Under the pieces are notes generated by a model that was given only the letters and a program-made list of their open reading frames with translations, made no database searches and was not told where the DNA came from. A DNA stretch of 64,000 bases from Streptomyces sp. NBC_00659. GTDB taxonomy: Bacteria; Actinomycetota; Actinomycetes; Streptomycetales; Streptomycetaceae. Numbering within the stretch: position 1 is the stretch's first letter; every line of letters starts with the position of its first letter. Where the stretch lies: assembly GCF_036226925.1 (NCBI RefSeq), contig NZ_CP109031.1, forward strand, positions 2,356,001 to 2,420,000, read 5' to 3'. Positions 1-64,000 of the stretch are shown here, in pieces. The translations under genes were made by a program, and so were the position numbers.

Positions 1-2
1 AC

Positions 3-608
3 GCGCGGGCGCTCGCCGCCGACGACAGCTATCTCCCCGCCCTCGAAGGCCGGGCCCGCACCCAGGCCGCGCTGGGCGACCGCGCGGCGGCGATCAAGGG
101 GATGGAACAGATCGTGCAGCGTTTTCCGCTGCCCCAGCCTCTCGTCGAGCTCGGCGAGTTGTACGAGGCCCGTGGCGCGGCGGGCGACGCGGAGAAGGCC
201 CGCGACCAGTACACGCTGGTCGACGCCTGGATCTCCCTCGCCCACGCCTACGGCGTCAACGCCGACCTCGACACCGCGCTGGCGGCCGCCGACCACGGCG
301 ACCACAAGGCGGCGCTGGCGGCGGCCCGCGCCGAGTGGGCCCGTCGGCACACGGTGCACACCGCGGACGCGCTCGGCTGGGCCCTGCATGTGTCGGGCCG
401 CGACGCGGAGGCCCTGCGGTACGCGCGCCAGGCCACGGCGACCGGCTACCGCAACGCGTCCTTCCTCTACCACCTCGGTGTGATCGAGAAGGCCACCGGC
501 CACACCGACAGGTCCCGCACCGCGCTCAAGGCGGCCCTGGACCTGAACCCGGGCTTCTCGCCGCTGGGCGCCCGCGCGGCCCGTAAGGCACTGGAGGCCT
601 CGCAGTGA
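3..608 (+). CDS. TPR-repeat protein, C-terminal part (cut by window start)
   Basis: The reading frame is open from the first bases of the window to the stop at 606-608, so the N-terminus lies outside. The visible 200 or so residues are a string of TPR-like helical pairs (alternating Ala, Leu, Tyr and Gly, for example around LGDRAAAIKGMEQIV and VSGRDAEALRYARQA), ending in a helix-rich tail. TPR units are protein-interaction scaffolds, so no enzymatic role can be read from this part. The stop overlaps the GTG start of the following transporter gene (GTGA), so the two are translationally coupled and probably belong to the same operon. Confidence 0.75.
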   Translation, partial: ARALAADDSYLPALEGRARTQAALGDRAAAIKGMEQIVQRFPLPQPLVELGELYEARGAAGDAEKARDQYTLVDAWISLAHAYGVNADLDTALAAADHGDHKAALAAARAEWARRHTVHTADALGWALHVSGRDAEALRYARQATATGYRNASFLYHLGVIEKATGHTDRSRTALKAALDLNPGFSPLGARAARKALEASQ

Positions 609-2506
609 GGGCGCCCCGGTTCCTCGCCCTGTGCGGCACGGTCCTGACCGCGGCCTGCGCGCTCGTGCTGGTCCCCTCGGTGCAGGCGAGCGCGCATCCG
701 CTCGGCAACTTCACCGTCAACCGCTACGACGGACTCGTCGCCGCCCCCGGGCAGTTGCGCGTCGATCACGTCGAGGACCTGGCCGAGATCCCCGCCACCC
801 AGGCGAAGCCGGACATCAAGAGGCTCGGCATGGCCGGCTGGGCCCGGCAGCGGTGCGAGACCGCCGCGCAGGGCAGCGAGGTCACGGTGAACGGGCGAGC
901 GGTGACACTGACCGCGGGCGCGAGCAGGGCACACCTGCGGCCGGGGCAGGCGGGACTCGACACCCTGCGCGTGGAGTGCCGGCTGACGGCTCCGCTGTCC
1001 GGCAAGGGCACGCTCACCGTGGGCTTCCGGGGCGCGGGCGCCGACCGCGGCCCCGGCTGGCGCGAGATCACCGCCCGTGGCGACCGGATGACGCTCGCCT
1101 CCTCGGACGTACCGCGGAAGTCCGTCTCGGCGGAGCTGACCCAGTACCCCAAGGCGCTGCTCTCCTCGCCCGCCGACACCGCCGGCGCGTCGCTGCGGAT
1201 CCGCCCCGGCGGCCCCGCCCTCGTCGAGGAACGGCGCGACGCTCCGGCCGCCTCCGTGCTCCCGCGCGGCGCCGACCGCTGGACCCAGGCCCTGAACAAC
1301 CTGGTGGCCCGTCATGACCTCACCTTCGGCTTCGCCTCCCTGGCCCTGCTCATCGCGGTGGGCCTGGGGGCGATGCACGCGCTCGCGCCCGGCCACGGCA
1401 AGACCCTGATGGCCGCGACGGCGGCGGCGCGCGGGGGCCGGGCCCGGTTCAAGGACGTACTGCCCCTGGCCGCTTCGGTGACGGTCACCCACACCCTCGG
1501 CGTCGTCGCGCTCGGCCTGCTGGTCACCGCGGGCTCGGCGGCGGCCCCCTCCGTGATCGCCTGGCTGGGCGTGTCCAGCGGTGTCCTCGTCACGGGGGCG
1601 GGCGCCACGCTCCTGCGGCGAGCCTGGCGCAACCGGCCCTCCGCACACGGACACGACCACGACCACGGGCACAGCCACGAGCACGGTCACGGGCATGACC
1701 ACGCGCACGACCACGGGCAGCCGCACGACCACACCCACGCGTCCGCCCACGGGCACGAGCACGAGCACGGTCAGGACCGGGACCGGGACCGGGACCCGGC
1801 CACCGGCCACACGCACGACGCCGAACCCGGCCACACGCACGACCACGAGCACCCGCCCGTCCCTTCGCACACGCACGACCACGACCACATGGACGCTCCG
1901 CACCGGCATGCCGGTCACACCGCGCGCCCCCTGGTACTGGCCCACGCCACCGCGTCCGGCACCCCCACCGCGACGACCACGGCGACGGCGACGGCCACCC
2001 GACCCCACGGTCACGACCACCCCCACCCGCACGACCATAGTCACGACCACGGTCACAGCCATGACCACAGCCACGACCACGACCACCGCTCGGGAGGCAC
2101 CCCCCACTCCCCCACCCTCGAACACACCCACGGCGGCTTCACCCACACCCATGAGATCGCCCCCACGCTCCGTGGAACGATCCTGCTCGGCTTCGCCGGT
2201 GGGCTGGTGCCCAGTCCGTCGGCGGTCGTCGTCCTCGTGGGCGCCGCGGCGCTCGGACAGGCCTGGTTCGGCCTTCTTCTCGTGCTCGCGTACGGCGTCG
2301 GACTCGCCCTGACGCTGACGGCGGCCGGTTTCGCCGTGGTCAAGCTCGGCAGCGGCGTGAACCGCGCCCTCGCAGGACGCCGACGGTGGGCCGAGGGACG
2401 CGTCGTGCTCCTGGTCCGCAGGACCGCGCCCCTCGGATCGGCACTGATCGTCGTGGCCCTCGGGGCCGGATTGGTGCTCAAGGGGGCGGCATCCGTACTC
2501 GGCTGA
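605..2506 (+). CDS. NicO-family nickel/cobalt transporter or efflux permease with His-rich loop
   Basis: This 633-residue membrane protein has an N-terminal signal-like helix, an extracytoplasmic region to about residue 215, then membrane helices containing the metal-site motif HALAPGHGKT near residue 260, typical of NicO/RcnA/UreH permeases. Residues about 345-517 form a very long His/Asp/Gly-rich loop, followed by more helices. The family moves Ni(II) or Co(II); direction cannot be told from sequence. The His-rich loop probably binds metal at the membrane face. GTG start overlaps the stop of the upstream TPR gene. The loop is far longer than in E. coli RcnA and is encoded by degenerate repeats. 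Confidence 0.8.
   Translation: MRAPRFLALCGTVLTAACALVLVPSVQASAHPLGNFTVNRYDGLVAAPGQLRVDHVEDLAEIPATQAKPDIKRLGMAGWARQRCETAAQGSEVTVNGRAVTLTAGASRAHLRPGQAGLDTLRVECRLTAPLSGKGTLTVGFRGAGADRGPGWREITARGDRMTLASSDVPRKSVSAELTQYPKALLSSPADTAGASLRIRPGGPALVEERRDAPAASVLPRGADRWTQALNNLVARHDLTFGFASLALLIAVGLGAMHALAPGHGKTLMAATAAARGGRARFKDVLPLAASVTVTHTLGVVALGLLVTAGSAAAPSVIAWLGVSSGVLVTGAGATLLRRAWRNRPSAHGHDHDHGHSHEHGHGHDHAHDHGQPHDHTHASAHGHEHEHGQDRDRDRDPATGHTHDAEPGHTHDHEHPPVPSHTHDHDHMDAPHRHAGHTARPLVLAHATASGTPTATTTATATATRPHGHDHPHPHDHSHDHGHSHDHSHDHDHRSGGTPHSPTLEHTHGGFTHTHEIAPTLRGTILLGFAGGLVPSPSAVVVLVGAAALGQAWFGLLLVLAYGVGLALTLTAAGFAVVKLGSGVNRALAGRRRWAEGRVVLLVRRTAPLGSALIVVALGAGLVLKGAASVLG
1636..2150 (+). repeat. Degenerate His/Asp-codon repeats in the NicO loop
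   Basis: A run of short imperfect units such as cacgaccacgac and cacgggcac encodes HDHDHGHSHEHG-type protein sequence. The units keep phase with the codons, with an interruption of Thr/Ala-rich sequence near 1970-2000. Such stretches expand and contract by slippage, so loop length should vary between strains. Confidence 0.7.
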
Positions 2507-2551
2507 GCTACTTTTGGGGAGAAATCGCGCGGAAGCGAATGGGGGACGCAC

Positions 2552-4189
2552 GTGTCCGAAGATCCGGGCAGTGAACGTGTGATCGCGGGGCGCTACCGGC
2601 TGCTCTCGCCCTTGGGCGAAGGCGGTATGGGCACGGTGTGGCGCGCTCGCGACGAAGTGCTGCAACGCGAGGTCGCCGTGAAGGAGGTCCGCGCCCCGGC
2701 CGGGCTTCTCGAGTCCGAGATCGAGCGGATGTACGCGCGTCTGGAGCGGGAGGCGTGGGCTGCGGCCCGTATCTCCCACCGCAATGTCGTGACGGTGTAC
2801 GACGTGGCCATGGAGGACGGTCGGCCCTGGATCGTGATGGAGCTGGTCCGCGGCATCGCCCTCTCCGATCTGCTGGACGCCGAGGGGCCGTTGGACCCAC
2901 AGCGCGCCGCCCACATCGGCGCCGAGGTACTCGCCGCGCTGCGCGCCGCGCACGAGGCGGGGGTCCTGCACCGGGACGTCAAACCGGGCAACGTGCTGAT
3001 GGCGAACGACGGACGGGTCGTCCTGACGGACTTCGGCATCGCGACGGTCGAGGGCAGCTCCGCCCTGACCATGACGGGCGAGGTCATCGGATCGCCGGAA
3101 TTCCTCGCCCCGGAGCGGGCGTTGGGACGTACCCCCGGACCCGAGTCGGATCTGTGGTCGCTCGGCGTACTGCTGTACGCGGCGGTCGAGGGCAACTCGC
3201 CCTTCCGGCAGCCCACTCCGCTGAGCACCCTGCGGGCCATCGTCGACGAACCCCTGCCGCCGACCCGTCGCGCGGGCCCGCTCGCGCCCGTCATCGAGGG
3301 GCTGCTCGCCAAGGACCCTGCCGAACGGACGAGCGCCGGGTCGGCCGAACACGAGCTGCGCGTGGTCGCGGCGGGCGGTAGCGCGCCCACGCGTCCCATG
3401 GGCGCCGGGACCCGCTCTTCCGAGGCACCGACGATCGGGGCGTTCGGACTGCCGGCGCCGTCCTCCGCGACACCGCCCCAGGGGTTCGGTCCGCCTCCCG
3501 CGACCCTGCCCTCGGCCACTCCCGCACCGGAGCCCGACCGCAACCGCCGGGCGGCCGTCGCCATCATCGCGGGACTGGTCGCGCTGGCACTCGCCCTCGG
3601 CGGGCTGACGTACGCCCTGCTGAACCAGGACAACGGCGACGGCGGGAACACCGGGCGGGGGAACAGCAGCAGCGGGGGCACCACCGACGGCGGCGGGACC
3701 TCGGGCGGCCAGAAGAGCGAGAACGCCACCGCCGGTGCGACCGGCGGCGAGAGTCCCTCCAGCAGCGCTCCCGCGGGCGGGAGTTCGACCACCGCGCCGC
3801 CCGCGCAGTCCGTCCACGTGACGCTCTCGGGGCATCACAGCGACTACCGGGGCAGCTGTCCGCCGCCCGCCGCCCAGGCTCCCTCGTTCACGGCGACGTT
3901 CACGGTGGGCCGTGTCCCGGTGGACGTCGAGTACCGCTGGGTGACGAAGACGGGCGAGGTGACCGATCCGGGCTGGAAGACGCTGTCGTTCCCCGCGAAC
4001 GGCGGCAGAACGCAGCAGAAGACGGTGGTGGCGACGACGTACGACACGAGCGGGGAGTTCGCCAACTCGATCAGCGTGGAGGTGCGCAGCCCGGTGCGCG
4101 TGACCTCCGACTCCGTCCCGTTCACCATCACGTGTGTGACGGAGACCCCGACGGACGGGGCCTCCGCGTCCGTGTCCGCATCCCCCTGA
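2552..4189 (+). CDS. Receptor-type Ser/Thr protein kinase (PASTA-less, single TM)
   Basis: Hanks-type kinase of 545 residues. The Gly-rich loop GEGGMGTVW is near residue 21, the invariant Lys in VAVKEV near 45, the catalytic loop HRDVKPGN near 145 and DFG in the Mg loop near 167. A Pro/Ala linker leads to one membrane helix at about 331-356, then a Gly/Ser/Thr-rich linker and an extracytoplasmic domain of about 120 residues with two Cys, a plausible sensor. It should sit in the membrane with the kinase inside and phosphorylate unknown targets. GTG start is preceded by GGGGGA at 2541-2546. It stands alone, with a strong terminator just after it. Confidence 0.92.
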   Translation: MSEDPGSERVIAGRYRLLSPLGEGGMGTVWRARDEVLQREVAVKEVRAPAGLLESEIERMYARLEREAWAAARISHRNVVTVYDVAMEDGRPWIVMELVRGIALSDLLDAEGPLDPQRAAHIGAEVLAALRAAHEAGVLHRDVKPGNVLMANDGRVVLTDFGIATVEGSSALTMTGEVIGSPEFLAPERALGRTPGPESDLWSLGVLLYAAVEGNSPFRQPTPLSTLRAIVDEPLPPTRRAGPLAPVIEGLLAKDPAERTSAGSAEHELRVVAAGGSAPTRPMGAGTRSSEAPTIGAFGLPAPSSATPPQGFGPPPATLPSATPAPEPDRNRRAAVAIIAGLVALALALGGLTYALLNQDNGDGGNTGRGNSSSGGTTDGGGTSGGQKSENATAGATGGESPSSSAPAGGSSTTAPPAQSVHVTLSGHHSDYRGSCPPPAAQAPSFTATFTVGRVPVDVEYRWVTKTGEVTDPGWKTLSFPANGGRTQQKTVVATTYDTSGEFANSISVEVRSPVRVTSDSVPFTITCVTETPTDGASASVSASP

Positions 4190-4202
4190 CAGGGCGGGCG
4201 AT

Positions 4203-4236
4203 GTCCCGGCGGGGCGGACGTTCGCCCCGCCGGGAC
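4203..4236. terminator. Bidirectional terminator hairpin
   Basis: A perfect 14-bp GC-rich stem (4203-4216 with 4223-4236) with loop gacgtt lies between the convergent kinase and SGNH hydrolase genes. No T-tract is present, as is usual in Streptomyces. Confidence 0.75.
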
Positions 4237-4277
4237 GGGTGTTCTCTCGAAGGGTTTCCGGGGTGGGGGCCCGGAGG

Positions 4278-5084
4278 TCAGACGGCTCCGGAGAAGGCCG
4301 GCAGGTAGCCGCCGGAGTGGCCGCTCGCGGTCGGGTGGTACGACACGCCGATGTCGAGCCAGTTCAGGCTGTGCAGCCAAGCGCTGCCGGAGCAGATCTC
4401 GTGGCCGGTGAAGGTGCCCCTGACGTCGGCGAACGTGAAGCCGTGTGCGCCGGCGCGAGCGGAGATCGCGCTGTCCAGATAGTCGGCGGCGCCGTTGATG
4501 GCGGACCGTTCGTTCTCCGAAAGTCCGGTCAGGCAGCTGCCGTTGAGCTTGTAGAAGCGGGGGTAGCCGATGACGACCACATGCCCGGCCGGGGCTTTCG
4601 CGCTGATCGCCGAGTAGACCGAGTCGAGCTTGCCGGGGAGCGTGGAGTCGACGTACGCCTTCGCCGTGGCGATGCGTGCGAGGCAGTTGCTCTCGGACTG
4701 CAGGACGCAGGTCGTCATGACGTCCGAGAAGCCGGCGTCGTTGCCGCCGATGGTGATCGAGACGAGGCCCGTGGAGGAGCTGAGCGGGCCGAGCTGGTTC
4801 GCCAGGACATCACCCGTACGAGCGCCCGAGCAGGCGGTGAAGTCGAACGACGAGGGTGAATGCGCGGCGTTCCAGAGATAGGGGTACGCCTTCGTGCTGC
4901 GGTTGCAGGAGCCGCTCGAGCTGATGTAGCTGCCCGCGCCGACGCCGGAGGAATAGGAGTCACCGAGCGCCACATAGCCGGTGGCGGCCGCGGTTTGCGC
5001 CTGCGCCGCGGCCGCCCCGGTGAGGGCGAGGCCGACGGCCAGGAGGAGTGAGGTCATGTATGCCGAAAATCTGGGACGTCTCAT
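4278..5084 (-). CDS. Secreted SGNH/GDSL hydrolase (lipase/esterase)
   Basis: The 268-residue preprotein starts with MRRPRF and has a signal peptide ending near AAAAQA (residue 27-30). Block I is ALGDSYSSG with catalytic Ser43, block III is GGND near residue 113-116, and block V is YHPTASGH with the catalytic His near 250. Six Cys probably form three disulfides, as in Streptomyces SGNH lipases such as the S. rimosus enzyme. It should hydrolyse ester bonds of lipids outside the cell. The ATG at 5084 is chosen over an upstream in-frame start because GGGAGG lies immediately before it. Confidence 0.9.
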   Translation of the reverse strand: MRRPRFSAYMTSLLLAVGLALTGAAAAQAQTAAATGYVALGDSYSSGVGAGSYISSSGSCNRSTKAYPYLWNAAHSPSSFDFTACSGARTGDVLANQLGPLSSSTGLVSITIGGNDAGFSDVMTTCVLQSESNCLARIATAKAYVDSTLPGKLDSVYSAISAKAPAGHVVVIGYPRFYKLNGSCLTGLSENERSAINGAADYLDSAISARAGAHGFTFADVRGTFTGHEICSGSAWLHSLNWLDIGVSYHPTASGHSGGYLPAFSGAV

Positions 5085-5534
5085 GGAACCTCCCTTTAGC
5101 AGGATCTCTGCCACAACTTTGGTAGCAGCTACGCATGTTGACAGGAAGTGTCCATGCCAAGACTCTTAACGCATCAACCAGCCGATCCGCCCCCGTTCAT
5201 CACATATTTCGCTACATGTCCATGACGGTCGGATGACAGCCGGATGACTCGGGCCGACGGCTCGTCAACTCCCCGAGTTCTCAATGGAAACGGCGGCCGT
5301 CCCGCACGGCGAAGCAGTAACGCCCCTGGTTTGATGGGAAGTTGCATTCACGCCGTGGTCCACGGCACCGGGGGAACCGGCCGTGGGACGGATCCCGTCG
5401 CACCGCAGTCCCGCAACAGGACGGCCCCGCAGCAGCGGGAGGGGATACACCGGAAGGGCGGGACCGAGCGCGACACATACGACGCACCGCGGAAACCGGG
5501 TGCACAGGGCGCCCTTGTGACAGATCATGGCGAC
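5085..5534. other. Divergent promoter region without genes
   Basis: About 450 bases separate the SGNH hydrolase and AAA ATPase starts. The half near the hydrolase is AT-richer (around 5100-5240) and must carry its promoter. The frame of the ATPase stays open through part of it, but codon use there is not convincing. I see no RNA gene or clear operator. Confidence 0.4.
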
Positions 5535-6629
5535 ATGTCTGCGAACCCACACGACGCTCTGCCGATCAGGCTCAACGTCGACGACAGCGACTCGCCGTCG
5601 GACGTCGTCGACGCGCTGTTCCTCGGCCGCTTCGCGACGGGCGAGCAGCCGCACTCGCACGCGGCGAACATCGACCGCGTACGGTCCGGGGCCACTCTGC
5701 TCCCGCCGGGCGCCCGGGTGCTGCGCTCCGCGCGCGACGACGACCGCAGCGCCACCCTCGCCGAGGGCGACGGCTGGACCCTGCTGGTGTCCCGCTGGAA
5801 CCGCGGTGCCGACGTCACGGTGACCGCGACCAGCGTCGAGCTCGCCGAGAAGGTGCTGAAGCAGGCCACGGACGGCGCGGCGGACGAACCCGAACCGCAG
5901 CCGGAGAACGTCACGATGGGCTTCTGGTACGTGTCGCCGCGCCGGGGACCGCACCGCACGACCCGGCAGATCTCCGCGGGCACCTGGGAGGAGATCCGCC
6001 CCAACTACACGGCGCCGGTGGCGGACGCCATGGACCACCTGATGAAGACGACCCCGGAGGGCATCGCGGGCCGGCTGCTGCTGCTCCACGGGCCGCCCGG
6101 CACCGGCAAGACCTCCGCCCTGCGCACGCTGGCCCGTTCCTGGCGCGACTGGTGCCAGGTGGACTGCGTGCTGGACCCCGAACGCCTCTTCTCCGACGTC
6201 GGCTATCTGATGGACATCGCGATCGGCGAGGAGGACGGCACCGGCAAGGGCCGCTGGCGGCTCCTCCTGCTGGAGGACTGCGACGAACTGATCCGCGGCG
6301 AGGCGAAGCACACGGCGGGCCAGGCCCTGTCCCGGCTGCTCAACCTCACCGACGGACTGCTCGGCCAGGGCCGCAACGTCCTCGTGGGCGTCACGACCAA
6401 CGAGGACCTGGAGCGCCTCCACCCCGCCGTCGTCCGCCCCGGCCGCTGCCTCGCCCGCATCGAGGTCGGGCCGCTCACCCGCCGCGAGGCGGTGGGCTGG
6501 CTGGGCACCGAGGAAGGCGTCTCGCGCGAGGGTGCGACCCTCGCGGAGCTGTACGCGCTGCGCCGCGGGACGACCCCGACATCCGTCCCGGACCAACGCG
6601 AGGGCGCGGACGCGGGGCTGTACCTGTAA
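5535..6629 (+). CDS. DUF5925 AAA-type ATPase
   Basis: The 364-residue protein beginning MSANPHDALPIRL has a DUF5925-like N-terminal region and an AAA core with Walker A GPPGTGKTS near residue 188, Walker B LLLLEDCDE near 250, and sensor/arginine-finger-type sequence VVRPGRC near 300. It is a predicted chaperone-like or remodelling ATPase of unknown substrate. The open frame extends to 5244, but the conserved start of the family fits ATG 5535; GTG 5517 is a possible alternative. No operon partner is obvious. Confidence 0.8.
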   Translation: MSANPHDALPIRLNVDDSDSPSDVVDALFLGRFATGEQPHSHAANIDRVRSGATLLPPGARVLRSARDDDRSATLAEGDGWTLLVSRWNRGADVTVTATSVELAEKVLKQATDGAADEPEPQPENVTMGFWYVSPRRGPHRTTRQISAGTWEEIRPNYTAPVADAMDHLMKTTPEGIAGRLLLLHGPPGTGKTSALRTLARSWRDWCQVDCVLDPERLFSDVGYLMDIAIGEEDGTGKGRWRLLLLEDCDELIRGEAKHTAGQALSRLLNLTDGLLGQGRNVLVGVTTNEDLERLHPAVVRPGRCLARIEVGPLTRREAVGWLGTEEGVSREGATLAELYALRRGTTPTSVPDQREGADAGLYL

Positions 6630-6661
6630 CCGGCCCGATCCGACCGTCGCCCCCTGCGGCG

Positions 6662-7036
6662 CTAGGAGACGTCCTCGAAGGCCGCCCGCAGTGCGTCTCG
6701 TACGGCGGCCAGGGCGGCGTCCTCCGTCAGGCCGAGCCGTCGCGCGCGCTCGGCGTAGGCCTGCGCGGCCGACGCCGCCTCGCGGGACGCGGCGTCCCCG
6801 GCGGCCGCCACGAACGTGCCGTTGCGGCCCCGCGTCTCGATCACCCCGTCCGACTCCAGGGCCCGGTAGGCCTTGGCGACGGTGTTGGCCGCGAGGCCGA
6901 GCGACTCGGCCAGCCCCCGTACCGTGGGCAGCTTGTGGCCGACCGGCAGCGCTCCGGACCGGGCCTGCTCGGAAATCTGGGCGCGCACCTGCTCGTACGG
7001 CGCGGCCCCCTCTGTGATGCGGATCTTCAGGGTCAC
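6662..7036 (-). CDS. GntR-family regulator (short, YtrA-like)
   Basis: A 124-residue protein with an N-terminal winged helix: PYEQVRAQISEQ leads into LPTVRGLAESLGLAANTVAKAYRALE, the typical GntR helix-turn-helix, followed by GRNGTFVA. The C-terminal helices are too short for an FCD or UTRA effector domain, which matches YtrA-type regulators. The GTG at 7036 is preferred because the frame upstream of it has poor codon use. It is divergent from the GNAT gene, with 71 bases between the two starts, so it may control that gene as well as itself. Confidence 0.85.
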   Translation of the reverse strand: MTLKIRITEGAAPYEQVRAQISEQARSGALPVGHKLPTVRGLAESLGLAANTVAKAYRALESDGVIETRGRNGTFVAAAGDAASREAASAAQAYAERARRLGLTEDAALAAVRDALRAAFEDVS

Positions 7037-7093
7037 GCGGTGATTGTCCCGTACCAGCACGAAAATGAGAGGCACCCGCACGCTGCGCCCGCG

Positions 7094-7099
7094 TAACGT
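7094..7099 (+). promoter_or_regulatory. Candidate leaderless promoter -10 box (TAACGT)
   Basis: TAACGT lies 8 bases before the ATG at 7108 and there is no Shine-Dalgarno sequence, so transcription probably begins at or next to the start codon. Confidence 0.5.
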
Positions 7100-7107
7100 G
7101 CGATCAC

Positions 7108-8037
7108 ATGACCGTGATCGTTCGCGAACTGCGGCACGGAGACCCGGTGGACGCCGCGGGCTTCGCGCGCGTTCGCCGCCAGGCCCTCCCGTTCATGCTC
7201 TTCACCCCCGAGTCCGTCGCCTACGACCTGGAGCGGGCGCATCCGGACTCCCACTACCGGCCGTTGGTGGCCGAGGAGGACGGGGAACTGATCGGCACCG
7301 CGCAGGTGCTCCTCGTCCACGACAGCCCCGAGCCCGGCCAGGGAAACCTCAACATCTACGTGCACCCGGAACGGACGGGACGCGGCGCGGGTTCGCTGCT
7401 GGCCCGCACCGCCGAGGAGCAGCTGGCCGCCCTGGGCGCGACCCGACTGCACGCCTGGGTGCTGGACACACCCGAGAACCGCGCCTTCGCCGAGAAGCGG
7501 GGCTATCGCGCCGCCCGCTCGGCGCACTTCCTCCGCCTCGACCTGGCGAACGGCACCCTGCCCCCGCTCCAGTCCCCGCCGGACGGTGTGGAGTTGCGGA
7601 CCGGAGCGGACTTCGCGGACGACCCCCGGCCACTGTTCCGGCTGGACGCGGAGGCAAGCCTCGACGAACCGAGCGACATCGAGCACGAGTTCACGGACTA
7701 CGACGCCTGGCTGACGGAGACCTGGCACCACCCTCTCCTGAACCTTGAACTCACGTCCGTAGCGCTCGTCGACGGCCGCCCGGCGGCGTTCAGCGCGGCC
7801 CGCACCGACGGCGGCACCCGCTACGGCACCGCGATGACGGGCACCGGCCGCGCCTTCCGGGGCCGGGGTCTGGCCAAACTCGCCAAGAACCACTCCCTGC
7901 ACCGGGCCCGCGCGGCCGGGTTCACGGACGCGTTCACGGGCAACGACGCCGGCAACGGCCCGATGCTGGCGATCAACACATGGTTCGGCTATGAAATCTG
8001 CGCAACGGAGGTGAGGTATGTCCGTGACCTCGGCTGA
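7108..8037 (+). CDS. GNAT-family N-acetyltransferase, two GNAT-fold halves
   Basis: At 309 residues it is about twice the length of a single GNAT domain. The N-terminal half has the acetyl-CoA loop VHPERTGRGAGSLL near residue 90; the C-terminal half has a related GRAFRGRGLAKLAKNHSL near 250 and an ANTWFGYE-type end (NTWFGYEI), so both halves look like GNAT folds and the second may be functional. The substrate is unknown. No SD is visible and a -10-like box sits just upstream. The end overlaps the next gene by 20 bases. Confidence 0.85.
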   Translation: MTVIVRELRHGDPVDAAGFARVRRQALPFMLFTPESVAYDLERAHPDSHYRPLVAEEDGELIGTAQVLLVHDSPEPGQGNLNIYVHPERTGRGAGSLLARTAEEQLAALGATRLHAWVLDTPENRAFAEKRGYRAARSAHFLRLDLANGTLPPLQSPPDGVELRTGADFADDPRPLFRLDAEASLDEPSDIEHEFTDYDAWLTETWHHPLLNLELTSVALVDGRPAAFSAARTDGGTRYGTAMTGTGRAFRGRGLAKLAKNHSLHRARAAGFTDAFTGNDAGNGPMLAINTWFGYEICATEVRYVRDLG

Positions 8038-8518
8038 CACGCCCGGCACGTTGGAGATCGTGCTCGTCAAGGCAGGCCGTACGAAGATCAGTTACCCGGC
8101 CGAGCTGCTCGCCGACGACGGCACCCGGGTGGTCGTGCGCGCCCCCTGGGCGGGAGACGGCGTCCGTGACTTCGGCTTCGTACAGTTCGAGAAGGGTGAT
8201 GTCTTCACCGAGTACTACTGGCGGGACCGCTGGTACTCGGTGAAGGAGGTCCAGGGCGCCGCGGGTGAGCGCAAGGGCTGGTACTGCGACATCACCCGTC
8301 CGGCCACCCTCTCCGGCGGCCGGCTGGTCGTCGAGGATCTCGACCTCGACCTGTGGCGATCGGCCGACGGCACGGACGTACGGCGCCTGGACGAGGACGA
8401 GTTCGCGGAGAGCGGCCTGGCGACCACCGACCCGGCCGCCGCGGCCGCCGCCGAGAAAGCCCTGGACGACCTCGAACACCTGGCTCGCGAGGGCGGCTTC
8501 GAGGCGCTGCTGGCGTAG
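8018..8518 (+). CDS. DUF402 family protein
   Basis: A 166-residue protein with the DUF402 core: beta-strand-rich sequence containing DFGFVQFEKGDVFTEYYWRDRWYS and GWYCDITRP, then VVEDLDLDLW. Family members include FomD, a nucleotide-phosphonate hydrolase, and phosphatases with a metal site built from these Asp/Glu residues, so a nucleotide-related hydrolase is plausible but unproven. GGAGG precedes ATG 8018, and the gene begins inside the GNAT gene, so they are coupled. Confidence 0.8.
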   Translation: MSVTSADTPGTLEIVLVKAGRTKISYPAELLADDGTRVVVRAPWAGDGVRDFGFVQFEKGDVFTEYYWRDRWYSVKEVQGAAGERKGWYCDITRPATLSGGRLVVEDLDLDLWRSADGTDVRRLDEDEFAESGLATTDPAAAAAAEKALDDLEHLAREGGFEALLA

Positions 8519-8563
8519 CCGACGACACCGCCGGACGCGCCACTCGGTGACTGGCTCCGCTCG

Positions 8564-8665
8564 ATGACCAGCCCCGCTCGATGAGCGGCGCTGCTCCATG
8601 AGCGGCGCTGCTCCATGAGCGGCGCTGCTCCATGAGCGGCGCTGCTCCATGAGCGGCGCTGCTCA
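8564..8665. repeat. 17-bp tandem repeat, five near-identical copies plus a degenerate one
   Basis: Units of 17 bases (atgagcggcgctgctcc) start at 8581, 8598, 8615, 8632 and 8649; a diverged copy occupies 8564-8580. Each unit contains the imperfect inverted repeat gagcg...tgctc. The last copy includes the stop codon of the methyltransferase gene. Seventeen is not a multiple of three, so the array is non-coding between two convergent genes. Confidence 0.9.
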
Positions 8666-9286
8666 GAAGCGGGCCACCACCGCGTACCGCTCGTCCTCGA
8701 CGTCGCGGCCCCACAGCCGCGCGTCGGCCGACAGCGGGGCCACCCGCAGGTCGGCGGGGTCGGACAGCAGCGGCCGGAGCAGGGTGGCCATCCGCTCGGC
8801 GGATATACCGACCGGGCTCACGGTCCCCCACACTCCCTCGACGAGCACCAGCCTTCCTCCCGGGCGCAGCAGCCCGCGCCAGTGCCGCAGCACCCGCCCG
8901 GGGTCGGGCAGCGTCCACAGCACATGGCGGCTGAGCAGGACGTCGAAGCGCTGCTCCCCGACGGGCGGCGCCACCGCGTCGCCGACGAGGAAGACCGCGT
9001 CCCGCCCGGCCAGCTTGGCGCGTGCCTGGTCGATCATGCCCGGGGCGAGGTCGACCCCGGTGACCCGGTGGCCCTGCTCGGACGCTATGAGCGACAGGCT
9101 GCCGGTGCCGCAGCCCACGTCGAGCAGGTCACCGGACGTCTCGGGCAGCCAGTCCCGCATCCGGGCGACCCAGGCACCACGGACCTCGGGATCGCGCAGC
9201 CCGTGGTCGGGCTCCTCGTCGAACGTGCCGGATTCCGCGTCCCAGTCGACGCCCGCCCGTGTATTCGTACCGCCGTCGCTCACCAT
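8663..9286 (-). CDS. Class I SAM-dependent methyltransferase
   Basis: A 207-residue protein with motif I DLLDVGCGTGSLS near residue 46, GVDLAPGMI (motif II acidic residue) near 70, VGDAVAPP near 98 and LLRPGGRLVLVEG near 145. This is the Methyltransf_11/25 type; the substrate cannot be inferred. The open frame runs up to 9604 but its upstream part is unlike coding sequence, and ATG 9286 (MVSDGGTN) fits the domain length. SD is weak. The stop lies within the 17-bp repeat array. Confidence 0.85.
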   Translation of the reverse strand: MVSDGGTNTRAGVDWDAESGTFDEEPDHGLRDPEVRGAWVARMRDWLPETSGDLLDVGCGTGSLSLIASEQGHRVTGVDLAPGMIDQARAKLAGRDAVFLVGDAVAPPVGEQRFDVLLSRHVLWTLPDPGRVLRHWRGLLRPGGRLVLVEGVWGTVSPVGISAERMATLLRPLLSDPADLRVAPLSADARLWGRDVEDERYAVVARF

Positions 9287-9447
9287 GCGTTCCACGATGT
9301 CACCCACCACTGACAATCGGCCCGAGCCCATCACGGACGGCCGACGAGTGACCCGCGCCACAGACATTTCGCGACCGATGAGGAACTCTCCCCGAAACGG
9401 TCTACCTCCGTACAACCGCGGAATCCGGTAGACACGAGGAGGCAGCC

Positions 9448-9582
9448 ATGCGCCGTGTGACCGTGCAGAAGCCCCTGAGGAAGTCGGACTCCCGCCGTGT
9501 ACGGGACGAGCCCGACGAGCGCCCCGCCGAGCGTCCGGAGGTCCGGAAGGACATCGCGCGCACCTGGTGGCCGGACGGCTGA
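9448..9582 (+). CDS. 44-residue basic/acidic conserved small protein
   Basis: Sequence begins MRRVTVQKPLRKSDSRRVRD, continues with Asp/Glu/Pro/Arg-rich repeats and ends ARTWWPDG. A textbook GAGGAGG SD lies 6 bases before the ATG, and third positions are GC-rich, so the gene is very probably real although it is short. It has no signal peptide, membrane helix or known domain. I recall similar small proteins in other Streptomyces, but function is unknown. It is divergent from the methyltransferase gene. Confidence 0.7.
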   Translation: MRRVTVQKPLRKSDSRRVRDEPDERPAERPEVRKDIARTWWPDG

Positions 9583-9696
9583 GCCGGCGCGCCGGGCACG
9601 GCACGCGTTCCGCCGGATCAACGGCGGGCGGTGAAGCCCCGCGGTCGGCACGAGGTGAAGGCCTGCCGACCGCTCACCGTGGATCCCGTCAGACCG

Positions 9697-10179
9697 TCAG
9701 GCCAGCCGCTTGCGGTAGTGGATCCGGTCGTACGGCCCGTCGGCGCGCCGCTCGGCGACCTCGTACCCGTATCGCGGATAGATCTTCTGGTTCTCCCACA
9801 TCATGGCGTTGGTGTAGAGCCTGATCTCGTCCAGCCCGAGCGCCCGCGCGTGTGCCTCGACGAAGCGCAGCAGCCGGCCCCCGATGCCCTGGCCGTGGGC
9901 ATCGGGCCGGACCGCGATGATGTCGAGGTACAGATGGTCCGGGCGCTCCTCGACGACCACGAGCCCGAGGACCGGCTCGCCCGTGACGAACACCCGTCCC
10001 GTGGCCACGTTCGCCGCGTGGTCCGCTTCCATGGGCACCGGCACGAGCCCGATGCGCTCCACGTAGGGCTGGAAGGCGGCGTCGATCACGGCTTTCACGA
10101 CGGGCACGTCCCCGGCGCCGGCACGCCGTACCCCGAACCCCTCGGCCGTCTCCCCGAATTCGCCCGACGTCTCCGCCAT
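9697..10179 (-). CDS. GNAT-family N-acetyltransferase
   Basis: A single GNAT domain of about 160 residues: DIIAVRPDAHGQGIGGRLL is the acetyl-CoA binding motif A, followed by LYTNAMMWENQKIYPRYGY, the characteristic motif B end (yeNnKAi..Y.k.GF variant). The C-terminus is DRIHYRKRL. ATG 10179 (MAETSGEF) is used; GTG 10191, 12 bases upstream in frame, is equally possible because neither has a clear SD. The substrate is unknown. Confidence 0.85.
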   Translation of the reverse strand: MAETSGEFGETAEGFGVRRAGAGDVPVVKAVIDAAFQPYVERIGLVPVPMEADHAANVATGRVFVTGEPVLGLVVVEERPDHLYLDIIAVRPDAHGQGIGGRLLRFVEAHARALGLDEIRLYTNAMMWENQKIYPRYGYEVAERRADGPYDRIHYRKRLA

Positions 10180-10355
10180 GCCCGCACCCACTTACCTGAT
10201 CGCAGTCACGTACACCCCCTGTATACCGAACGCCGCCCCGAAGCTCCTCAGCCGCGACGGCTGGAGGGCGATGTGCCAGTGCCGATAGTGTCGCCGCAAA
10301 GGACGCGAGCGGACCTTCCTCAGGTGCGCTCGAAAACGCCACCGGTGGAGGAACC

Positions 10356-11600
10356 GTGTCCCCTGCTGCGGGAAACAGCACCCACGTCTTTCTGAGCGAG
10401 ACGGAACATCATGGCAGCACCGTCACCGACCCCGGAGGACTACGCGCGCGGATAGTACAGAACGCTCTCTTCGCCGAGCGGCTGGTCATCACCGATTCTC
10501 AGGTGCTCCACAACGTGGCATTACGCTCACTCCTCGACGGGCAGACCCCGTCGACCCCCGAATGGCGTGCGGATCTCGCCGAATTGATCAGCTCGGGCAT
10601 GCTGGTCATCGTGCGACGCGACTCGGCGGGTTCCTTTCGTGAGATCCGGGACGAACACAAGGCGCGCAATGTCGTCGATGTTCCGACCGAGGAATACGCC
10701 GAGCTCATGGACGAGATCACCGAAGGGCATCTCGCTCCGTACTCGGTGAACGAGGTGAGCGCGCGCTTCAAGCGGAGGACTGCGGATCGTCTGACCGATC
10801 TGATCGGACCGCCCGACGACTCCTATTCCCGGACCCTGCGCGCCGCGGTGGAATGGATCCACGGTCAGGATCCGCTTTACTACAACTCCCTGCGCGGATG
10901 GATCGCGGAGCGGCGAGCGGCCCACGGGGAGAGCTCCGAAGTCGCGCTGGAAGCCGTCGAGCGGTCGGCGAACTGGTCCTTCAGAACTTCACTGCCCGCC
11001 GCACTGGAGATACCCGTGGCATGGGGTGCCGTGCGCACGCCGTCCACGGTCGCGCTGCAAGGGGACGCCCTCCAGGGCGAATTGACCCTGCCTGGCTACG
11101 CACTGAACCCCTACGTGCTGGCGCGCCTCCCCGCGGGCGTGGTCAACGAAGCCGTCGGGCTCGCATCCCGGAAAGTGGTCGTCGATCAATTCGCGAAGGC
11201 TCACAGCGGCCGACCGGTGGACACCGACGCACTGAGGGACGGCGTCGAAGACTTCTGCATGCACCTCCAGGAAGCCGCAGTCGCCGCCTTCCGGGGCCTC
11301 GACGCCGACGCTCTGGCCGCTGTCCGGGACGAGCGGGTCAAAGCCAGGCTCCACGTCTCGGCATCCTCCGTTGCCACCGGTTCCCTCGACACCCTGATCG
11401 GATTGATAAGTTCCGGCTTCAACCCTGCTTCGCTCATGCTCAATCTCCTCTCCATGCCCTTCGACATCGCCCAGGACAAGAAGGAGAGGAAACTGAAGAA
11501 GGAATCCGAAAGGCTCAAGAACGCCTGGCGGCTCGAGAAGCAGCTCCCCGAGCATGAGAAGCTGCTGCGGATCGTCAGTCCGACGGAACCCCCCGAATGA
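10356..11600 (+). CDS. Unknown 414-residue cytoplasmic protein
   Basis: GTG start with GGAGG 5 bases upstream. I do not recognise the family. There is no signal peptide or clear membrane helix. The N-terminal 80 residues have a nuclease/PIN-like pattern of alternating beta strands and acidic residues (RLVITDSQVLHN, then GMLVIVRRD), which is only suggestive. The middle is helical with many Trp and Tyr; residues 340-372 are hydrophobic/amphipathic, followed by a Lys/Glu-rich helix (DKKERKLKKESERLKN) that could be a coiled coil. GC content is visibly lower than in the neighbours, suggesting acquisition. It converges on a Nudix gene 12 bases away. Confidence 0.7.
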   Translation: MSPAAGNSTHVFLSETEHHGSTVTDPGGLRARIVQNALFAERLVITDSQVLHNVALRSLLDGQTPSTPEWRADLAELISSGMLVIVRRDSAGSFREIRDEHKARNVVDVPTEEYAELMDEITEGHLAPYSVNEVSARFKRRTADRLTDLIGPPDDSYSRTLRAAVEWIHGQDPLYYNSLRGWIAERRAAHGESSEVALEAVERSANWSFRTSLPAALEIPVAWGAVRTPSTVALQGDALQGELTLPGYALNPYVLARLPAGVVNEAVGLASRKVVVDQFAKAHSGRPVDTDALRDGVEDFCMHLQEAAVAAFRGLDADALAAVRDERVKARLHVSASSVATGSLDTLIGLISSGFNPASLMLNLLSMPFDIAQDKKERKLKKESERLKNAWRLEKQLPEHEKLLRIVSPTEPPE

Positions 11601-11612
11601 AGTGACCGTCCG

Positions 11613-12158
11613 CTAGGGCTCCCGTGACCAAGCCAGTGCGGCGGCGGCGATGGTGATCGCACACCGTACTCGCTGCTCCGTGAAGGCTCTCCGCAACTCG
11701 GCGGAGCTGAACCAGACCGGTTCCTCCACCGATTCCATGACCTCCGGTGACCGCTTCCCGAACTCAGGGGTCGCCACAAATGCCTCGACCACTTCGATGG
11801 AAGACTCGATCAGGCCGGTGTCCGCGTGGAGCACGCCCAGACGTTTGGTGCTGGTCGCGGTCAGGCCGGTCTCTTCGTTCAATTCCCGGGCCGCGGCTTC
11901 CTCGACCGACTCACCGGACTCCCGGCCTCCCCGCGGGAATTCCCACGACAGATCGCCGATCGGGTAGCGGAAAGCGGGAACGAGCGCGACGGTGTCGGCC
12001 CAGCGAGGCACAACGACAACACCCGGCGTCGACCACTTCCATCGAAGATAGTGCCCCGGTTTCCCGTCAGGAGAGACGACCGCGTCGTCGTACAGGCTTC
12101 CGTAGGCGTTCCGGTACACCTCGACAGCCTCTTGTCTCCGGATACGGCGTGGTTGCAT
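11613..12158 (-). CDS. Nudix hydrolase
   Basis: A 181-residue Nudix protein whose box is complete: G-X5-E-X7-RELNEETGL at about residues 78-100 (GRESGE...RELNEETGL). The preceding EFPRGG strand and the YPIGD/WEFPRG motif resemble ADP-ribose or GDP-mannose pyrophosphatases (NudF/NudK type) rather than MutT. It would cleave a nucleoside diphosphate derivative in the cytoplasm. GGAGG lies 6 bases before ATG 12158. Like its convergent neighbour, it sits in a lower-GC segment and may have come with it. Confidence 0.88.
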   Translation of the reverse strand: MQPRRIRRQEAVEVYRNAYGSLYDDAVVSPDGKPGHYLRWKWSTPGVVVVPRWADTVALVPAFRYPIGDLSWEFPRGGRESGESVEEAAARELNEETGLTATSTKRLGVLHADTGLIESSIEVVEAFVATPEFGKRSPEVMESVEEPVWFSSAELRRAFTEQRVRCAITIAAAALAWSREP

Positions 12159-12608
12159 CGACTGCCTCCGAGAACAGACTTTCGAGACCAGACTTCGACA
12201 ATTGACCTACAAGGCGACACCCCATCAACCGTGCCCGTCGGCCCGGCCGGCCAATCCACGGGTCGCCGTCGGCAGAACACCCCGCCTCTCCGGAGACAGC
12301 ACCGTGCGAGCCGTGCGGGCCACCGCTCGGCTGTCACGGTGACCTGCGCGCGAGAGCGGACGGCCACGGACCGTTCAGCGACCCCGGCACCGGCACCCGG
12401 CAGGTGGGACACCCCCCCTCCGAACGCCCTTCCTCAGCCCCCCGTTAGCTCTGCCTTAAAGGCACCATAAGGATCTCCGTCACCCGCCTCCAGCAGGCGA
12501 TTCCACGGCTTCTTGGGGCTAGCTTTCTGATCACCCCCCACGGGATCCCCCGCACGGAGCGCCGTGCGGGACTCACCCCACGCACCAGGACCGTTCGAGG
12601 AGTTCCCC
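12159..12608. other. Intergenic region upstream of LPMO gene
   Basis: About 450 bases without a credible gene. The left half belongs to the Nudix promoter; the right half, AT-richer around 12445-12530, should hold the LPMO promoter. No operator or RNA gene was identified. Confidence 0.4.
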
Positions 12609-13688
12609 ATGTCCGCACGCCGCAAGGCCGCCGGCGTCGCCGTCCTCGGTGCCGCCCCGCTCGCCCTGTCCGCGCTGGCCGCGGCGCCCGCCTCGGCGCA
12701 CGGCTCGATGGGGGACCCGGTGAGCCGGGTGTCCCAGTGTTACGCGGAAGGTCCGGAGAACCCCCGGTCGGATGCCTGCAAGGCGGCCGTCTCGGCGGGC
12801 GGCACCCAGGCGCTCTACGACTGGAACGGCATCCGTATCGGCGACGCGAACGGGCGGCACCAGGAGCTGATCCCGGACGGCAAACTGTGCAGCGCCGGCA
12901 ACGCCGAGTTCAAGGGGCTCGACCTGGCGCGCTCCGACTGGCCCGCGACGAGCGTGAGCAGTGGCTCGTACACCTTCAAGTACCGGGTGACCGCCCCCCA
13001 CAAGGGCACGTTCAAGGTCTACGTCACGAAGTCGGGCTACGACCCGTCGCGGCCGCTGGCCTGGGGCGACCTCGACCTGGCGCACCCGGTCGCGACGGCC
13101 ACCGACCCGGCGGCCTCGGGCGGCTTCTACACGTTCTCCGGCACCCTCCCGGAGCGCTCCGGCAAGCAGCTCCTGTACGCGGTCTGGCAGCGCTCGGACA
13201 GCCCGGAAGCCTTCTACTCCTGCTCCGATGTGGCGTTCGGGGGCACAGGTGGCGACAAGGGCTCGGGCGGCGGCAGCGCCCCGGCACCGAGCGCCTCGGC
13301 GCCGTCCGAGAAGCAGATCGAGGACGGCAGCGACAAGTCGACCGTGGAGCACCACGGCCACGGTGACGACGATGCCGGTACGTCGGCGGAGCCGGCCGCG
13401 AGCACGGACACCGCCAAGACAGCCGAGGACACCAAGTCGGCCGGGACGGCCGAGGACTCCGGGGCCACCGCTGATTCCACCAATTCCACTGATTCCGCGG
13501 GCTCTTCGGACTCCTCGGAGAACCTGCCGGAAGCCGCCGGTTCCGCTCGGAGTCTCGCCGAGACCGGCGGCGACGCCTCCACCTCGTACATCGCGATCGG
13601 CGGTGCCGCCACGCTCGCGCTCGGTGCCGCGGCGCTGTTCGCCTCGGTGCGGCGGCGCGCGACGCCGGGCAGCCGGCGCGGGCGCTGA
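12609..13688 (+). CDS. AA10 lytic polysaccharide monooxygenase with sortase anchor
   Basis: The signal peptide ends ASA at residue 30, so mature His31 becomes the N-terminal copper-binding His; the second brace His is H131 in APHKG. The AA10 domain spans about 31-225 (ending FYSCSDVAF). A Ser/Thr/Ala/Asp-rich linker follows, then LAETG at 316-320, a hydrophobic helix and an Arg-rich tail: a class E sortase signal. The enzyme should oxidatively cleave chitin or cellulose while covalently attached to the cell wall. ATG 12609 has GAGGAG upstream. Its polysaccharide preference cannot be told. Confidence 0.9.
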   Translation: MSARRKAAGVAVLGAAPLALSALAAAPASAHGSMGDPVSRVSQCYAEGPENPRSDACKAAVSAGGTQALYDWNGIRIGDANGRHQELIPDGKLCSAGNAEFKGLDLARSDWPATSVSSGSYTFKYRVTAPHKGTFKVYVTKSGYDPSRPLAWGDLDLAHPVATATDPAASGGFYTFSGTLPERSGKQLLYAVWQRSDSPEAFYSCSDVAFGGTGGDKGSGGGSAPAPSASAPSEKQIEDGSDKSTVEHHGHGDDDAGTSAEPAASTDTAKTAEDTKSAGTAEDSGATADSTNSTDSAGSSDSSENLPEAAGSARSLAETGGDASTSYIAIGGAATLALGAAALFASVRRRATPGSRRGR

Positions 13689-13701
13689 GAGCCGGACGAC
13701 T

Positions 13702-13740
13702 CCGGGGGCTGACCGGCGGCTCAGGCCGGACAGCCCCCGG
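13702..13740. terminator. Terminator hairpin after LPMO gene
   Basis: Perfect 10-bp stem ccgggggctg / cagcccccgg (13702-13711 with 13731-13740), 13 bases after the stop. Confidence 0.65.
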
Positions 13741-13753
13741 CGGCGTGCTCCGC

Positions 13754-13785
13754 CGTCCGCGTTCCGCACACGCGGGACGCGGACG
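13754..13785. terminator. Second hairpin between convergent genes
   Basis: A 14-bp stem with one G-T pair (13754-13767 with 13772-13785), loop acac. It probably ends lipase transcription from the other strand. Confidence 0.6.
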
Positions 13786-13847
13786 GACGGACGATCACGC
13801 CAGAGTGCTCGGGCGGACCACCATGGACGAGTGGTCCGCCGAGCCGG

Positions 13848-14708
13848 TCAGCTGAACACCGACGCGCAGGTGGTGGTGGACGCGTGCGCCGGGTCGAGCG
13901 CGTTCGCCACCTCGTGGTACGCGATCCGGTCGAAGATCCCGATGGCCACGTGCTCGGAGAGGTCGAGCCCGCACAGGTTCTGCAACAGGACGTTGTGGAC
14001 GTCGGATCCGCTCAGGAATCCGGAGCTGTACGGCGTGACCACCTCGTCGTACTTGGTGGCGATGACCGTGTAGTGGACGCCGGGGACGGTGTCGCCACCC
14101 GCGTTGAGCTTGGTCAGGAACGCGGAGCCGGCGATCTGGTCCGCAAGTCCCGGAGTCGCCGCGGACAGCAGGTCCTCCGCGCCCGGGAAGTACGGGAGCA
14201 GCTTGGTGAGTCCGTTGAGGGACGTGCCGTGGTTGTCGGGGGCGATACCGACGAGGGCGTTCACCTTGGCGGCTCCGCCGAGGAACTTGAGGTAGTAGCG
14301 GGGCATCATGCCGCCCTGCGAGTGGCCCACCACGTCGACCTTGGCGGTGCCGGTCGCGGCGAGCACTTTGTCTACGAAGACCTGGAGCTGTGCGGCCGAC
14401 TTGTCGATGGGGCCGAGGCCGTTGAAGAAGGGGACGCCGGGCAGCTGCCCGTAGTCGAGGGAGAAGACGCAGTACCCGCGGCTGGTCAGGTAGGGGGCGA
14501 GGGCCAGCCAGTTGTCGACGGAGTTCCCGAAGGTGCCGTGGACGAGGACGACGGGGCGCGGGTGCGTGGCGGACGGCTTGCAGGAGTAGTTGTTCCAGCC
14601 ACTGCTGGGGGCGGAATCAGCTTGTGCTGTGGCGGCGGGGACGACGGCGACCGTGGCGGTCAGGAGCAGCGCGGCCAGGGGTCTGAGCACTCGCTTCCAG
14701 GGCAGCAT
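13848..14708 (-). CDS. Secreted triacylglycerol lipase/esterase (alpha/beta hydrolase)
   Basis: A 286-residue preprotein with a signal peptide ending ATAQA near residue 30. VVLVHGTFG at 53-61 gives the oxyanion hole, and GHSQGG has nucleophile Ser130. Downstream Asp and His candidates are in ATKYDEVVTP and SEHVAIG or YHEVAN. Four Cys may form disulfides. This is the lipase family found in Streptomyces next to secreted LPMO genes. AGGAG sits 8 bases before ATG 14708. It should release fatty acids from lipids outside the cell. Confidence 0.9.
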   Translation of the reverse strand: MLPWKRVLRPLAALLLTATVAVVPAATAQADSAPSSGWNNYSCKPSATHPRPVVLVHGTFGNSVDNWLALAPYLTSRGYCVFSLDYGQLPGVPFFNGLGPIDKSAAQLQVFVDKVLAATGTAKVDVVGHSQGGMMPRYYLKFLGGAAKVNALVGIAPDNHGTSLNGLTKLLPYFPGAEDLLSAATPGLADQIAGSAFLTKLNAGGDTVPGVHYTVIATKYDEVVTPYSSGFLSGSDVHNVLLQNLCGLDLSEHVAIGIFDRIAYHEVANALDPAHASTTTCASVFS

Positions 14709-14878
14709 CGGGTGATCTCCTTGCGGCTCAAGGGAGTTGTGGGGGTTTACGCCCTGTGATCCGGATCACGAGGATGCTGTTCACTCGTCAAGTTACGGGC
14801 GAGTAGCAGACGTGTGAAGTTACGCGTCAGTAAAAACTTCCAGTGATAGCCGGAACGACCGCCGCCGGTGACGGAACG

Positions 14879-15325
14879 TCACCAGGTGGGCCTGATGGGA
14901 CCGTAGGGCGCGATGCTCGCCAAACGCGTGCGCAACGCGCGCATTTCACCCTCCCCCAGCACTTCGGCCCACGCCCGTACGGCGTCCGCGGCCGCCTCTT
15001 CGGCCGCCCGGGTGCAGGCCCATCCGAGCTCGGTGAGCACGAGGAGCCGGGCCCGCGCGTCGTCGGGGTGCGGCCGCCGCTCCACGTACCCCTTGCGGAC
15101 GAGCTCCTCGACGAGCTGACTGGCGGCCTGCTTGGTGACCCCCAGGTGGGCGGCGACGTCGGTGACCGTCGCTCCGTCCGGAGCGAGCCGCGCGAAGGCG
15201 AAGCCGTGCGCGGGCCGCACCCCCTCGAACCCCCGGGCGACCACGCCTTCGTGGATACGTTGCGTCAGCTCGCCGGCGGCGGCGAGCAGGGCGGCGGACA
15301 GGGCCATGGCCTCGGAGTTCTGCAC
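14879..15325 (-). CDS. MarR-family transcriptional regulator
   Basis: A 148-residue protein with a MarR winged helix: VTDVAAHLGVTKQAASQLVEELVRKGYVERRPHPDDARARLL is the canonical DNA-binding segment and beta wing, here at about residues 54-95. Flanking N- and C-terminal helices form the dimer. It is divergent from a cupin gene, and three TTGAC-type inverted repeats fill the space between them, so it very probably represses the pair and itself. The start is uncertain: GTG 15325 or ATG 15307. Confidence 0.9.
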   Translation of the reverse strand: MQNSEAMALSAALLAAAGELTQRIHEGVVARGFEGVRPAHGFAFARLAPDGATVTDVAAHLGVTKQAASQLVEELVRKGYVERRPHPDDARARLLVLTELGWACTRAAEEAAADAVRAWAEVLGEGEMRALRTRLASIAPYGPIRPTW

Positions 15326-15342
15326 GCACGCATTGAAACACC

Positions 15343-15360
15343 CTTGACTATTCGGTCAAG
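15343..15360. promoter_or_regulatory. Inverted repeat, candidate MarR site 1
   Basis: CTTGAC-6 nt-GTCAAG. It lies 18 bases upstream of the MarR start and shares its right half with site 2. Confidence 0.5.
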
Positions 15361-15370
15361 CCGCTTGACC
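15354..15370. promoter_or_regulatory. Perfect inverted repeat, candidate MarR operator 2
   Basis: ggtcaag-ccg-cttgacc, a perfect 17-bp 7+3+7 palindrome in the MarR/cupin intergenic region. Confidence 0.75.
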
Positions 15371-15388
15371 ATAATCGCGAGACAGGTA

Positions 15389-15403
15389 GTCAAGCCGCTT
15401 GAC
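15389..15403. promoter_or_regulatory. Perfect inverted repeat, candidate MarR operator 3
   Basis: gtcaag-ccg-cttgac, identical in its core to operator 2; centres are 34 bp apart, close to three helical turns, so two dimers could bind on the same DNA face. Confidence 0.75.
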
Positions 15404-15453
15404 CACATTCCAGCAGTCGGCGACCCCGCCGGCTCACCGATCCTGGAGGCACC

Positions 15454-15828
15454 GTGCCCGTCGTCCGTTCGTCCGAAGCCGTCGCCCACGAGATCCACGG
15501 CGCCCGTTTCGTCTCGTACGCCGCTCCCCGCAGCGGCAGCAAGGAGCTGTGCGCCTGGCGCGCGGAGATTCCCGCGGGGCATCAGGCCCCCGTGCACACC
15601 GTCAACCGCGAGGAGATCTTCCTTCTCCTCTCCGGCGAACTGCTGGTCACACTCGACGGCCGCACCGAGCGGATCACCGCGGGCGACACCGTGATCATCA
15701 CCCCGGGCGCGACCCTCGGCATCGAGAACCCGACCCAGGAGGCCGCGCTCTCCTGGGTCACCACGTCCATCGGCCTCCAGGCGGAACTGGCCGACGGCTC
15801 GACCCTCACACCGCCCTGGGCGAACTAG
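15454..15828 (+). CDS. Small cupin-domain protein
   Basis: A 124-residue single cupin. Motif 1 is modified: G-HQAPVHTVNREEIFLLLSGEL gives His, His and Glu metal ligands near residues 44-55; motif 2 is GDTVIITPGATLGIEN. Cupins of this size bind a metal or small ligand and may be enzymes or sensors. GGAGG lies just before GTG 15454. Its divergence from the MarR gene suggests that its substrate is related to the MarR inducer, but neither is known. Confidence 0.85.
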   Translation: MPVVRSSEAVAHEIHGARFVSYAAPRSGSKELCAWRAEIPAGHQAPVHTVNREEIFLLLSGELLVTLDGRTERITAGDTVIITPGATLGIENPTQEAALSWVTTSIGLQAELADGSTLTPPWAN

Positions 15829-15859
15829 GCACCCCGGGGACGCCGACCGCCGGACGGCG

Positions 15860-16638
15860 TCACGCGGCCGGCGTCCCCGGGCCGATCACGTGCGGGCCGA
15901 ACTTCGCCCGCGCCCGGTCGGCGACCTCCTCGATACGGCGGACCTTCTCGTCGACCGGGTCGAAGGTGAGCTGACGGGAGGCCTGCGCCGCGGGGGTCAG
16001 CCCCTCGGCGCGCAGGGCGATCACACGGACCCGGGCACGCTGGAGGCCCAGCGCCTCGTACATGCGGTACGCGGTGCCGGTCCGCGCCGACGAGACGCGG
16101 TTCGGGGAAGTGCACGCCGCCGATGCCGAGGTCGTCCTCGGGGTCGACGCGGCAGGCGGCGACGGTGGCCCGCGTCTGTTCGAGCAGCCGGTGCGTGGTG
16201 TCGCGTCAGCAGCCCGCCGCCTCGACGATCCGTTCGGCGGCGGCCGGCATGGCGGCCTCGTCCTTGAGCCAGGCCTCGCCGGAGTCCAGCTCGCGCCGGG
16301 GGTCGACGGGGACGAGCCGGCGGGCGGCGTCCAGGACGTCGGCGACCGGGCCGAGGCCCGCGTCGGCGTACCGGACGGCGTTGCTGAGCACGGGACGCAC
16401 ACGCTGTTCGGCGGCGAAGCCGACCATGCGGGCGGCGAGGCGCAGGGAGCCGGGGCCGGTGCCTTGACGGCCGTGCCAGACGGCTTCGAGGCGCAGGGCG
16501 TCGCCACCGAGCCCGCGAGGGTGTCCCGGTCGGTGAGCGCGAGGGCGTCCATGCCCCGCTCGGCGAGGCGCCCGGGCGCGAGGCCCCGTACCGCAGGGAG
16601 AACCCGGAGGCGGTGTACAGATGCGCGAATCCCGGCAC
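15860..16638 (-). pseudogene. Decayed DnaE2 / Y-family polymerase cassette (SOS mutagenesis remnant)
   Basis: Fragments in three frames match the error-prone polymerase pair. From GTG 16638 (GGAGG just upstream) reads PGFAHLYTASGFSLRYGASRP, the DnaE2 N-terminus; then, in another frame, ERGMDALALTDRDTLAG of the PHP domain; then EAVWHGRQGTGPGSLRLAAR and NAVRYADAGLGPVADVLDAA from the end of PHP; a stop at about 16206; then VHFPEPRLV. It finishes, after another deletion, with the C-terminus of a Y-family polymerase (MYEALGLQRARVRVIALRAEG ... RQLTFDPVDEK) to 15860. Most of DnaE2 and the polymerase catalytic domain are missing, so this is non-functional. Confidence 0.85.
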
Positions 16639-16673
16639 GCACACCTCCCGACCTCTGAGCCTTTACCGACTCT

Positions 16674-16686
16674 CGAACACTTGTTC
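16674..16686. promoter_or_regulatory. LexA (SOS) box upstream of the dnaE2 remnant
   Basis: CGAAC-actt-GTTC matches the actinobacterial LexA consensus CGAACN4GTTC exactly and lies 36 bases upstream of the remnant start on the minus strand. A degenerate copy of the surrounding sequence (actctcgaacacttg) recurs at 16711-16725. Confidence 0.75.
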
Positions 16687-16843
16687 CCGGCTACTCACTC
16701 CACCACACCAACTCTCGAACACTTGCACGATATCCGTCGGGACCCGGTCCCACCTGCGCGAACACCGGACGGCTCGGACCGCGGGGCATGCGGGAGGAGC
16801 GCCGGCGTTCCTCCCGCCCGGGGCTCCCGGCCTGGAGAACCCG

Positions 16844-16882
16844 GGAGCCCCGCCCCCGCGACGTGCGCGGGAGCGGGGCTCC
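16844..16882. terminator. Terminator hairpin after first protease gene
   Basis: A 17-bp stem with one mismatch (16844-16860 with 16866-16882), loop acgtg, located 42 bases past the protease stop on the minus strand. Confidence 0.7.
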
Positions 16883-16923
16883 GCCTTCCCGGGGGAGGCC
16901 TGACCGGGAAGGCCGTCAGCCGG

Positions 16924-18006
16924 TCAGCCGATCTGGGCGCCGAAGGCCGAGAGCGCCTCGGGCACCGGCTGGAAGAAGGTCTCGCCGCCCGCGGTGCAGT
17001 CACCGCTGCCGCCGGAGGTGAGGCCTATCGCGGTGTCACCGGAGAAGAGCGAGCCGCCGCTGTCGCCGGGCTCGGCGCAGACGTCGGTCTGGATGAGACC
17101 GTTGACGACATCGCCGTTGCCGTAGTTCACGGTGGCGTCCAGGCCCTTGACCGTGCCGTCGTGCACCTGGGTCGTGGAGCCGCTGCGGGTCACCTTCATG
17201 CCGACGGTGGCGTCGCCCGCCTTGGTGATGGGCTGCGTGGAGCCGTTGTAGAGGTCGACCTCGCTCGGGTGGTCCGTGGTCGCCGTGTACTTGACCAGGC
17301 CGAAGTCGTTGTCGGGGAAGCTGGACTGCTCGTTCGTGCCGATCTGTTTGCCGTCGGAGTCCGACCAGGTGGAGATCGCCTCGGTGCAGTGCCCGGCGGT
17401 GATGAAGTACGGCTGCCCGCCCTTGACCACGTTGAAGCCGAGCGAACAGCGCCCGCCGGAACCGCTGATGGCGTCACCACCGGCGATGAAGGTCTTGAAC
17501 TCCCCCTTCGTTCGCTTGAGTTCGGCCTTGGCGCCGAGGCCGTCGACGACCTTGGCAAGTCTGGCCCACTCGGCGTCGGAGACCGTGCGGTCGGCGGTGA
17601 CGACGACCTGGTTGGTCTCCGGGTCGGTGGCCCAGGACGTACCGGGGATGCTCGCGTCCTTCTTGAGCGTGGTGCGGGCGCCGGACAGCTCGGCGAGGGA
17701 GTTCTCGACGATCCTGGCCCTGGCTCCGGCCGCCGTGACGGTCTTGGCCGCGGCCTCGTCGAGCACGTTGACGACGAGGTGCCGGGACTTCGCGTCGTAG
17801 TACGTTCCCGCGCCATCGGCGCCCAGGTCCTCGCCGAGGGCTGAGGCGAGCTTTCCGGCCGCCGCGACGGAGAGGGTGTGCGGCCCGCGGCTCTTCGGGG
17901 CCTCGCTCGCGTTCGCAGTCTGGAAGGTGACTCCGGCGGCGACGAGTGCGGCGATGCCCGCACCCGTGATGAGGGCAGGCCTCTTGGACATACGTCGGTG
18001 CTTCAA
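16924..18006 (-). CDS. Streptogrisin-type S1 serine protease precursor
   Basis: A 360-residue preproprotein. TTG at 18006 is chosen because GGAGG lies 7 bases before it and it gives [19 protein letters not shown], the usual start of this family; the ATG five codons later is too far from the SD. A signal peptide is followed by a pro-region (alpha-lytic-type inhibitory domain, about residues 35-170), then the protease domain with FITAGHC (His), NDFGLVKY (Asp) and GDSGGS (Ser). The enzyme is secreted and self-processed. The longer frame up to 18162 is not coding. Confidence 0.9.
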
Positions 18007-18392
18007 CTCACGTCCTCCTGTGGGGGGTCGGTCCGGGAGGTTGTGGGGACCTCCGGGACCGGAAGGCGTACGGACATGGGCGCCCGGCACGACGAAAAGT
18101 CCGTACCGTCGCGTCCATGCCAGTTGTTCCTCGACCACTATTCCGAGACGCACAGGGAACACACAAGGTCGACTTCAGGACGCCTGTACGACAACAGCCG
18201 TACCCCTTCTACGTCCTGACTGTGCGTGGTCACGCCCCGTGGATTCGCACAGCAAACGCGGAAACACGCGTCGCACCGCAGCGGCTCACGAGATCTGGCC
18301 CTGTCTTGATATCGCCCTCGCGCGGGGCGCATCCAAGAAGGCTCTCCCGCAAGGCGGTTGCTTCCGCACCGGTTGCTCCGCCCGGCGGCGGA
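18007..18392. other. Intergenic region upstream of first protease
   Basis: A 386-base stretch between the protease start and the SPFH stop. It should contain the protease promoter. I see no gene, strong hairpin or operator in it. Confidence 0.4.
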
Positions 18393-19280
18393 CTACTCGA
18401 GCTCGGCCCCGGGCTGCCGTTCCACCACGGGTGACACACCCGGCGTCCGCTCCGACTCCGGCTGCGGCTGCGGCTGCGGCTGCGGCTGCGGCTGCGGCTG
18501 AGCAACCGTCGGCGGCTGTCCCGACTGGGCCCGTTCCAGGAAGCGCAGCAGTTCGACCGGGAAGGGCAGGACGAGGGTGGAGTTCTTCTCGGCCGCGACG
18601 GCCACCACCGTCTGGAGCAGCCGCAGTTGGAGCGCGGCCGGCTGTTCCGACATCACGCCGGCGGCCTCCGCGAGCTTCTTGGACGCCTGAAGTTCCGCGT
18701 CCGCGTTGATGATCCGGGCCCTGCGCTCGCGGTCGGCCTCGGCCTGGCGGGCCATGGACCGTTTCATCGTCTCGGGCAGCGAGACGTCCTTGATCTCGAC
18801 CCGGTCGATCTGCACGCCCCAGCCGATCGCCGGGCTGTCGATCATCAACTCCAGCCCCTGGTTGAGCTTTTCGCGGTTGGAGAGCAGATCGTCCAGGTCG
18901 CTCTTGCCGATGATCGACCGGAGGGAGGTCTGCGCCATCTGCGAGACCGCGAAGCGGTAGTCCTCGACCTGGATGATCGCATTCGCCGCGTCCACCACCT
19001 TGAAGTAGACGACCGCGTCCACGCGGACCGTGACGTTGTCCCGGGTGATGCCCTCCTGGGCCGGGATGGGCAGGGTCACGATCTGCATGTTGACCTTGCG
19101 CAGCCGGTCCACGAACGGCACGACCATGGTGAAGCCGGGGCCGCGGACCTCGGAGCGCAGCCTGCCGAGCCGCAGCACCACGCCCCGTTCGTACTGTTTG
19201 ACGACGCGGGCGGCGGCCATCGTGTAGACCAGCCCCACGGACACGACGGAGACTCCCGCCACCACCAGTTCCTCGACCAT
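18393..19280 (-). CDS. SPFH/band 7 (stomatin-like) membrane protein
   Basis: A 295-residue protein with one N-terminal membrane helix (residues 4-22) and a band 7 domain at about 27-190, including the conserved ERGVVLRLGRL, GPGFTMVVPF and IDRVEIKDVSLP. A helical coiled-coil region follows, then a Pro-Gln repeat tail near 255-275. Such proteins form membrane microdomain scaffolds. The usual partner, an NfeD protein, is not next to it. ATG 19280 has GGGGGG 5 bases upstream. The Pro-Gln tail is encoded by a (ggctgc)n microsatellite at 18460-18500. Confidence 0.88.
   Translation of the reverse strand: MVEELVVAGVSVVSVGLVYTMAAARVVKQYERGVVLRLGRLRSEVRGPGFTMVVPFVDRLRKVNMQIVTLPIPAQEGITRDNVTVRVDAVVYFKVVDAANAIIQVEDYRFAVSQMAQTSLRSIIGKSDLDDLLSNREKLNQGLELMIDSPAIGWGVQIDRVEIKDVSLPETMKRSMARQAEADRERRARIINADAELQASKKLAEAAGVMSEQPAALQLRLLQTVVAVAAEKNSTLVLPFPVELLRFLERAQSGQPPTVAQPQPQPQPQPQPQPESERTPGVSPVVERQPGAELE
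18460..18500. repeat. Hexanucleotide microsatellite (ggctgc)n
   Basis: About seven in-frame copies encode the Pro-Gln tail of the SPFH protein. Slippage would change tail length without a frameshift. Confidence 0.85.
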
Positions 19281-19360
19281 CACGGCCCCCCAGGGTCCGA
19301 CGTGGCGCACCGGGCGTGCAGAGCGCGCGCTTCGAAGGTAGACCCGTCACCGGAGCAAGG

Positions 19361-19397
19361 GCGAGCCCCCGCACGCTGGTTGCGTGCGGGGGCTCGC
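19361..19397. terminator. Strong terminator hairpin after second protease
   Basis: A perfect 16-bp stem (19361-19376 with 19382-19397), loop tggtt, between the second protease stop and the SPFH start on the minus strand. Confidence 0.8.
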
Positions 19398-19445
19398 CTG
19401 CTGCTGACCGCAGGTCTGACTGTGGGGGGTTGTCGTACGCGCCGG

Positions 19446-20348
19446 TCAGAAGACGTGGACCCCGTAGGCGCTGAGGGCCTCGGTCACGGGCTGGAAGAAC
19501 GTCGTACCGCCGGAGGTGCAGTTGCCGCTGCCGCCGGAGGTCAGACCGTACGCGACGGTGCCGCCGTAGAGCGAGCCGCCGGAGTCACCGGGCTCGGCGC
19601 AGACCGTGGTCTGGATCATGCCGTAGACGATGTCGCCGGAACCGTAGTTGACCGTCGCGTTGAGCGCGGTGACACGGCCGCTGTGGATGCCGGTCGTGGA
19701 GCCGCGACGGTAGACGGTGGTACCCACGGAGGGCGTGGCAGCGCTGGTGATGTCCTGGCTGCCGACCGCGCCCGACTTGGCGACGGACGTGTTCGTGTAG
19801 CGCACGATGCCGTAGTCGTTGGTCGGGAAGCTGGAGCCGGCGGTGGTGCCGAGCGTGGTCGTGTGCCCGGAGTTCGACCACCAGGTGCCCGCGCCGTCGG
19901 TGCAGTGACCGGCGGTCAGGAAGTAGTAGTTCCCGCTGCTGTCCTGGACGTTGAAGCCGAGCGAGCAGCGCCAGCTACTCGCATAGATTGCGTCGCCGCC
20001 GGCGATCAGTTTGTTGAACTTGCCCGCGGTGTGCTTGATCGTGAGGGCGTCGGCGTTGGTGCCGGCGTCCTTCTTGATCTGCGCGATCTCGGCTTTCGAG
20101 ACCGTGCTGTCGACGGTGACGACCACACGGTTCGTCTTGGCGTCGACCGCCCAGGCGGTGCCCGCGATGTCGGACTGGAGTACCGACTTGTTGACACTGC
20201 TCAGCTGAGTGGAGCTGAAGGTCTGGACGTCGGACGCGTTCGCACTGGGGATTGCGAACGCTGCCGCGGCGACGAGTCCGGTGGTCACGGCGATCAGCCG
20301 ACTCCGTCTCGCGATGCCACTGCGGGGGGTGGTGCGCTTGATCCTCAC
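19446..20348 (-). CDS. Streptogrisin B-like S1 serine protease precursor
   Basis: A 300-residue preproprotein, the usual length for streptogrisin A/B precursors. GTG 20348 gives [18 protein letters not shown], a typical start, with GGAGGA 7 bases upstream. Signal peptide ends near ANAS; the short pro-region is about 40-115; the mature domain begins near [14 protein letters not shown] and carries [15 protein letters not shown] and [10 protein letters not shown]. It is a secreted chymotrypsin-like peptidase. It is a paralogue of the protease at 16924-18006. Confidence 0.93.
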
Positions 20349-20592
20349 GTTTCGTTCCTCCGAAGGGAAGTAAGGGGTCCCGTGTCGTGGGGTCGGGGCC
20401 CGTGAGGCGCAGCCGGGAGCCGCCCGTCCGGATTCCGAACAAGCCATGCCCCTGACAAGCGCTGAGGGGGAGTATTCGGCTGTGCGGCCGACAGGCGCAA
20501 GGGCGCCTTTCGGCCGTGCAGCGTTCAACTTGCCCTCATCCAAAGGAGGTTGATCATCGGACCACTGAAGGCGCAGGATTTCCCGCGCGTTT

Positions 20593-21393
20593 TCAGGAGT
20601 CCCGGGGACCTCGGGCCAATCGGCGCTCCCCCGCGGCGACGGCCACGCGCAGCGTATTTCCGGGCGGCGGGAACGGGCAGACGAAATGGTCGGCGAACGC
20701 GCACGGCGGAAGCACGGTCCGGTTGAAGTCCGCCGTCGTACGCCCCTCGGCGTCGGGCGCCGCGGGCCGCAGGAACCGGAAGCGGTAACTGCTGTCCCCG
20801 CTGGTGGTGTCGGCGAAGACGGCCCACAGCGTGCCGTCGCTCTCGACCGACACCTGGAGGGTGATGTCCTGCCCGTCCAGGGTGAAGGCGAGGACTCCGC
20901 CGAGGGCGAGCCCGCGGGTCACCCCGTCGGCGTTCTCGACGCGCACGGTACGGCCCTCGCCGTACGGGGTGAACTGTCCGGGCACCGCCCAGCGCTCGTC
21001 GTACGGGGTCGCCTCGATGCCGGCGAAGGCTTTCCGGGCGGGTGCGTCGGGGTCGTAGTCGCGTACGCCCCACATCCCCTCGCGCGCCAGGACGACGAAC
21101 CGCCGCTCCCCGCGTCCGACCCGGGCTCCGCCGGCCGGTCCGTAGTCGGCGTCCACCACGATGTCGCCGGTGAAGGGCTCGCCGTCGACCGTGAGCCCGT
21201 CCTCGGCGGCAGCCGTCAGGGTCACTTGGCCGCCCTTGACGGCCCAATGCCCCGGGATGTCCGGAAGTCGCCCTTCCGGATAGTCCTCGATCCAGTGGGT
21301 TCCGGTGAGCGCGAGCGGTCCGTACGGCGCCGAAACCGTCGCCACGCGGTGCTCCTGCCAGTGCTTCCAGTCCTCGGGTGCGTCCGTCGTCAT
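20593..21393 (-). CDS. DUF1684 family protein
   Basis: A 266-residue beta-rich protein with the DUF1684 end motif [25 protein letters not shown], which is strongly conserved, and YRFRFLRP before it. The family has no established function; it is cytoplasmic, with no signal peptide. GGAAGG lies 8 bases before ATG 21393. No operon partner is seen. Confidence 0.85.
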
Positions 21394-21601
21394 GTGATCA
21401 ACCCTTCCACACGAGCGGCTCGGCCAGGTCGAGGTGCGGGCGCGACGCGATGCCCGTCTATTCGGTTATTCGGTGCGGCACGATCCGCGGTCCTGGAGCG
21501 GCACCATCACCCGGTCCGCGAACTCCTCCGGTCCGCAGGGCATCGCGGGGCGCGAGGACGAAGCCGTCTGCGGCACCGCCCCCCATGCGCCTTTCCGCCC
21601 G

Positions 21602-22861
21602 TCACAACCCGCAGTCACAGCACTCGCAGCACTCACAGCACTTGCACGCCTCGCAGCAACCGCAGTCGCAGTCGCAGTTGTTCAGGCATCCTTCGCGCTT
21701 CTTGCGCGACCACGGGCCCTCGTACTGATCGGCGCAGCACATCTTGCAGGTGCAGCACAGTCCGACGGCGGCGGCGCAGCCGGCCCAGAATCCGCGCTTG
21801 CCGGGGTTGGGAGGCTGGACGGAAGGGCCGCCGCCGAAGGGGTTGCCGCCACCGGTGTACGGATTCCCGCCCTGCCGGGGCGGACCGAAGGAGCCCTCGG
21901 GTCCGAGCAGGACGGCGGAGCCCGGCGCGTCGAGAAGACGGCCGGACCCGGGAGAGCCGAGGGAGCCGTGCGGTCCGTGTGCTCCGTCCTCCGCGTGCCC
22001 GCACCCCGACGTCCCGAACGCGCGGTCCACCGAGCGGCCCAGTTCGTGGGCGAGCAGTACATGCGCCAGTCTGCCGTCGGTGAACTCGGCCTCGCGCAGC
22101 GCGAGCCGTATCCCGTGCAGGGCGTCATCGGCGAGCCGACGGGCCTCGGTGAGCGAGGTCCCGGTGGCGGAGAGGGGGTTCCAGGCTCCTGACGCGGCGT
22201 CGGTTTCCCTGTCCTCCACGGCGTCCAGCAGATGAGCGAGCCGTCCGAAGAGCCGTCCGGCCTCGGCCAGCGGAGCGGCGTTGCCGGGGCGGCCCGCGAG
22301 GACGGCGGTGTACGCGAAGGCGGCGGCGGTGGCGGTCTCGGTGGGTTCCGTGACGGTCAGCAACGGCGTTCCCGGCCCGGCCAGCGCCTCGATCCCGACC
22401 TGCCGGTCCACGGCGTCGACGAGCACGGCCGTGTCGAAGCCGACGGCGGTTCCCGTTCGCGCCCCGGCCCTGCCCCAGCTCGCGGCCACCCGGCGCGCGG
22501 CCGACGCGACCGGCTTGCGCGCCAGGATCCCGTCCCCGTCGGCGACATGGTCGCGCACCTTCGCCGAGGCGAGGACCAGCGAGACGGCGGCGGCGAGCCG
22601 CGCGCCCTCACCCTGCGCGACGGAGGCGGTCCGCATGCCGCGCAGCGGACAGGGGCCCGCCGTGCGACGCCATCCCGTCGCCCGCTCGGCCTGAGCCTCC
22701 GTCAGAACCGATATCAGCAGGCCGTCATAGTTGGTGACCACCCGCGCGAACTGACCGTGGTCCCCGCGCAGCGCGAGACAGAGCCCGCACAGATGCGCCA
22801 TCCACTGCGTCTTGAGCCCCTCACCGAGACGGTGGCTGCAGGGCCTCACGATTCCGAACAC
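21602..22861 (-). CDS. DUF5685 protein with Cys-rich C-terminal tail
   Basis: A 419-residue protein beginning MFGIVRPCSHRLGE, with CGLCLAL near residue 26: the N-terminal DUF5685 region with conserved Cys and His. The middle is Ala-rich helical. A Gly/Pro-rich spacer follows, then a tail of about 60 residues holding some 20 Cys in CC, CxC and CxxC arrangements (for example CDCDCGCCEACKCCECCECC). The tail suggests binding of several metal ions or a surface-coat-like role; this is inference. GTG 22861 has GGGGGA 5 bases upstream. Confidence 0.82.
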   Translation of the reverse strand: MFGIVRPCSHRLGEGLKTQWMAHLCGLCLALRGDHGQFARVVTNYDGLLISVLTEAQAERATGWRRTAGPCPLRGMRTASVAQGEGARLAAAVSLVLASAKVRDHVADGDGILARKPVASAARRVAASWGRAGARTGTAVGFDTAVLVDAVDRQVGIEALAGPGTPLLTVTEPTETATAAAFAYTAVLAGRPGNAAPLAEAGRLFGRLAHLLDAVEDRETDAASGAWNPLSATGTSLTEARRLADDALHGIRLALREAEFTDGRLAHVLLAHELGRSVDRAFGTSGCGHAEDGAHGPHGSLGSPGSGRLLDAPGSAVLLGPEGSFGPPRQGGNPYTGGGNPFGGGPSVQPPNPGKRGFWAGCAAAVGLCCTCKMCCADQYEGPWSRKKREGCLNNCDCDCGCCEACKCCECCECCDCGL

Positions 22862-23150
22862 GACACTCCCCCGTGACCCGTACGACATTGAGGTCGGGCA
22901 TCGTATCGACCCTCCCGTTCACCCGTACGCCCCGCTCGTCACCCGGTCGCCGCGAGAAATCATATTTCACTCTCAGTCAGCAGCCTTACCCCGTACGACC
23001 CTTGGGGGGCGCGGGCTCTCGACGGATTCGCTGTGCACCAGTACCGTCACGAAACCCCCACGCGGCGTCTATCCACTTGGCGCGACATCCGCATCATGGA
23101 CGACCATGGGGATGCGGAAGCACGAAAGACCGCTGTGAGAGGAGGCGTCC

Positions 23151-23588
23151 ATGGGATCGGTGCGCAAGGCGAGTGCCTGGCTTGGCCTCGTCGACGACAA
23201 CGATGACGAGCGTTACTACGACGACGACTACGCCGAGGGTCAGGACTCCGGCAACGCCTGGGTCACCGACCCTCGCGTGAAGGTTGCTTCCGAGACGGCG
23301 GAGGAGAAGGGCCGCCGGATCGGCACGGTCACCCCGGACAGCTTCCGGGACGCACGCGGTATCGGCGAACTCTTCCGGGACGGCGTCCCGGTCATCATCA
23401 ACCTCACGTCCATGGAGGCCGCCGACGCCAAGCGCGTGGTGGACTTCGCGGCCGGCCTGACCTTCGGTCTGCGCGGCACCATCGAGCGGGTGGCGACCCG
23501 GGTCTTCCTGCTGACCCCCGCGCATACGGAGATCGTCAGCGGCGACGCCGCGGGCCGTCAGACGGACGGTTTCTTCAACCAGAGCTGA
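23151..23588 (+). CDS. sflA: SepF-like cell-division protein
   Basis: A 145-residue protein with a short amphipathic N-terminus ([13 protein letters not shown]), an acidic Asp/Tyr-rich linker, and a SepF core at about 65-140 ([43 protein letters not shown]). SepF tethers FtsZ to the membrane. Streptomyces encode extra SepF-like proteins outside the dcw cluster, and the length and solitary context here match the SflA type, hence the symbol. A strong AGGAGG precedes ATG 23151. A terminator follows directly. Confidence 0.87.
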
Positions 23589-23613
23589 GGCAGGGCCGCT
23601 CACCGGCCCTGCC
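23589..23613. terminator. Terminator hairpin between convergent genes
   Basis: Perfect 10-bp stem (23589-23598 with 23604-23613), loop ctcac, starting directly after the SepF-like stop codon. Confidence 0.75.
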
Positions 23614-23639
23614 CGGCCGGTGCTTCACACGCGGGACCG

Positions 23640-24830
23640 TCACCGGAAGGCGTCGAGCCCGGTGAGCGCCTTGCCCAGCACGAGCTGATGCATCTCGACG
23701 GTGCCCTCGTAGGTGAGCACCGACTCCAGGTTCGTGGCGTGCCGCATCACGGGGTATTCCAGCGAGATCCCGTTGGCACCGAGGATCGTGCGCGAGGTAC
23801 GGCAGATCTCGATGGCCTCGCGTACGTTGTTGAGCTTGCCGAAGCTGATCTGCTCGGGGCGGAGCCGTCCCGCGTCCATGCGGCGGCCCAGGTGATGGGC
23901 GAGCAGGATCCCCTTGTGCAGTTCGAGGGCCATGTCGGCGAGTTTGGCCTGGGTGAGCTGGAAGCCGCCGATGGGGCGCCCGAACTGCTCACGCGTCCTC
24001 GCGTACGCGAGGGCGGACTCGAAACTGGACCGCGCCGCGCCCATGGCGCCCCACACGATCCCGTACCGCGCGTGCGAGAGGCAGCCGAGCGGGCCCTTGA
24101 GGCCGACGACGTCGGGCAGGACGGCGTCGGCCGGCAGCCGCACGTCGTCGAGGACGAGCTCGCTGGTCACGCTCGCCCGCAGGGACCACTTGTGCTTGAT
24201 CTCGGGGGCGGAGAAGCCGGGCGCGTCGGTGGGCACGACGAATCCGCGGATGCCGTCGTCGGTCTGCGCCCAGACGACGGCGACACCGGCGACGGAACCG
24301 TTGGTGATCCACATCTTGCGCCCGTTCAGGATCCAGTCCCCGCCGTCGCGCTTGGCGTGCGTCCGCATGGAGGCGGGGTCGGAGCCGTGGTCGGGCTCGG
24401 TCAGCCCGAAGCACCCGATGATCTCGCCGGAGGCCATGCCCGGCAGCCAGGCCCGCTTCTGCTCCTCGCTGCCGAACCGGTGGATGGCGTACATGGCCAG
24501 GGAGCCCTGAACCGAGACGAGCGAACGGATCCCGGAGTCGGCCGCTTCGAGCTCCAGGCAGGCGAGGCCGTACTGCACGGCGCTGGCCCCCGCGCACCCG
24601 TACCCCTGGAGCGACATGCCGAGGGCGCCGATCCCGCCCAGCTCCCGCGCCAGTTCCCGGATGCCGGGCAGCTCGCCCTTCTCGTACCAGTCGGCTACGT
24701 ACGGCAGCACCCGGTCCGCGGCCCAGCTCCGCACGGTGTCGCGGACGGCCAGCTCCTCCGCGTCCAGCAGGTCGTCGATCCCGAGCGGGTCGGCGGGGTC
24801 GAAGGGCGGCAGCTTCGAGGACGCGGACAT
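23640..24830 (-). CDS. Acyl-CoA dehydrogenase (glutaryl-CoA dehydrogenase-like)
   Basis: A 396-residue FAD enzyme. CFGLTEPDHGSDP and KMWITNGS are the FAD/substrate motifs near residues 140 and 185, TREQFGRPIGGFQLTQ is near 290, and VLTYEGTVEMHQLVLG near 370 has the catalytic Glu of glutaryl-CoA dehydrogenases. It should oxidise a short or dicarboxylic acyl-CoA. ATG 24830 has a GGAGG-like SD (cggagg) upstream. The gene is solitary. Confidence 0.9.
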   Translation of the reverse strand: MSASSKLPPFDPADPLGIDDLLDAEELAVRDTVRSWAADRVLPYVADWYEKGELPGIRELARELGGIGALGMSLQGYGCAGASAVQYGLACLELEAADSGIRSLVSVQGSLAMYAIHRFGSEEQKRAWLPGMASGEIIGCFGLTEPDHGSDPASMRTHAKRDGGDWILNGRKMWITNGSVAGVAVVWAQTDDGIRGFVVPTDAPGFSAPEIKHKWSLRASVTSELVLDDVRLPADAVLPDVVGLKGPLGCLSHARYGIVWGAMGAARSSFESALAYARTREQFGRPIGGFQLTQAKLADMALELHKGILLAHHLGRRMDAGRLRPEQISFGKLNNVREAIEICRTSRTILGANGISLEYPVMRHATNLESVLTYEGTVEMHQLVLGKALTGLDAFR

Positions 24831-25055
24831 ACGACAGCCTCCGGCAGGGTGACAACTAGCACCGCTAGTTAAGGATCTCGGCCCGACGTTACGACGCAGT
24901 GTCCCGCAAGTCCAGGGCACTTGCTCACAGCACCCGGGAGCCCGGCGCCCGGCCGGCCTGCCCAGTGGGCGACGCGGGGCGACCAGGGCTTCCGGCTCGC
25001 GGGTGCGGCACCGGCTCGCGAGCCGGAGGCCCTGCCCAGGAGCGGACCGGGGAAC

Positions 25056-26744
25056 CTAAGCGGAGACGCGGCTCTCGGCGGTCCCGGCGGCGTCACGGGG
25101 AACCGGAATACCGGTCGGGCCCGGCGCCACCGGAATACCGGCGGGGCCCGGCGCGGAGGCCGGGACGGCGACGACGTCCGAGGCGGGAGCCGCAATCGCG
25201 GCGGTGCCGCACTCCATGACCCGCGGCAGCCGCAGCGCCATCACCGCGCCGAGCAGCAACAGGCCGGCGCTCACCAGCAGGGTCACGTGCAGTCCGTGCA
25301 CGAAGGAGTCCCTGGCGGCCTGCCGCAGGGCACCGCCGGACGTGCCGCCGAGCCGGTCGGCGACCTGGTACGCCTCGCCCAGCGAGTGTCCCGCCGCCGC
25401 CGAATCGGCCGCCGGGACCCCGGGGACGGACGACAGCCCTGGCGTGTACGCCGCGTTCATCACGCTCCCCAGCAGCGCGATCCCTATCCCCGCGCCGAGC
25501 TGGTACGAGGTCTCGCCGATCGCCGCGGCGCCGCCCGACTGCGCCTGCGGCGCCTCGCTGAGCATGGACTCGTACGCCCCGAAGAGCGTGGTCTCCAGGC
25601 CGAAGCCCAGCAGCACGAAGCCGAAGAGCAGCAGCGTGGCGTTGTCGTTCCCGCCCATCGCGGTGAGCGTGACGACGGCCGCCGCGGTGAGACAGAACCC
25701 GAAGGAGACCATCGCGCGCGGCCCGAACCTGCGCAGCAGCTTCGCCCCGGCGAGACCGGCGGCCATCGCCGCGATGGTGAGCGGCAGCAGCCGCAGCCCG
25801 GTCTGCAGGGGCGACAGGCCGAGTACGAGCTGGAGGTACTGCGCGGCGATCAGTTCCAGGCCCACCAGGGCGAGCATGGCGAGGACGATGCACCCCACCG
25901 ACGTGCTGAAGGCGGGACGCGCGAACATGCGCAGGTCGACCAGGGGATGCGCGCGCCGCCGCTGCCGCCGTACGAAGACGGCCATCAGCACGGCGCCGAC
26001 GAGCAGCGGCACGAGGGTGAAGGGGCTGAAGGGCGCCTCGCCGCCGCCGAGACGCTTCACGCCGAGGACGAGTCCGAACAGGCCGGCGGCGGCCATGAGC
26101 GCCCCGACGACGTCCCAGGGACCGTCGCGGTCGCCGTGGGACTCGGGCAGCAGCAGCCGTCCGACCGGCAGGCTGATGATCATCAGCGGAATGTTGACGA
26201 GGAAGACCGATCCCCACCAGAAGTGTTCGAGGAGGAAGCCGCCGAGGAGCGGTCCGACCGCCGCTCCGACGGCGGCGACGGCGCTCCAGATGCCGATCGC
26301 GAGCGCCCGTTCGCGGCGGTCGGGGAAGACCTCGCGCAGGATCGACAGCGTGGCGGGCATGATCATGGCGCCGCCGATGCCGAGCAGGGCGCGGGCGCCT
26401 ATCAGAAGCTGCGCGTTCCCGGAGAAGGCCGCGATGCCGGAGGCGACTCCGAAGAGGGCGTAACCGAGGAGGAGGACCCGTCGTCTGCCGATCCGGTCAC
26501 CGAGCGTGCCGAAGAGGATGAGGAGCGAGGCGCAGACGAGCGGATAGATGTCGACGATCCAGAGCAGTTCCATCGCGCCGGGCTTCAGGTCCTCGGTGAC
26601 GGCGGGCACCGCGACATGGAGAACGGTGGCGTCGATGGCAACGAGCAGCAGGCTGACGCACAGGACGACGAGGACGACCCAGCGGTTGGCACCGGCTCCG
26701 GTCTCCCGACGGCATCGCGCAGCGGCCGTGGTCGTCCCGGACAT
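25056..26744 (-). CDS. MFS drug exporter, 14-TM DHA2 (EmrB/QacA) type
   Basis: A 562-residue membrane protein. First helix holds VAIDATVLHVAVP (motif D1-type), loop 2-3 has GTLGDRIGRRRVLLLG (motif A), and helix 5 has GAAVGPLLGGFL (motif C, an antiporter signature). Length and helix count fit the 14-helix DHA2 family, which uses the proton gradient to export drugs or metabolites. ATG 26744 has GGAGG 7 bases before it. No regulator adjoins it, so its substrate is unknown. Confidence 0.92.
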   Translation of the reverse strand: MSGTTTAAARCRRETGAGANRWVVLVVLCVSLLLVAIDATVLHVAVPAVTEDLKPGAMELLWIVDIYPLVCASLLILFGTLGDRIGRRRVLLLGYALFGVASGIAAFSGNAQLLIGARALLGIGGAMIMPATLSILREVFPDRRERALAIGIWSAVAAVGAAVGPLLGGFLLEHFWWGSVFLVNIPLMIISLPVGRLLLPESHGDRDGPWDVVGALMAAAGLFGLVLGVKRLGGGEAPFSPFTLVPLLVGAVLMAVFVRRQRRRAHPLVDLRMFARPAFSTSVGCIVLAMLALVGLELIAAQYLQLVLGLSPLQTGLRLLPLTIAAMAAGLAGAKLLRRFGPRAMVSFGFCLTAAAVVTLTAMGGNDNATLLLFGFVLLGFGLETTLFGAYESMLSEAPQAQSGGAAAIGETSYQLGAGIGIALLGSVMNAAYTPGLSSVPGVPAADSAAAGHSLGEAYQVADRLGGTSGGALRQAARDSFVHGLHVTLLVSAGLLLLGAVMALRLPRVMECGTAAIAAPASDVVAVPASAPGPAGIPVAPGPTGIPVPRDAAGTAESRVSA

Positions 26745-26987
26745 GTACGTACCTCCAGAGGTTCCCTCGCGTTCTGCGGATCCGCAGGGTGGGGACTCCC
26801 TGGGGTTGCGGCCCGGAGAGCGGAGTCCCGGGCCCACGCAACAAAGGCGAGTGAGCCGTCAGCGTACGCGAGTTCTCGCCCGTGACACGTGGCGGACCTC
26901 TCACGTTCGTCGGCGGGGTGTGTGGCGTACGCCACGCCGCCCGCACGTCGTCACGCCCCGTGCGGCCTGCCGGTTCCGCGGTCCGCC

Positions 26988-26993
26988 GATAAT
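26988..26993 (+). promoter_or_regulatory. Candidate leaderless promoter -10 box (GATAAT)
   Basis: GATAAT lies 7 bases before GTG 27001, with no SD between; consistent with leaderless transcription. Confidence 0.45.
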
Positions 26994-27000
26994 CGGGCCC

Positions 27001-28179
27001 GTGACCGATCCGGAGAGTCCCGCCCCGATGCCCCGCGGGAGCGCCCTGCGCCGAGCCGCACCCGCGCTCCTCGGTTACGCGGCGGTGCGCGCCCTGGGCC
27101 TCGTCACGCTCGCCGTGTGGAGCGCGGCGAGAGGCGAGAGCGCCCACCGGCTGCTGTCGGGGCGCTGGGACTCGCTCTGGTACACGAGGGTCGCCGAGCT
27201 CGGCTACGGCTACGAGGTCCGCCTCCCGAACGGTGACGTGCACGCGAATCTCGCGTTCTTCCCGCTGCTGCCCTGGCTGGAGCGGATCGTCCATGCGGTG
27301 ACACCGCTGTCGTACGCGGACGCCGGGCTGCTGGTCGCCGCGGTGGCCTCGCTCGCCGCGGCCTGGGGGATCTTCGCGGTCGCCGACCACGTCCACGGCC
27401 GGCGGGCCGGGGTGTGCGCGGCGCTGGTGTGGGCGGTCCTGCCCGTCGGCGTCGTGCAGTCGATGGCGTACAGCGAGTCACTGTTCACCGCGCTCGCCGC
27501 GTGGTCGCTGTACGCGGTGCTGACCGGCCGCTGGCTGACCGCCGGGCTGCTCGCCGCGTTCGCCGGGCTGACCCGGCCGGTGGGAGTCGCCGTGGTCGCG
27601 GCCCTGTGGGTGGCGGCGATTAGCTCGTTCGTGGGAGAACACCGGCGCGGCGGAAGCATGCCCCGGACGGACGGCGCGCGTCCGTGGCGGCGCGCCCTCG
27701 CCATGATCATCGCGCCGCTGGGCGCCGCCGGTTACGTGCTGTGGGTGGGCCGGCGCACGGGCAGGGGCCCGCTCGGCTATCTCGACGTCCAGGCGGGGTG
27801 GCGCAACGGCTTCGACGGCGGTTACGCCTTCGGGCGCTTCGTGGCCGAGAAGTTCACCTCGTTCCCGTCCGCCCTGGCCGGTGCCGCCCTGATCGCCGGA
27901 GTCGTGCTCGTCCTGTCGCTCTACGTGACATGCGTGCGCCAGGGGCAGCCGCCGGCCCTCCTGGTCTACACGGGGATCGTCGTCGCGCTCGCCCTGTGCG
28001 CGTCGAGCTACTTCGGCTCGAAGCCGCGCCTGCTGCTCCCCGCCTTCCCGCTCCTGTTCCCTCTCGCCAGGGCCCTGGCGAGGCTGCGTACCTCCAGGTC
28101 GGCACTGGTCGTCGGGGGCGTCGCGGTGGCCTCGGCGGCGTACGGGGCCTTCTGGCTGAACGGCTCAGGACCTCCCTGA
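27001..28179 (+). CDS. Mannosyltransferase-family (PIG-V-like/GT39-like) membrane protein
   Basis: A 392-residue protein with about nine or ten membrane helices. The first extracytoplasmic loop has GRWDSLWYTRVAELGY, the WD.xWY signature of PIG-V-like polyprenyl-phosphate-dependent mannosyltransferases, followed by NLAFFPLLPWL. It probably adds a sugar from a lipid carrier to an extracellular acceptor. GTG 27001 is favoured by the -10 box just upstream; ATG 27028 with GGAGA before it is an alternative. Confidence 0.82.
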   Translation: MTDPESPAPMPRGSALRRAAPALLGYAAVRALGLVTLAVWSAARGESAHRLLSGRWDSLWYTRVAELGYGYEVRLPNGDVHANLAFFPLLPWLERIVHAVTPLSYADAGLLVAAVASLAAAWGIFAVADHVHGRRAGVCAALVWAVLPVGVVQSMAYSESLFTALAAWSLYAVLTGRWLTAGLLAAFAGLTRPVGVAVVAALWVAAISSFVGEHRRGGSMPRTDGARPWRRALAMIIAPLGAAGYVLWVGRRTGRGPLGYLDVQAGWRNGFDGGYAFGRFVAEKFTSFPSALAGAALIAGVVLVLSLYVTCVRQGQPPALLVYTGIVVALALCASSYFGSKPRLLLPAFPLLFPLARALARLRTSRSALVVGGVAVASAAYGAFWLNGSGPP

Positions 28180-28417
28180 CCCGCCCGGCGACACCCCGCG
28201 CGGGACCGGTGAGCGGGCGGCGAATTCCACACCATCACCCGGTGAACGAATATAAAAGTGCCATAAAATCGAAGACCCTCGGAGACCAATGGAATTGAAG
28301 GCTCCGTGGTCACGGGATTAGCGATTCATTGGAAATGAACATGATCCTGAGAGGAATCCCACATCACATCGTCATCACAAACCGAGTGAATCGGCCTGGA
28401 ACGCAGCTCACTCGCTG
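28180..28417. other. AT-rich intergenic spacer
   Basis: About 240 bases that become unusually AT-rich from roughly 28240 to 28385. No gene or strong hairpin is seen; it ends at the PAP2 promoter. Confidence 0.4.
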
Positions 28418-28423
28418 TAACGT
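28418..28423 (+). promoter_or_regulatory. Candidate leaderless promoter -10 box (TAACGT)
   Basis: TAACGT is 7 bases upstream of GTG 28431 and no SD lies between, so the mRNA is probably leaderless. Confidence 0.55.
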
Positions 28424-28430
28424 CGATTGA

Positions 28431-29477
28431 GTGCGTACCGAACGAAACCTCACCCGTCTGGACCGGGTCTTCGCCCGGCTGGACCGTGAGCCGGAACGAC
28501 CGGCCCACATCGATGTGCCGAAGATGAGTCGGCACAGGGTTGTCCTCTTCGCGGCGACCCTGGCCTTCTACCTGGCGATCGTGTGGGCCGTGGCGATCAC
28601 GTCGTGGCTGGTCCGGTTCGACTGGCAGGTCATGTTCTTCCGGCCCTACCAGCAGTGGCCGGAGATCCACGCGTTCCTGGACTACTACGTGGTGCTCGGC
28701 CAGCGCGGCCCCACCGCGGTGATGGTCGCCGCGTGGCTGGGCTGGCGCTCCTGGCGCCAGCACACACTGCGCCCGCTGCTCACCCTGGGCGCGTCCCTGC
28801 TGCTGCTCAACCTCACGGTCGGCGCGGCCAAGCTCGGCATGGGCCGTCTCGGCCCGCACTACGCCATCACCATCGGCTCGAACGAGATGGGCCTGGGCGG
28901 CGATATATTTCCGTCGGGCCACACCGCCAACGCCGTCGTGACCTGGGGAATCCTGGCCTATCTGGCGTCGACCCCGAGAGCCAGACGCTGGCTCTCGGCG
29001 CTGTCCGCCGTGGTCTCGCTGGGCGTCGGCCTCACCACCGTCTACCTGGGTACGCACTGGCTGAGCGATGTCCTGCTGGGCTGGGCCGCGGGTCTGCTGA
29101 TCCTGCTGGCGCTGCCCTGGTGCGAGCCGCTGATCGCGCGCTCCGAGGCCGGGATCTTCGCACTTCGCGATCTGTGGCGCACCCGCACCCGTCGCGGCCG
29201 TACCGTGCCCGCGCCGGCCCCCTCTCCGGTCCCCGCACCGGTCCTGTCCCCGCAGGCCGTCGCGGTGGACAGCGAGATGCCGGCCCGCGGGGCCGTCGCC
29301 TCCCGTCCGCCCAGATCCCCCGCCCACCTGGCGCCGGGCCCGCACACCGCCCGCTCGGAACGCACCCCGGTGACACCGGCGGGCAGTCGCCGTCCGGCGC
29401 ACCCGGACCGCCCGCCCCACCCGGACCGTCCGGCGCGCGCGGCCGCCGCGACGGCCCGCCCGCTGACGGGCGGCTGA
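28431..29477 (+). CDS. PAP2-family membrane phosphatase
   Basis: A 348-residue protein with about six membrane helices. PAP2 motifs: KLGMGRLGP (motif 1, near residue 137), FPSGHT (motif 2, near 162) and YLGTHWLSDVLLG (motif 3, near 204), with both catalytic His and the Asp present. A disordered Pro/Arg/Ala-rich tail of about 90 residues follows. It should dephosphorylate a lipid phosphate such as phosphatidic acid or undecaprenyl pyrophosphate at the outer membrane face. GTG start with leaderless-type promoter. Confidence 0.88.
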   Translation: MRTERNLTRLDRVFARLDREPERPAHIDVPKMSRHRVVLFAATLAFYLAIVWAVAITSWLVRFDWQVMFFRPYQQWPEIHAFLDYYVVLGQRGPTAVMVAAWLGWRSWRQHTLRPLLTLGASLLLLNLTVGAAKLGMGRLGPHYAITIGSNEMGLGGDIFPSGHTANAVVTWGILAYLASTPRARRWLSALSAVVSLGVGLTTVYLGTHWLSDVLLGWAAGLLILLALPWCEPLIARSEAGIFALRDLWRTRTRRGRTVPAPAPSPVPAPVLSPQAVAVDSEMPARGAVASRPPRSPAHLAPGPHTARSERTPVTPAGSRRPAHPDRPPHPDRPARAAAATARPLTGG

Positions 29478-29515
29478 GAACTGCGGGGCCGGTACGCACA
29501 GCCTCTCCCCGCACA

Positions 29516-29552
29516 GTGAAGGCCCCCGGCTCGTCGAGCCGGGGGCCTTCAC
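29516..29552. terminator. Strong bidirectional terminator hairpin
   Basis: An 18-bp perfect inverted repeat (29516-29533 with 29535-29552), gtgaaggcccccggctcg and its complement, downstream of the PAP2 gene. Confidence 0.85.
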
Positions 29553-29627
29553 ACGTCGTGGCGCGGCACTCGGCCGCGCTCGGCACGCCGCCGGCCGAAC
29601 GGGCCGCGGTCCGCCGGGGCGGGGCGC

Positions 29628-29843
29628 TCAGCCCTTCCAGCAGCGCGTCACCGTGCCGTCCGTGACCTCGAAGTTGAGCCGCCCCACCAGGTACTCCATG
29701 GTGATGATCGCGCCGTGGGGCAACGTGCGGACCGTCGGCCAGCCTTGCTCCTGCGCACGCTCCCGCGCCCTGCTCACCTCCATCCCGACATAGCTCTCCG
29801 GACTGTCCTGCGGCTCTGCGTGAGAGGGGGGAATGGGTGCCAT
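29628..29843 (-). CDS. Peptidase inhibitor I78-family protein
   Basis: A 71-residue protein: VGMEVSRARERAQEQGWP then TVRTLPHGAIITMEY and LVGRLNFEVTDGTVTRCWKG, which is the I78 inhibitor pattern (A..A...G...R...PG..VT....RLN). Related proteins inhibit subtilisin-like or S1 peptidases. There is no signal peptide, so it would act in the cytoplasm. ATG 29843 is chosen because a TAACGT -10 box ends 8 bases upstream on the minus strand, giving a leaderless mRNA. Confidence 0.8.
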   Translation of the reverse strand: MAPIPPSHAEPQDSPESYVGMEVSRARERAQEQGWPTVRTLPHGAIITMEYLVGRLNFEVTDGTVTRCWKG

Positions 29844-30283
29844 GACCGCCACGTTAGGCGGCACGCCCTGGTGGTGGAAGCCCGATCGGCGACGAAGCGT
29901 CACCTGTCCCCCGCCGGTCACACTTCTGTCACAGGATCACGACACGTGTTTCGCCGAACTCGATCTCCCGTATGAAGGGTTCCTTCGGTGTTCCGCACGC
30001 CTTCGAACGTAATTCTGAGTCGTCGTCCGGACGTCCCGAATAACCCGGCGAAATGGCCGGAGCGGGGGTCGGCCCGTGCCCGGCGGCGGATTTCCCTATC
30101 CGGTCGGCTCCGATTACGGCACGCTCCGCGGAAGCTGACGCCGCATAGGAAATGCACGCTTCGATCACAGAACCCCCGCACGTTCCTCGGCCGGCACCCG
30201 GGACTTCCGCCACGGCACCCGGACCGTGACCGGCGCCCCCTCGGGACCCGGTCTCAGGCCCTGGCTTCCCGGGCCCCGGCCGC
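29844..30283. other. Intergenic region between I78 and WYL genes
   Basis: About 440 bases. The only signals seen are the I78 -10 box at 29851-29856 and its likely promoter; the rest has no credible gene or hairpin. Confidence 0.35.
29851..29856 (-). promoter_or_regulatory. Candidate leaderless promoter -10 box (TAACGT) for I78 gene
   Basis: On the minus strand TAACGT is followed by 7 bases and then the ATG at 29843, with no SD. Spacing is the same as before the PAP2 start. Confidence 0.55.
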
Positions 30284-31300
30284 TCAGGCACCGGCTTCTC
30301 GGGGCCCTGTCTCTCCAGCGCCCGGGACCACCGGTCCCGGCCTCTCCAGCGCCCGGGACAACCGGTCCCGGGCCGCCCTCATCGCGTCGCCGAGTTCGGC
30401 GGGCTCCAGGATCTCGAACTCGAAGCCCGTCATCATCACGTGGATGACCATGACATCGAGGCTCGGCGCCCCGGTGCGCAGGAGGCAGCTGTCCTTCCCC
30501 AAGGCCTCCAGGGTCCCGGCCGAGGGTGAGATCCGCGCGGCGGCCTGCTCCAGCGGCACCAGCAGCCGGACGACGGCGTTCGTCGCGTAGGCGCCGGTGG
30601 AGACGCCCTTGGAGACGTACTCGGCCAGATTCTCGGCCGGTGGCGTACGGGGCGTGAAGCGCGGCCCGTGCGGCGGCCTGGGCGTGATGCGGTCGGCCCG
30701 GAACGTACGCCAGTCGTCGCGGTCGACGTCCCAGGCGACCAGGTACCAGCGGTGCTCGGTGCACACCAGCCGGTACGGCTCGACGGTACGGCGCGTCGCG
30801 GAGCCCCCGTGATCGCGGTACTCGAAGCGCAGCCGCTCGCTGTCACGGCAGGCGTTGGCCAGTTCGGTGAGGACGGCGGGGTCGACGGCGGAGGTCCCCG
30901 GACCGCGCAGCATCGGCACGGTGAAGGCGTTCAGCGCGCCGACCCTGCGCCGCAGGCGGCTCGGCAGGACCTGTTCCAGCTTGGCGAGCGCGCGGACGGA
31001 GGACTCGCCGATGCCCTCGATGCCCTGCCCGGCCGCCGTGCGCAGCCCTACGGCCACCGCGACGGCCTCGTCGTCGTCCAGGAGCAGCGGCGGCAGCTCG
31101 GCCCCGGCGCCGAGCTGGTAACCGCCGCCCGTACCCGGGCTGGCGTTGACGGGATAGCCCAGCTCGCGCAGCCGCTCCACGTCACGGCGGACGGTGCGCG
31201 CGGTGACGCCCAGCCGCCCGGCGAGATCCGCGCCCGACCACTCGCGGTGGGCCTGGAGCAGTGAGAGCAGGCGCAGCAGTCGTGCGGATGTCTCCAACAT
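30284..31300 (-). CDS. WYL-domain transcriptional regulator (YafY-like)
   Basis: A 338-residue protein with an HTH_11 winged helix (residues 5-58, LAGRLGVTARTVRRDVERLRELGYPV), a WYL domain near 145-215 (EPYRLVCTEHRWYLVAWDVDRDDWRTFRADRI) and a WCX C-terminal extension ending near residue 315. Such proteins bind nucleotide-like or nucleic-acid ligands and regulate stress or defence genes. A 37-bp palindrome lies 14 bases upstream of the start and probably serves as its operator. A 31-bp duplication at 30311-30372 encodes the tail. Confidence 0.88.
   Translation of the reverse strand: MLETSARLLRLLSLLQAHREWSGADLAGRLGVTARTVRRDVERLRELGYPVNASPGTGGGYQLGAGAELPPLLLDDDEAVAVAVGLRTAAGQGIEGIGESSVRALAKLEQVLPSRLRRRVGALNAFTVPMLRGPGTSAVDPAVLTELANACRDSERLRFEYRDHGGSATRRTVEPYRLVCTEHRWYLVAWDVDRDDWRTFRADRITPRPPHGPRFTPRTPPAENLAEYVSKGVSTGAYATNAVVRLLVPLEQAAARISPSAGTLEALGKDSCLLRTGAPSLDVMVIHVMMTGFEFEILEPAELGDAMRAARDRLSRALERPGPVVPGAGETGPREAGA
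30311..30372. repeat. 31-bp tandem duplication in WYL C-terminus
   Basis: Two adjacent 31-bp copies (starting 30311 and 30342) with one mismatch near the middle. Because 31 is not a multiple of 3 the two copies are read in different frames within the non-conserved tail. Confidence 0.8.
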
Positions 31301-31313
31301 GCCGCCGAGTCTG

Positions 31314-31350
31314 CCAGCGCTTGCGGACAGATACTGTCCGCAAGCGCTGG
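31314..31350. promoter_or_regulatory. 37-bp perfect palindrome upstream of WYL gene
   Basis: CCAGCGCTTGCGGACAG, spacer ata, then the exact complement (17+3+17). It lies between the SBP stop and WYL start; likely WYL operator, possibly also a terminator for the SBP gene, but there is no T-tract. Confidence 0.6.
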
Positions 31351-31377
31351 GACGTTCTTGGCGCTGGGACGTTCTTC
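31345..31377. repeat. Two direct repeats of 16 bp
   Basis: gcgctgggacgttctt occurs at 31345-31360 and 31362-31377. The first overlaps the palindrome arm; the second overlaps the SBP stop codon. Confidence 0.75.
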
Positions 31378-32656
31378 AGGGCCGGTAGGCGATCTGCGGT
31401 ACGTCGAAGCAGTTCGTGTTCATGTCGCCCTGGGTGACCCAGCCCCTGCCGTCGCGCCAGCGGGCCACCGAGAGGCACGTCCGACGCGTTCCGGGCGGCT
31501 CGGCCAGGCGCTCGTAGGTGACGGGGAGCAGCAGCCCGCCCGCGGTGTAGGGCGTGCCCCGGTTCATGAACGCGTCGACGCACGCCCGGGTGATGCCCGT
31601 CCGGACGCAGGACTTCGCCGCGTCCGTGAACCACCGCGCCGCCGCCCAGCCCTCGAGCTGCCACTGGGAACGGGTCGGCAGGGCCTTGGTCGCGTCGCGG
31701 AACGCCCGTACGGCGCCGTCGTCCGTGTCCTCGTAGTTCCGGCTCGACCCCGTGGCCCACAGCGCGTTGCGGCAGCGCGGCGCGTCCTTGTAGTCCTCGG
31801 GCACGGTGGACGTCCAGTTCTGGACGTTGGTCACCTTGGCGGTGACGTGGGCGCCGACAGCGTCCATGGCCTTGCACAGCTGGGCGTTTCCGTGGGTGTC
31901 GACGGCGTCGAAGACGAGGTCGACACCCTGCGCCTTCAGGTCGGCCGCGGCGGCCCGGAAGTCGGGCAGCGCGAAGTCGACCTGTTCGGTGACGACCCGG
32001 TAGCCCTCGGCCCTGAGCCCCTCGGTGACCAGCCGGGCGTAGGCGGCGGAGGCGGACTGGTTGTAGGAGACGACGGCGGCCGTGCGGGCGCCGTGGACGC
32101 GCTTGAAGTAGCGGTAGACCTCGGTGCCGCCGTAGAGCTCGCCGTTCCAGCCGGGCGTGCCGTCGCGCGGCGCGAGGCTGCCGTAGATCCCGTACAGGTG
32201 CGGGTAGGTGTCGTACGCGGCGCCGATGGGCTGGCCGCCGATGTCGGGCACGCCCGCGCGGGACACCTGGGAGGCGCCCGCGTAGTCGAACGCGGTCGTC
32301 GCGACGAGGGCGACGACCTTGTCCTGTTCGATCAGCCGTTGCACGCAGGCGCTGTTGCCGACGCCGCTGCCGCCGTCGTCGCAGAGCCTCACCTCGACCG
32401 GCCGTCCGCCGATGCCGCCCCGGGCGTCGAGCCGGTCGAACCAGGCCTTCGCCCCGTCACGCGGTCCCGTGAACGCGGAGGCGCCGACGGGGCTGGTGGC
32501 GCTGCTGATGATGCCGACGCGGATCGGCGCGGCGGATTCCCGGGGCGTGGGCGTGGCGCGGTTCTCGAAGTCGCTCTCGGGGAGCCGGCTGCCGCAGGCC
32601 GTGCCGAGCAGGAGCAGCAGGCCCGCGACGGCGGCGCCCGTCGCTGTGCGCCGCAC
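31376..32656 (-). CDS. Branched-chain amino acid-type ABC transporter substrate-binding lipoprotein
   Basis: A 426-residue protein with a lipobox LGTAC near residue 21 and a type I periplasmic-binding fold (Leu/Ile/Val-binding family): IRVGIISSATSPVGASAFTGPRDGAKAWFDRL is the N-terminal motif, with ARTAAVVSYNQSA in the second lobe. It is the extracellular solute receptor for the LivHM-G and LivF proteins encoded divergently. GTG 32656 lies 6 bases after the stop of the upstream lipoprotein gene, so the two form an operon. Ligand unknown. Confidence 0.9.
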   Translation of the reverse strand: MRRTATGAAVAGLLLLLGTACGSRLPESDFENRATPTPRESAAPIRVGIISSATSPVGASAFTGPRDGAKAWFDRLDARGGIGGRPVEVRLCDDGGSGVGNSACVQRLIEQDKVVALVATTAFDYAGASQVSRAGVPDIGGQPIGAAYDTYPHLYGIYGSLAPRDGTPGWNGELYGGTEVYRYFKRVHGARTAAVVSYNQSASAAYARLVTEGLRAEGYRVVTEQVDFALPDFRAAAADLKAQGVDLVFDAVDTHGNAQLCKAMDAVGAHVTAKVTNVQNWTSTVPEDYKDAPRCRNALWATGSSRNYEDTDDGAVRAFRDATKALPTRSQWQLEGWAAARWFTDAAKSCVRTGITRACVDAFMNRGTPYTAGGLLLPVTYERLAEPPGTRRTCLSVARWRDGRGWVTQGDMNTNCFDVPQIAYRP

Positions 32657-32662
32657 CGCTGA

Positions 32663-33202
32663 TCAGCAGCCCGGGACGGGACTCGACGACCCGTTGCCGC
32701 TCAGCTGCACCAGCGCGCAGAGCGTCTTGACGGAGACCTTCCAGGTGCCGTTCTGCTCGACGGCCGTCCCGGAGGCGTTCGGCAGGGCGGTGGCGCCGTT
32801 CAGGGTCAGCGTGTAGGTCACGTCCGCCCCGGTCGGCGAGGTGAACTCGATCTTCTCCACGTTCGCCTTCACCTGCTGGCCGCGCTGGTCGCCGTTGAAG
32901 CCCTGGAGCAGCGGCGCCATCTGGTCGCCGTTCTGCAGGACTGCCTGCTTCTCCTTCGCGGAGACGGCCGGGTCGAAGAACTTCTCCCAGTTCTGCCTGA
33001 TCTCCTGCTGGGCCGCCGCCGGGTCGGCCGGAGCCGTGGCGGACGGCACGCCGGTGGACCGGTCCACCGAGGGTGTGGGCGAGGCGGAACCTCCGCCGCC
33101 GCTGTCGTCGCTGCACGCCGTGAGGGCCGCGGCGAGGACGAGTACCGCCGCCACCGCCACTCCCCCGACGTTCCCCCGCCTGAGGTCGCTCCCGAGAACC
33201 AT
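32663..33202 (-). CDS. MTB12-like lipoprotein
   Basis: A 179-residue lipoprotein (lipobox LTAC near residue 29) with a Ser/Pro linker and a C-terminal domain that resembles mycobacterial low-molecular-weight antigen MTB12, e.g. VTYTLTLNGATALPNASGTAVEQNGTWKVSVKTLCALVQLSGN. Its role is unknown, but it is in the operon of the substrate-binding protein and may sit beside it at the membrane. ATG 33202 (MVLGSDL) is preferred over upstream starts because it precedes the signal peptide; SD is modest (ggtgag). Confidence 0.7.
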   Translation of the reverse strand: MVLGSDLRRGNVGGVAVAAVLVLAAALTACSDDSGGGGSASPTPSVDRSTGVPSATAPADPAAAQQEIRQNWEKFFDPAVSAKEKQAVLQNGDQMAPLLQGFNGDQRGQQVKANVEKIEFTSPTGADVTYTLTLNGATALPNASGTAVEQNGTWKVSVKTLCALVQLSGNGSSSPVPGC

Positions 33203-33324
33203 CTGGCTCACCACCGGGTGTCGGTCCGGGCCGGAAGCGCCCGGTGCTTTCAGGGTCAGCTTCCAGAAGGCATAGTGCAAGCCATCGGCTGACATGGACA
33301 GATACCCGACGTGTGGGAGTCCGG

Positions 33325-33939
33325 ATGCGGACAGCTCGACTGCGGAGCGTGCACCCCGTCCAGTGGGCCGGCTGGGCCGCGCTGGCCGCCGGCGCGGTGC
33401 TGTGCGTCATCGGCTGGTACGGCATCTCGGGTGAGCGGTACGCGGAACGTCAGCTGCCCTACCTCGCCTCCTGCACGGTGCCCGGTGCCGCGCTGATCAT
33501 CGCCGGCGCGGTGCTGCTCGCCCAGGGCCGGAACGCCTCGGCGGCGGCGCGCGTCGAGGAGCTGTACGGGCTGCTGGTGGCCGCCGGGGCCGCCGACGCC
33601 GAGGAGCCGGGGCCGGCGGCGGCCGGGCCCCTGGCCGTCAGCGGCGACCTCCTCATGGTGCCCGGCGGCACCCTGTACCACCGCGCGGACTGCCCGCTGG
33701 TCGCCGGGAAGCCGGAGGCACTGCCGGCCGACTCGCGCGTCCTCGCGAGCGGGGACCTGGGACCGTGCCCGATCTGCGAGCCCGACGCCGAGGACGACGC
33801 CTCCACCGCCGAGCCGCCCTCCCCCTCCCCCGCCGCCGCGGGCCCGCCCCTCGCCGAACGGCCGGCCGCTCTCGATCGCCCGTCCACGCCCGATGGCCCG
33901 ACCGCCCCCGAGCGTCCCTCCGCCGGTCCCGACGACTGA
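33325..33939 (+). CDS. Two-TM membrane protein with Cys cluster
   Basis: A 204-residue protein with two membrane helices at about 11-28 and 44-66 and a cytoplasmic C-terminus. The soluble part has YHRADCPLVAG and, 25 residues on, GPCPIC: together His, Cys and CxxC could bind a metal or undergo redox chemistry. A Pro/Ser/Ala-rich tail follows. It is 11 bases before the LivHMG fusion and so is probably in that operon. GGGAG lies 5 bases before ATG 33325. I do not recognise a named family. Confidence 0.75.
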   Translation: MRTARLRSVHPVQWAGWAALAAGAVLCVIGWYGISGERYAERQLPYLASCTVPGAALIIAGAVLLAQGRNASAAARVEELYGLLVAAGAADAEEPGPAAAGPLAVSGDLLMVPGGTLYHRADCPLVAGKPEALPADSRVLASGDLGPCPICEPDAEDDASTAEPPSPSPAAAGPPLAERPAALDRPSTPDGPTAPERPSAGPDD

Positions 33940-33950
33940 GGTCCTCGCCG

Positions 33951-36940
33951 ATGTCCTCGCTGACGTACGACCTCACCCTTGCCGGTCTGTCGATCGGCGG
34001 TGCCGCGGCGCTCACCGGGATCGGGCTGATCGTCACCTACCGCGCCACCGGTGTGCTCAACTTCGCGCACGGCGCGATCGCGATGGTGTGCGCGTATCTG
34101 CTGCGCCAGTTCACGGTCGAGTGGGGCTGGCCGCTCGCGCTCGGCGCGTCGGTGACCCTGCTGGTGGTGGCCCCTGCCATCGGGATGGCCCTGGAGCGCT
34201 TCGTGTTCCGGCCGCTGTCCCTCCTCGGCGGCGACCCGGCGCAGACCCTGGTCGCGAGCATCGGGGTCTTCGTGCTTCTGGTCGGCGGGGCTGCGCTCGT
34301 GTGGGGCACCGGCGCGCGGGCGGACGCGCCGACGCTGGTGTCGGCGGATCCGTGGGGGCAGCTCGCGGTGGCCGTCGCACTGGCCGCGGGTGTGGGCGCG
34401 GTGACGCGCTGGACCCGCTTCGGCACGGAGCTGCGGGCGGTCGTCGACGACCGCCCGCTCGCGGTGCTCGGCGGTATCGACGCGGACCGGGTGGCCGCGG
34501 CGGGCTGGGCCTTCGGCTCGTTCACGGCGGGCCTGACGGGCGTGCTCCTCGCGCCGTACGTGCGGCTGGACCCGTACGGCCTGCCGCTGCTCGTCATCGA
34601 GGTGATGGCGGTCGCGGTGGCGGCCCGGATGCGCAGCCTCCCGGTGGCGATCGTGGTCGCGCTCGGTATCGGGGTGGCCCAGAGTCAGCTGACCCGGCTG
34701 CATCCCACGGGCTGGGCGGAGCCGCTGCTCCAGGCGGTCGGCGCCAACCTCTTCGTGGTCGCGCTGCTCGTCGCCGCGCTCGTCCTGCCCGGTATCGGCA
34801 CCCGTGACGCGCTCCCGCGCCAGGCGGCGGTCCGCGTGCCGACACCGCCCGGGGCCTGGGCCGTGGCCGTCGTGCTGTTCCTGCTGCCTCTGGGATTCGC
34901 GGGCTCGGACCTGCGCACGTCGGTGCAGGTGCCCGCGCTCGGTGTCGTCCTGCTGTCGCTGGTCGTGGTCACCGGCCGCGGTGGCCAGATCTCGCTGGGG
35001 CAGGCCGCGTACGCCGGTCTGGGCGCCCTGTTCACGGCGCTGCTGGCCGCGGGCCGGTTCCCGGGGCTGCCCCGGCTGCCCGAGCTGGCCGCGCTGGCGG
35101 TGGCCGTGCTGCTGGTGGCCCCGCTCGGTGTGCTGACCGGCTGGCCGGCCATCGGACGGCACGGTCTGGCGCTCGCGGTGGCCACCTTCGCGGTGGGCGT
35201 GGGCGTCAGCCGGTTCGTCTTCGCTCAGCCGTACGCGGTGTCCGGTCTGTCCCTGGACCGCCCGGCCGGATTCGGCGGCGACCGCGCGTACTACGTACTC
35301 GAACTCGTCCTGCTGGCCGCCGCCCTGCTCGCCGCGCACACGCTGCGCCGGGGCCGGACGGGCCGGGCCCTGGCCGCGATGCGGGACCACGAGGCGGGCG
35401 CCTCGGCGGCGGGCGTCCGTGTCCCGGAACTGAAACTGACCGCGTTCGTCGCGGGGGCCGCACTGGCCGCGCTGGGCGGCGGCATGCTCGGCATGGGGCT
35501 GCGTGCCTTCGACGCCACCCAGTACGACCCGGTCCGCAGTCTGCTCTGGTTCGCGGCGGTCGTCGTGCTCGGCGCCGACAGTGTCCTCGGCGCGCTCGTC
35601 GCCGCGGCTCTGCTGGTCGGGCTCGACGCGGGGGCCCGGGGCGGGGTGGCGGCCGCGCTGATCGGCCTCCTCGCCGTCCTCGTCGGCCGCTTCCCCGAGG
35701 GCCCGTACGAGGCCCTGCGCACGGCGGCGTCCCGGTTCCGGCTCCGCCCCCGGGCGACCCTGACGCCCCGGGGCGTCAGGGTCCGCCGACACCTGCGCAC
35801 CGTCGGCAGGGACCGCCTCGAAGCACTCGGGCCTCCGGCGGGCCCGGAGGCCGTACCGACGAAGGGCGCCATGGCGGCCGTGGCGGCGGAGGGCGCGGCT
35901 GCGGCGACCGCGGTGACCGGCACCGGCGGGGAACCCGGGCCCCGCCGAGGTCCGGCAGCACCGGCCGGCATCAGCCCGAAAGCCGCACGACGCCCGGGAC
36001 CTGCCACCCGAACCGACCCGCGCCGAGAAGCCGGACAGGGCCCGGGCCACCCGGCACCCAGCGACACCGGCCGACAAGCCGGACCGCACCCGGAACCCAC
36101 CGCACCGTCCGACGCCGGCCAGGAACCCGGGCCGCGCCCGGGGCCCGCCGCAAGGGCCGCGTCCGCGGGCAGGTCCGGCGCGGGAAGGCGGGCGGTCGCC
36201 GGGACGGAGCCGGTACGGCGGACGGTCGCCGGAGCTGCCCGGCGGGCCGGGGCGGACACGCGACCGCTGGCCACCCGTCGGCTCCGCGTCGCCTATGGCG
36301 GGTTCACCGCGCTCGACGGGGCGACTCTCGACGTCCCGCCTGGCCGGGTCACCGCGGTCGTGGGGCCCAACGGGGCCGGGAAGAGCACCCTGTTCCACTG
36401 TCTCGCGGGCACGCTGCGCCCCTCGGGCGGACAGGTGCTGCTCGGAGGGCGGGACATCACACGGCTCGCGGCGCACGCGCGGACGCGGCTGGGGATCGCA
36501 CGGACCTTCCAGCAGCTGGCGGTCTTCCCGTCGCTGACCGTGGCCGAGAACGTGCGCGTGGGCGCCGAGCAGGGCCGGACCGCGGATCCTGGGGCGGCGG
36601 AGCGGGCGCTGCGGCTGCTCGGGCTCGACGGGCCGGTGCGGTCACTGCCCGCGGCGGGGCTGCCCACCGGGACACTCCGGCGCGTCGAACTGGCCCGGGC
36701 GCTCGCCGGGAACCCCCGGGTGCTGCTGCTCGACGAGCCCGCGGCCGGGCTCGACACCGGCGAGGTGGCCGCGCTGGCCCGGGTGCTGCGGGCGCTGGCC
36801 GCGGACGGCATGGCCCTCCTGGTCGTCGAGCACGATCTCGATCTGGTCGCCGACCTGGCGCACACCGTGCACGTCATGGCTGCCGGACGGATCGTCGCCT
36901 CGGGGCCCGCCGACCGCGTCCTGGACACGAGGCCCGGCGG

Positions 36941-36944
<4 letters not shown>
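33951..36944 (+). CDS. LivH-LivM-LivG fusion: two permeases and an ATPase of branched-chain amino acid-type ABC transporter
   Basis: A 997-residue protein joining three subunits usually separate. Residues 1-285 are LivH-like (LSIGGAAALTGIGLIVTYRATGVLNFAHGA), 293-585 LivM-like (GQISLGQAAYAGLGAL), a low-complexity Pro/Arg/Gly/Ala linker runs from about 590 to 770, and 773-997 is LivG-like with Walker A GPNGAGKST near 806 and Walker B LLLDEPAAGLD. The signature LPTGTLRRVELARAL is degenerate. GAGG 9 bases before ATG 33951. Ends in ATGA overlap with livF. With the divergent lipoprotein it forms a complete transporter. Confidence 0.9.
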
Positions 36945-38267
<1,323 letters not shown>

Positions 38268-38313
38268 AGCAGCGCGTCCCGCTCGCCCGCCCAGCCGGCG
38301 CCCGGCGCGCCCA

Positions 38314-38347
38314 GGGCCCCACCCGGTCGGAGGACCGGGCGGGGCCC
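38314..38347. terminator. Terminator hairpin between the two Rpf genes
   Basis: A 15-bp stem with one mismatch (38314-38328 with 38333-38347), loop ggag, downstream of the second Rpf gene on the minus strand. Confidence 0.7.
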
Positions 38348-38456
38348 AGGGTCTGTCGCCCGGATCACGCGGCGGGACGCGGGGCAGTGCACCGCGCCTC
38401 GGCGCCACCTGATCCGAACGGCAGACCCCTGTGCCCGGCACGAGGGGGAGCGTGGC

Positions 38457-39695
<1,239 letters not shown>

Positions 39696-40475
39696 GTGCC
39701 GCGCATGCTCGACGTCAGCGACGACGTACGCGCCGAGATCGGCGACGAAGAAGCCGACCGGCTGCTCGCCGGAGAGAACGCCCCCGGCAGTTACGACTGC
39801 ACGTCGTGCCGCACCCCGGGCGACTCGGAACAGGAGCGCACCAGCACCGTCCTGTTCATCGGCGACGAGACCGCCGTCCTCGCCTTCGCCCACGCCACCT
39901 GCCTGCCCTCGCAGGTCGTGCAGGTCACCGAGGACCAACTCCAGGGCGCCGTCCGCTCGATCCACCCCGACGGCGCGCCCACCGCCCACGCCCCCGCCCC
40001 CGAGCAGGCCGTGCTCGGCGTCACCAGCGGACTCGTCCTGATCAACGGCGAGCTGCACCCGGCACTCGTCGTCGAGCCGACCGGCCCGATCGTGCGACCC
40101 GGATCGACCGATATCGGCGACGACTTCCTGCCCCTGCTGATCGAGCAGGGCTTCATGCCCGCGATCGAGCTGAACTCGGTGCCGCCGGTCCTGCACGGCT
40201 GGTCCGTGCTGCTCGCGGCGGGCCAGCTGCACGCCGTCCTCCAGCCGGGCACCGGCGGCGGCTCGCCCGTCGCCTGGTGGCAGGCCCACCAGGCGCTCCA
40301 GGTCACCGACAGCTGGCGCGCCGCCGCGAACAAGCTCCAGCAGGTGCTCCTGTTCGCGGCGCCGGTCGGCTCGATCGGCCGTCAGCCTCGGGAGGACCTG
40401 CTGCGCGACGCGCTCGACAAGGCGGCCGCCAACGGCAAGCTGGTCGCGGCGACGATGCCGCTCGCCGGTATCTGA
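39696..40475 (+). CDS. Conserved hypothetical protein, 259 aa
   Basis: GTG start with GAGGAG 6 bases upstream. It begins MPRMLDVSDDVRAEIGDEEADRLLAGE and has CTSCRTPG near residue 35, which, with a later THATCLP-like sequence, gives three Cys and a possible metal site. The rest is a mix of strands and helices without a known motif; no signal peptide. I recall similar proteins throughout Streptomyces, but the function is unknown. It is solitary on the plus strand. Confidence 0.78.
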   Translation: MPRMLDVSDDVRAEIGDEEADRLLAGENAPGSYDCTSCRTPGDSEQERTSTVLFIGDETAVLAFAHATCLPSQVVQVTEDQLQGAVRSIHPDGAPTAHAPAPEQAVLGVTSGLVLINGELHPALVVEPTGPIVRPGSTDIGDDFLPLLIEQGFMPAIELNSVPPVLHGWSVLLAAGQLHAVLQPGTGGGSPVAWWQAHQALQVTDSWRAAANKLQQVLLFAAPVGSIGRQPREDLLRDALDKAAANGKLVAATMPLAGI

Positions 40476-40656
40476 GGACGGCGGGACAGCCGACAGAGCG
40501 GGACGGGGCGGGGAACCACGGGCGGGTGGCCGACGCCGGCCACTCAGGGGTGCCCGTGCGGTTCCCCGCGCCCCCGCGCGCGCCGCTCACTCCGGACGGC
40601 CCGCGAAATGACCGCTCCGGCCGCATCCGTTGGGCGGTGGGGTCGTTGGCACGTAC

Positions 40657-41097
40657 GTGCACACCTACGACGTCCCCGGCCACCGGCCCTTCCAGCCGGT
40701 CCTTCCCTCCGGCTCCCCCCTCCGTTCGAGCAGAGAGGTGCCGGCGTCGCGACCGGTGCAGGACCCTCATCAGGGCAGCTCATCAGCCACGCCGATCTAC
40801 GACGCGCTCCACGCCGAGTGGATCAGAGCGTTCAGGACCCTGCCCGGCGACCGTCACGGTGAGGAGAACCTGGAGTTCAAGGCCTTCGGGATCCTCGGGC
40901 GCGGTCCGAACTCGTTCAGCTCGTCGGGCACGTACAGCTCGTACAGCGCGGGAGCGCAGACCGCCCGGCAGATCACCGCACAGCACGGGCACACCACGGC
41001 GACGACGGCCGTCTGGCAGCCGGGCGCGCGCCAGCACGGCACGGGGATGCATCACATCCCGGCCGCGCTCCCGCCCGCCCCGCGCAGGGGGCTGTGA
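40657..41097 (+). CDS. Hypothetical protein, 146 aa
   Basis: Codon use is typical of real genes over the central part (TPIYDALHAEWIRAFRTLPGDRHGEENLEFKAFGIL), which is a compact helical core. The flanks are Ser/Gly/Thr/Tyr-rich and low complexity. Start is uncertain: GTG 40657 is suggested, TTG 40630 is possible, and neither has an SD. No known domain is seen. It converges on der with a terminator between. Confidence 0.5.
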   Translation: MHTYDVPGHRPFQPVLPSGSPLRSSREVPASRPVQDPHQGSSSATPIYDALHAEWIRAFRTLPGDRHGEENLEFKAFGILGRGPNSFSSSGTYSSYSAGAQTARQITAQHGHTTATTAVWQPGARQHGTGMHHIPAALPPAPRRGL

Positions 41098-41121
41098 GCG
41101 GCGGGATCCATGAGCGGTGAC

Positions 41122-41160
41122 GCGTGAGGGGCGGCTCCCCCGGGGAGCCGCCCCTCACGC
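41122..41160. terminator. Bidirectional terminator, 19-bp stem
   Basis: Perfect inverted repeat (41122-41140 with 41142-41160) between the convergent hypothetical gene and der. Confidence 0.85.
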
Positions 41161-41174
41161 TTCGCCCGTGGGCG

Positions 41175-42653
41175 TTACTTCTTCTTGTTGGCACCGCGCT
41201 TCTCGCGCACCCGCACCGAGATGTGGATCGGCGTGCCCGCGAAGCTGAACTCCTCACGCAGCCGGCGCTCGATGAAGCGGCGGTAGCCGTGCTCGATGAA
41301 GCCGGAGGCGAAGAGCACGAACCGCGGAGGCTTGGTGCCCGCCTGCGTGCCGAACAGGATGCGCGGCTGCTTGCCGCCGCGGACCGGGTGCGGATGCGCG
41401 GCGACCAGCTCGCCGAGGAAGGCGTTCAGACGGCCGGTCGGAACGCGGGTCTCCCAGCCGTCCAGAGCCGTCTCGATCGCCGGGACGAGCTTCTCCATGT
41501 GACGGCCGGTACGGGCCGAGACGTTCACCCGGGGCGCCCAGGCCACCTGGGCGAGCTCGGTCTCGATCTCCCGCTCCAGGTAGTAGCGGCGCTCCTCGTC
41601 GAGGGTGTCCCACTTGTTGAAGGCGAGGACGATGGCGCGGCCCGCGTCGACCGCCATGGTGACGATGCGCTGGTCCTGCACGGAGATGGTCTCGGACGCG
41701 TCGATCAGGATGACCGCGACCTCCGCCTTCTCGACGGCGGCGGCGGTGCGCAGCGAGGCGTAGTAGTCCGCGCCCTGCTGGAGGTGGACACGCTTGCGGA
41801 TGCCCGCCGTGTCGACGAACTTCCAGGTGATGCCGCCGAGTTCGATGAGCTCGTCGACCGGGTCACGGGTGGTGCCCGCGACCTCGTTGACGACCACGCG
41901 GTCCTCGTTCGCCACCTTGTTCAGCAGGGAGGACTTGCCGACGTTCGGGCGGCCGATGAGGGCGATGCGGCGGGGGCCGCCCACCGCGGTGCCGAAGGTC
42001 TGCGCCGGGGCCTCGGGCAGCGCCTCCAGGACGGCGTCGAGCATGTCGCCGGTGCCGCGGCCGTGCAGCGCGGAGACCGGGTGCGGCTCGCCGAGACCGA
42101 GGGCCCAGAGGTACGAGGCGTCGGACTCGCCGCTCATGCCGTCGACCTTGTTGGCGCACAGGATGACGGGCTTGCCGGCCTTGCGGAGAAGGCGTACGAC
42201 CGCCTCGTCGGTGTCGGTCGCGCCGACCTTGGCGTCGACGACGAACACGACCGCGTCGGCGGCCTCGATCGCGTACTCCGCCTGCGCGGCGACGGACGCG
42301 TCGATGCCGAGGACGTCCTGCTCCCAGCCGCCGGTGTCGACGAGCTTGAAGCGGCGGCCCGCCCACTCGGCCTCGTAGGTCACGCGGTCGCGGGTGACAC
42401 CGGGCTTGTCCTCGACGACGGCCTCGCGGCGGCCGATGATGCGGTTCACCAGGGTCGACTTGCCGACGTTCGGGCGGCCGACGACGGCGAGGACGGGCAG
42501 CGGGCCGTGGCCCGCCTCCTCGATCGCGCCCTCGACGTCATGGATGTCGAAGCCCTCTTCCGCGGCGAGCTCCATGAACTCCGCGTACTCGGCATCGCCA
42601 AGTGCCCCGTGCTCGTGTTCCGCCGAGCCGTCGGGCTGGATGTGGTCGTTCAT
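41175..42653 (-). CDS. der: GTPase Der (EngA), ribosome assembly
   Basis: A 492-residue protein with two Era-like G domains in tandem: GRPNVGKST and DTGGWE, NKVD in the first, and GRPNVGKSS with DTAGIRK and NKWD in the second; then a KH-like domain ending in the basic EKRGANKKK tail. It assists 50S ribosome assembly. Actinobacterial Der has this extra acidic N-terminal segment of about 50 residues. ATG 42653 has GAGGT 9 bases upstream. It is the last gene of the aroH-tyrA-cmk-plsC-der series, although a hairpin separates it from plsC. Confidence 0.97.
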
Positions 42654-42688
42654 GAAGTCCGTACCTCGTCGTTCATTCGTGGTGATCG

Positions 42689-42716
42689 GTGGATCACCCG
42701 TAACCGGGTGATCCAC
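42689..42716. terminator. 12-bp perfect hairpin between plsC and der
   Basis: gtggatcacccg, loop taac, cgggtgatccac. It starts 13 bases after plsC stops and ends 36 bases before the der start, so it may reduce read-through into der or lie in its leader. Confidence 0.55.
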
Positions 42717-42729
42717 TACTAAGTGTCGC

Positions 42730-43404
42730 CTAACGCCCGGCGGGGCGCCCGGCGTTTTCCCGGCGTCCGGTCAGACGCATGGCCTCGTCCAGGTGGGCGC
42801 TGAGCTGCTTCTGGATCCGGCCGGTGGCCTCGTCCAGCGCCTGTCGCGTGCGCCGGCCGCTGCCGTCGCCCGCTTCGAAGGGGTCGCCGAAGACGACGTC
42901 GACCCTGCTGCGCAGCGGGGGCAGCGCCTTGGTCAGCCGGCTGGCCCGCTCGGAGCTTCCCAGCACCGCCACCGGGACGATCGGGGCTCCGCTGCGCACC
43001 GCGAAGTACGCGAGCCCGGCCCGCAGCGAGGCGAAGTCGCCCTCGCCCCGGGTGCCCTCGGGAAAGATCCCGAGGACTCCGCCGGACGCCAGAACGCCGA
43101 GGGCGTCGGTGATGGCGGCGCGGTCGGCGATCTCCCGGTCGACCTTCAGCTGGCCGATGCCGAGCAGGAACGGGTCGAGCGGGCCGACGAACGCTTCCTT
43201 CTTGATCAGGAAGTGTGTGGGCCTGGGCGCGACGCCCATGACCATCGGCCCGTCGATGTTGTGGGAGTGGTTCACGGCCAGGATCGCCGGGCCGGTCGCG
43301 GGGACCTTCCAGGCGCCGAGCACGCGCGGCTTCCACAGCCCGTACATCAGGCCGACGCCGATCCGGCGCCCGACCTCGGCACGTCTCGCGGAGGGTGCGG
43401 TCAC
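42730..43404 (-). CDS. 1-acyl-sn-glycerol-3-phosphate acyltransferase (PlsC family)
   Basis: A 224-residue protein with acyltransferase motifs NHSHNID (HX4D catalytic) near residue 45, FLIKKEAF near 66, IFPEGTRG near 114 and VPVAVLGS near 146. It acylates lysophosphatidate or a related glycerol acceptor in phospholipid synthesis. GTG 43404 overlaps the cmk stop (GTGA), showing translational coupling to cmk. Families of this size without membrane helices associate peripherally with the membrane. Confidence 0.9.
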
Positions 43405-44096
43405 TTGGCGTCCCGCTTCTCCTCGACGAGGGTGACGACGCACTCGATGACCTGCTGGAGCGTGAGGTCGGAGGTGTCCACCTCGACCGCGTCGTCCGCC
43501 TTGGCGAGGGGGGAGGTCTTGCGGCTGGAGTCGGCCGCGTCCCGCTTGACCAGCGCCTCACGGGTCGCGTCGATGTCCGCGCCCTTCAGCTCACCGCTGC
43601 GCCGGGCGGCACGCGCCTCCGGGGAGGCGGTGAGGAAGATCTTCAGGTCGGCGTCGGGCAGCACGGTGGTGCCGATGTCGCGGCCCTCGACCACTATGCC
43701 GGCGGGCGCGGACCCGGCGAGGGTGCGCTGCAGCTCGGTGATCCGGGCACGCACCTCGGGGACGGCGCTGACCGCGCTGACCTTGGAGGTGACCTCCTGC
43801 GTACGGATCGGGCCGGCGACGTCGGCCCCGTCGACCGTGATGGTCGGCTCGGCCGGGTCGGTGCCGGAGACGATCTCCGGCTTGCCCGCGGCGGCGGCGA
43901 TCGCGGAGGGGTCCGTGACGTCGATGTCGTTGCTGACCATCCACCACGTGATGGCGCGGTACTGCGCCCCGGTGTCCAGGTAGCTCAGACCGAGCTTCGC
44001 GGCCACGGCCTTCGAGGTGCTCGACTTGCCCGTGCCGGAGGGGCCGTCGATGGCGACAATCACAGCCGGAGCGGTACGGGCGGCGCCGTTGTCCAC
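43401..44096 (-). CDS. cmk: Cytidylate kinase
   Basis: A 231-residue kinase: P-loop AIDGPSGTGKSSTSK near residue 14, YLDTGAQYRAITW near 36, and VVEGRDIGTTVLPDADLKIFLTA near 148, which together identify CMP/dCMP kinase. It converts CMP to CDP, feeding CTP made by PyrG. GTG 44096 has GGAAGG upstream. The stop overlaps plsC. The gap to tyrA upstream is 138 bases. Confidence 0.96.
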   Translation of the reverse strand: MDNGAARTAPAVIVAIDGPSGTGKSSTSKAVAAKLGLSYLDTGAQYRAITWWMVSNDIDVTDPSAIAAAAGKPEIVSGTDPAEPTITVDGADVAGPIRTQEVTSKVSAVSAVPEVRARITELQRTLAGSAPAGIVVEGRDIGTTVLPDADLKIFLTASPEARAARRSGELKGADIDATREALVKRDAADSSRKTSPLAKADDAVEVDTSDLTLQQVIECVVTLVEEKRDAK

Positions 44097-44234
44097 GGTG
44101 GGAACACCTTCCTGGTGCGAGGTGGAGGTCTCTGCGGGACGCGATCGCGCCCCGCACAAGGTTACCGGCCCCGCGGACCCCGTATTACTGGCCCTTCCCG
44201 GCGGCGGTATCGCCGGCCCTTTCCGGCGGCCGTC

Positions 44235-45320
44235 TCACTGGCGCAGCGCCCAGCCCCGCTCCCGCAGTGCCGCGCCGAGCACCGGCACCGCCTTCGGCTC
44301 CACCATCAGCTGCACCAGACCGGCCTGCTGACCGGTCGCGTGCTCGATGCGTACGTCCTCGATGTTGACGCCGGCCATCCCCGCGTCGGCGAAGATGCGG
44401 GCGAGCTGACCGGGCTGGTCGTCGATGAGAACGGCCACGACCTCGTAGGCACGCGGCGCGGAGCCGTGCTTGCCGGGGACACGGACCTGGCCCGCGTTGC
44501 CGCGCCGCAGGACGTCCTCGATGCCCGTGGCGCCCTGGCGGCGCTTGGCCTCGTCGGAGGACTGGAGGGCACGCAGGGCCTGGACCGTCTCGCCGAGGTC
44601 GGCGGAGACGTCCGCGAGGAGGTCGGCGACGGGGCCCGGGTTCGCGGAGAGGATGTCGATCCACATCCGGGGGTCGGAGGCGGCGATCCGCGTCACATCG
44701 CGGATGCCCTGCCCGCAGAGCCGTACCGCCGTCTCCTCCGCGTGCTCCAGGCGCGCGGCGACCATGCTGGAGACCAGGTGGGGCATGTGCGAGACGAGCG
44801 CCACGGCGCGGTCGTGGGCGTCCGCGTCCATGACGACGGGCACGGCACGGCAGTGCGACACCAGTTCCAGGGCGAGGTTCAGGACCTCGGTGTCCGTGTC
44901 CCGGGTCGGGGTGAGCACCCAGGGCCGGCCCTCGAAGAGGTCGCCGCTCGCGGCCAGCGGACCGGACTTCTCGCGGCCCGACATGGGGTGCGTGCCGATG
45001 TACGGGGTGAGGTCGAGGCCGAGCGCCTCCAGCTCGCGGCGGGGACCGCCCTTGACGCTGGCGACGTCGAGATAGCCGCGGGCGAGACCGCGCCGCATGG
45101 CGTCCGCGAGGGTCGCGGCGACGTGCGCCGGCGGTGCGGCGACGATCGCGAGGTCGACGGGCCCCTCGGGTGCCTCGTCCGTGCCGGCGCCCAGCGCGGC
45201 CGCCGTACGGGCCTGCTCCGGGTCGTGGTCGGCGAGGTGGACGACGACGCCGCGGGAGGCGAGCGCGAGGGCCGCGGACGTGCCGATCAGCCCGGTTCCG
45301 ATGACGAGCGCGGTCCTCAC
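44235..45320 (-). CDS. tyrA: Prephenate dehydrogenase with C-terminal ACT domain
   Basis: A 361-residue enzyme: Rossmann motif VIGTGLIGTSAALAL near residue 6, THPMSGREKSG near 115 with the prephenate-binding His and Ser/Arg, and a C-terminal ACT domain (about 285-361; PGQLARIFADAGMAGVNIEDVRIE) that probably senses tyrosine. It oxidatively decarboxylates prephenate to 4-hydroxyphenylpyruvate. GTG 45320 overlaps the aroH stop (GTGA), so chorismate mutase and this enzyme are coupled. Confidence 0.95.
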   Translation of the reverse strand: MRTALVIGTGLIGTSAALALASRGVVVHLADHDPEQARTAAALGAGTDEAPEGPVDLAIVAAPPAHVAATLADAMRRGLARGYLDVASVKGGPRRELEALGLDLTPYIGTHPMSGREKSGPLAASGDLFEGRPWVLTPTRDTDTEVLNLALELVSHCRAVPVVMDADAHDRAVALVSHMPHLVSSMVAARLEHAEETAVRLCGQGIRDVTRIAASDPRMWIDILSANPGPVADLLADVSADLGETVQALRALQSSDEAKRRQGATGIEDVLRRGNAGQVRVPGKHGSAPRAYEVVAVLIDDQPGQLARIFADAGMAGVNIEDVRIEHATGQQAGLVQLMVEPKAVPVLGAALRERGWALRQ

Positions 45321-45679
45321 TGGGCGATGTCCTTGCGGAGCGCGCCCGCGGCGCCCAGGTAGACGTGCACGACCTCGGCGCGCGGCCGGTCGGACTCGAT
45401 GTGGGCGAGAACACGGACCACCCGGGGCATCGCGCCCTCGATGTCCAGTTCCTGCGCGCAGATCAGCGGGACGTCGACGATGCCGAGCTTGCGCGCCGCC
45501 GCGGCCGGGAAGTCGCTGTGCAGATCGGGTGTCGCGGTGAACCAGATGCTGATCAGGTCGTCCGTGGTGAGCGCGTTGCGCTCCAGGACGGCGGTGAGCA
45601 GCTCGCTGACCTGCTCGTCCATGTGGGCGGCCTCGTCCCGTTCCAGTTGGACGGCGCCCCGGACCGCTCGTACCGCCAC
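45317..45679 (-). CDS. aroH: Chorismate mutase, AroH class
   Basis: A 120-residue protein with the AroH fold and sequence: RAVRGAVQLERDEAAHM at the N-terminus (catalytic Arg), WFTATPDLHSDFPAAAARK near 45, CAQELDIEGAMPRVVRVL near 75 with the Glu and Arg of the active site, and HVYLGAA. It converts chorismate to prephenate for TyrA. GTG 45679 has AGGAG 6 bases upstream. First gene of the tyrA-cmk series. Confidence 0.96.
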   Translation of the reverse strand: MAVRAVRGAVQLERDEAAHMDEQVSELLTAVLERNALTTDDLISIWFTATPDLHSDFPAAAARKLGIVDVPLICAQELDIEGAMPRVVRVLAHIESDRPRAEVVHVYLGAAGALRKDIAQ

Positions 45680-45931
45680 GGTGATGCTCCTCACTGATCT
45701 GTGTGCACGACGTGTCACACCAGCGTAGTCAGCCCCGGGGCGCCGGTGTGCGGCGCCCGCCTGACGAGACGAGGCTGGGTGCGGGATCCGGCCGGGACCG
45801 GCTGCCCGGACGCGGTGATGTCACCCGAATCGCCCCATTCCACTGCTTCTGGCGAGAATGCGCCCGTGCGCCTCTGGACTCGGGCGCGCGCGTCCGCTCT
45901 CATGGCAGGAGACCGCCCAGGGGAGGACCGG

Positions 45932-46615
45932 ATGAAACGACCAGGGCCCCTTCTCACCCTCCTCGCGGGGCTGGTGTTCGGCGTGTTCCTGCTGACGCTC
46001 AACGCGACGACGGGGACGAAGAGCACGTCGAACCCGTACGGGGAGGCGTCGCCGGGCGTCTCGGTGTCGGCCACCGCGCCACCGGGCTCCGCCTCGCCGT
46101 CGCCGTCGCCGAGCCTCCCGCCGAGCCCCTCGGCGTCCCGCAGTGCCGTTCCCAACGCCGACTACGCGGGCCGTACCGACGACGACACCTCAGCGGTCGC
46201 GGTCTCCCTGCGGGGCGGCAAGGCGATCGCGTACTTCTGCGACGGGCACGACAAGGAGTCCTGGCTGAAGGGTGCCGTCGAGGACGACGGGACCATGAAG
46301 CTCACGGGCAGTCACGGCGACGAGCTGAACGGAACCCTCCAGGGCGACAAGCTGATCCGCGGCACCGCCGATGTCGGCGGGCAGCGGTACGCCTTCACGG
46401 CCGACAGGGCCGTCAAGCCCTCCGGCCTGTACCGGGCGACGGCCACCGTGCGCGGCGCGAAGGTCGACGGCGGCTGGATCGTGCTGCCCGGCGGACGGCA
46501 GGTCGGCGTCGTCGAGCGCGACGGCACCCCTTCTGCGGCACCGTCGATCGACCCGGAGACCGGCGCCGTGACGATCGACGGCCAGAAGATCATCGCCCGC
46601 CCTGTCACCCCCTGA
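45932..46615 (+). CDS. Secreted/membrane-anchored hypothetical protein
   Basis: A 227-residue protein starting MKRPGPLLTLLAGLVFGVFLLTLN, an uncleaved or weakly cleaved anchor helix, followed by a Ser/Pro/Ala linker and a beta-rich extracellular domain (ADYAGRTDDDTSAVAVSLRGGKAIAYFCDG and later GGWIVLPGGRQVGVV). GGGAGG lies 5 bases before ATG 45932. No known family. It is 26 bases before the DUF6529 gene and probably co-transcribed with the redox pair downstream. Confidence 0.75.
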   Translation: MKRPGPLLTLLAGLVFGVFLLTLNATTGTKSTSNPYGEASPGVSVSATAPPGSASPSPSPSLPPSPSASRSAVPNADYAGRTDDDTSAVAVSLRGGKAIAYFCDGHDKESWLKGAVEDDGTMKLTGSHGDELNGTLQGDKLIRGTADVGGQRYAFTADRAVKPSGLYRATATVRGAKVDGGWIVLPGGRQVGVVERDGTPSAAPSIDPETGAVTIDGQKIIARPVTP

Positions 46616-46641
46616 CCGCCTCTTTCCACCGGGAGCCGTTC

Positions 46642-47226
46642 ATGACCGTGGACCCGAACGCCGCCACCCAGGGCTTCCCCTCCCCGCCGCCCGGCCACGG
46701 CCGCGCCGACGCGGCCCGCTACCTCGTCCCGGCCCTGGTCGCCGCGGCCGTCGCGGTCGGCCTCGGTGTCTACGGCAAGGTCCACGACCCCACGGGAACG
46801 GCCTTCAATCTCGCCGGTTTCAGCAGCACGGGCGCCGTGAAGTCCTGGCTGGCGACGACGGCGTTCTTCTTCGCCCTCGTCCAGCTCGTCTCGGCGCTCA
46901 TGATGTACGGGAAGCTGCCGGGCCCGGGCTGGGCGGCGAGGCTGCACCGGTGGTCGGGACGGATCGCGTTCCTGGTGGCGGTACCGGTCGCGGTCCACTG
47001 TCTGTACGCGTTGGGCTATCAGACGTACAGCACACGCGTCATGTGGCACTCGCTCCTGGGGTGCTTCTTCTTCGGTGCCTTCAGTGCCAAGATGCTGCTG
47101 CTCCGCTCGGAGCGCCTGCCCGGCTGGCTGCTGCCCGTCGTCGGCGGACTCGTCTTCGCCGTGCTCACCGCCGTCTGGCTGACATCCGCCTTCTGGTTCT
47201 TCCGTACGTTCGGAGTGACGACATGA
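46642..47226 (+). CDS. DUF6529 membrane protein (possible b-type haem protein)
   Basis: A 194-residue protein with four membrane helices. His residues lie at membrane-helix positions: LHRWSGR, VAVHCLYALG and VMWHSLLG, like haem-binding His of cytochrome b561/ferric-reductase families. GGGAG is 6 bases before ATG 46642. Stop overlaps the Rieske start (ATGA), so a partnership with the Rieske lipoprotein in membrane electron transfer is likely, but redox function is inferred. Confidence 0.78.
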   Translation: MTVDPNAATQGFPSPPPGHGRADAARYLVPALVAAAVAVGLGVYGKVHDPTGTAFNLAGFSSTGAVKSWLATTAFFFALVQLVSALMMYGKLPGPGWAARLHRWSGRIAFLVAVPVAVHCLYALGYQTYSTRVMWHSLLGCFFFGAFSAKMLLLRSERLPGWLLPVVGGLVFAVLTAVWLTSAFWFFRTFGVTT

Positions 47227-47633
47227 CCGACCGCTCGACGCGGCGCACCGTGATCCTCGCCGCGGGGGCGTCCGCGCTGCTCGCGGGGTGCAGCGAGTAC
47301 GGCGACAAGAACAGCTCCCCGGACGAGTCGCCGAAGGCGTCCAGCGGACAGCAGCTCGCCACGACGAGTGACATCCCGGTCGGCGGAGGCACGATCTTCA
47401 AGGACCAGAAGGTCGTGGTCACCCAGCCGGCGAAGGGCGACTTCAAGGCCTTCTCGGCGATCTGTACGCACGCGGGCTGCACGGTGAACAAGGTCGCGGA
47501 CGGCACCATCGACTGCCCTTGCCACGGAAGCAAGTTCAGTGTCGAGGACGGGGCGGTGAAGGCCGGCCCCGCGCCGCGTCCGCTGCCCGCGGAGAAGATC
47601 ACGGTGGAGGGAAACTCGATCCGCCTGGCGTGA
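47223..47633 (+). CDS. Rieske [2Fe-2S] lipoprotein
   Basis: A 136-residue protein with an Arg-rich n-region and lipobox LLAGC near residue 22, which may be Tat-dependent (STRRTVILAAG). Rieske ligands are complete: CTHAGC (Cys and His) and CPCHGSKF. It should be an extracytoplasmic electron carrier anchored to the membrane. ATG overlaps the DUF6529 stop. Confidence 0.92.
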   Translation: MTDRSTRRTVILAAGASALLAGCSEYGDKNSSPDESPKASSGQQLATTSDIPVGGGTIFKDQKVVVTQPAKGDFKAFSAICTHAGCTVNKVADGTIDCPCHGSKFSVEDGAVKAGPAPRPLPAEKITVEGNSIRLA

Positions 47634-47642
47634 GACGGCCCG

Positions 47643-47648
47643 TAGGCT
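47643..47648 (+). promoter_or_regulatory. Candidate leaderless promoter -10 box (TAGGCT)
   Basis: TAGGCT lies 6 bases before ATG 47655, with no SD, so the first RlaP-like gene is probably leaderless. Confidence 0.5.
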
Positions 47649-47654
47649 CCGGAC

Positions 47655-48479
47655 ATGCGCTCCGAAGCCCCCGTACCCCACGCGGCCCCGACAGGTCCGC
47701 CGGCCCCGGCACAGCCTGCGTCCTCCGCTCTCGCGGGGTCGCCCGTGCCGTCCGGCTCGCCCGCCCCGGCGGTACCGGAGGCCGGGATCCCGCTGGTGCG
47801 GGACCACACGGTCTACTCCTGTGTGATGGGGTCACGCGCCTTCGGGCTGGCCACGGACGGCAGTGACACGGACCTCCGGGGCGTCTTCCTCGCCCCGACC
47901 GCGCTGTTCTGGCGGTTCGAGAAACCTCCGACCCATGTCGAGGGCCCGGCGCCGGAGCAGTTCAGCTGGGAACTGGAGCGGTTCTGCTCGCTCGCGCTGC
48001 GCGCCAACCCGAACATCCTGGAGTGCCTGCACTCCCCGCTCGTCGCGTACGTGGACGACACCGGCCGCGAACTCCTCGACCTGCGCCAGGCTTTCCTCTC
48101 CCGTCAGGCGCACGAGACGTTCACCCGCTACGCCCTGGGCCAGCGCAAGAAGCTGGAGGCCGACGTCCGTACGCACGGCGCCCCGCGCTGGAAGCACGCC
48201 ATGCATCTGCTGCGCCTGCTCATGAGTGCGCGCGATCTGCTGCGCACCGGCGCCCTGACGATCGAGGTCGGGGAGGAGCGCGAGCCGCTGCTGGCGGTGA
48301 AGCGGGGCGAGGTGCCCTGGAGCGAGGTCGAGCGCTGGATGCTCCGGCTGGCCACGGAGGCCGACGAGGCGGCCGTCGGCAGCCCGCTCCCGCCCGAGCC
48401 CGACACCGCGCGCGTCGAGGACTTCCTGATCCGGGTCCGGCGGGCCTCAGTGCTCCGGGAGACCGCCGGAGACCGTTAG
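47655..48479 (+). CDS. RlaP-like nucleotidyltransferase 1
   Basis: A 274-residue protein with a Pro/Ala-rich N-terminal 45 residues, then YSCVMGSRAFGLATDGSDTDLRGVFLAP: the nucleotidyltransferase active site (GSxxxG ... SDxDxRG with catalytic Asp pair) of the RlaP/YcgL-type polymerase-beta superfamily. Helices following include LEADVRTHGAPRWKHAMHLLRLLMSARDLLRTG, typical of the family. RlaP proteins are linked to RNA repair. Its 3-prime end overlaps the convergent second RlaP gene by 33 bases. Function not established for this branch. Confidence 0.85.
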   Translation: MRSEAPVPHAAPTGPPAPAQPASSALAGSPVPSGSPAPAVPEAGIPLVRDHTVYSCVMGSRAFGLATDGSDTDLRGVFLAPTALFWRFEKPPTHVEGPAPEQFSWELERFCSLALRANPNILECLHSPLVAYVDDTGRELLDLRQAFLSRQAHETFTRYALGQRKKLEADVRTHGAPRWKHAMHLLRLLMSARDLLRTGALTIEVGEEREPLLAVKRGEVPWSEVERWMLRLATEADEAAVGSPLPPEPDTARVEDFLIRVRRASVLRETAGDR

Positions 48480-49265
48480 TCCTCCCGGGACCACGTCCTG
48501 GCCTCCCCCGAACCCGTCCAGCCGGACCCTGACCACGAAGGCCTGCAGAGCGTCGTACGCGGAGGCGGCGTCCGGCAGTTCGGAGGCCTCCTGTGCCTCG
48601 TCGAGGAGTACGTGCAGCCGCTCCACGTCCTCCTCCACACGGGCGCGCGGGATGTCCGCGGGCCCGTGTTCCCGTTCCGCCTTCGCGGCGATCAGGTCCG
48701 CGAGATACGCGGGAGAGGCGATCTGCCCGGCCAGCGTGGGCAGATCGGCCTGCACCTCCCCGCTGCGCATGAGGTGGATGCCGGTGAGCAGCACACGGAA
48801 CGTGTAGAGCAGCGGCTTGAGTTCGCCGCTCTTCTCGAAGAGCCGCCACTGTGTGGCCGCGAACCCCCGGTAGTGGTGGGCGTGGTGACGGGTGACGACA
48901 TCGGGGGCGAGCGAGATCAGCTCACGGTGTTCGTCGCTCGTGCGCACGACCAGCGGCGACAGGAGCTGCTCCAGCACATAGCCGTTGCGCCGCAGCATGA
49001 GGCGTACGAACTTGCGCAGGTCGTGGGTGACCAGGTCCATCTCGGTCCCGTCCCGGAACCACATGCGCGACCGGGTCTCCTCCGGCTCGCCCAGCCCGAC
49101 GAGGGCGGCCGTCGGCAGCACATGGACACCGCGCAGGTCGACGTCGGAGTCGCGGGACGGGAAACCGTACAGGTGCGCTCCGGAGACGGTCGCGAAGAGC
49201 ACGGGGTCGGGCTGTTCGCCCACCACGCTCGCGAGGTCGGCGCCGGGACCGAGGACGTCTGTCAT
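48447..49265 (-). CDS. RlaP-like nucleotidyltransferase 2
   Basis: A 272-residue paralogue: LFATVSGAHLYGFPSRDSDVDLRGVHVLP contains the G-S-variant (SGAHLYG) and the catalytic SDVD, followed by DLVTHDLRKFVRLMLRRNGYVLEQLLSPL, a conserved helix pair of the family, and PLLYTFRVLLTGIHLMRSGEVQADL. It starts 3 bases after the ADP-ribosylglycohydrolase gene and so is in the NrtR operon. The divergence from paralogue 1 is large, so they probably act on different substrates. Confidence 0.88.
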   Translation of the reverse strand: MTDVLGPGADLASVVGEQPDPVLFATVSGAHLYGFPSRDSDVDLRGVHVLPTAALVGLGEPEETRSRMWFRDGTEMDLVTHDLRKFVRLMLRRNGYVLEQLLSPLVVRTSDEHRELISLAPDVVTRHHAHHYRGFAATQWRLFEKSGELKPLLYTFRVLLTGIHLMRSGEVQADLPTLAGQIASPAYLADLIAAKAEREHGPADIPRARVEEDVERLHVLLDEAQEASELPDAASAYDALQAFVVRVRLDGFGGGQDVVPGGLTVSGGLPEH

Positions 49266-49268
49266 GGC

Positions 49269-50291
49269 TCAAGCATCCCAGAGCGCTCCCAGCGACATGA
49301 GGTCGCTCTGGTACTCGACGCGGTCGGCCCAGTCGGTCGGCCAGGCCTCGGAGCCGTGGTGGGCGCCCGCGAACGCCCCGGTCAGGCAGGCGATGGAGTC
49401 GGAGTCGCCCGAGGTGCAGGCGGCCCGGCGCAGCGCGGTGACGGGTTCGTCGACGAACATCAGGAAGCACAGCAGGCCGGTGGCGAACGCCTCCTCGGCG
49501 ATCCAGCCCTCACCGGTGGCCAGGCAGGGGTCGTCCTCGGGCGACGCGGTCCGCACGGCCTGGCGGAGGTTGTCCAGGACGGCGATGCACTCGTCCCAGC
49601 CGCGGGAGATGTACGCCTCGGGTGTGGCGTCGTGGCAGAAGGTCCACAGGTCGCCGAGCCAGCGCGAGTGGTAGCGGTGCCGGTTCTCGTGCGCGTACGC
49701 GAGCAGCAATCCGATCAGTTCCGCGGGCCGGGCGCCCTGGGAGAGCAGCCGGACGGTGTGCGCGGTGAGGTCCGAGGCGGCGAGCGCGGTGGGGTGGCCG
49801 TGGGTGAGCGCGGCCTGGAGCTGGGCGGCGCCGGCGCGCTGTTCGTCGCTGAGTCCGCGGGCGAGCCCGACGGGCGCCACGCGCATGTTGGCGCCGCAGC
49901 CCTTGGAACCGGTCTGGCTGGCCTCCTGCCAGCGGCGGTTCTCGTCCTTGAGGAGGTCGCAGGCGACCAGGCAGGTCCGGCCGGGGGCCCGGTTGTTCTC
50001 GGGCGACTGGTACCAGTCCACGAACTCCTCGCGGACCGGCCGTTCCATCCGCAGCGGGCCCAGCAGTCCGCGGTCCATGGCGGTGCGCAGTCCGTTGGCG
50101 AGCGCCAGGGTCATCTGGGTGTCGTCGGTGACGATCGCGGGCCTGGGCAGCGCCATCTGCCGCCAGGGGCCGAACTTCTCGAGGATGGCGGGCACGGTGT
50201 TGAACTCGGTGGGGAACCCGAGCGCGTCTCCGAGGGCCAGGCCGATGAGGGAACCGGTGGCTGCGCGTTTGGTCAGGGTCGTGCTGGTCAT
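49269..50291 (-). CDS. ADP-ribosylglycohydrolase (DraG/ARH family)
   Basis: A 340-residue protein with the metal-site motifs of the family: GLALGDALGFPTEF near residue 15, IVTDDTQMTLALA near 53 (Asp pair), and SGDSDSIACLTGAFAGAHHG near 300. It should hydrolyse ADP-ribose from modified proteins, nucleic acids or small molecules with Mg ions. AAGGA lies upstream of ATG 50291. It is 11 bases after the NrtR gene and 3 before the RlaP gene, a tight operon; its product ADP-ribose is a known NrtR ligand. Confidence 0.92.
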   Translation of the reverse strand: MTSTTLTKRAATGSLIGLALGDALGFPTEFNTVPAILEKFGPWRQMALPRPAIVTDDTQMTLALANGLRTAMDRGLLGPLRMERPVREEFVDWYQSPENNRAPGRTCLVACDLLKDENRRWQEASQTGSKGCGANMRVAPVGLARGLSDEQRAGAAQLQAALTHGHPTALAASDLTAHTVRLLSQGARPAELIGLLLAYAHENRHRYHSRWLGDLWTFCHDATPEAYISRGWDECIAVLDNLRQAVRTASPEDDPCLATGEGWIAEEAFATGLLCFLMFVDEPVTALRRAACTSGDSDSIACLTGAFAGAHHGSEAWPTDWADRVEYQSDLMSLGALWDA

Positions 50292-50302
50292 CGGGGCCGT
50301 CC

Positions 50303-51046
50303 TTACGAGGTGGGACGCAGCAGTGGTGGGTGCAGAACCTTGGCGCCGCCCGCGCGGTAGAGGGCGGCGGGTTTGCCGCGGCCGCCGGTGAGGCGTGCGG
50401 CACCGGGGACCTGCTCGACGAACCCCGGCGTGGCGAGGACCTTGCGCCGGAAGTTGGGCCGGTCGAGCGTGGTGCCCCACACCGTCTCGTAGACGTGCTG
50501 AAGCTCCCCGAGGGTGAACTCGGGCGGGCAGAAGGACGTGGCGAGGCAGGAGTACTCCAGCTTGGCGCCCACGCGTTCATGGGCGTCGGCCAGGATCCGG
50601 TCGTGGTCGAAGGCGAGCGGGCCGAGCGCGTCGAACGGCAGCCACCGGGCCTGCGCCGCGTCGCCGCCGCCGTGCGGTTCGGGCGGGTCGGGCAGCAGTG
50701 CGGCGAACGCGACGGAGACGACCCGCATACGGGGGTCGCGGTCGGGTTCGCTGTAGGTGCGCAGCTGCTCCAGGTGGAGTCCCGAGAGGTCCGACAGGCC
50801 GGTCTCCTCGGCGAGTTCACGCCGTGCGGCCGTCTCGGCGGACTCGCGGGGCAGCACGAAGCCGCCGGGCAGGGCCCAGCGGCCGGCGTACGGTTCCCGG
50901 CCCCGCTCGATCAGCAGGACCTGGAGTGCGCCCGCGCGTACGGTCAGGACGGCCAGGTCGACGGTGACGGCGAAGGGCTCGAAGGCGTACTTGTCATAGC
51001 CCTCGGGTGCCTCACCCCCCGGCGCGCGGTCTTCCCCTGTCGCCAC
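50303..51046 (-). CDS. nrtR: NrtR-type Nudix regulator (Nudix domain plus winged helix)
   Basis: A 247-residue protein with an N-terminal Nudix fold (box GFVLPRE...RRELAEETGL, complete) at about residues 60-85 and a C-terminal winged helix (FTLGELQHVYETVWGTTLDRPNFRRKV) at about 175-220. NrtR repressors bind DNA and respond to ADP-ribose in NAD metabolism; unusually, the catalytic box here is intact, so it may also hydrolyse. A double operator lies 18-49 bases upstream, so self-regulation is likely. First gene of the operon with draG-like and RlaP genes. Confidence 0.88.
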   Translation of the reverse strand: MATGEDRAPGGEAPEGYDKYAFEPFAVTVDLAVLTVRAGALQVLLIERGREPYAGRWALPGGFVLPRESAETAARRELAEETGLSDLSGLHLEQLRTYSEPDRDPRMRVVSVAFAALLPDPPEPHGGGDAAQARWLPFDALGPLAFDHDRILADAHERVGAKLEYSCLATSFCPPEFTLGELQHVYETVWGTTLDRPNFRRKVLATPGFVEQVPGAARLTGGRGKPAALYRAGGAKVLHPPLLRPTS

Positions 51047-51063
51047 CCTCGCGCCCCCTTTTT

Positions 51064-51080
51064 ATGGTCACCTTGACCAT
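51064..51080. promoter_or_regulatory. NrtR operator candidate 1 (perfect palindrome)
   Basis: ATGGTCA-CCT-TGACCAT, a perfect 7+3+7 inverted repeat upstream of nrtR. Confidence 0.75.
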
Positions 51081-51095
51081 GGTCATTACGACTAT
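51079..51095. promoter_or_regulatory. NrtR operator candidate 2 (imperfect palindrome)
   Basis: ATGGTCA-TTA-CGACTAT overlaps site 1 by two bases; centres are 15 bp apart. Five of seven half-site bases match. Confidence 0.65.
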
Positions 51096-51116
51096 AAAGG
51101 GAGCGGGGGGTGTCAA
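51091..51116 (-). promoter_or_regulatory. Probable nrtR promoter (TTGACA ... TATAGT)
   Basis: On the minus strand a perfect -35 TTGACA (51116-51111) is followed 14 bases later by TATAGT (51096-51091). The spacing is short for a sigma-70 promoter, so the exact -10 is unsure, but it is covered by or next to the operators. Confidence 0.45.
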
Positions 51117-51246
51117 CAAGGCTTTCGGCCGGTGCAGTTGTGACTCCCGGAGCCGGCGCGGGAGCCACGGCCTCCGTTCCGGGCCGGGAGCGCGGACGGT
51201 TTGCTCCGTTCACTGGTACAGACCGGCGGGGAACCGGGAAACGAAT

Positions 51247-51279
51247 CGGCCGGCCCCGGAGAAGTTCCGGGACCGGCCG
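51247..51279. terminator. Terminator hairpin after segregation operon
   Basis: A 14-bp stem with one mismatch (51247-51260 with 51266-51279), about 70 bases past the pseudouridine synthase stop on the minus strand. Confidence 0.65.
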
Positions 51280-51347
51280 TGTCACGCGCGGGATGTCCGC
51301 GGGCCGCGGGAGCCGTGGGGCTCCCGGGCCTCAGGGGGCTTCCGGGG

Positions 51348-52652
51348 TCAGAGACCGACCTCGGCCATGAGCATGCCGACCTCGGTGTTCGACAGGCGGC
51401 GCAGCCAGCCCGACTTCTGGTCGCCCAGGGTGATCGGGCCGAAGGCGACGCGCACCAGCTTGTCGACCGGGAAACCGGCCTCGGCGAGCATGCGGCGCAC
51501 GATGTGCTTGCGGCCCTCGTGCAGGGTCACCTCGACGAGGTAGTTCTTGCCGGTCTGCTCGACGACACGGAAGTGGTCCGCCTTGGCGTACCCGTCCTCC
51601 AGCTGGATGCCGTCCTTGAGCCGCTTGCCCAGGTCGCGCGGGATCGGGCCCACGATGTGCGCGAGGTAGACCTTCTTCACGCCGTACTTGGGGTGGGTCA
51701 GGCGGTGCGCCAGCTCGCCGTGGTTGGTGAGCAGGATGACACCCTCGGTCTCGGTGTCGAGCCGGCCCACGTGGAAGAGCCGCGTCTCGCGGTTCGTCAC
51801 GTAGTCGCCGAGGCACTGGCGGCCCTCGTTGTCCTCCATCGTGGAGACGACACCGGCCGGCTTGTTCAGCGAGAAGAACTGGTACGACTGCGTCGCGACC
51901 GTCAGGCCGTCGACCTTGATCTCGTCCTTCTCCGTGTCGACGCGGAGCCCCTGCTCCATGACGATCTCGCCGTTGACCTCGACCCTGGCCTGGTCGACCA
52001 GCTCCTCGCAGGCACGCCGGGAGCCGTAGCCCGCTCGCGCGAGGATCTTCTGGAGGCGCTCGCCCTCCTCCTCGGCGCCCGGGAACGTCTTGGGCAGCTT
52101 GATGTCCGGCTTGCCCGCGTACCGGTCCCGGTTGCGCTCCTCGGTCCGCGTCTCGTACTCACGGGAGCGCGCGGGCTCGGTGCGGCCGCCGCGCTGCTGG
52201 CCCTGCTTGGGGCCGCCCTTGGCGCCACCGCGCGCGGAGGCTCCGCGACCGGACTTCGGGCCTTCGTGCGTGCCGCCGGGGCCTACGTCGTAGCGACGCT
52301 CCTCGGGACGGGGCTTGCTGGGACGCTTCGGCTGGTCGTCGCGCCCCTGCGCCGAGCTCCTCGGCTGGAAGCCGCTCCCGCCGGTTCCCCGCGAGCCGCT
52401 CCCGCCGCTGCCGCGCGAGCCGCCGCCGCTCCCGCCGCGCGAGCCACTGCCACCGCCGGCCCCACGCGAGCCACCGCCGCCACCGCCGGCCCCACGGGAG
52501 CCACCGCCGCCACCGCCGGCCCCACGGGAGCCACCGCCACCGCCGCCGGCCCCACGGGAGCCACCGCCACCGCCGCTCCCGCCGGTTCCCCGCGGGTTGC
52601 CGCGCCCGCTGTTCCTGCCACTGCCGCCACTGCCGCTGCCACTGCTTCGCAT
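51348..52652 (-). CDS. RsuA/RluB-family 23S/16S rRNA pseudouridine synthase with RG-rich extension
   Basis: A 434-residue enzyme. About 185 N-terminal residues are Gly/Ser/Arg-rich with 10-residue repeats (GGGGGGSRGA), then basic Lys/Arg/Gln sequence. An S4 domain begins near RLQKILARAGYGSRRACEEL and the catalytic GRLDTETEGVILLTNHG (Asp nucleophile) follows. It isomerises a uridine in rRNA; the extension may help RNA binding. ATG 52652 overlaps the scpB stop (TGATG). This gene closes the segregation operon. Confidence 0.92.
   Translation of the reverse strand: MRSSGSGSGGSGRNSGRGNPRGTGGSGGGGGSRGAGGGGGGSRGAGGGGGGSRGAGGGGGGSRGAGGGSGSRGGSGGGSRGSGGSGSRGTGGSGFQPRSSAQGRDDQPKRPSKPRPEERRYDVGPGGTHEGPKSGRGASARGGAKGGPKQGQQRGGRTEPARSREYETRTEERNRDRYAGKPDIKLPKTFPGAEEEGERLQKILARAGYGSRRACEELVDQARVEVNGEIVMEQGLRVDTEKDEIKVDGLTVATQSYQFFSLNKPAGVVSTMEDNEGRQCLGDYVTNRETRLFHVGRLDTETEGVILLTNHGELAHRLTHPKYGVKKVYLAHIVGPIPRDLGKRLKDGIQLEDGYAKADHFRVVEQTGKNYLVEVTLHEGRKHIVRRMLAEAGFPVDKLVRVAFGPITLGDQKSGWLRRLSNTEVGMLMAEVGL
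52444..52590. repeat. 30-bp tandem repeats coding GGGGGGSRGA units
   Basis: Near-identical 30-bp units start at 52471, 52501 and 52531, with diverged or shorter units on each side. Being multiples of three, they keep the reading frame. Confidence 0.85.
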
Positions 52653-53308
52653 CAAAGTTCCGTCGTCGTCGTGTCGTCTGCGTCTGCGTCCGGTGCATCC
52701 GGATCGAACGACGGGACCCCTTCCAGCGTCTCGGCCTCGATCGCGTCCGCCTCGGGGAGGAAGGGCGCGAGCTCCGGGAGCTCGTCCAGACCACGCAGGC
52801 CCATTCGCTCCAGGAAGTAGTTCGTCGTCGTGTACAGGATCGCACCTGTTTCGGGTTCCGTGCCCGCCTCCTCGACCAGACCGCGCTGGAGGAGGGTCCG
52901 CATCACACCGTCACAGTTGACTCCGCGGACCGCGGAGACCCTGGACCGGCTGACCGGCTGGCGGTACGCGACGACGGCGAGCGTCTCCAGGGCCGCCTGG
53001 GTGAGCCGGGCCTGCTGGCCGTCCAGGACGAAGCGTTCGACGGCGCTCGCGTACGCGGGACGCGAGTAGAAGCGCCAGCCGCCCGCGATCAGTCTGAGCT
53101 CGAATCCGCGGCCCTGGACGGTGTACTCGTCGGCCAGGGCGCGCAGCGCGTCCGCGACCTGCCGCCGGGGCCGCTCCAGGATCTTGGCCAGGTGTTCCTC
53201 GGTGGCCGGCTCGTCCACGACCATCAGGACGGCCTCCAGGGCGGCCCCGAGATCGAGGTCGGCGACGGTGGGCGGCCCCGCGGGGGTGCCGGTGCTCTCC
53301 TCGCTCAC
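52652..53308 (-). CDS. scpB: Segregation and condensation protein B
   Basis: A 218-residue protein made of two winged-helix domains: ALEAVLMVVDEPATEEHLAKIL and LTQAALETLAVVAYRQPVSRSRVSAVRGVNCDGVMRTLLQRGLVEE, the hallmark ScpB sequence. It joins ScpA and Smc in the condensin complex. GTG 53308 overlaps the scpA stop (GTGA). The acidic C-terminal tail is poorly conserved. Confidence 0.95.
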   Translation of the reverse strand: MSEESTGTPAGPPTVADLDLGAALEAVLMVVDEPATEEHLAKILERPRRQVADALRALADEYTVQGRGFELRLIAGGWRFYSRPAYASAVERFVLDGQQARLTQAALETLAVVAYRQPVSRSRVSAVRGVNCDGVMRTLLQRGLVEEAGTEPETGAILYTTTNYFLERMGLRGLDELPELAPFLPEADAIEAETLEGVPSFDPDAPDADADDTTTTEL

Positions 53309-54573
53309 GCCTTCTCCTTCTCGCTCCCGCGCCCTGCCGCGTCCTTCGCCCCGCCCTTCGCCTCGCCCTTCGCCGTTTCCGCCGGCCGGTCGAACTCGTC
53401 CGTCACCCGCGGACCCTCGCCGTCCACCCCGCCCGTCCAGCGCACCAGGAGGTCCCCGAGAGCCTCCTCCTGGTCCAGGGCGACGGCCTTCTCCCGGTAG
53501 AGCTCCAGCAGGGCCAGGAAGCGGGCGACCACGGTGAGGGTGTCGTCGGTGTCCTCCACGAGCGAGCGGAAGCTCGCCTCGCCGAGTTCCCGCAGCCGCG
53601 CCATCACGATCCGGGCCTGTTCCTGCACGCTGACGAGCGGCGCGTGGATGTGGTCGACGTACACCTGGGGCTTGGGCCTGGGCTGCATCGCCTTCACGGC
53701 GAGCCTCGCGAAGCCCTCGGCCCCGATGCTGATGACGACCTCGGGCAGCAGTTCGGCGTACTGCGCCTCCAGGCCGACGGTACGGGGGTAGCGGCGGGCC
53801 TCCTCGTCGAGGCGCGCGTTGAAGATGTCCGCGATCTGTTTGTACGCGCGGTACTGCAGCAGCCGCGCGAAGAGCAGGTCCCGTGCCTCCAGCAGGGCCA
53901 GATCGGCCTCGTCCTCGACCTCGGCGGCGGGCAGCAGCCGGGCCGCCTTCAGGTCGAGCAGGGTCGCCGCGACGACCAGGAACTCGGTCGTCTGGTCGAG
54001 ATCCCAGTCCGGGCCCATCGCCCGGATGTGTGCCATGAACTCGTCGGTGACCTTGGACAGCGCCACTTCGGTCACATCGAGCTTGTGCTTGGAGATGAGC
54101 TGGAGCAGCAGGTCGAAGGGCCCCTCGAAATTCGAGAGCCGCACCTTGAAGACACCGCTCCCGGAATCGGCGGGAGCGCCGCCGGAATCCTCGTCGGCCG
54201 AGGGGGCCTCTCCGGCGCCCGCGCCGTCCGTACCGGGCCGCGGGGGGTCGCCGGGTGCCGTGGGCGCCTCGGTCGTCCCTCCGCCGCCCTCGGGCGGCTC
54301 CGCCGGCCCTTCCGGCGCCACGGAGGGCGCGGTGGGGCCTTCAGGCGTCCCCGGGGGCTCGGCCGGTGTCCCGGGCCCGCCGGGCCTCCCGGCGCCCTCC
54401 CGGGGCGTCTCGGGCGGCTCTGCGGGGGCCTTCGGGGGTTCGGCCGACGGGCCGGGCGGGACGGAAGGCTCAGGCGGTGCCTCGACCGGCCCCGGCGCGG
54501 TGCCGGGACCGCGCCCCAGCGCGCGCCGACGGCCGCCGGAGGCGGCTGACGGGGGCGGGACGTTCGAGGTCAT
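53305..54573 (-). CDS. scpA: Segregation and condensation protein A with long disordered N-terminus
   Basis: A 422-residue protein. The first 140 residues are Pro/Gly/Ala/Glu-rich and probably disordered. The kleisin core begins FKVRLSNFEGPFDLLLQLISKHKLDVTEVALSKVTDEFM, followed by TTEFLVVAATLLDLKAARLLP and the C-terminal winged-helix portion. It links Smc heads in the condensin ring with ScpB. No good SD precedes ATG 54573. The extension is a lineage feature. Confidence 0.95.
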   Translation of the reverse strand: MTSNVPPPSAASGGRRRALGRGPGTAPGPVEAPPEPSVPPGPSAEPPKAPAEPPETPREGAGRPGGPGTPAEPPGTPEGPTAPSVAPEGPAEPPEGGGGTTEAPTAPGDPPRPGTDGAGAGEAPSADEDSGGAPADSGSGVFKVRLSNFEGPFDLLLQLISKHKLDVTEVALSKVTDEFMAHIRAMGPDWDLDQTTEFLVVAATLLDLKAARLLPAAEVEDEADLALLEARDLLFARLLQYRAYKQIADIFNARLDEEARRYPRTVGLEAQYAELLPEVVISIGAEGFARLAVKAMQPRPKPQVYVDHIHAPLVSVQEQARIVMARLRELGEASFRSLVEDTDDTLTVVARFLALLELYREKAVALDQEEALGDLLVRWTGGVDGEGPRVTDEFDRPAETAKGEAKGGAKDAAGRGSEKEKA

Positions 54574-54591
54574 AACCGTCGAAGGCTACCG

Positions 54592-55158
54592 CTACCGCCC
54601 GCGCAGTCGCCGGACGAGAATGCTCGCGTCCCCGCGGGACTCCAGATCCGCCAGGACCACGGCGACCGCCTCGCGGACGATCCTCCCGCGGTCGACGGCG
54701 AGACCGTGTTCGCCGCGGAGCACCAGGCGCGCGTGTTCGAGGTCCATCAGTTCCTCGGCGGACACGTACACCGTGATCTTCTCGTCGTGCCGTTCCCGCC
54801 CGCTGGGCCGGCGGTTCGCGGCGCGTCCCCGCTTGCGGGACGACTGCACGGACGTGGAAGGGGCGGCAGAACCTTCCTGCGCCGGCCGGCCGCGCCCCGA
54901 ACGGTCCGGGGCGCCGGCCCGGCTGCGGGACTCCCCCGCGTCGGACGACTCGGTGCCGGCGGCGACGTGTTCGTCGCCCTCGCCGTCACCGCCCTGGACG
55001 GGTACCGACTGGGGCGCGTCCTCCCCGGCCGCCGCGTCGCTCTCGCCGGCCGGAGCCGGCACCCGGGCCTCGCCGTTGGTGCGGCGGCTGGGGGTGGACG
55101 ACTGGAGCGCCATGCCCCCGGTGGTACGGAACAGTTCGTCGGCCCCCGGCAGACTCAC
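54592..55158 (-). CDS. RHH-like DNA-binding protein in the parA-scpA operon
   Basis: A 188-residue protein. Residues to about 125 are low complexity (Ser/Ala/Gly/Arg-rich). The C-terminal 60 have one strand and two helices (EKITVYVSAEELMDLEHARLVLRG then RGRIVREAVAVVLADLESRG), like a ribbon-helix-helix domain. Located between a ParA ATPase and ScpA, it may be the DNA-binding partner of this ParA. The GTG at 55158 overlaps the parA stop (GTGA) and is preferred over 55170. Confidence 0.72.
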   Translation of the reverse strand: MSLPGADELFRTTGGMALQSSTPSRRTNGEARVPAPAGESDAAAGEDAPQSVPVQGGDGEGDEHVAAGTESSDAGESRSRAGAPDRSGRGRPAQEGSAAPSTSVQSSRKRGRAANRRPSGRERHDEKITVYVSAEELMDLEHARLVLRGEHGLAVDRGRIVREAVAVVLADLESRGDASILVRRLRGR

Positions 55159-56324
55159 TCGGCGTGACACCGGGCGAGCACCTCCCTGGCGAGCTGGCGA
55201 TAGGCGGCGGCGCCGACGGAGTTGGAGGCGTAGGTGGTGATCGGCTCACCGGCGACCGTGGTCTCCGGGAAGCGGACGGTCCGGCCGATCACGGTGTGGT
55301 AGACGTGCTCGTCGAAGGCCTCGACGACGCGCGCGAGCACCTCACGGCTGTGCACCGTGCGGGAGTCGTACATCGTGGCGAGGATGCCGTCGAGCTCCAG
55401 ATCGGGGTTGAGCCGTTCCTGGACCTTCTCGATCGTCTCGGTGAGCAGCGCGACACCGCGCAGCGCGAAGAACTCGCACTCCAGCGGCACGATCACCTTG
55501 TGTGCCGCCGTCAGCGCGTTCACGGTGAGCAGGCCGAGCGAGGGCTGGCAGTCGATCACGATGTAGTCGTAGTCGGCCAACAGCGGCTTCAGGGCGCGCT
55601 GGAGCGTGGACTCGCGGGCGACCTCGCTCACCAGTTGCACTTCGGCGGCGGACAGGTCGATGTTGCTGGGCAGCAGGTCCATGTTCGGGACCGCCGTCTT
55701 CAGGAGCACCTCGTCGGCCGCCATGCCCCGCTCCATGAGCAGGTTGTAGACGGTGAGGTCGAGCTCCATCGGGTTGACGCCGAGTCCCACGGACAGCGCG
55801 CCCTGCGGGTCGAAGTCGACGAGCAGCACCCGGCGTCCGTACTCCGCGAGCGCGGCACCCAGGTTGATGGTCGACGTGGTCTTGCCCACGCCGCCCTTCT
55901 GGTTGCACATCGCGATGATCGTCGCGGGGCCGTGACTGGTCAGCGGACCCGGGATCGGGAAGTAGGGCAGCGGGCGCCCCGTCGGGCCGATGCGCTCACG
56001 GCGCTGACGGGCCGCGTCGGGCGCGAGCGTGGCCGCGTACTCCGGATCGGGCTCGTACTCGGCGTCGGGGTCGTAGAAGTGCCCCTCGGGCAGTTCGTCG
56101 TAGTCGGCGAAGTGGGTGTGGTTCCCGCCACTTCCGTTGCCGGCCATGGCGTTCACGTGATGGCCATCCATGCTCGGGTGTGCTGTCTGAGTCGTCCGGG
56201 GACTCTGATGGGCTGCGAAGGTGCGGACAGCGACGGAGCCGACAGCCTCGAGCCCCGTGGGGCTCTGGCCCCGCGCCGGCATTCCTGGTTGACCACCCCC
56301 GGGAGTAAATGTCGACTCATTCAC
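55155..56324 (-). CDS. ParA-family chromosome-partitioning ATPase
   Basis: A 389-residue ATPase with a 130-residue N-terminal extension that is Gly/Pro/His/Asp-rich. The core has CNQKGGVGKTTSTINLGAAL (deviant Walker A), LVDFDPQGALSVGLG, YDYIVIDCQPSLGLLTVNAL and VPLECEFFALRG. Classical partner parB is not adjacent; this is the second, SCO1772-like ParA seen near scpA in Streptomyces. GTG 56324 has GGAGG 11 bases upstream. Heads the segregation operon. Confidence 0.93.
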   Translation of the reverse strand: MNESTFTPGGGQPGMPARGQSPTGLEAVGSVAVRTFAAHQSPRTTQTAHPSMDGHHVNAMAGNGSGGNHTHFADYDELPEGHFYDPDAEYEPDPEYAATLAPDAARQRRERIGPTGRPLPYFPIPGPLTSHGPATIIAMCNQKGGVGKTTSTINLGAALAEYGRRVLLVDFDPQGALSVGLGVNPMELDLTVYNLLMERGMAADEVLLKTAVPNMDLLPSNIDLSAAEVQLVSEVARESTLQRALKPLLADYDYIVIDCQPSLGLLTVNALTAAHKVIVPLECEFFALRGVALLTETIEKVQERLNPDLELDGILATMYDSRTVHSREVLARVVEAFDEHVYHTVIGRTVRFPETTVAGEPITTYASNSVGAAAYRQLAREVLARCHAE

Positions 56325-56719
56325 AAGTCGTCTTACCTCCTTGGTGACCAGGGAACTTCTCGATAGGTCAGCGTGGCACCATGCCGACGATTGGCGACTC
56401 TATGGCGTGTCACCGCTCCGCAGCAACACAATCCGCCGGACCCGACCCGATGTGTCGGCAACCGAACATCCCTCTGTCAAGGGCGTAAGGCCGTCGCACG
56501 GCAGGTTTCACCGGTGTGCGAATCGGTTGAAGAGTTACGTTCGTGGCGAGTTGAACGAGTGCCGCAAAGTGACCCGACACACACCGGGCCGGACCTTGTC
56601 GGGCAAGGTCCGGCCGGGTGTGCGTTGTTGACGACCCGTGTTGACGTATCGCCTTTTCTCGGCGCCGAGTCGACAGCCGATGCCGGCCCCCGGAGTCACC
56701 CCCGGAGCCGTCGGGAAAC
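56325..56719. other. Intergenic region upstream of parA
   Basis: About 395 bases. It carries the parA leader and SD, a TTGACA-like hexamer near 56476, lower GC around 56400-56560, and the terminator at 56581-56621. An open frame on the plus strand (56341-56631) has no SD and poor codon use, so it is not called. Confidence 0.45.
56581..56621. terminator. Strong terminator hairpin after ald
   Basis: An 18-bp stem with one mismatch (56581-56598 with 56604-56621), loop tcggg, about 100 bases past the ald stop on the minus strand. Confidence 0.75.
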
Positions 56720-57835
56720 TCAGCCGAGCAGGCTCTCCAGCGCGACGTGCTCCAGCCCGTGGGCCTCGGCGACCTCGCGGTAAACAACCTTGCCGTCATG
56801 GGTGTTGAGGCCCTTGGCCAGTGCGTTGTCACGGCGCAGGGCCTCGGTCCAGCCGCGGTCGGCGAGCTCGACGATGTACGGCAGTGTGGCGTTGGTCAGC
56901 GCGTACGTCGAGGTGTTGGGGACCGCGCCGGGCATGTTGGCGACGCAGTAGAAGACCGAATTGTGGACCGGGAAGGTCGGCTCGGCGTGCGTGGTGGGAC
57001 GCGAGTCCTCGAAGCAGCCGCCCTGGTCGATCGCGATGTCGACAAGGACACTCCCGGGCTTCATCCGCGCGACGAGCTCGTTGGTGACCAGCTTCGGCGC
57101 CTTGGCGCCGGGGATCAGGACGGCACCGATCACGAGGTCGGCCTCGAGGCAGGCCTTCTCCAGCTCGAAGGAGTTGGACATGACGGCCTTGACCTTCGTG
57201 CCGAAGATCTTGTCGGCCTCGCGCAGCTTGTTGATGTCGCGGTCGAGCAGCGTCACCTCGAAGCCCATGCCGATGGCGATCTGCGCGGCGTTCCAGCCGG
57301 AGACACCGCCGCCGATGACGACGGCCTTGGCCGGCAGCACACCCGGGACACCGCCGGGCAGGACGCCGCGGCCGCCGTTGGCGCGCATCAGGTGGTAGGC
57401 GCCGACCTGCGGGGCGAGACGGCCCGCGACCTCGGACATCGGGGCGAGCAGCGGCAGGGCGCGGTTCGGCAGTTCGACGGTCTCGTAGGCGATCGCCGTG
57501 GTGCCGGACTCCAGGAGGGCGTCCGTGCACTCCTTGGAAGCGGCCAGGTGCAGGTAGGTGAAGAGCGTCTGGTCCTTGCGGAGGCGGTGGTACTCCTCCG
57601 CGACGGGCTCCTTGACCTTCAGCAGCAGGTCGGCGGTGGCCCAGACCTCGTCGGCGGTGGACAGGATCTGCGCTCCGGCGGAGACGTACTCCTCGTCCGT
57701 GATCGAGGAGCCGACACCGGCGTTCTGCTCGACGAAGACCTGGTGGCCGTGGCGCACGAGCTCGTGCACACCGGCGGGGGTGATGGCCACCCGGAACTCG
57801 TTGTTCTTGACCTCGCGGGGGATGCCGACCTTCAC
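56720..57835 (-). CDS. ald: Alanine dehydrogenase
   Basis: A 371-residue NAD enzyme, exactly the usual length. KVGIPREVKNNEFRVAITPAGVHELV opens the protein; KEP near 72 and MSEVAGRLAPQVGA near 130 line the active site; VIGGGVSGWNAAQIAIGMGFEVTLLDRD is the NAD-binding fold near 170. It interconverts alanine and pyruvate plus ammonium. GTG 57835 is chosen because it gives that length and AAGGA lies 11 bases upstream; GTG 57844 is possible. Confidence 0.96.
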   Translation of the reverse strand: MKVGIPREVKNNEFRVAITPAGVHELVRHGHQVFVEQNAGVGSSITDEEYVSAGAQILSTADEVWATADLLLKVKEPVAEEYHRLRKDQTLFTYLHLAASKECTDALLESGTTAIAYETVELPNRALPLLAPMSEVAGRLAPQVGAYHLMRANGGRGVLPGGVPGVLPAKAVVIGGGVSGWNAAQIAIGMGFEVTLLDRDINKLREADKIFGTKVKAVMSNSFELEKACLEADLVIGAVLIPGAKAPKLVTNELVARMKPGSVLVDIAIDQGGCFEDSRPTTHAEPTFPVHNSVFYCVANMPGAVPNTSTYALTNATLPYIVELADRGWTEALRRDNALAKGLNTHDGKVVYREVAEAHGLEHVALESLLG

Positions 57836-58005
57836 GTCGATCACGGTCCTTGACTCAGAGGGCTCTGGGGAATGCATGCCGAGGCGATGCAAGCCAGGCA
57901 ATGCATGTCATACCCGACGCACGGGAGCACACCGGGAGACACCACGGAAGAACGCGGCGGAGCCAGTCTAATGAAGGGATTCCCGCTGTCTAGCCTTTCA
58001 ATGCG

Positions 58006-60087
58006 TCAATCTTCAGCGGATGAACTGCGGATTTCGTAGGCGTTAGCGTCGCGTTCCCCTCCGGACGCACTCTCCGGGAGCTCATCTCCCAGCATGCGCT
58101 CGGCCGCCGCTCGGTGCAGCCGGGCGGCCGCCGGGTCGCCGAGCCGGTCCAGGGTGTCGGCCAGCCTGACCTGGAGCGCGGCCTGCAGACGTACGTCGTC
58201 CGCGCGGCGCGCCCACTCGACGGCTTCCTGGCAGGTGCGCAGCGACTCCTCGGGACGTCCCGCGTACTCCTGGACCCGGGCCATCTCGCTCAACGCCCTT
58301 GCCTGGGAGGCGACATCACCGTTCTTGCGGTGCCAGGCGACCGCGGCGCGCCAGTTGACCTGCGCCTCTCCGTAGCGGCCCGCGTAGGTGTGCGCGGTGG
58401 CGATACGCCCGTACAGCCGGGCGGCGTCCACGCGCTCGTCCCGGGCGAGCCGCTGGGCGAGCGCCCTGCCGTACCAGTCGGCGGCCCGGTCGTGGTCCCC
58501 GAGTTCCTGATGGGCGCCGCCTACGGATTCCATCGCGCGGCCCGTCGCGTACGGGTCGTTCGCCTCGCGTCCGGCGTCCAGTGCGGCCCGGTAGCGGGCG
58601 AGGGCGTCGGTCCCGCGGCCGGTCTGCGCGTCGAGGTCGGCGAGATTGAGCAGGGCCGCCGCCTTCTCGCGCGGCAGGTTCCGGCGCTCGGCGACGTCCA
58701 GCACGAGACGGTGGATGCCGTACAGGTCGGACGCCGCGGCCCGGGTGCCGAAATGAGCCGCCATCGCCCGCACCAGGGCCGCCATCAGCCGCCGGGCGAG
58801 GGTGTCCAGCTCCCCGTCGGCGACCGCCAGCCGCGCCGAGGCGAGCAGCGCGGGCCGGCGCACCCGCAGCCAGTCCTCGGCCGCCCCGGGACCGGAGAAG
58901 CGCAGGGCGCGCGGCATCCCCGCGAGCTTCTCCCGGGCGGGCGAGCTGTCGGTCTCGGTGATGGCACGGCAGGACACCAGGAGCCGTACGGTCCGCTCCA
59001 GCATCCGGGCGCGGGCCAGCTGCACCTCCGCGGCCCGGTCATGGGTGTCGACGAGCGTCCGGAGCAGGGGATGGAGGCAGCCGGGAACCTCGTACTGCGG
59101 CAGCTCCGAGGGGACCGCCCGCACCAGGCCGAGGCCGACGAACTCGTCCAGCGTGGTGTGCGCCGTCTGGACCGAGCAGCCGGCCAGCGCGGAGGCGGTG
59201 TGCGGGTCGACGAGGCCCGCGGGGGCCAGCGAGAGCAGTCGCAGTATCCGCGCGGCGGTACCCGCCAGGGAGGCGTACGAGAGCCGGAACACGCGGTCCA
59301 GCGGTGTGCCGTCCTCGCCCTCGGTGCGCAGCTGCTTGGCGAGATCGGAGACGGCGGCGGCGGGGCGCGCGGCGAGCCAGCCGCCGGCCAGCACCAGGGC
59401 GGTCGGCTGGCCCGCGCACAGTTCGACCAGTCCTTCGGCGGCGAGCGGGTCGACGGTGATGCGGACCGAGCCGGTGAAGTGGCCGAGGAGTTCGAGGGCG
59501 GACTTGGTGTCCAGGCCGCCGAGCGTGCAGGGGCGGACGTCCGCGATTCCGGTCAGCGGCCCGCCGGAGACGGCGACGACCAGGCAGTCCGGGGAGTCGG
59601 GCAGCAGCGCGTCGACCTGCCCGGCGTCGGCGGCGTCGTCGAGCAGGAGCACCGCCCGGCGGACCGCGAGGGCCTCGCGCAGCCGCTCGCCGAGGTCGTC
59701 GGCGTCGGCTCCGGGGGGTGCGGACAGGCCGAGGGCGGTGAGCAGTTCCCGCGCGGTGGCCTCGGTGGGCACCTGGGTGCCGTCGGGTTCGGTGAGACGG
59801 GCGCGCAGTATGCCGTCGGGGTAACTCTCGGCGACCTGCGCGGCGAGCTGGGCCGCCAGCGCGGTCCGGCCGGAGCCGGGCTTGCCCGCGATGAGCAGCA
59901 CCCGGGCCCGCGGGGCCTTGCGGCCGGCGATGGTGTCGAGGCCGGCGCGCTCGATGTCCGCCCGGAGTTCCTTCAACTCCCTTGTACGGCCCAGGAACTG
60001 ACTCTTCGTAGGAGGGGACCCGGCAGCCGGCCGCTGCCCCTGGGACGACACCTTGGTGCCACCGCCGTCCACCGCCTGATCCGCCAC
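58006..60087 (-). CDS. NB-ARC-like P-loop and TPR protein (regulator without DNA-binding domain)
   Basis: A 693-residue protein resembling the ATPase-TPR part of AfsR/SARP regulators. Residues 28-60 have FLGRTRELKELRAD; the P-loop is AGKPGSGRTA near 67, with Arg in place of the Walker A Lys; Walker B is VLLLDDA near 146. A winged-helix-like region follows, and from about 470 there are TPR repeats (LADLDAQTGRGTDALARYRAAL, VGGAHQELGDHDRAADWYGRAL). No DNA-binding domain is seen. GTG 60087 has GGGAG 9 bases upstream. Ligand and partner unknown. Confidence 0.85.
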   Translation of the reverse strand: MADQAVDGGGTKVSSQGQRPAAGSPPTKSQFLGRTRELKELRADIERAGLDTIAGRKAPRARVLLIAGKPGSGRTALAAQLAAQVAESYPDGILRARLTEPDGTQVPTEATARELLTALGLSAPPGADADDLGERLREALAVRRAVLLLDDAADAGQVDALLPDSPDCLVVAVSGGPLTGIADVRPCTLGGLDTKSALELLGHFTGSVRITVDPLAAEGLVELCAGQPTALVLAGGWLAARPAAAVSDLAKQLRTEGEDGTPLDRVFRLSYASLAGTAARILRLLSLAPAGLVDPHTASALAGCSVQTAHTTLDEFVGLGLVRAVPSELPQYEVPGCLHPLLRTLVDTHDRAAEVQLARARMLERTVRLLVSCRAITETDSSPAREKLAGMPRALRFSGPGAAEDWLRVRRPALLASARLAVADGELDTLARRLMAALVRAMAAHFGTRAAASDLYGIHRLVLDVAERRNLPREKAAALLNLADLDAQTGRGTDALARYRAALDAGREANDPYATGRAMESVGGAHQELGDHDRAADWYGRALAQRLARDERVDAARLYGRIATAHTYAGRYGEAQVNWRAAVAWHRKNGDVASQARALSEMARVQEYAGRPEESLRTCQEAVEWARRADDVRLQAALQVRLADTLDRLGDPAAARLHRAAAERMLGDELPESASGGERDANAYEIRSSSAED

Positions 60088-60303
60088 GGGCCACGCTCCC
60101 GTTCCACCGCACGCGCAAGCCCGCCGGGACTCCGGTACGGGCGTTTCCCGAGCCTAGTTCACGCTCTGCGACGATCCGTGCGGAGCGCGGCGGCGATATC
60201 CCCCGATCGGATCAGGCGATCGTAGGACCGGTGCCCCCGGACGGGCGTACGCGGCCCGTCCGAGGCGGGCTTCCGGGACGGCACGGCCGCCCGGAGGCGG
60301 ACG

Positions 60304-60930
60304 TCAGGCCTCGAAGGGGCGCGCGGGCCAAGGCGCGTCGGCCGGGCGCAGGGCGTCGAGTCCGGCGCCGTGTCGCGCGGCGAGCAGCGAGAGGACGCCC
60401 ACGACCAGGCAGTTGTTGTGCAGGTCGCCGGCGAGCACACCGCTGACGAGTTCACCGAGGGGGACGCGGGCCAGTTCCATGTCGGCCTCCTCGTCCTCGA
60501 CCTCGAACCGCTCGCCCTCCGCCTGGGAGAGGTCACGGGCCAGGAAGATCCGGATGGCTTCGTCGCAGCCGCCGGGCGTGGTGTAGACGTCGGTCAGCAC
60601 GCGCCAGGTCTCCGCCTTGACGTGCGCCTCCTCGTAGAGCTCGCGCTGGGCGGCGTGCAGCGGGTTCTCGCCGGGGATGTCGAGCAGGCCCGCCGGGATC
60701 TCCCACAGCTTGTGGCGCACGGGGTGGCGGTACTGGCTCAGGACCAGGACACGGTCCTCGTCGTCCAGGGCGAGCACGGCCACGGAGCCCGGGTGGACCT
60801 GGTAGTCGCGGCGGGCGACGGATCCGCCGGGCATGACCACGTCGTCGGTGCGCACCGAGGTCTTGTTGCCCTTGAAGGGGGTCTCGGTCGCCCGGACCTC
60901 CCACTCCTCGGGGGTGTCCTTGATCGTCAT
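60304..60930 (-). CDS. Nudix hydrolase, ADP-ribose pyrophosphatase-like
   Basis: A 208-residue Nudix protein: VLALDDEDRVLVLSQYRHPVRHKLWEIPAGLLD is the ADP-ribose pyrophosphatase N-terminal strand, and GLLDIPGENPLHAAQRELYEEAHV the box, with the usual second-half Gly replaced by His. YTTPGGCDEAIRIFLARDL fits the ADPRase type. It should cleave ADP-ribose to AMP and ribose 5-phosphate. ATG 60930 has AGGA 8 bases upstream. It lies just after pyrG, past the terminator. Confidence 0.93.
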   Translation of the reverse strand: MTIKDTPEEWEVRATETPFKGNKTSVRTDDVVMPGGSVARRDYQVHPGSVAVLALDDEDRVLVLSQYRHPVRHKLWEIPAGLLDIPGENPLHAAQRELYEEAHVKAETWRVLTDVYTTPGGCDEAIRIFLARDLSQAEGERFEVEDEEADMELARVPLGELVSGVLAGDLHNNCLVVGVLSLLAARHGAGLDALRPADAPWPARPFEA

Positions 60931-60949
60931 GGCCTGTCCTCCCACGCGC

Positions 60950-61027
60950 AAAAAAAAGAGTCCGGTCCGGTGACGGAACCGGGGCACGCGCCCGCGGGAA
61001 CTCCCGCGGACCCGCGCCCCGGTCACC
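60950..61027 (-). terminator. Intrinsic terminator of pyrG with T8 tract
   Basis: A long nested hairpin (outer arms 60969-60974 and 61022-61027; core 60992-61009) is followed on the minus strand, 12 bases on, by eight T residues (60957-60950). The T-tract is unusual for this GC-rich genome. It directly precedes the SD of the Nudix gene. Confidence 0.75.
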
Positions 61028-61050
61028 GTACAACCTGGTGCTACTTGGCC

Positions 61051-62718
<1,668 letters not shown>

Positions 62719-63266
62719 GGCCAAGAGGGGGCTCCCGTGGTCGGTCTGGGGTGCGTGCCGGCGTGGGGCCCGGAGATTTCCGGGGGTTGCCGTCGCTGCG
62801 GTTCGGGGGTTTCTTGCCCACCGGTCCACGGGCTACCAGGGTATCAGCGACCGGACGAGGTCGCTTCCGGCCACGCTCCGCGCACACCTGAGCACCCGGC
62901 TCGGCACACAGCTCACACACCGCTCACTCGATCGGCTCAGCCGGGTTGTACGGAGCGGCACGCGGATCTTCCACGTGCGTCGTATCCTGCTCGGACACTC
63001 GCTGCCGAGCCCCTCCGGCACACGGCACCATCCCGTACGTAACCGGAACAAAGAGGGCCTGTCAGTTCGTTCGAAACGACAATCGCATCGCCCATCGCAC
63101 CGACAACCGGCGTTTCGCAGCGACGCACGACGGACGTCCCCCATCATCGACGTTCCGCAGTTACCGACTCCCATTGCCTACTGTTTTTGCAGTACCTACG
63201 TTCCCTTTGACCGCAAGAGCGACCGCCCCGCGAAGGGGCGCCGTGGCCGTTCGACTGGAGATGCAC
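62719..63266. other. Divergent promoter region of pyrG and GH15 gene
   Basis: About 550 bases. Near the GH15 side there are a TACTG...CAGTA hairpin around 63179-63194 and an inverted repeat TCGTT-CGA-AACGA around 63067-63079. No gene is credible here: open frames on the minus strand lack SD and codon bias. Confidence 0.4.
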
Positions 63267-64000
63267 GTGGCCGGGCGCATCGAGGACTACGCACTCATCG
63301 GAGACATGCAGACAGCCGCGCTGGTCTGCCGGGACGGCACAGTCGACTGGCTGTGCCTGCCCCGCTTCGACTCCCATGCCATCTTCGCGGGACTGCTCGG
63401 CACGGAGGATCACGGCTTCTGGCGGCTCGGTCCCGCGCACGCCGCCGACGCGCAGCCACCCGCGGCCTCGCGCCGCCGGTACCGCGGCGACTCGCTGATC
63501 CTCGAATCCGAGTGGGACACACCGCGCGGCACGGTCCGGGTGACCGATTTCATGCCCCCACGCGACGGCGCGCCGCAGCTGATCAGGATCGTCGAGGGCG
63601 TCACGGGCCGGGTGCCGATGCGCTCCACGCTGCGCATGCGGTTCTCGTACGGCCGCGTCGTGCCCTGGGTGCGCCGGCACGAGGGGCGCACGGTCGCGGT
63701 CGCCGGACCCGACTCGGTCTGGTTCGACACGAACTGCCAGACGTACGGCAAGGACCTGACCACCTACGCCGACTTCACCGTGGCACCGGGCGAGCGCATC
63801 GCCTTCACCGTGTCGTGGGAGCCCTCGCACAAGCAGCCGCCGCCGCTGCCCGAGCCGGAGCAGTCGCTGGAGGCGACCGAGGACTTCTGGCGCGACTGGG
63901 TCGACCAGTGCACGTACCACGGCCCCTACCGCGAGGCCGTCGTCCGCTCCCTGATCACGCTGAAGGCCCTGACCTACGCGCCCACGGGCGGCATCGTCGC
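63267..64000 (+). CDS. GH15 glucoamylase/trehalase-like protein, N-terminal part (cut by window end)
   Basis: Open from GTG 63267 to the end of the window. Protein begins VAGRIEDYALIGDMQTAALVCRDGTVDWLCLPRFDSHAIFAGLLG, the N-terminal beta-sandwich of bacterial GH15 glucoamylase-like enzymes, which act on trehalose or alpha-glucans. GGAG lies 6 bases before GTG 63267; ATG 63261 has no SD. The catalytic alpha/alpha barrel with its Glu pair is outside the window, so activity cannot be judged. The open frames on the opposite strand here are shadows. Confidence 0.9.
   Translation, partial: MAGRIEDYALIGDMQTAALVCRDGTVDWLCLPRFDSHAIFAGLLGTEDHGFWRLGPAHAADAQPPAASRRRYRGDSLILESEWDTPRGTVRVTDFMPPRDGAPQLIRIVEGVTGRVPMRSTLRMRFSYGRVVPWVRRHEGRTVAVAGPDSVWFDTNCQTYGKDLTTYADFTVAPGERIAFTVSWEPSHKQPPPLPEPEQSLEATEDFWRDWVDQCTYHGPYREAVVRSLITLKALTYAPTGGIV

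Follow-up and report, generated by a model that had tools for sequence, protein, structure and literature searches.

By genome comparison, many Streptomyces encode an NrtR-type regulator, an ADP-ribosylglycohydrolase (ARH) and a nucleotidyltransferase of the RNA-repair type in one operon, which belongs to a regulon with NAD salvage. Here we analyzed such a locus in a window of 64,000 nucleotides (the whole stretch of DNA under study) together with related loci. The reading that we favor, to which we give a probability of about one half, is that a repressor that would sense ADP-ribose and be relieved by it couples NAD recovery and the removal of ADP-ribose to what would be the repair of RNA. 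Sequence comparison supports the operon, its operator, the regulon, the two groups of RlaP-family proteins and their relatives in repair cassettes, and suggests a tie between the loss of NAD and the mending of cut RNA.

The four genes and the features around them are collected in Table 1. All four products passed the Pfam cut-offs, and the list of open reading frames agrees with the preliminary description of this DNA in gene positions, in the spacers of 11 bases (nrtR-ARH) and 3 bases (ARH-rlaPB) and in the 33-base convergent overlap of rlaPA and rlaPB. The longest open frame of ARH extends to 50480, and the list holds no gene other than ARH between nrtR and rlaPB. No PF10127 match beyond rlaPA and rlaPB was found in the whole genome (9.66 Mb, one contig). 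Two terminator-like sites lie within 47550-51400, where 0.7 were expected from shuffles, and a promoter scan of the same interval gave no sigma-70-type promoter.

Table 1. Coordinates of genes and predicted regulatory features at the nrtR locus
Feature	Position	Strand	Description
rlaPA	47655-48479	+	RlaP-family Pol-beta-type nucleotidyltransferase; PF10127, 108 bits; convergent, outside the NrtR operon
rlaPB	48447-49265	-	The other RlaP-family nucleotidyltransferase, encoded at the end of the nrtR operon; PF10127, 179 bits
rlaPA/rlaPB 3' overlap	48447-48479	.	33 bases, from ORF coordinates
ARH	49269-50291	-	DraG/ARH-type ADP-ribosylglycohydrolase; PF03747 (ADP_ribosyl_GH), 218 bits
nrtR (NrtR-1)	50303-51046	-	NUDIX PF00293, 82 bits, and NrtR_WHD PF21906, 59 bits; presumed autorepressor
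Double NrtR-1 operator (predicted)	51064-51095	.	Sites 51064-51080 and 51079-51095, in the gap from the end of rluB to the start of nrtR
Possible -35 hexamer TTGACA	51111-51116	-	Read by eye; the operator would overlie the -10 region
Terminator-like hairpin	51247-51279	-	3' of rluB; sets rluB apart from the nrtR operon

The neighborhood recurs in relatives, where the genes also adjoin: order and strands were identical in 59 of the 59 named loci holding all four genes, among 80 RlaPB loci that represent the best 80 of the 502 RlaPB relatives found in genome contigs, and because of this constancy the arrangement is not due to chance. Considering intact reading frames only, and with some genomes entered twice, the spacing from NrtR to ARH had a median of -4 and was at most 50 bases in 109 of 110 related loci (the few very negative values stem from misplaced starts), that from ARH to RlaPB had a median of +3 and was at most 27 in 82 of 83, and the 3' ends of RlaPA and RlaPB overlapped in 54 of 68. 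The position of the locus is fixed, with tyrA on one side and rluB-scpB-scpA on the other. These comparisons confirm nrtR, ARH and rlaPB as a tight, conserved operon on which rlaPA converges. The module proposed at the outset is supported in part: only rlaPB of the two RlaP genes belongs to the operon, rlaPA lying outside it and having no NrtR operator nearby in a motif scan of the locus.

NrtR-1 is a Nudix domain fused to an NrtR winged helix, both above the Pfam cut-off, with relatives in the PDB (5bs6, 3gz5, 3gz6) and a canonical Nudix box in 112 of 113 intact NrtR frames of related loci. Its score against the NCBIfam equivalog NF050029 (127 bits, cut-off 400) is a family resemblance and not membership of that equivalog. 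By analogy, NrtR-1 probably senses ADP-ribose, which arises when the cofactor NAD is broken down and which is reported to relieve NrtR in Mycobacterium smegmatis (PMC6800001) and NrtR on pnuC in Streptococcus sobrinus (PMC12735969). The canonical form of the Nudix box means that NrtR-1 may, in addition, hydrolyze ADP-ribose and thereby reset the switch.

The candidate operator, ATRGTCRnnnYGACYAT, was predicted by comparison and tracks the regulator, being present upstream (at most one mismatch) in 121 of 124 related NrtR-1 loci and in 2 of 20 loci without NrtR-1, against a background of 3 matches in 655 kb of flanking DNA. Five loci whose ARH was identical in both genome sets were removed from this count and retained in the counts of order, spacing, motifs and tree changes; loci whose retrieved DNA did not include rluB (for example L114, L122, L123 and L126) were left out of the operator and background counts. 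Gene presence, here and in the tallies of 81 loci below, means a tblastn match, fragments included, and these tallies over-represent loci with RlaP or NrtR-1 because the loci were found through hits to them. The two sites of Table 1 are the only perfect copies within the window, and the genome holds just one further full motif, before a pnuC-nadR-nrtR' operon. The operator precedes pnuC-nadR in relatives as well; these genes belong to the same operon as nrtR-ARH-rlaPB in many species and to a separate one in this genome, and 36 of 81 loci show a match to PnuC, NadR or both upstream of NrtR (domains verified in one). Control of the operon by NrtR-1 through this motif is thus well supported by the comparison, and the operator before pnuC-nadR places NAD-metabolism genes under its predicted control too. 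Since the full motif heads both operons, the regulon would join nicotinamide-riboside salvage to de-ADP-ribosylation. It is hence not confined to NAD-biosynthesis genes, and it includes pnuC-nadR, which the preliminary description had missed.

Among the 20 ARH loci lacking NrtR-1, beyond the two that keep its motif, 15 carry the related form ATYGTCRnnnYGACRAT. In 8 of 8 loci read, the promoter of NrtR-2, an NrtR paralogue, bears a block that differs by 2 mismatches from this second form and by 4 from the NrtR-1 form. After loss of NrtR, the type-1 operator was lost in about 4.8 of 6 independent pairs and the type-2 operator gained in 2.7 of 6, with none in the opposite direction and neither result significant. 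We regard this as an apparent natural swap from NrtR-1 to NrtR-2, represented by few independent events. No type-2 site (at most one mismatch) was found in the 10 Hen1-Pnkp regions read, including that of this genome. In this genome, the arginine deiminase gene is preceded by a double site resembling that of NrtR-2.

The profile and the acidic motifs assign ARH to the DraG/ARH family of ADP-ribosylglycohydrolases, with ADP-ribosylated molecules as its presumed substrate; the preliminary description had suggested that nucleic acid may be among them. The DDT and GDSDS motifs are intact in 145 of 145 ARH frames of related loci, and DraG (2woe) and ARH3 are its relatives in the PDB; scores lie below the NCBIfam equivalog cut-offs for DraG (73.6 of 337 bits) and Tri1 (70.3 of 490). 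Linkage of ARH to RlaP as a general rule was rejected, because the ARH profile matched at just 2 of 52 RlaP loci that lie away from the main place, a set made up of viral loci, loci of other actinobacteria and displaced Streptomyces loci; around 25 viral loci it matched nowhere. The two positive loci are L088, with a distant ARH 4.5 kb away, and L119, from another Streptomyces genome, in which an RlaPA-RlaPB pair is divergent from a different ARH.

On the tree, RlaPB changed state 30 times, RlaPA 13, NrtR 8 and ARH 5, and with far more changes than ARH the RlaP genes appear as an accessory to a core of NrtR and ARH. Independent pairs revealed no association of RlaPB with NrtR (2.2 same, 1.3 opposite, of 21) or with ARH (0.4 and 0.2 of 15), nor of RlaPA with NrtR (0.5 and 1.0 of 9); RlaPB and RlaPA lean the same way (4.5 against 0.4 of 21 pairs, not significant). 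RlaPB is absent from many loci retaining NrtR and ARH, loci devoid of RlaP include 6 with NrtR-ARH and 2 with PnuC-NadR-NrtR-ARH of the 81, and the RlaP pair exists without ARH in L281 and in Deinococcus. All these patterns, as well as the fixed position of the locus, would be expected if NrtR-1, ARH and pnuC-nadR were simply an ADP-ribose-responsive regulon for NAD balance and the RlaP pair were passengers with an unrelated job. We consider this rather unlikely, given that the gap between ARH and rlaPB stays near +3 bases in nearly all loci having both and that L119 unites the pair with a different ARH.

The RlaP proteins themselves both combine a PF10127 match with the Pol-beta motif G[SA]x8-12DxD, which is intact in 88 of 88 RlaPB and 108 of 108 RlaPA frames of related loci (broken frames and matches under 55% of the query were left out of all motif counts). 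RlaPA and RlaPB are 51% and 52% alike to their own counterparts in Deinococcus and 27-29% crosswise, so that a recent tandem duplication was rejected; by these values they are two distinct groups forming a pair rather than a gene and its recent copy. In the Deinococcus plasmids L324-L326 (4 records matched, 3 read), Hen1 is followed by the counterparts of RlaPA and RlaPB in tandem in 3 of 3 records, with Pnkp next after the pair in two, the third showing a short match at 54%. The link between RlaP and RNA repair drawn from comparative genomics is supported by these Hen1 cassettes, and we infer that RlaPA and RlaPB transfer nucleotides to RNA.

The AF2 model of RlaPA (pLDDT 87.8) has as its closest solved folds aminoglycoside nucleotidyltransferases and HalB, with toxin-antitoxin chains containing MNT further down the list; where rlaPA begins is uncertain, since the model falls below pLDDT 50 at residues 16-36 and orthologues vary in length. 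For RlaPB, the model (pLDDT 68, catalytic half poor) gave no match at E 0.001, and a sequence search of the PDB gave nothing meaningful. MNT antitoxins nucleotidylate a target and HalB synthesizes an oligonucleotide signal, and accordingly the fold matches could mean that RlaPA and RlaPB nucleotidylate a target protein or make such a signal under ADP-ribose control. With a TM of only about 0.37 for these weak matches, and with Deinococcus counterparts adjoining Hen1 and, in two of three records, Pnkp, we judge this very improbable.

Relatives of RlaPA occur in 137 of 50,697 phage records, where, among the matches listed, they adjoin Thg1, T4-type RNA ligase, PNKP, PolyA_pol and RtcB (56 of 95 neighbor proteins scanned, 25 of 35 families covered). 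Their carriage by phages, and the operons of ADP-ribosylglycohydrolases with Nudix or WYL repressors that PMC9503650 (section 3.8) describes in actinobacteria, would fit a role in recovery from attack, in which the system reverses ADP-ribosylation of host molecules by phages or rival toxins, as proposed for such operons with Nudix regulators in PMC9503650, while RlaP mends the RNA cut in the process. We hold this to be unlikely, as the locus is chromosomal and fixed among housekeeping genes, PADLOC returned a single weak match (24.6 bits), which fell on the Nudix portion of NrtR, and the phosphatases and chaperones that accompany the operons of PMC9503650 are absent from this one.

The genome also has genes for Hen1, Pnkp, RtcB and KptA, all at other places. 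No operon linkage to Hen1-Pnkp was seen, the sole Pnkp match lying at 7.06 Mb, with Hen1 adjoining, and the window at 2.36-2.42 Mb. RlaPA or RlaPB was present in 77 of 94 Pnkp-positive and in 1 of 7 Pnkp-negative Streptomyces (Fisher P = 0.0005; P = 0.0016 with the fragmentary genome G100 counted as Pnkp-negative), in a test that ignores kinship and in which loss of the entire locus is a confounder. Genomes lacking both were listed by hand (16 in which PF10127 had no match and 7 whose sole RlaP is of a distant third type), with G022, which has RlaPA remnants, scored as lacking and G018, G035, G047 and G058, with displaced RlaP, scored as having. Hen1-Pnkp stands beside an RlaP in L092, and no RNA-repair families were listed near 15 outside RlaP loci from other actinobacteria and of the third Streptomyces type (25 of 53 families, 40 of 61 proteins).

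Under the coupling that we favor, NrtR-1 bound to its promoter sites would repress nrtR-ARH-rlaPB and pnuC-nadR, be they in the same or in separate operons. Consumption of NAD or a build-up of ADP-ribosylated molecules would yield free ADP-ribose, partly freed by ARH, whose binding to the Nudix domain would lift repression. PnuC and NadR would then import nicotinamide riboside and remake NAD, ARH would strip ADP-ribose from its targets, and the output of RlaPB would rise, so that the pair of RlaPB and RlaPA could put back the nucleotides missing from broken RNA ends, to be sealed by Hen1-Pnkp, or perhaps RtcB, from elsewhere in the genome. A stronger version, which we advance as doubtful, has NrtR-1 as a self-resetting switch that senses and destroys ADP-ribose and unites NAD re-synthesis by PnuC-NadR, the removal of ADP-ribose from targets by ARH, and nucleotide restoration on broken RNA by RlaPA-RlaPB with Hen1-Pnkp. 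The inducer would be either an attack in which NAD is consumed and RNA is cut, or the healing of RNA ends through ADP-ribose derivatives made by KptA. The exact operator, the apparent regulator swap and the matched pair of uncharacterized enzymes make it possible to test directly whether NAD loss and RNA repair are linked.

NAD and RNA repair have been connected by enzymes such as KptA and, as a prediction in PMC9503650 (section 3.7.3), by phage sirtuins; among open-licence PMC papers we found none describing NrtR, ARH and RlaP together. The NrtR repressors of NAD metabolism in PMC6800001 and PMC12735969 resemble NrtR-1 in joining Nudix and winged-helix domains and in having an operator at their own or a target promoter, and that of S. 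sobrinus controls pnuC-nadR (PMC12735969), as predicted for NrtR-1. The mycobacterial operator is given as GTTTTCGA-N7-TCGAAAAC (PMC6800001), against ATRGTCRnnnYGACYAT here; the Nudix boxes of MsNrtR and SsNrtR are reported as degraded and inactive, whereas that of NrtR-1 is canonical, and compared with both systems the NrtR-1 regulon adds ARH and RlaPB. The ARG-centered systems of actinobacteria (PMC9503650, section 3.8) likewise combine an ADP-ribosylglycohydrolase with an NrtR-like Nudix regulator. They typically hold phosphatases or chaperones, both of which are missing from the present operon since ARH is the sole gene between nrtR and rlaPB, and the system described here adds nicotinamide-riboside salvage and RlaP, which the main text of PMC9503650 does not mention. 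In jumbo phages (PMC7824862) RlaP proteins of the same family accompany RNA ligases and are predicted to restore nucleotides before ligation. The Deinococcus Hen1 cassettes contain the same two RlaP groups adjoining each other, as in Streptomyces, where, unlike in those cassettes, the pair is convergent and away from Hen1-Pnkp, with RlaPB in the NrtR operon.

The preliminary description had proposed a four-gene arrangement with spacers of 11 and 3 bases and a convergent overlap of 33 bases, which we confirmed from the ORF coordinates; NrtR, ARH, RlaPA and RlaPB all passed the Pfam cut-offs (4/4), and the distances between the genes are, on sequence grounds, those of translationally coupled genes. 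The host genome is a single contig of 9.66 Mb, of which the window spans 2,356,001-2,420,000. The neighbourhood of the four families is conserved: the order NrtR, ARH and RlaPB facing RlaPA was found in 59 of the 59 four-gene loci (among 80 named loci matching RlaPB), and the chromosomal place of the locus was constant, with tyrA on one side and rluB-scpB-scpA on the other. The RlaP profile PF10127 was present in 85 of 101 genomes of the genus and in 25 of 396 genomes phylum-wide, 10 of these 25 belonging to the same genus. Scoring gene presence by tblastn in 81 loci from relatives at this chromosomal place, with fragments counted, we found NrtR in 67, accompanied by ARH in every case (67/67), ARH without NrtR in 9, and PnuC and/or NadR, of nicotinamide-riboside (NR) salvage, additionally in 36 (domains checked in one, L109). 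RlaPA was present in 72 of the 81 loci and RlaPB in 45, with a single instance of RlaPB without RlaPA.

The motif ATRGTCRnnnYGACYAT (type-1) lay upstream of nrtR, or of pnuC where pnuC and nadR precede it. With at most one mismatch it was found in 52 of 55 NrtR loci of the first set versus 0 of 14 loci without NrtR, the background being 3 matches per 655 kb of flanking DNA, and with both sets joined (5 duplicates removed) in 121 of 124 versus 2 of 20; because the motif was derived from the same data, these figures describe an association rather than an independent test, and they include related species, hence non-independent loci. In a tree built from 152 loci, 8 changes of state were counted for NrtR, and the type-1 site tracked NrtR in approximately 4.8 of 6 independent pairs and did the opposite in 0, which is below significance. 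A looser motif had 5 exact matches in the genome of the window, 3 of them of the full form: two at the nrtR promoter of the window and one upstream of pnuC-nadR-nrtR' (9.175 Mb), whose nrtR' product is 80% identical to the NrtR of the window. Consensus scanning of 47550-51400 picked up no promoter of sigma-70 type.

Genes of the locus and features related to its putative regulation
Feature	Coordinates	Place	Remark or basis
rlaPA	47655-48479 (+)	window	
rlaPB	48447-49265 (-)	window	
ARH	49269-50291 (-)	window	
nrtR	50303-51046 (-)	window	
Terminator-like hairpin		between rluB end and nrtR	sequence scan
Possible -35		between rluB end and nrtR	by eye
Double palindrome	51064-51095	rluB-nrtR gap	expected to cover -10 region
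pnuC-nadR-nrtR' operon	G000:C1:9172899-9175357 (L188)	genome of the window	second NrtR copy; perfect NrtR-1 operator upstream

Matches to NrtR at E 1e-40 were found, one or more per genome, in 98 of the 101 genomes. Apart from the group to which this locus belongs (NrtR-1), most genomes among the matches listed held members of another group, NrtR-2, with about 61-65% identity. The NrtR-2 promoters of all eight loci read had TTATCGTCAGGnnGACGACTATGAT in common, and this block shows 2 mismatches to the type-2 form and 4 to the NrtR-1 form. The type-2 form, ATYGTCRnnnYGACRAT, occurred with at most one mismatch in 15 of 20 ARH loci without NrtR-1, mostly directly before ARH, and none of 124 NrtR-1 loci fitted it better than type-1. 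The simplest reading of these sequences is that the ARH operon was handed to NrtR-2 once NrtR-1 was lost, the gain of the type-2 site on the tree being based on approximately 4 changes. Two NrtR-2-like palindromes also lie between SPFH-like and arginine deiminase genes (G000:C1:7065299-7065350; L210, L336), about 2.4 kb from Hen1-Pnkp; the type-2 rule detected no counterpart of them in the relatives read.

All intact RlaPA and RlaPB frames retained the nucleotidyltransferase motif. The AlphaFold model of RlaPA was good (pLDDT 87.8), and its closest solved folds, aminoglycoside nucleotidyltransferases and HalB (TM about 0.37), agree with a predicted nucleotidyltransferase core and name no substrate; the RlaPB model was poor over the catalytic half. 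A plasmid-record search yielded Deinococcus relatives of RlaPB at 51-53%, and in the three records read of four matched the gene order was Hen1, RlaPA counterpart, RlaPB counterpart, followed by Pnkp in two (once with one gene between) and by only a short Pnkp-like stretch in the third; within 7 kb of these pairs neither ARH nor NrtR turned up, the annotation of the records being incomplete. Viral RlaPA relatives adjoin RNA-repair genes, with 3 Thg1, 3 T4-type RNA ligases, 2 PNKP phosphatase domains, 2 PolyA_pol heads, 1 RtcB and 1 RNA_ligase among the 56 of 95 neighbour proteins scanned. The genome of the window encodes Hen1-Pnkp (7.06 Mb), RtcB and KptA, all outside the locus. RlaPA or RlaPB occurred in 77 of 94 Pnkp-positive versus 1 of 7 Pnkp-negative genomes (p 0.0005; p 0.0016 after moving the fragmentary genome G100; kinship ignored in both), a count including some genomes that lost the whole locus.

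Outside the main locus, RlaPA and RlaPB occurred together in three fetched stretches: L107 of G041, a short contig and possibly an assembly artefact; L119 of G035 (2945-5510), where a tandem RlaPA-RlaPB diverges from an ARH that belongs to a different subfamily, which makes it an ARH-RlaP arrangement of its own; and L281 of Streptomyces sp. CB01373 (5980-7398), where the two genes converge in different surroundings and neither ARH nor NrtR matched within the fetched 12.7 kb. In some Streptomyces there is a third type of RlaP, distant in sequence (33-37% to RlaPA; L096-L098, L176-L181), near which no ARH or NrtR was found. Four of the nine ADP-ribosylglycohydrolase matches of the window's genome lie inside 5 kb away from the locus (G000:C1:2771887-2776688; L008, L012, L013).

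Several observations argue against a tight functional tie of the RlaP pair to the NrtR-ARH regulon; on the alternative reading the pair simply shares the chromosomal spot of an NAD-balance system while doing an unrelated job. On the tree RlaPB changed state 30 times, RlaPA 13 and ARH 5; in independent pairs NrtR went with neither RlaPA nor RlaPB, nor ARH with RlaPB; RlaPB was split into fragments in several genomes, and of 52 RlaP loci elsewhere no more than 2 were matched by the ARH profile. For these reasons we keep the explanation of an untied RlaP pair, which we consider rather unlikely.

We favour a reading in which the pair and the regulon are linked through ADP-ribose, which ARH enzymes set free. 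The NrtR repressor of M. smegmatis is reported to leave DNA when ADP-ribose is added (PMC6800001), and that of S. sobrinus to leave pnuC DNA likewise (PMC12735969). Such release, combined with the ADP-ribose freed by ARH, would produce an induction loop whereby NAD loss or ADP-ribosylation leads to more NR salvage, ARH and RlaPB. Since RlaPA lies beyond the reach of the operator, induction may act on RlaPB alone and make it the limiting partner of the two; RNA repair by RlaP, and ADP-ribose binding and repression by NrtR-1, are predictions. A canonical Nudix box was present in 112 of 113 NrtR-1 proteins and in the 8 of 8 NrtR-2 proteins read, unlike the NrtR proteins of M. smegmatis and S. sobrinus, whose boxes are reported as degraded and inactive, so that NrtR-1, judged by this box, may also hydrolyse its putative ligand. 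Three elements are known or predicted singly: regulation of pnuC-nadR by NrtR, ARG operons that have a Nudix repressor, and the association of RlaP and RNA ligases. The open-licence literature searched yielded no description of their combination, of the operator, of the proposed hand-over from NrtR-1 to NrtR-2 or of the matched groups of RlaPA and RlaPB.
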